Positions 1-36,139 of a stretch of DNA of 36,139 nucleotides are shown here, one piece after another. The position numbers and the translations under genes are program-made. Source of the DNA: Bacteroidales bacterium (GTDB lineage Bacteria; Bacteroidota; Bacteroidia; Bacteroidales; P3); contig JAFXMW010000109.1 of NCBI GenBank assembly GCA_017530105.1, positions 1 to 36,139 on the forward strand, written 5' to 3'. Below the pieces are notes generated by a model that saw only the letters and a list, made by a program, of their open reading frames with translations, had not been told where the DNA came from and searched no databases. Every line of letters begins with the position of its first letter. Within the stretch, counting starts at the first letter, position 1.

Positions 1-215
1 CGAGAGTCCATTCCCCATACGTCAAGGATGCTTTTGCCGACCCACTTCCATGTGATGCGTCCGTCGCCGACCTCCTGACGGCACACAGGGCAGTAGTTGC
101 CCTTGAACACGTGACCGCAGTTGGCACAACGGCACTCCTCCAGCTCCTCGTCGGAATATAGAGCGAGTTTGTTCTGCCGAGCGGGAAAACGTCTGAGTGT
201 TTCTTTGAGTTTCAT
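1..215 (-). CDS. DUF3667-type zinc-ribbon membrane protein, N-terminal part (cut by window edge)
   Basis: Only the first 71 codons are in the window; the rest lies beyond position 1. The ATG at 215-213 overlaps the TGA of the upstream gene as ATGA, which suggests translational coupling. The fragment carries a four-cysteine zinc ribbon (CANCG ... CPVCRQ, residues about 30-47) and then the segment ITWKWVGKSILDVWG. It is a paralogue of the next gene: by my count 54 of 71 aligned residues are identical, and the DNA also aligns without gaps. DUF3667 proteins are membrane proteins of unknown function with an N-terminal zinc ribbon. The family call rests on this ribbon and on the paralogue's membrane segments. 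Confidence 0.75.
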   Translation of the reverse strand, partial: MKLKETLRRFPARQNKLALYSDEELEECRCANCGHVFKGNYCPVCRQEVGDGRITWKWVGKSILDVWGMDS

Positions 216-1096
216 GTCTTAGGTTGTGCGTTTTTTTTGCTGACGAAGTAGCCGAGGGCGATGATGCCTACAAAAGCGGCAAGGAATGGCAAGAGGCGTA
301 TTGCCATTTGCGGAAGTATCTCGGGGTTGGTTGTGACAGTGTTTATCAGGTTTACGATGATAACGAAAAAGAGAGCCCAGACGGCGAAGCATAATAGAAT
401 ACGCCAGATGGTGCCCCAAGGCCTGTAGCCGAAAAGCTGGCGGTAGGCAAAGTAGTAGTAAACCGGAACCAGAACAAAGGAAATATAAACAAAGAATTCG
501 GAAAGGAAAATAAAGATGAGGATGAGGGAGTTCATGAAGAGTTGGATGATGACGCTTTCGGGGAGTGTGTGGCGTGTATGGCGTGGGGCGAAACGGAAGA
601 ATAGCCATGTAGGGATAATCATTGCCACAGAGATAAGCATGGCGTTCCATGCGGGGTGTTCGGAAATCCATTCAACAACCTGTTGAATGAAAATGCCTCC
701 CTTGTCTTCAGAAGTGGCCGCATAGTTCCAACCAAGAAGTTGCTGCACCACGACGTAAAAGATGGCAAGAATGAAGAGCATATTGAAAGGCTTGTAGCAA
801 ATCTGATGCTGGCCGTCGAGATATGCACCGATAAGGCGTCCGGGACGTATGAAAAGCTGGAGGAGGGTGTTCGGGAGAGAACGGGAATCCAAGCCCCACA
901 CATCGAGGATGCTTTTACCCACCCACTTCCACGTGATGCGGCCGTCTTTGGCATCCTGACGGCACACAGGGCAGTAGTTTCCCCTGAACACGTTACCGCA
1001 GTTGGCACAACGATGCTCTTCTTGTTCCTCGTCGGAATTGTGATAGGGTTTGTTCTGCCAAGTGCGGAAACGTCCGAGTGTTTCTTTCAGGTTCAT
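212..1096 (-). CDS. DUF3667-type zinc-ribbon membrane protein
   Basis: The product has 294 residues. A cytoplasmic-looking N-terminus holds a CxxC...CxxC zinc ribbon (CANCG at about 30-34 and CPVC at 42-45). After about residue 100 there are several hydrophobic segments (around 105-120, 150-170, 182-225, 235-255 and 268-288), so it is a polytopic inner-membrane protein. This matches the DUF3667 layout common in Bacteroidota, whose function is unknown. It starts 4 bases downstream of the Gate-domain gene and overlaps the next paralogue by ATGA, so the three genes are probably one transcript. No catalytic motif is visible. The zinc ribbon may serve regulation or partner binding, but that is inference. 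Confidence 0.75.
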   Translation of the reverse strand: MNLKETLGRFRTWQNKPYHNSDEEQEEHRCANCGNVFRGNYCPVCRQDAKDGRITWKWVGKSILDVWGLDSRSLPNTLLQLFIRPGRLIGAYLDGQHQICYKPFNMLFILAIFYVVVQQLLGWNYAATSEDKGGIFIQQVVEWISEHPAWNAMLISVAMIIPTWLFFRFAPRHTRHTLPESVIIQLFMNSLILIFIFLSEFFVYISFVLVPVYYYFAYRQLFGYRPWGTIWRILLCFAVWALFFVIIVNLINTVTTNPEILPQMAIRLLPFLAAFVGIIALGYFVSKKNAQPKT

Positions 1097-1099
1097 GCC

Positions 1100-2344
1100 T
1101 TAGAAAATAAGACTGAACAGAACCCAGAGCCAGTGGGCGGCGATGCCGGCGCAGAGGCCTCCGATGGTGTGGGCTCCGATGGCCTTGCCGATGAGGTTGC
1201 GGTAGCCAAGGCTGTCGAGCATGGCGGTGTGGGTGGAGAGGTAGCCGCTCCAGCACATGCCCATGGCGGTGAAAACGGCGATGGCGTTGTTGTCGATAAT
1301 GCCCTCAGCAATGAAGCGGGGGACAAGACCGAGGGCGGCACCCACAGCACCGAGTGCGGTGATGGGGAAAGAGATGAGGGCACCGAACTTGAAGCCGAAG
1401 AGCCAGTCGAAGACCACATTGATTTTGTCGGCCAGCATAGTGATGATGGGAACACCCTCGTAGGCGGCACCGGTGTATTGGCCATTTTCACCCGAAGGGC
1501 CGAAGGTGAGCATCATGACGATGGTGGAGATGCAGAGCACGCCGGGGATGATGGCGAGGCCGATGTTGACGCCCTCCTTGCCGCCGTCGAGCACACCGTT
1601 GAGGAAACGCTGCAGCACACTGCCTTCGCTCTTGTAGGAAATCTTTTGCTCGTTGCCTTCGGTGGCGCCTTCCACCACGGGGGCATCCATCTCGGGATAG
1701 CTCTTGAGGGTGAAACGCTGCATGAGACGAGTGGAGACGATGCTGCCGATAAAAGCGCCGAGGATACCCACCGCGGCACCGCTACCGAAGCCCTTGCCTA
1801 TCATGAAGGCCAGCACCACAAGGCCCATGCCGAAGGCCGTGCCGAAGTTGGTGAGGGAGACAAGCTGGTACTTCTTGAAATACTGCGAGAAGTTTTTGTC
1901 GTGAGCCAGCGAGATGATGGCGGGATTATCGGAGAGGAAGGTCATGACAGCGCCCAAAGCCGCCACGCCGGGCAGATTGTAGAGCGGTTTCATGAGGGGG
2001 CGCAGGATATTCTCCATCAGACGCACAACACCGAACTCGATCAGCAGCTTGCTGATGCCGCCCATCAGGACACAGATGGCCATGATGTAGAAGACCGTTT
2101 CCAATAGCAGCTGGTAGGCGGTCTGCATGAAAGTGTTGAGCATATTGGGGAGGGTCATGCGGTAGGCCAGAATCCAGAAGAAGCCTACAAAAATAATCAA
2201 GAAGAAGATAGCCTCGAGCGAGCGTTTGCTGGTGAACTTGAGGGGGTTCTTGATATGAAGACGGCGCTCAATGCCGCCAAAGATTTTTTCAGCCCAGCGG
2301 GCATACTGGGTGGTCTTGTTTTTGCGATGGTCGTGGAGTGCCAT
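1100..2344 (-). CDS. Gate (nucleoside-recognition) domain membrane protein
   Basis: The product has 414 residues and is highly hydrophobic, with about nine to ten membrane segments between residues 45 and 412. Two similar glycine-rich halves (around 85-190 and 255-400) contain motifs such as FLSDNPAIISLAHD and WSGYLSTHTAMLDSLG. This resembles the Gate / nucleoside-recognition family (YjiH and spore-maturation A/B relatives), whose transported substrates are mostly unknown. The N-terminus is charged, with no signal peptide. It is the first of three tightly packed minus-strand genes ahead of the DUF3667 pair. I am sure it is an integral membrane protein and fairly sure of the superfamily. The ligand cannot be read from the sequence. 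Confidence 0.65.
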   Translation of the reverse strand: MALHDHRKNKTTQYARWAEKIFGGIERRLHIKNPLKFTSKRSLEAIFFLIIFVGFFWILAYRMTLPNMLNTFMQTAYQLLLETVFYIMAICVLMGGISKLLIEFGVVRLMENILRPLMKPLYNLPGVAALGAVMTFLSDNPAIISLAHDKNFSQYFKKYQLVSLTNFGTAFGMGLVVLAFMIGKGFGSGAAVGILGAFIGSIVSTRLMQRFTLKSYPEMDAPVVEGATEGNEQKISYKSEGSVLQRFLNGVLDGGKEGVNIGLAIIPGVLCISTIVMMLTFGPSGENGQYTGAAYEGVPIITMLADKINVVFDWLFGFKFGALISFPITALGAVGAALGLVPRFIAEGIIDNNAIAVFTAMGMCWSGYLSTHTAMLDSLGYRNLIGKAIGAHTIGGLCAGIAAHWLWVLFSLIF

Positions 2345-2423
2345 GGTGTTATTTATTAATTGGGGTTATCGGGTGAGCCAGCGAAGTGTATGTTTCCAAC
2401 CTCTTCCCTGAGTCACATTTTAT

Positions 2424-3563
2424 TTATTCTTTCGAAAGTCTTTCCATACGGTCTTTGAGCATCCGGTAAACCTCCATGCTCCAAGTGATGCCGATGTTGG
2501 CCTGCAGAGAGTTGCTGACCAGCGGAGCGGCGTGGTTGTAGTCGGTGGTGCGGCGGTTGGCCACAAAGGCGTGCAGGCGGAAGTCGGGACAGGTCTTGGG
2601 GTGGTATTCCACACCGAGGCCGTAAGTAAGGTAGCTGTGGCCCGACTCGCAGAAGATGTCGTAGAAGCCCGAGTTGATGTTGCCGAAACCGGGCAGCACC
2701 TGTTCCGAACGGTTCTGCTCGTAGGCACCCTTGACAAAGATGTTGAACTCCTTGTTGAAATAGATGTTGGCGCAGCTCACCACGGCGAAGTTGTTGCCCC
2801 AGTCGTTCATGGCGTTGGCGTGGTGGATGAGGTCGAGGTAGATGTCCCACTTGTCGTATTCCAGTTCATGGCCTATAGCAATGTAGTTCATGTATTTGCG
2901 GTCCGGGCGCTGGAACATGTTGACCGAGTGGAGCAGTTTGAGATGCCCCACCCTGCCGCTATAGAATAGGTTGAACGACATGAGGCCGCTTTTCCACTCC
3001 TGCCCGGGGGCGAAGCCGAGGCCTGCACCGTAGTGGACGTAGGGCGAGTTGCCCACCTGCAGCAGGAGCATCTGGCTGGCGTCGTCGCTCTTGTAGGCTG
3101 CCGCCACGGCGGGCTGAAAGCAATAGAAATTGTCCCAATAATAGGTGCTGAAGAGCACGTTGATGGGAGGGGCGTCGTACTCGAAGCCGCCGACGGCAAG
3201 AGCGTCCTTACCGAAACGGAGCATCCAGTTGGGCGACGGCGAATAGTTGATGTAGAGGAAGTCGGTATTGTCGAAGAGGCTGACATTGCCCGCGTTGGCA
3301 ATGATGCGCTGACGGAAGAAATAGCTGAACTTCTCGCCAATTGGGCCGCCGATGACAAAGTTGAAATAGCGGCCATGGAAGCCGTAGGGGGTCTGGGTCA
3401 GCGAGTCGACGCCCTCCACGGTGTTGTGGAAGTAGTCGAAGTCGGCACGGGCCTCGAGTTTGATTTGTGTGAAGATGGGAGTGAAATCCACCTGAGCCGA
3501 AGAGACTGATGCAAAGGCAAGCATTGCAAAGAGCGGTAAGAGTCGTAAATGTTTTTGTATCAT
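2424..3563 (-). CDS. outer-membrane beta-barrel porin (phosphate-selective porin O/P-like)
   Basis: The product has 379 residues. The reading frame is open further upstream, but the ATG at 3563-3561 begins a good signal peptide (MIQKHLRLLPLFAMLAFASV, cleavage probably after SSA). It also lies downstream of a -7 promoter motif at 3599-3606, so I place the start there. The mature protein has alternating aromatic and polar strands, for example in FHGRYFNFVIGG, WMLRFGKDALAVGG and YDKWDIYLDLIHHA. Such strands are typical of Bacteroidota porins of the OprP/OprO type. It presumably forms an outer-membrane channel; the solute is unknown. It is transcribed away from the antiporter at 3727 and may lead the minus-strand group, although a gap of about 80 bp separates it from the next gene. 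Confidence 0.6.
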   Translation of the reverse strand: MIQKHLRLLPLFAMLAFASVSSAQVDFTPIFTQIKLEARADFDYFHNTVEGVDSLTQTPYGFHGRYFNFVIGGPIGEKFSYFFRQRIIANAGNVSLFDNTDFLYINYSPSPNWMLRFGKDALAVGGFEYDAPPINVLFSTYYWDNFYCFQPAVAAAYKSDDASQMLLLQVGNSPYVHYGAGLGFAPGQEWKSGLMSFNLFYSGRVGHLKLLHSVNMFQRPDRKYMNYIAIGHELEYDKWDIYLDLIHHANAMNDWGNNFAVVSCANIYFNKEFNIFVKGAYEQNRSEQVLPGFGNINSGFYDIFCESGHSYLTYGLGVEYHPKTCPDFRLHAFVANRRTTDYNHAAPLVSNSLQANIGITWSMEVYRMLKDRMERLSKE

Positions 3564-3598
3564 AACAATAAATTTATTTAACGGATTAAATGCAAATG

Positions 3599-3606
3599 CA
3601 AAGGTA
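3599..3606 (-). promoter_or_regulatory. Bacteroidota -7 element for the porin gene
   Basis: On the minus strand this reads TACCTTTG, matching the TAnnTTTG consensus, about 36 bases upstream of the porin ATG. No TTTG lies at the ideal 19-20 base spacing upstream, only T-rich sequence, so the -33 element is not certain. Confidence 0.5.
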
Positions 3607-3726
3607 CAAATAAATTTCGACAAAAAAACAATTTATCCACCAAGTTTTTGCCGTTGGCAGAAAAAAAGCGTAGAAAGGGCAATAATAAAGTGAAAGGTAC
3701 GTTATGGAGGGAATAAAAAAGTATAT

Positions 3727-5976
3727 ATGTCGTCACTACCTCCTATCTTTCTGGATCTTGCCATCATACTGATTACTGCCGGCGCCATCACCATTGTGTT
3801 CAAGTGGCTGAAGCAGCCTTTGGTACTTGGCTATATTGTTGCAGGTTTCTTTATCGGTCCCTATTTCCCTTGGTTTCCTGCCATTACCGACGTCTCCAAC
3901 GTCCATGTGTGGAGCGACATCGGCATCGTGTTCCTGATGTTTGCTTTGGGATTGGAATTCAGCATCAAGAAACTGAAGCGGGTGGGTGCCACAGGAGCCA
4001 TCACGGCTTTGACGGAGCTGGTGATTATGTTCGTCATCGGCAACACGGTGGGGCATCTGCTGGGCATGGGCAACATGGACAGTATCTTTCTGGGCTGTAT
4101 GCTGTCCATCTCGTCCACCACGATTATCATCAAGTCGTTTGACGACCTGAAACTGAAACAGCAGCGTTTCACAAGCACAGTGACGGCAGTGCTGGTGGTG
4201 GAGGATTTGATAGCGGTGCTGCTGCTGGTGGTGCTTTCGACACTGAGTGTGGGTAAGAGCTTCAACGGCGCAGAACTGGGCTTGAGTCTGGTGAAACTGG
4301 TGTTCTCGCTGATAGTGTGGTTTACCTTCGGCATATTCTTAATCCCGACGTTCCTGCGCTGGATGCGCAAATGGATGACGGAAGAGACGCTGTGCATTGT
4401 GGCTGTGGGCTTGTGCTTTGGGATGGTGGTGCTGGCCGACTTTGCCGGCTTTTCCACGGCTCTGGGTGCTTTTGTGATGGGTGCCATCCTGAGCGAGACC
4501 ATCGAGGCCGATGTGATTCACCGTATCATCACCCCTATCAAGAACCTGTTCGGTGCGGTGTTTTTCGTGTCGGTGGGGATGCTGGTGAACCCCGAGGTGC
4601 TGGTGAAATATATCGGGCCGATACTGATTATTGCAGGCATCATTGTGGTGTTTAAGTCGCTATCGGCCACAACAGGTATCCTGCTTAGCGGAAAGCCCCT
4701 TAAGACTGCCATGCAGGGCGGTTTCTGCTTCTGCCAGATAGGTGAGTTCAGCTTTATCATTGCCGGGCTGGGTCTGAGCTACCATGTGATTGACCCAAAT
4801 CTCTACCCCATTATCGTGACGGTATCGATACTGACGACCTTTGTCACCCCCTACATGATTAAAGCAGGGCTTCCCGCATACGAGTGGATTTACCCCAAAC
4901 TCCCCATGCGCTTCAAACAGGCGTTGGAGCGGTACAGCAGTTCCGGACGGGTGAACACACACGAGAAGAAACTGAGCACTTTTGTAAGAAAGCAGCTGAC
5001 ATCGATACTCTTCTACAGTGCCATCCTGGTGGCGCTCGGACTGCTGAGCTCCCTGTGGCTGAAGCCGCTTATCAACAACACCTTTGAGGCTTGGAAGATT
5101 CCGGCCATCTGGGGCAACCTGTTGGGCATGATTGCAACACTGCTGATTATGGCACCGTTCCTGTGGGCTCTGGCGGTGAAGAACGTAAACCGCGAGCGTA
5201 TCAGGAAGATGCTGCACACCTATAGCCACAGCCAGGTGGCTGTGATCCCCCTTCTGGCTCTGCGTTATTTTATCACCTTGTTTATTGTGGGTTGGATGAT
5301 TTCGACCTACGTACACTTGGCCGTGGGTTTGGTGGTGGTGGTGGCCATCGTGGTGGTGGCGGCAGTGCTGCTCTCGAGGAGGGCGACAGACTTCTACAAC
5401 CGCATCGAAGACCATTTTGTCACCAATTTCTATCAACGCCAGGCTCAGAACTCATTCAAGATTCCCGAGTCGCTGGAGAAGAACTTTGTCATGGAACGTA
5501 TGGTCGTGACCGCCTACTCGCCCTTTGCCGGAAAGAGTTTGAAGGATTCGCGTTTCAGGCAGGACTATGGGGTGAACATCATCTCCATAGAACGTGCCGG
5601 AAAGATTTACGACCTGCCCGACAAGGAGATGCTCATCATGCCCACCGACCGGCTGACGGTGCTGGGCAACGAGGAACAGCTGGCCCATGTGCGCTCGGCC
5701 ATAGAGGTTGAACCCGACATGCTGGTGCACGACCATTCCGACAACGAAATCAACACTTACCGCTTAGAGGTGGGGAACAACAGCCGCCTGACGGGGGTAA
5801 GCATCAAACAATCCGACCTGATGGCGAACTACCAATCGATGGTGATAGCCATTGAACGCGGAAAAGACTACATGGTCAACCCTCCCGCCGACACCGTTTT
5901 CCACCATGGCGACATTGTGTGGTTGGTTTCGCCGCTGGATTTAAAGATTAACGACTTGTGCAAAACCTCTAATTAA
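3727..5976 (+). CDS. CPA2-family cation/proton antiporter with two C-terminal RCK_C (TrkA-C) domains
   Basis: The product has 749 residues. Residues about 8-385 form the Na+/H+ exchanger fold with some twelve hydrophobic segments; the segments LSISSTTIIIKSFDDL and VVEDLIAVLLLVVL are typical of the KefB/CPA2 group. A second hydrophobic block (about 425-560) adds four segments. The cytoplasmic tail has two TrkA-C-like modules (about 585-665 and 680-745), which usually bind a small regulator. There is no Rossmann-type TrkA-N domain, so it is not a classical KefB/KefC. It probably exchanges K+ or Na+ for protons across the inner membrane. It starts an apparent four-gene plus-strand run, with the protease gene only 32 bases further on. 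Confidence 0.85.
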   Translation: MSSLPPIFLDLAIILITAGAITIVFKWLKQPLVLGYIVAGFFIGPYFPWFPAITDVSNVHVWSDIGIVFLMFALGLEFSIKKLKRVGATGAITALTELVIMFVIGNTVGHLLGMGNMDSIFLGCMLSISSTTIIIKSFDDLKLKQQRFTSTVTAVLVVEDLIAVLLLVVLSTLSVGKSFNGAELGLSLVKLVFSLIVWFTFGIFLIPTFLRWMRKWMTEETLCIVAVGLCFGMVVLADFAGFSTALGAFVMGAILSETIEADVIHRIITPIKNLFGAVFFVSVGMLVNPEVLVKYIGPILIIAGIIVVFKSLSATTGILLSGKPLKTAMQGGFCFCQIGEFSFIIAGLGLSYHVIDPNLYPIIVTVSILTTFVTPYMIKAGLPAYEWIYPKLPMRFKQALERYSSSGRVNTHEKKLSTFVRKQLTSILFYSAILVALGLLSSLWLKPLINNTFEAWKIPAIWGNLLGMIATLLIMAPFLWALAVKNVNRERIRKMLHTYSHSQVAVIPLLALRYFITLFIVGWMISTYVHLAVGLVVVVAIVVVAAVLLSRRATDFYNRIEDHFVTNFYQRQAQNSFKIPESLEKNFVMERMVVTAYSPFAGKSLKDSRFRQDYGVNIISIERAGKIYDLPDKEMLIMPTDRLTVLGNEEQLAHVRSAIEVEPDMLVHDHSDNEINTYRLEVGNNSRLTGVSIKQSDLMANYQSMVIAIERGKDYMVNPPADTVFHHGDIVWLVSPLDLKINDLCKTSN

Positions 5977-6008
5977 TCATCGAAAAAAAAGCAATAGAAT
6001 ACAATAAT

Positions 6009-7643
6009 ATGAGAAGACTGCTCACAATCACCCTGCTCGCCCTGTTCACCCTTGCGGCGGCAGCCCAAAACGACAAAGGCTTTGAAATCTCCAAGAATCT
6101 GGAAATCTTTGCCAACGTGTACAAAAACCTCCACACCAACTATGTGGACGACGTGGATCCGGGAAAGACCATGAAGGTGGCCATCGATGCCATGCTGGCC
6201 TCGATGGACCCCTACACCAACTATTTTGCCGAAAGCGACATGGAGGACGTTAAGATGCAGGTGCTCGGGCAATATGGCGGCATCGGGTCCCTGATACATC
6301 AGGAGAACGACAAAATCTATGTTGCCGAACCCTACGAAGGCCTTCCTGCCGACAAGGCCGGCCTGAAGATAGGCGACCGAATCCTTGCCGTCAACGGGGA
6401 GAGCACCGAGGGAAAGAGCAACGCCGAGGTGAGTGCCGCCATGCGCGGACAAGCGGGAACCAAAGTGACCCTGAAACTTGAGCGCGACGGCAAAGAGTTT
6501 GACGTTGTGATCACCCGCGGCGAAATACGTCTGCCCAATGTCCCGTACAGCGGGATGGTGAACGATGCTATCGGCTATATACGCCTCGACGAATTCACCC
6601 AAGATGCTGCCAAAAACGTGCGCGAAGCCTTCAAACGGCTCAAACGCGACAACCCCGGCATGAAGGGCATCATCCTCGACCTCCGCGGCAACGGCGGCGG
6701 GCTGATGGGCGAGGCTGTGGACATTGTAAACATCTGGGTGAAACAAAACGAATTGGTTGTGGAAACCAAAGGCAAGGTGGCATCGAAAAACATGAAATCG
6801 CGCACCCGCATGTCGGCCGAAGACCTCGACATCCCCGTGGCGGTACTCATCAACGGACAGAGCGCCTCGGCCAGCGAGATTGTAAGCGGAAGCCTGCAGG
6901 ACCTCGACCGCGCCGTCATCATCGGCGAACGGTCGTACGGCAAAGGGCTTGTGCAAAACATTCTCCCCATGCCCTACAACAGCCAGATGAAAGTCACCGT
7001 GTCGAAATACTTCATCCCCTCGGGTCGCTGCATACAGGCCATCGACTATAAACACCGCGACGAAAACGGACGAGCCGTCAAGGTTCCCGACTCGCTCAAA
7101 ACCGCCTTCAGCACCCGCAACGGCCGCACGGTGTACGACGGCTTCGGAATAGAGCCCGACATCGAGGTTGAGCACCCCGCTTCATCGCTCCTCTCCGTAG
7201 CGCTCTACAACCGCTTCCACTTCTTCAACTATGCACTCAAATTCCACCGCGAACACGACTCCATCCCCTCCCCCTCCGAGTTTAAAATCACCGACGAGAT
7301 ATTCCAAGACTTTGTAGACTACCTTTCCGACAAAACCTACGAATACACCACCTACACCGAAAACATCATCAACGACCTGCGCAAAGTGGCCGAAGAGGAG
7401 AACTATATGGACAACCTGAAACAACAGATTGACCAGCTCGAAAAAACCTACAAAGAGGCAAAGAAGGAAGACCTTATCCGCAACCGCGAGGAAATCGGCG
7501 AACTGCTCAAAGACGCCATCCTGGTACACTACTACTACCGCAAAGGCTGTATCGAAGGTGCCCTTTCGCACGACAAAGATGTCTTGAAAGCCATCGAGAT
7601 ACTCTCTTCAACAGCCGAATACAACCGCATCTTAGGAAAATAA
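6009..7643 (+). CDS. S41-family C-terminal processing protease (CtpA/Prc type)
   Basis: The product has 544 residues with a short signal peptide (cleavage probably after ALFTLAAAAQ), so it acts in the periplasm. The order is a helical N-terminal region, a PDZ domain (about 95-175, containing GLKIGDRILAVNG), the S41 catalytic core and a long C-terminal helical extension. The serine-lysine dyad is visible: S287 in GQSASASEIVSG and K312 in GERSYGKGLVQ, spaced 25 residues apart as in Prc. Family members cleave proteins at hydrophobic C-termini and often trim envelope proteins or control peptidoglycan hydrolases. It sits in a tight run between the antiporter and an O-antigen-ligase-like gene. Confidence 0.92.
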   Translation: MRRLLTITLLALFTLAAAAQNDKGFEISKNLEIFANVYKNLHTNYVDDVDPGKTMKVAIDAMLASMDPYTNYFAESDMEDVKMQVLGQYGGIGSLIHQENDKIYVAEPYEGLPADKAGLKIGDRILAVNGESTEGKSNAEVSAAMRGQAGTKVTLKLERDGKEFDVVITRGEIRLPNVPYSGMVNDAIGYIRLDEFTQDAAKNVREAFKRLKRDNPGMKGIILDLRGNGGGLMGEAVDIVNIWVKQNELVVETKGKVASKNMKSRTRMSAEDLDIPVAVLINGQSASASEIVSGSLQDLDRAVIIGERSYGKGLVQNILPMPYNSQMKVTVSKYFIPSGRCIQAIDYKHRDENGRAVKVPDSLKTAFSTRNGRTVYDGFGIEPDIEVEHPASSLLSVALYNRFHFFNYALKFHREHDSIPSPSEFKITDEIFQDFVDYLSDKTYEYTTYTENIINDLRKVAEEENYMDNLKQQIDQLEKTYKEAKKEDLIRNREEIGELLKDAILVHYYYRKGCIEGALSHDKDVLKAIEILSSTAEYNRILGK

Positions 7644-7667
7644 AACCTCCTTCAGCTCTCCCCTTCA

Positions 7668-9206
7668 GTGGCAAAACAGGTTCATAGAGCAATCTATATC
7701 GCCCTCCTCTGCGGGCTGGCCGTCAGCATGACCACTTCGGTCTTTATCACCAACCTTCTGTGGGTGCTGTTGCTGGCCAACTGGGTGACCGAATGGAACT
7801 GGAAAGAGAAATTCGCCGGGTTCCGGCACAACTACCTGCTGCACGCCTTCCTCATCATGGCTGGGGTACACCTCCTCTGGCTCCTCGGCACCCAAAACCT
7901 GGCCTATGGGTTTTTCGACATTCAGAAAAAGCTCCCCCTATTCTTCATCCCCCTTGTCGCCCTCACCACACCACCCCTCAGCCGAAGGGAACTATCCTTG
8001 GTGGGCATATCCTATGTCGGCACCGTACTCGTTGTCTCAGTGATAGGGTTTATACGCTATCTCACCATCCCCGACCTCCCCTACCGCAACATCGTGCCAC
8101 ACATCTCCCACATCCGTTTCGGACTCAACATCTGCCTCACCCTCTTCATCATCGCCTACGCTCTCATCTGCCGTCCCCATAGACCCTGGCTACACCTTGT
8201 CGGGACTGTCGCCATGCTTTGGCTCACCGCCTTCCTGTTCCTGCTCCATGCCTACACCTCGTTCATCATCATCGTCGTCACCCTTGTCATCCTCCTCATA
8301 GCCTTCCGCCACCGGCTCAGCCGTCGGCTGCGCATCACCGCAACACTCTCCGTAACTGCAATCCTCGCTGTCGTGGCCTCGTTTGCAGGAGTCTACATCC
8401 ACGACTACTACCACCTGCAACCCCTCTCTACCGTCAATCCTCTGCCCCAACTCACCGAAAACGGCAACCCCTACTTGCACCTGCACGACGGCCTCACCGA
8501 AAACGGCAACTACGTCCACCTCTACGTCTGCGAAAAGGAGATGCGGCAGGAATGGGGCAAACTCAGCAACCATCCCTTCGACTCCCTCACCTCCACAGGC
8601 TACACCGTCTATCCCACCCTGCTCCGCTACCTTGGCGGCATGGGGCTCACCAAAGACAGTCTCGGCATGACCCGCCTGCAACCCAACGACATCGCCGCTA
8701 TCGAAAAGGGGATTGCCAATCCCGTCTACCTCCGTCCGGGTCCGCGCAAACTCATCTACGTCCTCCTATACGAATACGAAAACTACCGATGCTTCCGCAG
8801 TGTCAACAACTTCTCGGTGCTCCAACGTCTGGAGTTGTGGCGTAACGCCTGGCAAGTATTCACACAGAATCCTCTCCTCGGGGTTGGAACCGGCGATGTA
8901 GTCAACCAATGTCACGCACAGATGCAACAGAACCACTCCCCGCTGGCCGACACCGACCTGCACACCCACAGCCAATACCTCAACTTCCTCCTTGCCTTCG
9001 GACTCATCGGGTTCCTCCTCATCGTCCTACCTTTCATCCGCGCCATCCATCTTCACCGCCTGTGCTACAGCCCCCTCTTCACCGCCTTCCTCTGCATACT
9101 TCTCATCTCCTTCATCAGCGAAGACACCCTCGAGACCCTTGCAGGCATCATGTTTGCCGTCATAGGGACCATACTGCCCCCAAAAGCAAGCGTCACAACC
9201 CAATAA
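7668..9206 (+). CDS. O-antigen ligase / Wzy_C-like polytopic membrane protein
   Basis: The product has 512 residues and about ten to twelve membrane segments. A large polar loop of roughly 150 residues (about 245-395) precedes the motifs NPLLGVGTGD and HTHSQYLNFLLAFGL. The same order (big periplasmic loop, then H-x-x-Y-L before the last membrane segments) marks the WaaL/Wzy_C family, which joins O-antigen or related glycans to lipid A-core or to proteins. The start chosen is GTG at 7668, 24 bases after the protease stop. The next methionine is residue 21, inside the first hydrophobic segment, so GTG is more likely. The acceptor is unknown; in T9SS-bearing species such ligases also serve A-LPS. 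Confidence 0.72.
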   Translation: MAKQVHRAIYIALLCGLAVSMTTSVFITNLLWVLLLANWVTEWNWKEKFAGFRHNYLLHAFLIMAGVHLLWLLGTQNLAYGFFDIQKKLPLFFIPLVALTTPPLSRRELSLVGISYVGTVLVVSVIGFIRYLTIPDLPYRNIVPHISHIRFGLNICLTLFIIAYALICRPHRPWLHLVGTVAMLWLTAFLFLLHAYTSFIIIVVTLVILLIAFRHRLSRRLRITATLSVTAILAVVASFAGVYIHDYYHLQPLSTVNPLPQLTENGNPYLHLHDGLTENGNYVHLYVCEKEMRQEWGKLSNHPFDSLTSTGYTVYPTLLRYLGGMGLTKDSLGMTRLQPNDIAAIEKGIANPVYLRPGPRKLIYVLLYEYENYRCFRSVNNFSVLQRLELWRNAWQVFTQNPLLGVGTGDVVNQCHAQMQQNHSPLADTDLHTHSQYLNFLLAFGLIGFLLIVLPFIRAIHLHRLCYSPLFTAFLCILLISFISEDTLETLAGIMFAVIGTILPPKASVTTQ

Positions 9207-9258
9207 AAATCACTTTTCAACATTCAATCACCTGTGGCAGTTCGCCACCAATCCCAAA

Positions 9259-10494
9259 ATGTATCAATACCACACCCTCAGCAACGGCATCCGCATCATC
9301 TTCCGTCAAACCGACTCCATCGTCACCCACGCCGGAGTTTACATAGGTGTCGGCTCGCGCCACGAGCAAGGCTCCGAAGAGGGGATTGCCCACTTCATCG
9401 AACACTCCATCTTCAAGGGCACCGAACACCGCCGCTCCTACCATATCCGCAACCGCATCGACGGCGTAGGTGGCGAACTCGACGCTTTCACCACCAAAGA
9501 AGAGACCTGTGTCTATGCCTCAGCTCTCTCCCAGCACCTCGAACGCTGTCTCGAACTCTTTGCCGACATCCTCTTCCACTCCACTTTCCCGCAACACGAG
9601 ATTGAAAAGGAGAAAGAGGTAGTCGTTGAAGAAATCAACCTCTACAAGGACAGCCCCGCCGAACTCATCTACGACGACTTCGAAGAGCGTTACTTTGGCA
9701 ACCATCCCTTGGGCCACAACATCCTCGGCAGCAAGAAAAACGTGCGCCACTTCACCCCCGCCGCGCTCAAACAGTTCATGCAACGCCACTACACCCCCGA
9801 CCGCATGGTCATCAGCGTGGTGGGCAATGTCGAATTCAAAAGGCTGATACACCTCTGCCAAAAACATTTCTCCGACCAAACGTCTGCCTCCGCTGTTGAA
9901 CCTCAAAACAACATTCACCCTCTCCCCACATTTCAACCACTCAACACCTTCTCCACCACCGTCCACAAACACACCCACCAAGTCCACCTCCTTGCCGGAT
10001 GCCCCGCCCCGACCCTCTTCGACAGCGACAAAACCGTTTTCACCCTCCTCAACAACATCATCGGCGGACCCGCAATGAACTCGCGCCTGAACGTTGCCAT
10101 ACGCGAACGCGAAGGCTTCTGCTACACTATCGAGTCGCAATACATCCCCTTCACCGACGCGGGCCTCTTCTACATCTACGCCGGAGTCGACAGCAACGCC
10201 GCCGACCGCAGCACCGAACTCATCCTTGCCGAACTGCGCCACCTTCGCGACAACACTCTCTCCCTCCGGCAACTCCGTGCCGCTCAAGAACAACTCATAG
10301 GCCAAATGGCCATCAACAACGATTCCGGGCTTAACGAAATGCAAAGCATAGGCAAAGCCTGCCTCTCCTTCGAGCATGTCGACACCCTCGAAGAGATGAA
10401 CCGCGACATCCTCGCCCTCACCCCTGCCGACCTCCAAGAGGCCGCCCGACGCTACCTCTCCGAGGAAAAGCTTTCGCTCCTATACTACATATAA
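9259..10494 (+). CDS. M16 family zinc metallopeptidase (insulinase/MPP-like)
   Basis: The product has 411 residues, the length of a single-chain bacterial M16B peptidase. The inverted zinc motif HxxEH is present (H45, E48, H49 in HFIEHSIFKGT), with a distal glutamate (E125 in the VVVEEI segment), so the enzyme should be active. The C-terminal half contains the M16 signature AIREREGFCYTI. No signal peptide is evident, which suggests a cytoplasmic site or processing of imported peptides. It follows the ligase-like gene by 52 bases. Relatives include mitochondrial processing peptidase-like proteins that degrade peptides or process precursors; its substrate is not evident. Confidence 0.9.
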   Translation: MYQYHTLSNGIRIIFRQTDSIVTHAGVYIGVGSRHEQGSEEGIAHFIEHSIFKGTEHRRSYHIRNRIDGVGGELDAFTTKEETCVYASALSQHLERCLELFADILFHSTFPQHEIEKEKEVVVEEINLYKDSPAELIYDDFEERYFGNHPLGHNILGSKKNVRHFTPAALKQFMQRHYTPDRMVISVVGNVEFKRLIHLCQKHFSDQTSASAVEPQNNIHPLPTFQPLNTFSTTVHKHTHQVHLLAGCPAPTLFDSDKTVFTLLNNIIGGPAMNSRLNVAIREREGFCYTIESQYIPFTDAGLFYIYAGVDSNAADRSTELILAELRHLRDNTLSLRQLRAAQEQLIGQMAINNDSGLNEMQSIGKACLSFEHVDTLEEMNRDILALTPADLQEAARRYLSEEKLSLLYYI

Positions 10495-10556
10495 CAAACG
10501 GAACACCCTGTTTGTTTTTCACCCTCGGTTTCCCCGTCACCCCGCCGTGGGGCAAA

Positions 10557-11942
10557 TCAGAACTCCACCACGATGGCGTGGCTTTGGGGCGTGGAGAGAC
10601 TGATTTCGAGGCGGGAACCCCCGTCGGTGGGCGTGCATTTCATTTTGCTTCCCTTCAGGGGAGCAACAAAACGTGCTTTTTTCACCTTAAAAGGAAGTTC
10701 GAAGACAATACTGTCGGCAGGCTCGTCAATCAGGCAGATAGCATAGCGGTGCTTGCCGTCCTTGCTTTGGGTGAAGCGGACTTTGCCGAAACAATAGGGA
10801 TAGAGAGGACGGGTGGCGTAGATGGCTTTGCCGTTCTGGTTCATCCATAGGCCTATCTGCTCCATGCGTTCAAGAGCCTCGGGAGGCAGGTTGCCTTGAG
10901 CGTCGGGACCCACATTGAGCAGCAGGTTTCCGCCCTTGGCTACGATGTCGGCCAGCATGTGGATGAGTTGGGTGGTGCTCTTGTAATGGTCGCCGGGGAC
11001 GTAGGACCAGCTGTCGCCCATGGTCATGCAGGTTTCCCACGGGTAGGGCAGCAGGGTGTCGGGTACCTGTTTCTCGGGGGTGCGGTAGTTCTCGTAGCGG
11101 CCACCCACCGAGCGGTCGACAATAATGAGGTCGGGGTTGCCGTCGCGGGCTATGGCGGCGAGGGCATCCATGTCGATGTCCTGCACACGGCGATAGCAGC
11201 CCAGCCAAGGTTCCGTCTCCTCGTTGATGCTCCACTCCGGCCGCACCCATCCGCCGTCGAGCCACAGAATGTCGATGTCGCCGTAGTTGTGGGTGAGTTC
11301 ACGAATCTGGTTGTGGGTAAAACGCTTGAAATTCTCCCAGCGGTCGGGATGGGCGTAGATGTCGTAATTCACGTTGCGGTCGGGGGTAGCCCATTCGGGA
11401 GCCCAGTAGTCCTTGTGGTGCCAGTCGGGTTTGGAGAAATAGAGGCCTGTCCACATGCCTTGTGCCCGGAAGGCGTTGACGATGTCGAGGGTGATGTCGG
11501 GCTGAGGGTTGCGGCTGTAGGGGCAGTCCACGCCCGCCACACTGTAGTTGGTTTCGGCCGTGCGGAACATGCAGAAACCGTCGTGGTGCTTGGTGGTGAA
11601 GACCACATACCTCATGCCGGCGTTCTTGGCGGCCTCAGCCATGGCTGCGGGGTTGAAGCGGGTGGGGTTGAAGGTGGTGTTCAACGCCTGGTAGCGCTGC
11701 TTGTACTCGATGTAGGGCATCCCCTTGCGGTCGATCCAAGGCTCGTTGCAGATGCTCCACGATTCCACCACACCCCATTGGGCATACATGCCCCAGTGCA
11801 TCATGAATCCGAACTTGAGGTCTTGCCATTGGTCGATGCGGTTGAGGATGACGGGGTCGGTTTCAAGGTCGCGGTCGGTCTGGGCGGCTGCCATGCCGAA
11901 AAGCAGTACTGCGATTGTTGCTAATAAAAAATGCTTTTTCAT
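10557..11942 (-). CDS. secreted GH29 alpha-L-fucosidase
   Basis: The product has 461 residues. The ATG at 11942-11940 starts a clear signal peptide (MKKHFLLATIAVLLFGMAAA, then Q). The frame extends 38 codons further but crosses the promoter region, so I reject that start. GH29 motifs are visible: KFGFMMHWGMYAQWG, FTTKHHDGFCMF and DIDILWLDGGW, where D229 is the expected catalytic nucleophile. The enzyme hydrolyses terminal alpha-L-fucose, probably from host or plant glycans in the periplasm or at the surface. The length covers the catalytic barrel plus a small C-terminal beta domain, with no carbohydrate-binding module. It stands alone, convergent with the M16 gene and divergent from the imelysin operon. 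Confidence 0.92.
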   Translation of the reverse strand: MKKHFLLATIAVLLFGMAAAQTDRDLETDPVILNRIDQWQDLKFGFMMHWGMYAQWGVVESWSICNEPWIDRKGMPYIEYKQRYQALNTTFNPTRFNPAAMAEAAKNAGMRYVVFTTKHHDGFCMFRTAETNYSVAGVDCPYSRNPQPDITLDIVNAFRAQGMWTGLYFSKPDWHHKDYWAPEWATPDRNVNYDIYAHPDRWENFKRFTHNQIRELTHNYGDIDILWLDGGWVRPEWSINEETEPWLGCYRRVQDIDMDALAAIARDGNPDLIIVDRSVGGRYENYRTPEKQVPDTLLPYPWETCMTMGDSWSYVPGDHYKSTTQLIHMLADIVAKGGNLLLNVGPDAQGNLPPEALERMEQIGLWMNQNGKAIYATRPLYPYCFGKVRFTQSKDGKHRYAICLIDEPADSIVFELPFKVKKARFVAPLKGSKMKCTPTDGGSRLEISLSTPQSHAIVVEF

Positions 11943-11995
11943 AAACTGTATGTAAAATGATATCGATCCGGACACGAAATGTCTCAAATCAGGTG

Positions 11996-12003
11996 CAAAG
12001 GTA
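11996..12003 (-). promoter_or_regulatory. Bacteroidota -7 element for the fucosidase gene
   Basis: On the minus strand this reads TACCTTTG, 53 bases upstream of the fucosidase ATG. The expected -33 zone (about 12023-12030) borders the inverted repeat at 12029-12050, but no exact TTTG is seen there. Confidence 0.5.
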
Positions 12004-12028
12004 CGACTTTTTTTCGACATGACGGAAA

Positions 12029-12050
12029 AAATACCTAAAGTTAGGTATTT
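12029..12050. promoter_or_regulatory. perfect inverted repeat, candidate operator of the imelysin/di-haem operon
   Basis: The left arm AAATACCTAA (12029-12038) and the right arm TTAGGTATTT (12041-12050) are perfect complements around the 2-bp centre AG. The right arm overlaps the TTTG -33 element (12048-12051) of the best promoter in the window, so a bound protein should block RNA polymerase. The half-site TTAGGT recalls DtxR-family metal-regulator boxes, but here the arms face the other way around the centre. The regulator is therefore inferred, not recognised. Confidence 0.6.
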
Positions 12051-12078
12051 GCCCAAAGGGACAAAGGCACTACCTTTG
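12048..12078 (+). promoter_or_regulatory. Bacteroidota promoter of the imelysin/di-haem operon
   Basis: TTTG at 12048-12051 (-33) and TACCTTTG at 12071-12078 (-7) are separated by exactly 19 bases, the ideal spacing for the major Bacteroidota sigma factor. The ATG at 12102 follows 23 bases later, so the leader is very short. Confidence 0.75.
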
Positions 12079-12101
12079 CCCTTGAAATAAAAAACAAGGA
12101 A

Positions 12102-13403
12102 ATGAACAAGTACATGCTTAAATCACTCTACACTACGCTGTTGCTATTCTGCATCCACTCTTTTGCATGGGCGCAGGAGGACAGCGTTTCTTCTTCACCG
12201 CGACTCACCATCGGTGGGTATGGCGAGGCGGTTTACAACTACAATTTCTATAGCGACAACGTTTTTCGCTATTCCCATAGCGACCGGTATACCGAAAACA
12301 GGGGACACGGCCGTGTGGACCTGCCCCACGCTGTGGTGATGCTGGGCTATGACTTCGGCCACGGCTGGAGTGTCGGCACCGAGATAGAGTTTGAGCACGG
12401 GGGCATCGAGGCCGCTGTGGAGAAGGAGACCGAGGAGACCGGCGAATTTGAACAGGAGATTGAGCACGGCGGCGAGGTGGCTCTGGAGCAATTCTGGGTG
12501 CAGAAAAGTTTCGGACGGCACGCAAACCTGCGCATGGGCCACATTGTGGTGCCTGTGGGCAGAACCAACAACGCCCACACTCCCGACCGTTTCTTTACCC
12601 TCTACCGCCCCGAAGGGGAAAACACCATAATGCCTTGCACCTGGCACGAGACAGGCCTGAGCCTGTGGGGACACGCCGGGGCATGGCGCTACGAGGTGCA
12701 GCTGCTGCCAGGGCTGAACAGCAACCTCTTTAACGAGAGCGGCTGGGTACACAACGGCTCGGCATCGCCCTACGAGTTCCGTCCGGCCAACAGCCTGGCC
12801 ACTGCCGTCCGTGTGGATTTCACAGGGGTGAAGCATCTGCGGCTGAGCCTGAGCGGTTATGTGGGCAACAGCTTTAACAACGACATCACCACAGTGCAGT
12901 ATCCCGAAACATCTCGCTACTATGGAGCCAAGGGAACTGTGGCGATAGGGGCTTTCGACTTTGAGTACAAAAACCGCTTTGTAACGGTGAGGGGAAATAT
13001 GGACTACGGCCATCTGAGCGATGCCGCATTGATTTCGCAGCGCAACAAAAACCAGACCACCATGACGGGCAACCCCTATTCCCACACTCCGGTAGGGAAG
13101 GAAGCCTGGGATGCGTCGATAGAGGCAGGGGTGAACCTACTGGCTTGGGCACACCGCATCGTCGGCGAAAAGCGGCTATACCTCTTTGGCCGTTACGACC
13201 GATACGACAGCTTTGTCCCCGCGGCGGGATTCGACGATGTGGAGTGGGCAGAGCGGCAGGTGGTCTCGGCTGGCGTGAATTACTACCCCTTGCCCCAGAT
13301 AGCCGTGAAGGCCGAGGCAGGGATGCGGCTGTTGAAGTCGCAATACAACAACGAACCCTTCGTGGCCGTGGGCATCACCTGGTGCGGATTCTTTAACCAT
13401 TGA
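12102..13403 (+). CDS. outer-membrane porin with an acidic, histidine-containing insert
   Basis: The product has 433 residues with a signal peptide ending near FAWAQ (about residue 25). The rest shows porin-like beta strands such as LTIGGYGEAVYNYNFY, a conserved block GRTNNAHTPDRFFTLYRPEG, and a C-terminal strand ending FVAVGITWCGFF, so it should be an outer-membrane barrel. Residues 94-130 form an insert rich in glutamate that carries two EHGG motifs (98-101 and 121-124), a plausible metal-binding loop. It is the first gene of the operon, with the imelysin lipoprotein 28 bases downstream. This suggests a channel for iron or another metal, which is inference from context. Confidence 0.7.
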   Translation: MNKYMLKSLYTTLLLFCIHSFAWAQEDSVSSSPRLTIGGYGEAVYNYNFYSDNVFRYSHSDRYTENRGHGRVDLPHAVVMLGYDFGHGWSVGTEIEFEHGGIEAAVEKETEETGEFEQEIEHGGEVALEQFWVQKSFGRHANLRMGHIVVPVGRTNNAHTPDRFFTLYRPEGENTIMPCTWHETGLSLWGHAGAWRYEVQLLPGLNSNLFNESGWVHNGSASPYEFRPANSLATAVRVDFTGVKHLRLSLSGYVGNSFNNDITTVQYPETSRYYGAKGTVAIGAFDFEYKNRFVTVRGNMDYGHLSDAALISQRNKNQTTMTGNPYSHTPVGKEAWDASIEAGVNLLAWAHRIVGEKRLYLFGRYDRYDSFVPAAGFDDVEWAERQVVSAGVNYYPLPQIAVKAEAGMRLLKSQYNNEPFVAVGITWCGFFNH

Positions 13404-13431
13404 TAAAATAATAACTAAAAATTCAATCACT

Positions 13432-14592
13432 ATGAAGAGAAAACTTATCAGAATGAGTCTGGCGGCGATGATGACAGTTGCCGCACTCGGGTTCACCTCC
13501 TGCAAAGAGGAAGAGAACCAAAACACCGAAGACGCAAAGGCCGCAGCCATTGCGGAACAGTTTGTCGACCACACCGTCGCCCCTACCTATGGAGCCTTGG
13601 CCGCAAAAGCCGAGCAGTTGGCCGACCAACTGGCCGCACTAAAAGCCCGCCCCACCAATGCAGGGGTGCAACAGGCATGTGAAACCTTCCTCGCCGCACG
13701 CGAAGAGTGGGAGAAGAGCGAAGCCTTCCTTTTCGGAGCGGCAGGCGATTTCGGTATCGACCCCCACATCGACAGTTGGCCTTTGGACGAGAACGCTTTT
13801 GCCACCCTTATGAACAGCCCCGCCATGATTGAGAGTCTTGATGCCGAGGACGGCGACGCTGTAGCAGGAGAACGTCTGGGCAACGCCCTGCTGGGATTCC
13901 ACGGCATCGAGTACATCCTCTTCGAGGACGGCCATGCCAAGGATGTGTCCAAGATTACCGCCAACCAATGGATTTATGTGGCCGCTGTGGCTGGCGATCT
14001 GCGCAACCGCTGCTACCAACTGGAGGTGGGCTGGATAGGCAACAAAGCACCCAAAAGCCATATCGATAAACTTGACGACCTTGAAATGGCCTACACCGTG
14101 GCCGGAAGCAACAACAGCTACGGCGACAACCTCAAGAATGCCGGCAAAGCAGGCAGCACCTACACCAGCCGCACCGCAGCCCTCATCGCCATACTTCAAG
14201 GCTGCTCGGACATAGCCGACGAAGTGGGCAGCTCGAAAATCTCCGCCGCATGGCAAGGCGAGGACATCACCTATATCGAATCGCCCTATAGCCAGAAATC
14301 AATAGTCGACTTCCGCAACAACATCATCAGCATCCGCAACGCCTACATGGGCGGAGTGGATGGACAGCGCGACGAAAGCCGCTCGCTCCAGAGCTATGTC
14401 CACGGACTCAACGCCTCGCTGGATGCCCGCATCCAGAAGGCCATCGAGAACGCTTTGGATAAAATCAACGCCATGCCCGCACCCTTCGTGCTGCATTATA
14501 GCGATGCCGCCAACGGCGAAGCCGTGGAAGCTTGCGACGCCCTCAGCCGTGTGATCTCGGAAGCAATAGGAATGATACAGAAAAACCAATAA
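13432..14592 (+). CDS. imelysin-family (M75) lipoprotein, putative iron-uptake component
   Basis: The product has 386 residues. The lipobox GFTSC places the lipidated cysteine at C24, followed by a glutamate-rich linker (KEEENQNTED). The mature part matches imelysins: an early HTVAPTYGAL segment and the family motif GxHxxE as GFHGIEY (H157, E160). Imelysin-like proteins (ICMP, IrpA, EfeO M75 domain) are linked to iron uptake rather than proteolysis in most studied cases. The protein should be anchored in the periplasm or outer membrane. Its neighbours, a porin before and a di-haem peroxidase-like lipoprotein 11 bases after, repeat the known pairing of imelysins with haem or peroxidase partners. 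It could bind Fe2+ delivered by the porin. Confidence 0.85.
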   Translation: MKRKLIRMSLAAMMTVAALGFTSCKEEENQNTEDAKAAAIAEQFVDHTVAPTYGALAAKAEQLADQLAALKARPTNAGVQQACETFLAAREEWEKSEAFLFGAAGDFGIDPHIDSWPLDENAFATLMNSPAMIESLDAEDGDAVAGERLGNALLGFHGIEYILFEDGHAKDVSKITANQWIYVAAVAGDLRNRCYQLEVGWIGNKAPKSHIDKLDDLEMAYTVAGSNNSYGDNLKNAGKAGSTYTSRTAALIAILQGCSDIADEVGSSKISAAWQGEDITYIESPYSQKSIVDFRNNIISIRNAYMGGVDGQRDESRSLQSYVHGLNASLDARIQKAIENALDKINAMPAPFVLHYSDAANGEAVEACDALSRVISEAIGMIQKNQ

Positions 14593-14603
14593 ACCCGCAT
14601 ACC

Positions 14604-16172
14604 ATGAAGACAAAACTATTTTTACCCACACTTGCCGCAATGGTGCTTGCCTGCATGACAGCATGCAAAAGCGAAGCCATCACCCCCGAACTGCCCGAGG
14701 GCATCGAAGAGGAGACCTACGCCGGCGGACAGCTCGGCACCACCTTCAACCAGTCGGCCTCGGCCTTCGAAGACCCCACTCCCGCCGTTGAAAATGCCGG
14801 GATGGTCAACGCCTTCAAATACGGCGAATTCTTCTTCGAACACACCATCACCCAGAACAATCCCCCCTTCAACGGGCTGGGACCCCTCTATGTGCGCTCC
14901 TCGTGCGAAGCCTGCCACCCGGGCTATGGCCACGGACGACGCATGGAACGCTACCGTGCCGACGATTGGGCAAACGGATACCTGCTGGTAGTGTACAACA
15001 AGGCCACTGATGCCTACGAGACTTCCGTGGCCGGAATGCCGCAGACCAAAGCCGTGCCCCCCTTCAAACCCTCTATCGACGAGGACAAAATCTCCATCGC
15101 CTGGCTCGACTACACCGACGAATGGGGCAACCGTTTCCCCGACGGCGAGAGCTACAGCCTCATCTACCCTGAAGTCAACATACCCGAAGATGCCTTCTAT
15201 GCTCCCCTTTCGGCACCCTATAGCCAGATGGCTTTCCGGCTGGAAAGCACCATCGGCATTTACGGTACTGGTCTGCTCGACGCCATCCCCGACGATTCGC
15301 TCAAAGCCCAATACCAGAAAGAGTACGATGCTGGAGCCGACCTCAATCCCGCCATTTGGGCAGGACACGACTGGGCCTCGCTCTACGGCAAGACCAATCA
15401 TCCCAAACGCTTCACCTACGCCCTGAGTCGCGGACCCCTGCAGGATGCCGCCGGAGCCAACGCCATTTGGAACATTCCCAACGTAACCCGCAGCGACCGC
15501 CGCAGCCACTACCTCAGCCTCAACAAGAGCATCTATGCCTCCACCGCAGCCAACGACCCCGAGGTGCAAGAACAGTTCTATCACTACTTCCCCCAATGGA
15601 ACAAGACCGGTGACCCCACTACGGATATTTACAACTACCTCATGTGCGACACCCTGCCCGTTGAGATGTCGGATAAAGACTACATCAACTTCATGGTTTG
15701 GCACCGCGGACTGGCCGTTCCTGCAGCCCGAAACCTGAAGGACACCACCATACAGCGAGGCCGACAACTGTTCCGCGACATGGGGTGTGCCACCTGCCAT
15801 CGTCCCAGCTGGACCACCGGCCCCGACAACTTTACCGACCCCAATGGTTTCTTTACCGATTCCGACAGCCGCCTGCCACGCTATCCTTATCAAAAGATAT
15901 GGCCCTACACCGACATGGTGCAACACCGCCTACGCATGGTCAACGACATCCGCACCGGATGGTGCCGCACCACACCCCTGTGGGGTCGCGGCCTCTCGCC
16001 CATCTGCAGCGGACACAGCGACCGCCTGCACGACTGCCGCGCCCGCAATGTCATCGAGGCCATCATGTGGCACGGATGCCCGCAAAGCGATGCTCGCTGG
16101 ACCGTTGAGAAATTCCGCAAACTGTCGAAGAAAGACCGCGACGCTGTGGTGAAATTCATCAACGCAATCTAA
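14604..16172 (+). CDS. di-haem oxidoreductase (DUF1111, cytochrome c peroxidase-like) lipoprotein
   Basis: The product has 522 residues. The ATG at 14604 is chosen because it begins a signal peptide with a lipobox (MTAC, C21); the open frame starts further upstream inside the imelysin gene. Two CxxCH haem c sites are visible, CEACH at 101-105 and CATCH at 395-399. The layout matches the DUF1111 family of putative di-haem peroxidases found next to imelysin genes. The protein would act in the periplasm, perhaps oxidising ferrous iron or using peroxide as electron acceptor. It needs covalent haem attachment, and the haem lyase gene follows 51 bases downstream. Function in iron uptake is inferred from context; the haem motifs are directly seen. 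Confidence 0.88.
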   Translation: MKTKLFLPTLAAMVLACMTACKSEAITPELPEGIEEETYAGGQLGTTFNQSASAFEDPTPAVENAGMVNAFKYGEFFFEHTITQNNPPFNGLGPLYVRSSCEACHPGYGHGRRMERYRADDWANGYLLVVYNKATDAYETSVAGMPQTKAVPPFKPSIDEDKISIAWLDYTDEWGNRFPDGESYSLIYPEVNIPEDAFYAPLSAPYSQMAFRLESTIGIYGTGLLDAIPDDSLKAQYQKEYDAGADLNPAIWAGHDWASLYGKTNHPKRFTYALSRGPLQDAAGANAIWNIPNVTRSDRRSHYLSLNKSIYASTAANDPEVQEQFYHYFPQWNKTGDPTTDIYNYLMCDTLPVEMSDKDYINFMVWHRGLAVPAARNLKDTTIQRGRQLFRDMGCATCHRPSWTTGPDNFTDPNGFFTDSDSRLPRYPYQKIWPYTDMVQHRLRMVNDIRTGWCRTTPLWGRGLSPICSGHSDRLHDCRARNVIEAIMWHGCPQSDARWTVEKFRKLSKKDRDAVVKFINAI

Positions 16173-16223
16173 AGTGTGATTCCGTCGTCCCGGCGACATC
16201 ATTTATGTACCCCACACAAATCA

Positions 16224-18341
16224 ATGGAAAAAAAATTCTTTCTGCTTTTTGTGCCGATAGTGACAGTGCTCGCTGTCGGCACATTTTTTGAGAAATACCA
16301 CGGTCACGCTTTCGCCGCCGACCATATCTACAACGCATGGTGGTTTATCCTCCTCCTTGCCGCAACGGGCGTGGTATGCATTGCCGCCATTCTGCGGCAA
16401 AAACTATGGCACACGCCACATCGGCTGCTCCTTTACAGTGCCGCGGTATTCATACTGCTGGGCGGAGGACTCACCACATGGACTGGACAACACGGAAGCC
16501 TCGCTTTGAAGCAAGGAGAGCCTTCCTCCACCTGCATCACCGACAACGGTGCCACCTTCAACCTGCCCTTCACCGTCACCCTCGACCGCTTTGAACTGAT
16601 GACCTATCCCGGCACCAAAGCACCCATGGACTTCATCAGCCATGTGACTGTGGATGGCAAGCAAGCCGCCATCTCCATGAACAATATCTACCGCCATCGG
16701 GGCTACCGCTTCTATCAAGCCGACTACGACATGCAGGGAGGCTCCACCCTCAGCGTGGCACACGACCCTTGGGGCATCGCCGTCACCTATCTCGGATACC
16801 TGATGATATTAGCTGGACTGCTGTGGATGTTTCTCACTCCCACATCCCGTTTCCGCAGGCTGCTTCGAGGGCTGCCCCTCATATTGTTGATGCTGGCCAG
16901 CAACGCACAAGCCACGCCAACAACACTGCCGCGCCACACCGCCGACTGCATGGGGCAGATGTACGTACTCTACAAAGGCCGTATCTGCCCGCTGCAAACC
17001 CTCGCCAAAGACTTTACCACCAAGCTCTGCGGCAACGCCACCTACCAAGGGCTGACCCCCGAACAGGTATTGAGCGGATGGCTCTTCTATTCAGGCGAAT
17101 GGATTGACGAACCCATGATAAAGATTAAAGGCAACAACCTTCGCCGTCAGTTGGGCATGGATGGCCGCTACACCTCCTTCGCCAACCTTCTTGCCCACCA
17201 AGACCTCTTCACCCAACAACCCCTGCCAAAAGACCTGCGGGCAGCCGACGAGAAACTCAATCTCATCAAGATGGTGACAGGCAGCGAAATGCTTAAAATC
17301 TATCCAGTCACCGACTCATTAGGAGCACTCAACTGGTATTCTCAAAACGACCCGCTACCCCTCTCTGTGGGCGAAGACGAATACCTTTTCATACGCAAAC
17401 AACTCGGCTATTGTCAGGAACTGGTAGTCACCGGCGATTTCACAACACTTGAGACGGTATTCCAAAAGACCGCCGAATACCAACGCAAGCAGGCCGCCGC
17501 CGTTTTGCCATCCCGCTTCCAATTCCGTGCCGAAAGGCTCTACAACGCGCTCTCAACAGGCCGTTGGCTCGCCATGACCAGTATCACACTGGGGCTGATA
17601 GCCTTCCTTCTTGCACTATATGCCCCATCAATGAATACTCGACACCCACGCCAGTCTTGGCATTTCCATATTGCCACGGCTGTCACCGCCCTGCTCACCC
17701 TCTTCCTGCTGCTCATCTTTGCCCTGCGCTGGATAGCCGGCGGACACGTTCCCATGGCCGGAGGGTTCGACAGCATGAACCTTATGGCCATAGCCATCGG
17801 TATCCTGTCTCTCTTTGCCGCACACCGTCACCCCTCGGCACCCTCCGTGGCACTCATGGCCATGGGGTTCTGCCTGCTGGTAGCCATGATGGGAGGCTCC
17901 AATCCTCCCGTCACCCACCTTATGCCGGTGCTCAGTTCCCCTCTCCTCTCCCTGCATGTAGCCGTCATCATGACAGCCTATGCCCTCTTCTTAATCTGTA
18001 TGCTGAGCAGTGTGGCGGCATTAATCCTGCCGTCACGCCGCAACCATTTTGAACGCACCAACCTACTCATGCTCTATCCCGCCGAGGCGCTGTTGGCGAC
18101 AGGAATCATTATCGGTGCCTTTTGGGCAAACATATCATGGGGCAACTACTGGTCGTGGGACCCGAAGGAAGTGTGGGCACTCATCACGCTGCTTGTCTAC
18201 CTATACCCTTTGCATCTATCCACTCGACAAGGCCATTCCACACTCCGGTTCCACATCTGGTGTATCGCCGCGTTCCTCTGTGTTGTGGTCACCTATTTTG
18301 GTGTCAACCTCCTGCTCGGCGGCATGCACTCCTACAACTAA
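16224..18341 (+). CDS. CcsB/CcsA (ResB/ResC) fusion, system II cytochrome c haem lyase
   Basis: The product has 705 residues. The ATG at 16224 starts MEKKFFLLFVPIVTVLAVG; an upstream GTG at 16176 would add a polar tail before the first membrane segment and is less likely. Residues about 1-220 are ResB-like: membrane segments flank a periplasmic part with FNLPFTVTLDRFEL and YRFYQADYDMQGG. After a second periplasmic region, residues about 450-705 are CcsA-like, with the WWD signature WGNYWSWDPKEVW at 639-651 and a conserved LHVAVIMTAYAL helix. The protein exports haem and joins it to CxxCH motifs. Being fourth in this operon, it probably matures the di-haem protein encoded just before it. Confidence 0.88.
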   Translation: MEKKFFLLFVPIVTVLAVGTFFEKYHGHAFAADHIYNAWWFILLLAATGVVCIAAILRQKLWHTPHRLLLYSAAVFILLGGGLTTWTGQHGSLALKQGEPSSTCITDNGATFNLPFTVTLDRFELMTYPGTKAPMDFISHVTVDGKQAAISMNNIYRHRGYRFYQADYDMQGGSTLSVAHDPWGIAVTYLGYLMILAGLLWMFLTPTSRFRRLLRGLPLILLMLASNAQATPTTLPRHTADCMGQMYVLYKGRICPLQTLAKDFTTKLCGNATYQGLTPEQVLSGWLFYSGEWIDEPMIKIKGNNLRRQLGMDGRYTSFANLLAHQDLFTQQPLPKDLRAADEKLNLIKMVTGSEMLKIYPVTDSLGALNWYSQNDPLPLSVGEDEYLFIRKQLGYCQELVVTGDFTTLETVFQKTAEYQRKQAAAVLPSRFQFRAERLYNALSTGRWLAMTSITLGLIAFLLALYAPSMNTRHPRQSWHFHIATAVTALLTLFLLLIFALRWIAGGHVPMAGGFDSMNLMAIAIGILSLFAAHRHPSAPSVALMAMGFCLLVAMMGGSNPPVTHLMPVLSSPLLSLHVAVIMTAYALFLICMLSSVAALILPSRRNHFERTNLLMLYPAEALLATGIIIGAFWANISWGNYWSWDPKEVWALITLLVYLYPLHLSTRQGHSTLRFHIWCIAAFLCVVVTYFGVNLLLGGMHSYN

Positions 18342-19834
18342 CGCTCTATCACCAAGCGGAGGGACGAGGAGCCTTGGGGCGATGAAAGGGTGGCTATATA
18401 GACTCCTGCGGCCAAGCCTTCGGTGGAGAGTGCGAAACTGTGTGCCTTCACCTCCATCCTCAGTGCCTCGTGACCCGACGCGTCGTGCACCATAAGGGTC
18501 AAGCCCTTCAACGATACCTGCCCGCCTATCTCCACCTTCAGTCGACCTCCACTGCTGACAGGATTGGGTACAATGGTGAAAGGCAATTCCCCTACGGCAG
18601 GGGCTATCCCTCCCGGCTGGGTGTGCGTGGTGTCTGTACTTCCCGTGTCTGGCGGGTTACCATAGCAATCAAAAAACACTGCGTTGCTCCACGGCGACCA
18701 CGTCATTGTGTCCTGCAAGAGACAGTCGTGGTGGCAACGGGCACGGACGTATGCCTGGAAATCCAATTCGGAGGTCATGCCATGGTCTGTCAGTTCTATT
18801 GAGGTGAGGCTTGTGGTGTCGCGCCACAATTCGTCGAAGGGGACATCTGTGAGTCCCCAGGCCACCTCATACAGGTTGCAATCCTCCACTTCGTCCCAGG
18901 CCAGATTGGGCAGAATCGACCCGTCCGGCACAACCCTCAACCCTTCCACCTCCGGGCAGCCATAGTCATAATCATCCGTGTCCGGGATAATGATTGGACA
19001 ATAACTATAATAACGCATCACTCCAGCCCACGAATGATCCCAAGTAATAGCTGTTACTGTGGAGTCGTCATAGTCAAGTCCTGCCACAAAGAAAGGACTG
19101 GGGCCACTATCACTATAATCATGCCCCGACCAATAGTAACCCTCATTAAAATTATCAGAAGATATACACTTAAAAGTAAAAATATAATCGGAATAACAGA
19201 ATGGATAAGTTCTTTTTGTTGCTTCTCTTCTGACATAGTTGCCAAGATAGAATGTATCCGATACCGTTATAGGCTCATCAAAATACAATGCATAACCCGG
19301 AATGATTGTATCCACCCTTTCGCACTTCGATGTGATTTCATGATGTATAGAATCCATAAAACTTTGGTGGTTAAAGTAGATGTAACAATCTGTGGGCTGC
19401 CCGTGTACAACATTCGAGGCGGTCAGGCGAATCTGGGGATTCTGATAGTCACCGCTGTCGAAAGTCACCAAAGCACCCCTTAAAATGTTATGCGTATATA
19501 CATTACGTTCTGGAATAGAATCCGGGGTAAGATGAAATCTCATGGCCACTCCCGCTATCCGGCAACGCCGATGACATGGTGGTAATACAAACCTTACTGC
19601 ATTCAACGAATTCCATTCCATGACACCTCTCGGGGATTCCCGTTGAGAAATTACATCGAAACGAATCACCGAGTCAAAATTACCTCTATTAGAATCAGAA
19701 TGTGCTCCAATATATTGTAACGACTCTAAATCATAATATATCGGCTTGTCAACACCAAAAGCGTAAAGCGTGTCTTGCGCCTTCAAGGCACCTAAGGCCA
19801 AGATAAAACACATAATAAGAAATACTTTTTTCAT
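18338..19834 (-). CDS. secreted protein with T9SS type A sorting domain and an FnIII-like domain
   Basis: The product has 498 residues with a signal peptide (MKKVFLIMCFILALGALKAQ). The long N-terminal region resembles nothing I know. Residues about 300-400 look like a fibronectin type III repeat (NLAWDEVEDCNLYEVAWG ... YVRARC ... WSPWSNAVFF). The last 75 residues are a T9SS sorting domain: FTIVPNPVSSGGRLKVEIGG, then GLAAGVYIATL and a basic end. It should be exported through the T9SS to the surface or medium; its activity is unknown. The N-terminal two thirds are visibly more AT-rich than the C-terminal third. Its TAG and the ccsBA TAA share the bases CTAA at 18338-18341. Confidence 0.8.
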   Translation of the reverse strand: MKKVFLIMCFILALGALKAQDTLYAFGVDKPIYYDLESLQYIGAHSDSNRGNFDSVIRFDVISQRESPRGVMEWNSLNAVRFVLPPCHRRCRIAGVAMRFHLTPDSIPERNVYTHNILRGALVTFDSGDYQNPQIRLTASNVVHGQPTDCYIYFNHQSFMDSIHHEITSKCERVDTIIPGYALYFDEPITVSDTFYLGNYVRREATKRTYPFCYSDYIFTFKCISSDNFNEGYYWSGHDYSDSGPSPFFVAGLDYDDSTVTAITWDHSWAGVMRYYSYCPIIIPDTDDYDYGCPEVEGLRVVPDGSILPNLAWDEVEDCNLYEVAWGLTDVPFDELWRDTTSLTSIELTDHGMTSELDFQAYVRARCHHDCLLQDTMTWSPWSNAVFFDCYGNPPDTGSTDTTHTQPGGIAPAVGELPFTIVPNPVSSGGRLKVEIGGQVSLKGLTLMVHDASGHEALRMEVKAHSFALSTEGLAAGVYIATLSSPQGSSSLRLVIER

Positions 19835-19958
19835 AATGATAATTTTGTTATATGTCAGGTTATTCTGTTAGAAATAAAAATACTTATTTTTTATTATATA
19901 ATTGTATACCAATATACAAAATAAATATTTTACAAATTATTATGTTCTTTTCTTTTTG

Positions 19959-19966
19959 CAAAGATA
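19959..19966 (-). promoter_or_regulatory. Bacteroidota -7 element for the T9SS cargo gene
   Basis: On the minus strand this reads TATCTTTG in a very AT-rich stretch, about 125 bases upstream of the ATG at 19834. No -33 element is clear. The rest of 19835-20053 holds no gene that I can support. Confidence 0.45.
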
Positions 19967-20053
19967 CAAAAAAAAAAATCACAATTTTTTCCAATTTTTT
20001 TCATATAGAAAAGCGGCAGGCGATGAACAAATCACACTGTCGGGCGGGGTACC

Positions 20054-20158
20054 TTCGCTCGTTCTCCATTTCTTCGGGGGTATTTCTCCCATATTTCTCC
20101 CATCCTGAATGGGAGAAATATGGGAGAAATATGGGAGAAGTAACCCTGAAGGAGCGAA
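20054..20158. repeat. 105-bp dyad element, copy 1
   Basis: Outer arms TTCGCTCGTTC (20054-20064) and GAAGGAGCGAA (20148-20158) are complementary with one mismatch. Inside are two 11-bp units TTTCTCCCATA on the left (20083-20103) and three units ATGGGAGAAAT on the right (20109-20140), around the 5-bp centre CCTGA (20104-20108). The centre of the inner array is also the centre of the outer arms (20106). The slot for a third left unit is present but degenerate. Copy 2 at 35891-35995 has the same length and spacing. The element is non-coding, and could be a mobile palindromic repeat or a protein-binding array. Confidence 0.85.
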
Positions 20159-20218
20159 TCTGGAATCTTGACGGCAAAAAGAAACGCAGCAGAAAAGGAT
20201 TATTTACCTGCCTTTTGC

Positions 20219-20498
20219 TTAGCGGCGGGTCATGACGAAACTGGCAATGTAGGCCGAGGTGTGGAAGAGGACAAAGAGGACGAGAAGTGCTTCCATGGTG
20301 TGGGAGGAATGGCCTCCAACCCATACGGCAAGGATGGAGGTGATGGTTGCCAACAGTCCGAAATCGTCGACGGTCAAGAGGCGGCCAAGGACGGGATAGA
20401 ACAGGAAAGTCAGCACCTAAGCGATAGCCGCACCCGTGAAGAAGAAAAGGCTTTTTTTTGACAAAAGTGCTGGACTTTATCCGCCGGAGGAGAGACAC
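20219..20498 (-). pseudogene. decayed Wzx-type polysaccharide flippase fragment
   Basis: Reading the minus strand from GTG at 20498 gives MSLLRRIKSSTFVKK, a typical flippase N-terminus. At a run of eight A residues (20452-20459) the sense continues in another frame as SLFFFTGAAIA. A TAG then interrupts it, and the frame goes on as VLTFLFYPVLGRLLTVDDFG, which strongly resembles the first helices of polysaccharide-biosynthesis flippases. After about 20 more residues it jumps to a C-terminal-like tail ending SFVMTRR. So I see a frameshift, a nonsense codon and probably a large internal deletion. An intact family member has 400-500 residues. The call rests on my reading of motifs and is moderate. 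Confidence 0.5.
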
Positions 20499-20507
20499 AA
20501 CAAAATG

Positions 20508-20771
20508 CTATTCCTCTTCGACGCAGGTTTTCTTAATCATTTCGCCCGAGTCGTCGTTGGCCAACCATTCGGCATCAAGTTCGGAACAGCTGGCGTGGGT
20601 GCCTTTGGGTTCGAAGCCCACAGCCGGACGGGGTTCGCTGGCACGCATGGTGGTGCACTTGCAGCGTTTGGCTTTGCAACTGCCCAGGCAAAGGACGAGG
20701 ACGACAAGACTCACGAGGAGCAGCGATTGTTTAAACGCCCGCGATACAGGGTTGTTTGTTTTGCTTTTCAT
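20508..20771 (-). CDS. small cysteine-rich lipoprotein
   Basis: The product has 87 residues. A basic N-terminus and a hydrophobic stretch lead to the lipobox LGSC, with the lipidated cysteine at C32. The short mature part has four more cysteines (C37, C39, C62, C83) in the context CKAKRCKCTT ... SCSELDAEW ... KKTCVEEE. It is probably anchored in the envelope and possibly disulphide-bonded. I do not recognise a named family. It lies downstream of lpxA on the same strand (gap 55 bases), and the decayed flippase fragment begins 10 bases after its stop. Codon use resembles its neighbours, which supports it as a real gene. Confidence 0.6.
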   Translation of the reverse strand: MKSKTNNPVSRAFKQSLLLVSLVVLVLCLGSCKAKRCKCTTMRASEPRPAVGFEPKGTHASCSELDAEWLANDDSGEMIKKTCVEEE

Positions 20772-20826
20772 TGTATGGGTTTTTTGATATTGTTTGCACT
20801 TTGTTTGTTCAGGGATTAGGTCGGGA

Positions 20827-21612
20827 TTAGTTTCGCTTCATGAAGGTGTAGCCTTTCATGAGTCCAGTGTTGGCACTTCCGATGAATCCGAGTACCTGCT
20901 TGCCTTCGTCGGTGTGGCCGTAGCGTTCTTTGATTTCTTCGACGGCATGGCTGATGGTGTAGCCTTTCTGGAAGACGTAGCGGTAGATGTCGGTGATGTT
21001 GTTGATGGCTTCGCGGCTGAACCCCCTGCGTTGGAGTCCGAGGGAATTGACACCGGCATAGGAGATGGGGTAGCGCGCAGCCTTGACGAAGGGCGGGATG
21101 TCTTTGTCGACGAGAGAGCCTCCGGCGGTGATGACGTGTGAGCCGATGTGGATGAACTGGAGGCAGGCTGTTTTCCCACCGAGAATGACATAGTCGCCCA
21201 CAATGATGTGGCCGGCAAGGGTGGCATTGTTGGCAAAGACGCATTTGCTGCCCACCACACAGTCGTGTGCAACATGGACGTAGGCCATGAGGAGGTTGTA
21301 GGAGCCGATGACCGTGCGCCCCGAGGCGGAGGTGCCGCGGTTGATGGTGCAACATTCGCGTATGACGTTGTTGTCGCCGATTTCGCAGGTGGTGTATTCG
21401 CCATCGAATTTCAAATCCTGCGGTATGGCGGAAATGACGGAGCCGGGAAAGATATGGCAGTTTTTGCCTATCCGTGCACCGGGGTAGATGACCACGTTGG
21501 GTTCAATGACAGTGTTGTCACCGATAACCACATCTTCGCAAATGGTGGAGAAGTTGCCCACCTTTACGTTGTTGCCCAAAACGGCTTTGGGGTGTATGTC
21601 GTTTAATTGCAT
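20827..21612 (-). CDS. lpxA: LpxA, acyl-ACP--UDP-N-acetylglucosamine O-acyltransferase
   Basis: The product has 261 residues, the usual LpxA length. Residues about 5-190 are a left-handed beta helix of hexapeptide repeats (VLGNNVKVGNFSTI, VVIGDNTVIEPNV), followed by a helical C-terminal domain. The active-site segment AYVHVAHDC carries H113 and H116; H116 corresponds to the catalytic His125 of E. coli. The NRGT motif (91-94) and the segment IPQDLKF near residue 65 are also conserved. It catalyses the first step of lipid A synthesis in the cytoplasm. It follows lpxC by 20 bases, so the two are almost surely co-transcribed. Confidence 0.95.
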   Translation of the reverse strand: MQLNDIHPKAVLGNNVKVGNFSTICEDVVIGDNTVIEPNVVIYPGARIGKNCHIFPGSVISAIPQDLKFDGEYTTCEIGDNNVIRECCTINRGTSASGRTVIGSYNLLMAYVHVAHDCVVGSKCVFANNATLAGHIIVGDYVILGGKTACLQFIHIGSHVITAGGSLVDKDIPPFVKAARYPISYAGVNSLGLQRRGFSREAINNITDIYRYVFQKGYTISHAVEEIKERYGHTDEGKQVLGFIGSANTGLMKGYTFMKRN

Positions 21613-21632
21613 ATTCTAATTGTTATGAAATA

Positions 21633-22553
21633 TTATTCTTGTTTTTTTGAAATATACTCTATCAGGAATTTGCTGAAGGCCACATTGGCTTTATGGCCGG
21701 GTTTATAGATGGAGAATCGTCCTTTGAGGGGCTGTCCGGCGAGACGCACGTCGCCAATGAAGTCGAGGAGTTTGTGGCGGGCAGGTTCGTTGGGGTAGTA
21801 TGGGTCGGTGGTGTTGAGGACGCCATCGTGGACACGGAATTGGGAGGCATCCTTATGGAAAGTACGTTCAAGGCGCCGGAGCTGGCGGGAACCCAGTTCT
21901 TTGTTGACGTAGACAAGAGCGTTGTCGAGACTGCCCCCTTTGATGAGGTTGAGGTGCAGGAGAGGTTCGATTTCATGAAGGAAGACGAAGGTGCGGCACG
22001 GTGCAATGCCCGAGGCGTATTGAGAGAGGTCGTCGATGTGGGCTTCCTGCCGTCCAATGACGCTGTCGGGGAAGTCGATGACACAGTTGACCGAGAATAT
22101 GTCGGCAGGTTCTACTTCATAGAGAGAGCCGGTGGGTTTGTGCTCGAAACGGAGCGGCTCGGGGATGGCAAACTCTTTGCGTTCAGCATCCTGCTCGATG
22201 GTACCCACACGGGTGATTTGCAACATCCACGGACGTGCAGAGCCGTCGAGGATAGGCACTTCGCCACCGTCAAGTTCAATAAGAGCGTTGTCGATCTGGC
22301 TGCCATGAAGTGCAGACATGAGGTGTTCGATAGTGGCGACGCTGTGGCGGCCGGTACCCAAAGTGGTGCCGCGTGAGGTTTCGCTGACATTGGTGGCAAG
22401 AGCCGGTTGAGTGACAATGTTAAACCTGTCTGTACGGCGGAAGGCGATGCCGAAATCGGGCGGGGCAGGCCGCACAGTGACGGTGACGGTGCGTCCAGTG
22501 TGGAGCCCCATGCCGGTCATGCGGAATTCTTTGCCAATGGTAAGCTGCTTCAT
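21633..22553 (-). CDS. lpxC: LpxC, UDP-3-O-acyl-N-acetylglucosamine deacetylase (not fused to FabZ)
   Basis: The product has 306 residues. The zinc ligands and catalytic residues are visible: E76-H77 in ATIEHLMSAL, H260 and D264 in ARHKLLDFIGD, and H287 in KPGHKANVAF. It makes the committed step of lipid A synthesis. In most Bacteroidota I know, LpxC is fused to a C-terminal FabZ dehydratase (about 460 residues). Here the protein stops after FLIEYISKKQE and lpxA follows 20 bases later, so the FabZ part is absent. The ATG overlaps the TGA of the LysM gene as ATGA, which suggests translational coupling in an operon LysM - lpxC - lpxA. Confidence 0.95.
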   Translation of the reverse strand: MKQLTIGKEFRMTGMGLHTGRTVTVTVRPAPPDFGIAFRRTDRFNIVTQPALATNVSETSRGTTLGTGRHSVATIEHLMSALHGSQIDNALIELDGGEVPILDGSARPWMLQITRVGTIEQDAERKEFAIPEPLRFEHKPTGSLYEVEPADIFSVNCVIDFPDSVIGRQEAHIDDLSQYASGIAPCRTFVFLHEIEPLLHLNLIKGGSLDNALVYVNKELGSRQLRRLERTFHKDASQFRVHDGVLNTTDPYYPNEPARHKLLDFIGDVRLAGQPLKGRFSIYKPGHKANVAFSKFLIEYISKKQE

Positions 22554-24115
22554 TTGACTGGGAAAAATTGGAAATCGGTCATACGGTAGAGGATGGCTTT
22601 GTCGTTTTCGAAACCATAATCCTGCCGGATACGGGAGAAGGTGAGCGGATAAATCACCCCTTCGGGCGAGTTGGCAGCCGGAGAGGAGAAGAAGGCCGTC
22701 CCCTTCTGCTGCAGCCCACAGACGAAATACAGAATGATGTCGTTGGCCATACCGGCGTAGACATTGGTAGGTTCGGTTTTGAATCGGTCGCGGAAACGGT
22801 CGACAAAATCCTTGTGAACGGGATTGGACATAAGCCAGTCGGCATAGAAGGTATGGTAATTGAGATTTTGAAGCTGGGCAAAGTCAATATCGCTATATTG
22901 AGCAGTCCAGTCGTCGAAGGTGAACAGGTAGGGGGTGTTGGTTTTGATGGAAGAGAGTTTGTTGAGCAGTTGCGAAACATAGATGCGGTTCTTCGACTTG
23001 TCTTGGTCGTAGAGGCTTACCACCACGGCCCGGCCACTGTTTTTGAGCATGGAGGTGAGTTTGGCGGACTGGGACCAGTCGACCAGTTTGTATTGCATAC
23101 CCTGCACTTTGTCCATCTCTGCCGTCAAGGCTTGCAAGGCGGCTTTTTCGGACTTGGCACCCGAATGGACAACGAAAACTTCGGAGGAGGGCAGGGTGGC
23201 ATGGATGGTCTGAACCATCTGCCTGGCACGTGCCTGGCACGAAGGCATACACTTGAACACATAGGGATTGCCTTCGACAATCTCCTGTCGGTCGGCAACG
23301 GGGTTGACAACGAAGAGTTGCGACTCGCGTGCCAGTTTAGCCGCTTTTTGGAAGGGTTGGCGGGTGAGCATGGTGATGAGGAGGTCGGACTGAGCGACAT
23401 TATGGCTACGGAAAGCCTGCTCGACAGCCTCGTCGGTGGTGCCCTCGACATCCACCACATTCAGCACCACGTTGTAGCCCATGCGCTCCAACTGGTCGAG
23501 TCCGAGCAGCATACCCTCGTAGAACTGGATAAATTCTAAACTTTTGTAGGTAATCTTGCCCCGTTGCTCGACATCGAATTTCGAGGTGGAAATCTTTTCC
23601 ATCTGACTGAGATTAAAGGGCATCATGAGCGACACAACAATGCTTTGGGGGTTCACCCTCGGACGTATGACAGCGGTTTCGCCCAGAGGCTCATCGTCCT
23701 TGTCCGAGGCTGATGAAGGCTTGGCGGGTTCGGCATGGGCAGACTGATAGTAAGCCGTTTGGCCAGCCGACGAAGCCGACTGAGAGGATGGGGACTGGCT
23801 GTTGGCTGCGTGGTCGGTTGCCGGGGGTGCAACACTGCCGTCGGGCAGTTTCTGTCCCTTGCAGGGCAGCCAAACGGTGTCGCCCACCTGCAGGAAATGG
23901 ATATCCTTTTTGGTAATCGCCTCCACCTCTTTCAAGCCATAAGCCCTGGAAATGGCATAGACGGTCTGCCCTTGATCCACAATATGCACAAAATAGCGCT
24001 TACCGTTTACCATCTGGGTCTTGCGCGACACTTTGACTGCCACGCCCCCTTTCATCTGAGCCCAGCCTGTTGCTGCAAAGGTCAGAAGCATCATTACTAT
24101 GAATATCCTTTTCAT
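22550..24115 (-). CDS. LysM domain plus type 1 periplasmic-binding-like protein
   Basis: The product has 521 residues. A signal peptide (cleavage near ATGWAQ) is followed by one LysM domain (about 41-86: VHIVDQGQTVYAISRAYG ... LQVGDTVWLP), a low-complexity linker rich in S, A, P and Q (about 95-135), and a large C-terminal region (about 160-500). That region has the alternating pattern of type 1 periplasmic binding proteins, as in LivJ or LpoA-like proteins. LysM binds peptidoglycan, so the protein is probably a periplasmic wall-bound factor. The position just before lpxC, with overlapping stop and start, suggests a role in envelope assembly. A ligand is not evident. Confidence 0.75.
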   Translation of the reverse strand: MKRIFIVMMLLTFAATGWAQMKGGVAVKVSRKTQMVNGKRYFVHIVDQGQTVYAISRAYGLKEVEAITKKDIHFLQVGDTVWLPCKGQKLPDGSVAPPATDHAANSQSPSSQSASSAGQTAYYQSAHAEPAKPSSASDKDDEPLGETAVIRPRVNPQSIVVSLMMPFNLSQMEKISTSKFDVEQRGKITYKSLEFIQFYEGMLLGLDQLERMGYNVVLNVVDVEGTTDEAVEQAFRSHNVAQSDLLITMLTRQPFQKAAKLARESQLFVVNPVADRQEIVEGNPYVFKCMPSCQARARQMVQTIHATLPSSEVFVVHSGAKSEKAALQALTAEMDKVQGMQYKLVDWSQSAKLTSMLKNSGRAVVVSLYDQDKSKNRIYVSQLLNKLSSIKTNTPYLFTFDDWTAQYSDIDFAQLQNLNYHTFYADWLMSNPVHKDFVDRFRDRFKTEPTNVYAGMANDIILYFVCGLQQKGTAFFSSPAANSPEGVIYPLTFSRIRQDYGFENDKAILYRMTDFQFFPVK

Positions 24116-24135
24116 AACTGAGATATGATTTGTTG

Positions 24136-24205
24136 ATTGTGAATTGGTAACTGCTTTGGATAAAGTGTTGAATTACGCCTGCCTAATCAATTGCCATTTC
24201 ACAAT
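24136..24205. repeat. imperfect inverted repeat between guaA and the LysM gene
   Basis: ATTGTGAATTGGTAA (24136-24150) pairs with TTGCCATTTCACAAT (24191-24205) at 13 of 15 positions across a 40-base loop. It lies in the gap of about 100 bases downstream of guaA and could be a weak terminator or an attenuating hairpin. No T-run follows, so the role is uncertain. Confidence 0.35.
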
Positions 24206-24217
24206 TGTCAATTTCTG

Positions 24218-25744
24218 TTATTCCCACTCGATAGTTGCCGGGGGTTTGGAGCTGATGTCGTAGACCACGCGGTTGACCCCTTTGACACGATTGATTATTT
24301 CGTTGGACACCTTGGCAAGGAAATCGTAAGGGAGGTGGCACCAGTCGGCAGTCATACCGTCGACAGACTCCACGGCCCTCAGAGCCACAACGCTCTCGTA
24401 GGTGCGTTCATCGCCCATGACACCCACCGACTGGACGGGAAGCAGGATGCATCCCGCCTGCCAAACCTTGTCGTAGAGTCCGTTATCGCGCAACCCCTGA
24501 ATAAAGATGTGGTCAACCTCTTGCAGCACATGCACTTTCTCGGCAGTAACCTCGCCAAGGATGCGGATGGCCAGCCCGGGACCGGGGAAGGGATGGCGGC
24601 CTATCAACTCCTGTTTGATGCCTAACTGACGGCCCACACGGCGCACCTCATCTTTGAAGAGGCTGCGCAAAGGCTCGACCAGCTGCAGTTTCATATAGTC
24701 GGGCAAACCACCAACGTTGTGGTGCGACTTGATGGTTTGGGAGGGTCCTTTTACCGAACTGGACTCAATCACATCGGGATAGATGGTTCCCTGGCCAAGC
24801 CACTTGGCATCGGTGATGAGTTTGGCTTCGGCATCGAACACATCGATAAAGGTCTTGCCTATGGCCTTGCGTTTCTTTTCAGGGTCGGTGACTCCAGCCA
24901 GGACACTGTAGAAACGTTCTTTGGCATCCACTCCCTTCACATTGAGACCCATGTCGCGATAGGACTCCAACACCCCCTCGAATTCGTTTTTGCGCAACAG
25001 GCCGTTGTCGACAAAGATGCAATGGAGCTGGTGTCCAATGGCACGGTTGAGCAGCACCGCCGCCACCGTGGAGTCCACACCGCCTGAAAGGCCGAGCACC
25101 ACCTTGTCGCCACCCACCTTTTCGCGCAGGGCGGCCACAGTGGTTTCGATAAACGACTCGGGAGTCCACGACTGGTCGCAGCCGCAGATGTCAACCACGA
25201 AATTACGCAGGAGAGTCAAACCGTCGACCGAGTGATGCACTTCTGGGTGGAACTGTATGGCATACGTGGGTTCGCCCTCGATTTGGTATCCGGCAAAGCG
25301 CACGCTGTCGGTAGAGCAGATGACCTTGTAGTTCTGGGGCAAACGCTCGATGGTATCCCCATGGCTCATCCATACTTGGCTGCCCACAGGGATGTCCTTC
25401 ATCAAAGGGTTGTTGCCGTCAATCCACTGCAGATTGGCACGGCCATACTCTCTAACTTTCGACTGCTGGACACTGCCCCCTCCAAACTTGGCCAGATACT
25501 GCGCTCCGTAGCACACTGCAAGGAGCGGCAGACGTCCTTTTATGCCCTCCATTTCAGGCACCGGTGCGTCAGCGGCGTTGCAGCTGTAGGGGCTACCCGA
25601 AAAAACCACGCCTTTCACATCCGAAGTCAATGCCGGAACCTTGTTATAAGGGTGTATTTCGCAATAAATATTCAGTTCGCGTATCTTGCGGGCAATAAGC
25701 TGAGTATACTGAGAACCAAAATCTAAGACAATGATTGTATCCAT
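24218..25744 (-). CDS. guaA: GuaA, glutamine-hydrolysing GMP synthase
   Basis: The product has 508 residues from the ATG at 25744 ([20 protein letters not shown]). A GTG four codons earlier is possible but less likely. The N-terminal class I glutamine amidotransferase domain has the nucleophile C78 in VCYGAQ and the His/Glu pair in FHPEVHHS. The ATP-pyrophosphatase domain follows, with the P-loop [11 protein letters not shown] at about 215, and then the GMP synthase C-terminal dimerisation domain ending PPATIEWE. The enzyme converts XMP to GMP with glutamine and ATP in the cytoplasm. It is divergent from bamD, and a -7 motif lies 24 bases upstream of the ATG. Confidence 0.97.
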
Positions 25745-25767
25745 ACTTCTATTCACTTTGAAAAAGG

Positions 25768-25775
25768 CAAAGATA
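25768..25775 (-). promoter_or_regulatory. Bacteroidota -7 element for guaA
   Basis: On the minus strand this reads TATCTTTG, 24 bases upstream of the guaA ATG. No exact -33 TTTG is seen at the best spacing. No purine riboswitch was recognised in the very short leader. Confidence 0.5.
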
Positions 25776-25927
25776 CAAAAAAAAATCGGATAAACATAAT
25801 AAAACTTGCAAATAAATAATTATTTAAGAAACCCACATGCTCCCCACTCTGCTTGAAAGGGTTTGCAAGCAACGTAAGGTTAGATAAAAATAATTATCCA
25901 AAGATTCAATTAATGCAAAAAAAAGTG

Positions 25928-25935
25928 TATCTTTG
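25928..25935 (+). promoter_or_regulatory. Bacteroidota -7 element for bamD
   Basis: TATCTTTG lies 6 bases before the bamD ATG at 25942, so the transcript would be nearly leaderless. The -33 region is AT-rich without an exact TTTG. Together with the guaA element it makes 25745-25941 a divergent promoter region. Confidence 0.5.
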
Positions 25936-25941
25936 CAAGTT

Positions 25942-26745
25942 ATGAATAAGGTATTTAGAACGGGAATTTTTGCCCTAACGACTTTTCTATTAGTGTCTTG
26001 CGGCAACTTTGACAAATTGCTGAAAGGTCACGATTTCGATGCCCAGTACGAGGCTGCGGTGAATTACTACAACAATCGCAACTACACCCGGGCCATACAA
26101 TTGTTTGAAAACTTGATTATGCACTATCACGGCAAGGAGCTTGCCGAGAACGTGTCGTGGTACTACGGTTTGTCGCTGATGGGCGAGAAGGATTACTATT
26201 CGGCAGGCTATCAGTTCAAGAATTTCTTCAAACGCTTCCCTTACAGCGAACATGCCGAGGAAGCACTGTATATGGCCGCCACATGCAAATACATGCAGTC
26301 GCCCGACTATTTCCTTGACCAAAAGCTGACCAAGGAGGCCATTGCCGAATACGAGTCGTACGTGGACCGGTTCCCGAACAGCGTGCATGTGCCTGAAATC
26401 AACACCCGCCTCGATGAATTGAGGGCTAAACTGATGCAGAAGGATTACGACATTGCCTACGGCTATTACCTGACCGAAAACTATAACGCGGCATACGTGT
26501 CGCTGCAGGCGTTCCTGAACAACTACCCCGACTCGCCTCTGCGCGAAGAGGCCATGTTCTATATCCTCGCCAGCGGTTATGAATACGGCATCAACAGCCA
26601 GGAGGACAAGATGCGCGACAGACTCCAACAGGTGGTCAACGACTTCGACCGTTTTGCTACCTCGTTCAAAGAGTCGAAACATCTGGCCGAAGCACAACAA
26701 CTGTACACCAAAACCCGTGCCGCCTTGGCCGCTCTTGAGAAATAA
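25942..26745 (+). CDS. bamD: BamD, outer-membrane assembly lipoprotein
   Basis: The product has 267 residues. The signal peptide ends in the lipobox LVSC (lipidated C20). The mature protein is a chain of TPR helices, for example YEAAVNYYNNRNYTRAIQLF, YSAGYQFKNFFKRFPYSEHA and AYVSLQAFLNNYPDSPLREE, as in BamD/YfiO. BamD works with BamA at the inner face of the outer membrane to fold beta-barrel proteins. The order bamD - rpoZ-like - coaBC is conserved in Bacteroidota, which supports the call. I choose the ATG at 25942; an earlier TTG would overlap the -7 element. Confidence 0.92.
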   Translation: MNKVFRTGIFALTTFLLVSCGNFDKLLKGHDFDAQYEAAVNYYNNRNYTRAIQLFENLIMHYHGKELAENVSWYYGLSLMGEKDYYSAGYQFKNFFKRFPYSEHAEEALYMAATCKYMQSPDYFLDQKLTKEAIAEYESYVDRFPNSVHVPEINTRLDELRAKLMQKDYDIAYGYYLTENYNAAYVSLQAFLNNYPDSPLREEAMFYILASGYEYGINSQEDKMRDRLQQVVNDFDRFATSFKESKHLAEAQQLYTKTRAALAALEK

Positions 26746-26794
26746 TCATCATCCAAAATATCCAGTATCAAAGTAATAAAAACATATCTAACCC

Positions 26795-27178
26795 ATGGAA
26801 GAGAAGAAGAAGAAAACCCCGAACACCACCATCACCCGCAACACTGCTGAATTCAGCCAGATGACAGACAACATTTACGAGACTGTGGCGGTGCTTACCA
26901 AACGTGCCAACCAAATTGCGATTGAAGAGAAAAAGGAACTGCACAAGAAAATCGAGGAGTTTTCGAACAACAACGACGGTATCGATGAATACTATGAGAA
27001 CCGCGAGCAGATTGATGTAGTGCGCCGTTTTGAACAAATGCCCAAACCCACCCTGGTGGCCACCGAGGAGTATCTGGAGCACCAGCTCTACTATCGCAAT
27101 CCCGCCAAGGAGGACAAGGAACAACAGCGCATGGAGGAGTTGGAAAACTCTGTCATTGCTGAACAGGAAATGAACTAA
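26795..27178 (+). CDS. rpoZ: RNA polymerase subunit omega (RpoZ/Rpb6-like)
   Basis: The product has 127 residues, very charged, without cysteines or a signal peptide. The part NIYETVAVLTKRANQIAIEE (about 27-46) matches the core helix of omega/Rpb6, in which a conserved arginine-alanine pair contacts the beta-prime subunit. The C-terminal extension is typical of the longer Bacteroidota form. It lies between bamD and coaBC, where this gene is regularly found. Omega helps assemble and stabilise RNA polymerase. The alternative is an uncharacterised charged protein, but position and motif both favour omega. Confidence 0.8.
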   Translation: MEEKKKKTPNTTITRNTAEFSQMTDNIYETVAVLTKRANQIAIEEKKELHKKIEEFSNNNDGIDEYYENREQIDVVRRFEQMPKPTLVATEEYLEHQLYYRNPAKEDKEQQRMEELENSVIAEQEMN

Positions 27179-27197
27179 CAGCCCACCTTCCTCTATC

Positions 27198-28382
27198 ATG
27201 AAAGTCGTCGTAGGCATAACCGGAGGGATTGCAGCTTACAAGTCTCCATTACTGGTAAGGCTTTTGGTGAAAGCATTGCATGAAGTGAAGTGTGTTGCCA
27301 CTGGTCATGCGTTGGAATTTGTCACCCCGCTGACGCTGGAGACCGTATCGGGCAACAAGCTTTATAGCGACCTCTTTGCCTCGAACAACGACCACACCAC
27401 TGAGCACATCTCGCTCAAGGACTGGGGCGATGCCATGGTGGTGGCTCCTGCCACCGCCAACATTATTGGCAAAATGGCTTCCGGCATCGGTGATGATGCT
27501 TTGAGCACCCTTCTGCTTTCTTTCAGCAGAAAACCCCTCTTCTTGGCTCCCGCCATGAACACACAGATGTGGGAATGTCCCTCCGTGCAACGCAACATCG
27601 AGTATCTGCGTTCCATCGGTGTTCACATCATCAATCCCGTCGCAGGCCAACTGGCCTGTGGAACCTCCGGGACAGGACGCATGGCCGAACCAGAAGAGAT
27701 TGCCGACACCATAGAGTCTTTTTTCCTCAATCAAAACATAAAAATCAATGCAAGGGTACTGGTGACTGCCGGCCCCACCTACGAGCGCATCGACTCCGTC
27801 CGCTTTATAGGCAACTACTCCTCGGGCAAGATGGGTTTTGCTCTGGCCGAGGCTTTGGCCGACTGCGGGGCAGAGGTGGAATTGGTGACGGGTCCCACAG
27901 CCCTCAAGGTCTCTAACCCCCGCATACACCGCACCGACGTGGAGAGTGCACGTGAGATGTATGCTGCCGCCACGACGTTGTTCCCCTCCTGCCAGGCCGC
28001 CATCCTTTCCGCCGCCGTGGCCGACTACCGTCCCGACCACACCGCCGACCACAAACTGAAGAAAAACGGCAGCGAAGGCATGACCCTCCAACTGGTACAA
28101 AACCCCGACATCCTCGCCACCCTGGGCACCATGAAACAGGACGGGCAGAAACTGATAGGCTTCGCCTTGGAGACAGACAACGAGTTGGCCAACGCCCAAA
28201 GCAAACTGCAACGGAAAAATCTGGACTATATCGTGCTCAACTCGCTGCGGGACAAAGGTGCCGGTTTCGGTGTCGATACCAACCGCGTAACCATCATAAG
28301 CCGCAACGGCGACACCTTCACCACTCCGCTGCTCTCCAAACGGCAGGTGGCAGACGATATTGTGCGTCACTGTCTGTTATAA
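27198..28382 (+). CDS. coaBC: CoaBC, phosphopantothenoylcysteine decarboxylase / phosphopantothenate--cysteine ligase
   Basis: The product has 394 residues, normal for the bifunctional enzyme. The N-terminal flavoprotein decarboxylase (about 1-180) has GITGGIAAYKS, the catalytic H70 in TEHISL, the PAMNTQMW motif (118-125) and C154 in the substrate-clamp segment ACGTSGTGRMAEP. The C-terminal synthetase (about 185-394) has AGPTYERIDSVRFIGNYSSG and LKKNGSEG. The enzyme makes 4'-phosphopantetheine for coenzyme A in the cytoplasm. It starts 19 bases after rpoZ. In relatives a DUF4835 gene and recN often follow; here a lytic transglycosylase gene follows instead. Confidence 0.96.
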   Translation: MKVVVGITGGIAAYKSPLLVRLLVKALHEVKCVATGHALEFVTPLTLETVSGNKLYSDLFASNNDHTTEHISLKDWGDAMVVAPATANIIGKMASGIGDDALSTLLLSFSRKPLFLAPAMNTQMWECPSVQRNIEYLRSIGVHIINPVAGQLACGTSGTGRMAEPEEIADTIESFFLNQNIKINARVLVTAGPTYERIDSVRFIGNYSSGKMGFALAEALADCGAEVELVTGPTALKVSNPRIHRTDVESAREMYAAATTLFPSCQAAILSAAVADYRPDHTADHKLKKNGSEGMTLQLVQNPDILATLGTMKQDGQKLIGFALETDNELANAQSKLQRKNLDYIVLNSLRDKGAGFGVDTNRVTIISRNGDTFTTPLLSKRQVADDIVRHCLL

Positions 28383-28431
28383 AGAGTCCTGTCAATCCTC
28401 CATTCACTTTCCATAAATCCCCCCAATCTCC

Positions 28432-29427
28432 ATGAACGCACGCTTCAGACCCAAACGACACCATTACATTGCCGCCGCCTGCGCAGGGCTACTCCTCATT
28501 GCGGCAGGCATTCTGGTCTGTTCCTCGCCGAAAGAGGAAGGTGACGATATCTATAGCCGTGCTGTCATGCGAGACTACAGGGTTTATTCCCCTGTCATTC
28601 CCGACACTCTGACCTTTGCCGGTGAGAGCATCCCCCTGTCCACCTACTACGTCCGCGAAGCCCTCGACAATGAACTTATCATTAATATGTATCGGCAGTC
28701 GAGCACAGTGCTCTACTTCAAACGCGCCAACCGCTATTTCCCCGTCATCGAGCCCATTTTGAAAAAGAACGGCATCCCCATTGATTTCAAATACCTCTGC
28801 GTCATTGAGAGCGGGCTCACCAATGCCACCTCCCCGGCAAAAGCCCAAGGCTTCTGGCAATTCATTCCCAGCACAGGCAGCAAATACGGACTGGAGATTA
28901 CCGACGAAATCGACATGCGCGACAACCTTGTGGCCTCCACCGAGGCGGCATGCAAATACATCCGCACTCTCTACAACCGCTTCCACAGCTGGACGGCGGC
29001 CGCGGCAGCCTACAACTGTGGCGAGAACGGCCTTTCACGCCGCATCGAAAAACAAGGCTCTGGCAATTACTTCGACCTGTGGCTCAACAGCGAAACCTCA
29101 CGCTACGTCTACCGTATCCTCGCCATGAAAGTCATCATGCAGAACCCTCGCCAATACGGCTACTGCATGCGCCATTGCGACCTCTATCCACCCATCCCCA
29201 CCCGCACCGCCACCCTCTCGGGCAAAAACGTAGACCTCTACGCCTTTGCACGCGCCAACAAAACCACCTACAAGATGCTGCGTACCCTCAACCCCTGGAT
29301 TAAGACCGACGTCTTGAAAAACAAAGCCGACAAGACCTATACCGTCCTACTCCCCGTGGAAAACGGCACCCGGCACTCCACCCTTACCAAAGGCCGCAAA
29401 AACACAGAGATGATAACAAGTATTTAG
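28432..29427 (+). CDS. membrane-anchored lytic transglycosylase (MltD/SLT type)
   Basis: The product has 331 residues. A single hydrophobic segment (about 11-30) anchors or exports it; the ending ILVC is a poor lipobox. The SLT domain spans about residues 100-240. It shows the catalytic glutamate E126 in [10 protein letters not shown], then [20 protein letters not shown] and [12 protein letters not shown]. The C-terminal part (about 265-315: [20 protein letters not shown] ... YTVLLP) resembles a LysM domain. The enzyme should cleave peptidoglycan in the periplasm to 1,6-anhydro products. The uvrA start codon follows just 3 bases after its stop, so the two genes are very likely co-transcribed although unrelated in function. 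Confidence 0.88.
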
Positions 29428-29430
29428 TTC

Positions 29431-32286
29431 ATGGCCAAAATCGAAATATTAGGAGCACGCGAACACAACCTGCAAAACGTCGACATCGACATTCCGCGCA
29501 ACGAGTTTGTGGTTTTCACAGGCCTTAGCGGCAGCGGCAAATCCAGTCTGGCTTTCGACACCATCCATGCCGAAGGCCAACGGCGCTACATGGAGACCTT
29601 CTCGGCCTACGCACGTCACTTTGTCGGCAACATCGAGCGTCCCGATGTCGACAGCATCAACGGTCTCAGCCCCGTCATCTCCATCGAGCAGAAAACCACC
29701 AACAAAAATCCCCGCTCCACGGTAGGCACCGTCACCGAGATATACGATTTTGTCCGTCTCCTCTACGCCCGCATAGGCGTCGCCTACTCCCACGTCAGCG
29801 GCGAGCGCATGGTGAAATACACCGAAGAGCATATCCTCAACCTCATCACCGACAAATATCAAGGGAAAGACATCATGATTCTGGCCCCCCTTGTAAAAGC
29901 ACGCAAAGGCCACTACCGCGAACTCTTTACCCAGATATCCAAGAAAGGGTTCCTGCGTGTGCGTGTCGACGGCGAAATCCGCGAACTGACCTACAACATG
30001 CAGGTCGACCGCTACAAAACCCACGACATCGAGCTGGTAATCGACCGTGTGCGCGTAGGCAACAATGCCGACCGGCTCAAAGAGGCTGTCCGCACTGCCT
30101 TCAAACAAGGCAAAGGGGTGCTCATGGTACTCGAAAACCAGCCTCCCTCCCCCATTCCCTCTCCCAAACCCAAGCCCGCCTACTACAGCCGCCTCCTCAT
30201 GGACCCCGTCACCGGAATCTCCTATCCCGAACCCGAACCCAACACCTTCTCCTTCAACTCCCCCTACGGCGCCTGCCCCAAATGCAACGGTCTTGGACAG
30301 ATAGCACAAATCGACATCACCAAACTCATCCCCGACCCTACCAAAAGCATCCGTCAGGGTGCCTTCGAGGTTTTGGGCAAATACAGCCCCACCAACTATC
30401 TCTACCGCAAGCTGGAAAACCTGGGGCGCCACTACCATTTCACCATCGACGACCCCGTCGAGTCCTTCTCCGAAGATGCCATGAACACCATCCTCTACGG
30501 CACCAGCGACTTCACTGGCATGGAGGACACATACGAAATGAACCACGGCACCAGCTTCCAAGGCATCGTCAACTACATCATGCAGATGGCCTCCGACGAA
30601 AGCTCCTCGGCCCTGCAGAAATGGGCCTACACCTTCATGAACACCGTCCCCTGCCCCGAATGTCACGGTCACAGGCTCAAAGCCGAAAGCCTTGCCTTTA
30701 AAGTCGACGGTCTCAACATAGGCGAAATGGCCCAACTCGACCTCACCGAATTCTACGACCGCCTTCTTCACCTCGAAGAGCGTCTTGAACCCCAGCAGCA
30801 AATAGTCGCCCACGAAATACTCCACGAAATCCTCACCCGCACCAAATTCATCATCGACGTAGGCATTGGCTACCTCTCCCTCAACCGAAGCAGCAGTAGT
30901 CTTTCGGGCGGCGAATCACAGCGTATCCGCCTCGCCACACAGATAGGGGCACGGCTCGTCAACGTCCTCTACATCCTCGACGAACCCAGCATCGGCCTCC
31001 ACCAGCGCGACAACCGCAAACTCATCAATGCTCTCAAAGAACTCCGCGACCTCGGCAACAGTGTCATCGTGGTGGAACACGACCGCGACATGATTATGAG
31101 TGCCGACTTTGTGGTCGACATCGGCCCCGGAGCCGGTGTCCACGGTGGCAAAATCATCTTCCAAGGCACCCACAAACAACTGGTGGCATCCAAAAAGAAA
31201 ACCCTCACCCTCCAATATCTCAACCGCGAAAAAGACATCGCCATCCCCACACGCCGACCCATCGACGGCTGCGACCACATCATCGTCACCGGTGCCAGAG
31301 GCAACAACCTCAAAAACGTCACCCTCGACCTTCCCCTGCGCCGCTTTGTCTGCGTCACCGGTGTCAGCGGCAGCGGCAAGTCAAGCCTCATCAACGAAAC
31401 CCTCCACCCCATCCTCAACCGCCACTTCTACCACTCCTCCAAAGAGCCCCTGCCCTACGACTCCGTCACCGGCATCGACCACATCGACAAAGTCATCGAA
31501 ATAGACCAATCGCCCATCGGCCGCACACCCCGCAGCAACCCTGCCACCTACGTCGGTGTCTTCGACGAAATACGAACCCTCTTCACCCAACTGCCCAGCG
31601 CCCGCATCAGGGGCTACAAACCCGGCCGCTTCTCCTTCAACGTCAGCGGCGGACGCTGCGAAAACTGCAAGGGTGCAGGTGTCCGTACCATCGAAATGAA
31701 CTTCCTTCCCGACGTCTACGTCAACTGCGAAGTATGCAACGGCAAACGCTACAACCGCGAAACCCTCGAAATACGCTACAAAGGCAAAAGCATCGCCGAC
31801 ATACTCGACATGACCATCAACGAAGCCGTCCCCTTCTTCCAGTCCCACCCCAAAATCCACCGCAAACTCAAAACCCTCCAAGACGTAGGCCTCGGCTACA
31901 TCACCCTCGGACAGCAATCCACCACCCTCAGCGGCGGTGAAGCCCAGCGCATCAAACTCGCCACCGAACTGGCTCGCCCCGAAACAGGCAACACCCTCTA
32001 CATCCTCGACGAACCCACCACAGGGCTCCACTTCGAGGACATCCGGGTCCTCCTCGACGTCCTCCAGCAACTTGTCGACCGCGGCAACAGCATCCTTGTC
32101 ATCGAGCACAACATGGACGTCATCAAAGTGGCCGACTGGATTATCGACATGGGTCCCGAAGGCGGACGCAAAGGCGGCAACATCACCTTCCAAGGCACAC
32201 CCGAACAACTGGCTGCACAAGCCGACAACAGCACCGGGCAATACCTCAAAGAAGAACTCGAAGCCACCCGCAAACAAACCGACTAA
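29431..32286 (+). CDS. uvrA: UvrA, excinuclease ABC subunit A
   Basis: The product has 951 residues, normal length. There are two ABC ATPase halves: Walker [10 protein letters not shown] (31-39) with signature [17 protein letters not shown], and Walker [10 protein letters not shown] (about 644-652) with signature [16 protein letters not shown]. The main zinc module is complete (C743, C746, C766, C769). The minor zinc finger keeps CPKC at 282-285 but lacks the preceding CxxC, where the sequence reads [16 protein letters not shown]. UvrA finds bulky DNA lesions and loads UvrB. The coding strand is strikingly rich in C, which leaves long open antisense frames. Confidence 0.97.
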
Positions 32287-32301
32287 CACCCCCCACCCGC
32301 C

Positions 32302-33459
32302 ATGCTCCTCTACCTCGTCTACCTCTTCCTCACCCCTGCCGCCGTCATGCTGCTGGCACGCCGCTGGACATGGATAGACAAAGTCAGCCCCATGGCCGTC
32401 CTCTACGTCATCGGACTCCTCGTCGCCAACCTCACCTCCTGGCTCCGCCAACCCGGACTCCTCGACACCAACAACCTCATAGGCCAAGTCTGCATACCCC
32501 TCTCCATACCCCTCATGCTCATGTCCTGCAGCCTCTCCCACTGGTCCACAGGCAAAGCCCTCAAAGCAGGACTCAGCGGTTTTGCCGCCATCCTCGTCAC
32601 CATTGTCGCAGGCTACTTCCTCTTCCGTGGACACAGCTCCCCACTCCATTTCGCACAAGTCAGTGCCGTGGCCGTAGGCATCTACACCGGCGGCATCCCC
32701 AACATGGGAGCCATAGCCCACGGAGTAGGCATGGACCACGAAACCTACCTCTACATCACCTCCTACGACCTCATCGTCACCGCCCTCTACCTCGTCTTTG
32801 TCATCTGCTTCGGCAAACCCCTCTTCCGCAAACTCCTTCCCGCCCAGGCCACCCCTGCCGCCCCTCCCTCCTCCACAACCCCACTCCCCGGCCAATCCTC
32901 CCGTCACAAACACCCTCTCCCTCTCCTCACCCTCCCCCTTGCCCTTGCCATCGCCGTCGTCGCCTACCTCCTCTCCACCCTCTTCCCCGACAGTCTCTCC
33001 ACACCCATGCTCATCCTCATCCTCACCACCCTCTCCATTGCGGCCTCCTTCATCCCCTTCGTCCAACAAGTCAACCGCCAGGCCGAAAGCCGCCAACGCC
33101 AACCCCTTGCCTTCACCGTAGGCCTCTACTTCGTCTACCTCTTCTGCTTCTCCATAGCCAACGGCTGCGACATCCGTCAACTCGACCTCTCCGGCAGCCT
33201 CAACATCCTTTGGTACATCCTCTTCATCATCTTTGCCTCACTCCTCATCCAGATACTCCTTGCACGACTCCTCCACCTCGACGGCGACTCCACCCTCGTC
33301 ACCTCCGTGGCACTCATCAACTCCCCCCCTTTCGTACCCCTCGTCGCCGCACTCCTCAACAACAAAGACCTCACCGTCCTCGGCATCACCATAGGGCTGA
33401 TAGGCTATCTCGTGGGCAACTACCTCGGCCTTGCCGTCTTCTTCCTCCTCTCCCTTTGA
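32302..33459 (+). CDS. DUF819-family membrane permease
   Basis: The product has 385 residues and about ten membrane segments. The first methionine begins a hydrophobic helix directly. The motif AVAVGIYTGGIPNMGAIAHG (about 128-147) and a matching late segment LVTSVALINSPPFVPLVAA (about 332-350) mark the two related halves of the DUF819 (YjcL-like) family, thought to be transporters of unknown substrate. A proline- and threonine-rich loop (about 180-210) links the halves. It begins 15 bases after uvrA, so it is probably transcribed with it. No regulatory site is visible, and the substrate cannot be inferred. Confidence 0.75.
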   Translation: MLLYLVYLFLTPAAVMLLARRWTWIDKVSPMAVLYVIGLLVANLTSWLRQPGLLDTNNLIGQVCIPLSIPLMLMSCSLSHWSTGKALKAGLSGFAAILVTIVAGYFLFRGHSSPLHFAQVSAVAVGIYTGGIPNMGAIAHGVGMDHETYLYITSYDLIVTALYLVFVICFGKPLFRKLLPAQATPAAPPSSTTPLPGQSSRHKHPLPLLTLPLALAIAVVAYLLSTLFPDSLSTPMLILILTTLSIAASFIPFVQQVNRQAESRQRQPLAFTVGLYFVYLFCFSIANGCDIRQLDLSGSLNILWYILFIIFASLLIQILLARLLHLDGDSTLVTSVALINSPPFVPLVAALLNNKDLTVLGITIGLIGYLVGNYLGLAVFFLLSL

Positions 33460-33536
33460 ACCCCACCCAACCAACTTTTTTTCCAAAAAAAACATCTTTT
33501 AACTAAACCAAAAAACAATCTTTCAAGAAAAAATCG

Positions 33537-33544
33537 TATTTTTG
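33537..33544 (+). promoter_or_regulatory. possible -7 element for the C10 protease gene
   Basis: TATTTTTG fits TAnnTTTG in the AT-rich gap 33460-33591, 47 bases before the ATG at 33592. No TTTG lies at the right spacing upstream. The sharp drop in GC against the DUF819 gene supports a separate promoter here. Confidence 0.45.
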
Positions 33545-33591
33545 CTACTTGAAACAAATATAAAAATATCAATCATATAAACAATAACACT

Positions 33592-35052
33592 ATGAGATTT
33601 AAGTTCTTATCTGTCATTTTCATCGTCTCTGCCCTCCTTTGCGGAACAGCAAAAGCCGAAAATGTAGACCTCCAAACAGCAAAACAAATCGGTGCCTACT
33701 ATTTCACCGTGGCAACCGGAGCCAAAGCACCTGTCAGTGCCGACAACCTCAAATTAGCCTTACAATTCGACAACCCCACTCTCAGCATCCCCTCGCTGTA
33801 TGCCTTCAACGTGGCGGGCAACGGCTTCGTAGTGGTCTCGGCCTCCGACTGCACCGAACCCATCCTGGCCTACTCTCCCATCGGACACCTCGATCCTGAA
33901 AACATCAACCCCGCATGTCAATACATGCTCGACAGCTACTCCAAACTCATCAGCCAAAACCAGAACACCGACGCCACCCCAACTACCGAAGTCCTCGGCA
34001 TGTGGAAAGAACTGGCCGACCAAACCTTCTCCTACGAACCCGAAAGCAAAAGCATCCTCGTCCAAGCCCAATGGGACCAAGTCGAGCCTTACAACTACTA
34101 CAGCCCCGTCGTCAGCGGCGAGCGCTGCCCTGCCGGCTGCGTAGCCACTGCCATGGGCATGATTATCCACTACTGGAAACACCCCACCGTGGGCGGTAAC
34201 GAAAACTCCTCCACCTGCTCCTATTCCTGGAACGGAAAAACCTTGAAATACAAATTCCTCGTCGACTCCAACAAATTCGAATACGAAAAAATGCCCAACA
34301 AACTCACCTACCGCAGCCCCCTGGAGGAACAGAAAGCCATCGGCAAACTGCTTTTCGCCTGCGGCGTGACCGTTAAAATGGGCTTCAACGTCGACGGTAG
34401 CGGTGCCCATAGCGAGGACGTCCCCAATGCCTTTACCAATTGGTTTAAATACTCACCCGACATCACCTATGTAAAACGCCACCACACCAACGGCGGCACT
34501 CTCGTCTCCGATGCCGAATGGCTCTCCATGCTCCACAGCGAACTCGACGACTACGCCCGTCCCGTCTACTACAGCGCCCACGACCCCAATCCCAACACCT
34601 CTGGAGATGGTGCTGGTCACGCCTTTATCATTGCAGGCTCCTCCTCGTCAAGCAACTCCAAATTCTACATCCGCTGGGGCTGGGGCGGCAACAGCGACGG
34701 CTTCTTCACCCTTGCTCCCGCCACCTCCATTCAAACAACAGCCAGCGGCTACTCCTTCTCGGCCGGCCACGCCATGGTCTACAAAATCCACCCCAACAAC
34801 CTCGGCATCGACGACAACACCTCCTACTCCGAGGCCCCCTGCTACCCCAACCCCGCTTCCGACTACCTCATGATTCCCTCCAACCTCCCCCTCAACGCCA
34901 CCCTCGTAGTCTACGCCGCCGACGGCAAAATGGTTGACAAACAGGTTATCCCCGGCGGCACCGGCGAATACCGTCTCAACCTCCAAAGCTACGCCCCCGG
35001 TGTCTACATCTACCACCTCAACGGCAACGCCGTCAAATTCACCGTCAGATAA
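33592..35052 (+). CDS. C10 (streptopain-like) cysteine protease with T9SS type A sorting domain
   Basis: The product has 486 residues. A signal peptide (cleavage near TAKA, about residue 21) leads to an inhibitory propeptide (about 22-130, with the FVVVSASDCTEPILAYS pattern of Spi/C10 propeptides). The catalytic domain follows: nucleophile C183 in CPAGCVATAMGMIIHYW, histidine H343 in DGAGHAFIIAGS, and the IRWGWGGNSDGFFTL segment. The last 75 residues are a T9SS sorting domain (CYPNPASDYLMI ... SYAPGVYIYHLNGNAVKFTV). It should be exported as a zymogen to the cell surface or medium and degrade proteins there, like PrtT or interpain. A strong terminator hairpin follows its stop. Confidence 0.93.
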   Translation: MRFKFLSVIFIVSALLCGTAKAENVDLQTAKQIGAYYFTVATGAKAPVSADNLKLALQFDNPTLSIPSLYAFNVAGNGFVVVSASDCTEPILAYSPIGHLDPENINPACQYMLDSYSKLISQNQNTDATPTTEVLGMWKELADQTFSYEPESKSILVQAQWDQVEPYNYYSPVVSGERCPAGCVATAMGMIIHYWKHPTVGGNENSSTCSYSWNGKTLKYKFLVDSNKFEYEKMPNKLTYRSPLEEQKAIGKLLFACGVTVKMGFNVDGSGAHSEDVPNAFTNWFKYSPDITYVKRHHTNGGTLVSDAEWLSMLHSELDDYARPVYYSAHDPNPNTSGDGAGHAFIIAGSSSSSNSKFYIRWGWGGNSDGFFTLAPATSIQTTASGYSFSAGHAMVYKIHPNNLGIDDNTSYSEAPCYPNPASDYLMIPSNLPLNATLVVYAADGKMVDKQVIPGGTGEYRLNLQSYAPGVYIYHLNGNAVKFTVR

Positions 35053-35072
35053 CACAAACAAAAAAAACATAC

Positions 35073-35115
35073 AAAGTCCCCTGACACCCATCCTTTTTCA
35101 GGGGACTTTATTTAT
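35073..35115 (+). terminator. intrinsic terminator after the C10 protease gene
   Basis: AAAGTCCCCTGA (35073-35084) and TCAGGGGACTTT (35098-35109) form a perfect 12-bp stem with a 13-base loop, followed by an AT-rich tail. It separates the protease gene from the LolA-like gene. Confidence 0.8.
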
Positions 35116-35133
35116 TACCAAACAACAAAACAC

Positions 35134-35814
35134 ATGAAAAAAACTCTCACCCTCCTGCTCCTCACCTTCGCCGTTGCCTTTGCAGCACAAGCCCAGAACA
35201 TCACCGCTGCCGACAGCGCCACCCTCAACCGTATCCTCACCGCCAACAAACAATACCGCTCCCTGCAGAACAACTTCCGCCACGACCTCGTCAAAGTCAA
35301 GAAAAACACCCTCCAGCACCGCTACGGCACCCTCTACTACGAACAAGTCAACCCCGCCAAACACGGCGACACCGAAGCCAAGATAGCCATGCGCTACAAC
35401 AACCCCGAAGGCGAATACTACATCATCACCACCACACACCTCTACAACGGCATCGACGGACACAAACTCAAATTCAACTACCGCTACGTCCCCCTCATGA
35501 AACTCCTCGGCAACGCCCTCGCATGGGCCATGAACGGCGACATCTACAGCATCGTCACCGACCTCAACACCGACTTCCAGTTGGCCACCACCGCCACCCA
35601 CTACGTCGTTACCCTCACCGTCAAGAAAGGACACAACAAAGGCATCACCAAGATGCTGCTCAAATACGACAAAAAAACATGCCTCATCGACTACATGGAA
35701 ATCGAAGAAAAACTCGGTCTCATACACAAATACACCATGGGACTCGACGCTAAAGGCCAAACCCACAAACCCCTCCTCAACACCCCCATCGACCAGAAAG
35801 TCTACAAACTATAG
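35134..35814 (+). CDS. LolA-like periplasmic lipoprotein carrier
   Basis: The product has 226 residues with a signal peptide (MKKTLTLLLLTFAVAFAAQA, then Q). The mature protein has the LolA-like pattern: an N-terminal helix (SATLNRILTANKQYRSLQNN) and then beta strands with RYGTLYYEQVNPAK, KIAMRYNNPEGEYYIITTTH and GHKLKFNYRYVP. This is the half-open barrel fold that carries lipoproteins through the periplasm; Bacteroidota have several divergent copies. It has no cysteine near the start, so it is soluble. It stands between two terminators, so it is likely a single-gene unit. The family call is by pattern only; it could be another DUF with the same fold. Confidence 0.62.
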   Translation: MKKTLTLLLLTFAVAFAAQAQNITAADSATLNRILTANKQYRSLQNNFRHDLVKVKKNTLQHRYGTLYYEQVNPAKHGDTEAKIAMRYNNPEGEYYIITTTHLYNGIDGHKLKFNYRYVPLMKLLGNALAWAMNGDIYSIVTDLNTDFQLATTATHYVVTLTVKKGHNKGITKMLLKYDKKTCLIDYMEIEEKLGLIHKYTMGLDAKGQTHKPLLNTPIDQKVYKL

Positions 35815-35833
35815 CCCTCCACCAACCCATAAC

Positions 35834-35868
35834 AGAGTGCCGGACCACCGTCCCGGCACTCTTTTTTT
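35834..35868 (+). terminator. intrinsic terminator after the LolA-like gene
   Basis: AGAGTGCCGG (35834-35843) and CCGGCACTCT (35853-35862) form a perfect 10-bp stem with a 9-base loop, followed by seven T residues (35862-35868). This is a classic Rho-independent terminator. Confidence 0.9.
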
Positions 35869-35890
35869 CACCCCCTCCCGACAGCCTGCC

Positions 35891-35995
35891 TTCGCTCCTT
35901 CACCGTTTCTTATCCGTCAGTTCTCCCATATTTCTCCCATCCGCGATGGGAGAAATATGGGAGAAATATGGGAGAACTGGGGGTGAACGAGCGAA
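35891..35995. repeat. 105-bp dyad element, copy 2
   Basis: Outer arms TTCGCTCCTTC (35891-35901) and GAACGAGCGAA (35985-35995) match with one mismatch. The inner left array TTCTCCCATATTTCTCCCAT (35921-35940) faces three right units (35946-35977) around the 5-bp centre CCGCG (35941-35945). Length, spacing and centre are the same as in copy 1. The single mismatch in the outer arms is swapped left to right relative to copy 1. It lies between two converging genes, directly after the terminator of the LolA-like gene. Confidence 0.85.
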
Positions 35996-36025
35996 CCGTG
36001 GGTTGCCTGCACGGTTGTTATCGGG

Positions 36026-36139
36026 TTATCGTTTTATGGTCAGTTTCTGCGAGGAGGCACCTGCGGGGGTGCGGACAATGGCTATGTAGGTGCCTTCGGG
36101 CCAGCTGGAGGCGTCGATTGTGGCGGAGTGGCCTTGGCA
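36026..36139 (-). CDS. C-terminal end of a T9SS-secreted protein (cut by window edge)
   Basis: Only the last 37 codons and a TAA are in the window. They read ...ATIDASSWPEGTYIAIVRTP and end QKLTIKR. This is the end of a T9SS type A sorting domain: the G-x-Y-I strand and the basic C-terminus match the tails of the two other cargo proteins in this window. The function of the main part lies beyond the edge and is unknown. Confidence 0.8.
   Translation of the reverse strand, partial: CQGHSATIDASSWPEGTYIAIVRTPAGASSQKLTIKR

Follow-up and report, generated by a model that had tools for sequence, protein, structure and literature searches.

A 105-bp inverted array of 11-bp units, one of about 70 intergenic copies in a Bacteroidales draft genome

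The array in the window and in its genome

The window, i.e. the whole analysed stretch of 36,139 nucleotides, contains two copies of an inverted array of 11-bp units, which lie 15.8 kb apart and, as the first-pass annotation had reported, are each exactly 105 bp long. The features of the locus are as follows:

18338..19834, minus strand: neighbouring gene for a 498-residue protein lacking Pfam matches at E 0.001, with its start 219 bp to the left of copy 1
20054..20158, no strand: copy 1 of the inverted array of 11-bp units, 105 bp long
20054..20103, minus strand: left arm of copy 1, with end unit TTCGCTCG and TTC at 20062, 20073, 20084 and 20095
20082..20103, minus strand: two tandem inner 11-bp units, reading ATGGGAGAAAT on the minus strand
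20104..20108, no strand: 5-bp centre of copy 1, CCTGA, variable among copies
20109..20141, plus strand: three tandem inner 11-bp units, ATGGGAGAAAT, ATGGGAGAAAT and ATGGGAGAAGT
20109..20158, plus strand: right arm of copy 1, with GAA at 20115, 20126, 20137 and 20148 and an end unit finishing GAGCGAA
20827..21612, minus strand: LpxA-like acyltransferase gene, right of copy 1
35134..35814, plus strand: gene for a 226-residue protein lacking Pfam matches at E 0.001; 76 bp separate its end from copy 2
35891..35995, no strand: copy 2 of the 105-bp array, with the same 2+3 arrangement
35941..35945, no strand: 5-bp centre of copy 2, CCGCG

A 66-codon predicted open reading frame is located between copy 1 and the acyltransferase gene. 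The 226-residue gene is directly preceded by a gene (33592–35052) carrying Spi inhibitor, C10 peptidase and Por secretion-tail domains.

In copy 1, the 50-nt halves of the inverted repeat 20054–20103 / 20109–20158 are 78% complementary. Within the window, the 11-mer ATGGGAGAAAT (at most one mismatch) occurs 10 times, always in the two copies, against an expectation of 0.68, and none of 100 shuffles reaches this number. The window derives from a draft genome of 2.75 Mb in 146 contigs, 82.7% complete (G000), in which the core TTCTCCCAT-N{3,14}-ATGGGAGAA is found at 71 places and the reversed-pattern control at one. Sixty-six of these places were extracted with flanks for analysis; one of the other five is C119:20523-20611. 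A BLAST search with the whole element gave at least 80 matches in the same genome, counting both strands and scoring the best 40 of 77 candidates. None of the 66 copies examined resides inside a predicted gene, and two touch a gene end by 1–4 bp according to ORF prediction; 54 copies have predicted genes on either side within the extracted DNA, and 12 have one on a single side. The genome thus contains about 70 intergenic copies of the 105-bp palindrome. The first-pass annotation had held that a lack of further copies would point to chance or local duplication; with 71 places in the genome, this objection does not apply.

The right flank of copy 2 (window 35980–36139) is common to two other copies at contig ends (L200 and L214) and also matches one side of a copy at a contig start of Bacteroidales bacterium UBA1208 (L073 60–100), which carries the same element as G000. 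This probably reflects a longer repeat or assembly joins at the copies concerned.

Each copy follows a frame of 50+5+50 bp. The earlier layout of arms, 11-bp units and a 5-bp centre is right, though a simpler description fits as well, namely an 11-bp period of TTC in the left arm and of GAA in the right arm, together with an 8-bp end unit. Read from its ends, a copy thus consists of TTCGCTCG, four TTC at 11-bp distance, six bases and five free bases, followed by the mirror image with GAA; the column consensus of G000 ends in TTCGCTCG...CGAGCGAA. Among the 66 copies, the number of inner units (counted at 8 or more of 11 matches) is five in 46 copies (3+2 or 2+3), four in 11, six in 7, and three and seven in one copy each, and the 105-bp frame is constant across this whole range. 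Positions 3–22 from the centre are identical in 64–66 of the 66 copies on both sides, where positions 3–11 are imposed by the search pattern and positions 12–22 are free of it. The outer slots are degenerate, but each position excludes its own bases, e.g. C27 G25 T12 A2 at +27 and G46 C11 A9 T0 at +40 (66 copies). Of the proposal that units are conserved while centre and spacers are free, the variable centre is borne out, whereas the outer slots show these position-specific exclusions. Selection appears to act on the 11-bp register of each arm rather than, as had been suggested, on the palindrome. Repeats at lag 11 outside genes in the examined loci all consist of the main word (43 of 43 in G000 and 29 of 29 in the relative G007).

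Same plan and different words in related genomes

A search for the G000 word in 41 genomes yielded three matching genomes, G000 itself and two weak ones. With a word-free half-array pattern, tested on 59 genomes, counts were far above the reversed control in G000, G007, G055, G057 and G073 and somewhat above it in G022, G044, G047 and G059; most genomes stayed near the control. Some other species of the genus spell the same inverted plan with different 11-mers (GAAGTATATGA, GAACAATCGAA), and looser 11-bp arrays with unrelated words occur in further species. The full inverted TTC/GAA plan with a centre of 16–17 bp was detected 26 times in 35 loci of G007 and 13 times in 13 loci of G057, with reversed controls of zero in both. 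By the strict inverted-plan count, 46 were found in 65 G000 records and none in 40 loci of G073, where one arm is degenerate, TT every 11 bp is retained, and 35 of 40 copies fit a looser 105-bp template (at least 26 of 38 bases). The genome G044, whose copies end in CCGTCTG, holds 22 two-armed arrays and 21 full-template matches in 400 kb (reversed control 1); pattern matches numbered 374 and 348, overlapping ones included, with a control of 0. Each of G007, G057 and G044 realizes the plan with its own word.

A fixed GAA plan was further searched in 295 genomes of the order, a sample in which G000 is the sole species of its genus and three belong to the same family, and with a pattern that sees only GAA-type words. 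Here, G000 gave 70 places per strand and G128 two per strand, which carry three mismatches, are AT-rich and look like chance; the reversed control matched four genomes. A loose-pattern scan of genome contigs returned at least 87 stretches and was too loose to be informative; viral sequences gave 16 stretches.

Several side observations were made in these searches. In G012, two adjacent arrays with different 11-bp words share a single intergenic region (L236 1440–1660 and L420), so that one genome can hold several words. In L223 of G017 (170–220) and L285 of G073 (4051–4095), the end unit is tandemly expanded beside the array into CTTCGCTCTGC- or GGAAGAGCGGA-like 11-bp repeats. Stretches of Bifidobacterium leontopitheci, among them L086 2580–3260, are densely set with palindromes that have CTCCCGG...CGGGAG-like ends and TTCTCCCAT-N14-ATGGGAGAA cores, the latter lying, among the matches listed, on many contigs of one strain. 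Their 14-bp centre (L086) differs from that of the G000 element, and they look like a separate repeat family.

Species-specific words, inverted pairs and copies lying apart from each other would also suit an uptake-signal-like sequence spread by biased DNA uptake, and the DUS dialects of Neisseriaceae set a precedent for a genome-wide word that differs among relatives (PMC3630211). However, in 0.50 Mb of loci around the copies the exact unit is present 181 times in arrays and never outside them (0 expected), and units with at most one mismatch number 10 outside arrays against 9 expected. Since single units are not enriched outside the arrays, this explanation was rejected and is considered highly unlikely.

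What the species have in common is the geometry of the element, neither its sequence nor its base pairing. The latter is relevant for a further proposal of the first-pass annotation, a structured RNA. A long RNA hairpin, serving as terminator, mRNA stabiliser or small RNA, would account for the strong folding of the copies in G000 and G007, with median best-strand fold z of −6.3 (66 copies) and −9.0 (23 copies), respectively. It would also fit the position of the copies, whose median distance is 85 bp to stop codons and 171 bp to starts (p = 1e-5, 54 two-gene loci). However, the gene contexts are mixed (27 tandem, 16 convergent, 11 divergent), and in the 66 copies mirrored complementary bases are about as frequent as independence predicts, i.e. 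the arms do not covary. Arm complementarity is lost in G073 (837 pairings observed vs 820 expected in 1540 cells, 35 copies), and folding is weak, with a median z of −2.5 and strong hairpin potential (best-strand z below −3) in 14 of 35 copies vs 64 of 66 in G000. Nevertheless, the 105-bp length and TT/AA every 11 bp persist in G073, in copies chosen with a template containing the TT/AA bases. Rfam 15 covariance models gave no match in the window at the gathering threshold. A structured RNA was rejected on the grounds of missing arm covariation, the loss of complementarity in G073 and the empty Rfam search, and a hairpin is considered very unlikely. Non-covarying arms, together with phase and length being kept where complementarity is lost, rather favour a reading of the element as double-stranded DNA.

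Distribution, inheritance and mobility of the copies

Neighbouring copies in G000 keep their distance. The 15 neighbour intervals available in G000 (12 contigs) are all at least 11.6 kb long, where 6.3 would be expected to fall below 11 kb (P = 0.00015). Including one degenerate copy on contig C10, eight of 16 intervals lie within 14.1–16.4 kb, a clustering which, compared with an 11-kb exclusion model, has a P of 0.0053 for this 2.3-kb bracket chosen post hoc, and of 0.034 and 0.020 for brackets of 1.5 and 3 kb, respectively. Among the better copies of G073 none of 14 intervals is shorter than 11 kb (P = 0.0046), and degenerate copies on its contig C45 come as close as 4.8 kb. One of seven intervals is shorter than 11 kb in G007 (P = 0.0002, but contigs break at copies) and two of six in G057 (P = 0.047); the minimum in G044 is 4.4 kb, with weak significance.

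Such over-dispersion and clustering of intervals in G000, together with the location near stop codons, would be in line with a chromosome-organising site. Placed at intervals along the chromosome, it could for instance be wrapped by gyrase or a nucleoid protein, or anchor a protein of partition or occlusion. The helically phased inverted arms also recall the pair of periodic regions in the E. coli gyrase motif (PMC6379681). However, a gyrase-type preference would not call for the same 11-mer in each copy, the period is 11 bp vs 10.7 bp per turn in the gyrase model of the same source, and spacing is irregular in G044 and G073. Moreover, the avoidance could simply stem from selection against recombination between close repeats. 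Taken together, a chromosome-organising site appears unlikely.

The history of the copies is visible at two time scales. In the close relatives G020 and G042, three orthologous elements are 89.5–92.4% identical without a single gap column in 315 (3 x 105 bp), in flanks that are 81–90% identical and contain 112 gap columns. A copy next to a DUF4301 gene common to G055 and G073 retains 66% ungapped identity. At three test places, which were picked since both G000 and G073 hold a copy there, the copies of G017 and G073 are 33–49% identical. G000 and G073 have nine intergenic regions with an element in common among 20 listed syntenic window pairs (defined by two or more reciprocal best hits; four of the listings come from a many-gene window record), and the copies at these orthologous places are no more alike than random pairs. 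By the same definition, no element-bearing gap is common to G000 and G007 (0 of 7 window pairs) or to G073 and G007 (0 of 5). One further G007 copy lies upstream of a QueA-like gene, as in G000.

Among 180 intergenic gaps that offer 150 bp or more in addition to the element, 33 (about 18%) hold one, so a good part of the position sharing between G000 and G073 can be due to chance. Where G000 loci were mapped to contiguous stretches, the element was present in 0 of 2 cases in G073 and in 1 of 4 in G044, three of the four G044 gaps in this comparison being shorter than 100 bp. A flank comparison (17 of 85 vs 1 of 90) is confounded by gap length and shows the presence of 11-bp arrays with many words rather than a conserved position. 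Evidence for a conserved position of the copies had at first been overrated. The gapless elements of G020 and G042, on the one hand, and the lack of local relatedness between G000 and G073, on the other, indicate that recent copies are inherited in place with their phase kept and that, in the longer term, their sequence is fully replaced. Both re-insertion and homogenisation in place would explain this replacement equally well.

These data also bear on whether the element is mobile, an option raised in the first-pass annotation. A non-autonomous, MITE-like element would consist of two transposon-type ends fused back to back without cargo, each end providing several 11-bp sites for a transposase encoded elsewhere, and the species-specific words would follow that transposase. 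Terminal inverted repeats (CTTCGCTC/GAGCGAAG), a location outside genes and many copies, as in MITEs, are indeed found. In addition, families are numerous, homogeneous and species-specific, with tens of near-identical copies in G007 and G057, and the occupied fraction of eligible gaps makes re-occupation by chance plausible, in agreement with the unrelated copies at orthologous G000/G073 places and with the empty comparisons to G007. The searches for signatures of transposition speak against this reading. Direct repeats at the borders exceeded z = 2.5 in 5 of 63 length/offset combinations (best z 3.4, per-base identity 0.33 vs 0.26), and no target-site duplication, which the earlier reading had named as a mark to look for, was consistent across them. 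PF01797 (Y1/RAYT), the one transposase family screened for, had no match in the 82.7%-complete G000 draft, while 5 of 14 control genomes had one. When 252 neighbouring genes were grouped by BLAST into 30 clusters, no transposase was recognised by eye in the 12 clusters listed. All 66 G000 loci are two-armed and none is one-armed; G007 has 28 two-armed and 9 one-armed arrays, and the eight one-armed arrays listed all end at N runs. Furthermore, copies avoid each other, and families with little sequence in common, ends included, nonetheless have the same length and phase. The outcomes of the PF01797 search, the border comparison, the neighbour clustering and the arm count weaken the MITE reading, and mobility is regarded as possible but on the unlikely side.

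The binding-array reading and known systems

Of the options put forward in the first-pass annotation, a binding array is the best supported, by conserved phase, fixed length and position-specific degeneracy, the structured RNA being unsupported and the mobile element surviving with the lower standing given above. The geometry that the species share is just what ordered protein sites along double-stranded DNA would be expected to produce. We therefore give about an even chance to the proposal that the element represents inverted arrays of 11-bp binding sites for a putative trans-acting protein; mobile element and chromosome site are the main rival accounts of what this protein would do, so the likelihoods of the three overlap and add up to more than exclusive options could. 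The protein might mobilise the element or, alternatively, use it in organising, segregating or supercoiling the chromosome. PhoB/OmpR-type regulators bind sites arranged head-to-tail with an 11-bp pitch, and arrays of transposase sites occur at transposon ends, e.g. those of Tn7.

According to the proposal, each arm would carry a head-to-tail row of roughly four or five 11-bp sites on double-stranded DNA, with every site taking up one helical turn. The arms would meet head-to-head at the short free centre, giving rise to a symmetric protein complex of about 105 bp in length. Since several species of the genus share the plan but differ in the 11-bp word, word and protein probably change together as species diverge. 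Within a genome the sets may be homogenised, probably by copying of elements into or over intergenic sites. We infer that a protein reads the sites, that it belongs to the same family in all species, and that copying keeps the copies alike. A bolder version, which remains speculative and is rather doubtful, is a genus-wide site system of fixed 105-bp geometry and changeable 11-bp word, read by a fast-evolving DNA-binding protein and delimiting chromosomal stretches; in each genome, all of the 70 or more sites would be rewritten in a new word as species diverge.

If the arrays are protein sites, the genus provides many natural replicates of a genome-wide switch in specificity at constant geometry, and concerted evolution of dispersed sites becomes directly testable. 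If they are mobile, they represent an unusual non-autonomous element with a body made only of phased binding sites. In either case, each genome of these little-studied Bacteroidales has tens of intergenic regions marked by arrays, which can be mistaken for terminators, small RNAs or assembly artefacts.

No description of the element was found in a literature search that largely lacked subscription journals. The BrickBuilt MITE of Porphyromonas gingivalis, present in 19 copies in one strain and built of 23-nt direct repeats with a leader and a tail (PMC4596501), also belongs to the Bacteroidales, is always intergenic, contains internal tandem repeats between inverted ends and has a limited host range. 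However, the element described here has 11-bp units, two inverted arms, a fixed length of 105 bp and different words in relatives, and a period of 11 with inverted arms does not agree with a 23-nt direct repeat. REPINs of the REP-RAYT system are likewise numerous extragenic inverted repeats of similar length, characterised by a RAYT, by compensatory changes and by a variable spacer between conserved 16-bp ends (PMC3116915). In the present element, by contrast, the core is conserved and the arms do not covary; with no Y1 transposase in the 82.7%-complete draft and no compensatory changes in 66 copies, a REPIN was rejected, and the GTAG or CGTC end tag of REPINs (PMC3733652) is absent from the G000 column consensus. 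TAACTGA repeats (PMC4679880) are heptamers and as such unlike the G000 element.

BIME-2 and strong gyrase sites are intergenic and have two helically phased arms about a centre, but the gyrase motif is a degenerate G/C periodicity, whereas here an identical 11-bp word is repeated (PMC6379681). As in parC of plasmid R1, where ordered 11-bp direct repeats are bound by ParR and the word is partner-specific (PMC9426499), ordered 11-bp direct repeats are found within each arm. However, parC is one plasmid locus accompanied by partition genes, and here about 70 chromosomal copies with inverted arms are observed; no ParR/ParM-type genes were detected among the eight window proteins scanned with Pfam, the neighbours of the other copies having been clustered by BLAST. 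Finally, the DUS of Neisseriaceae share with the element a genome-wide word differing among relatives and the occurrence of inverted pairs, but they are short single words present in thousands and also within genes (PMC3630211), whereas the exact word described here is confined to 105-bp arrays in the 0.50 Mb of loci examined.
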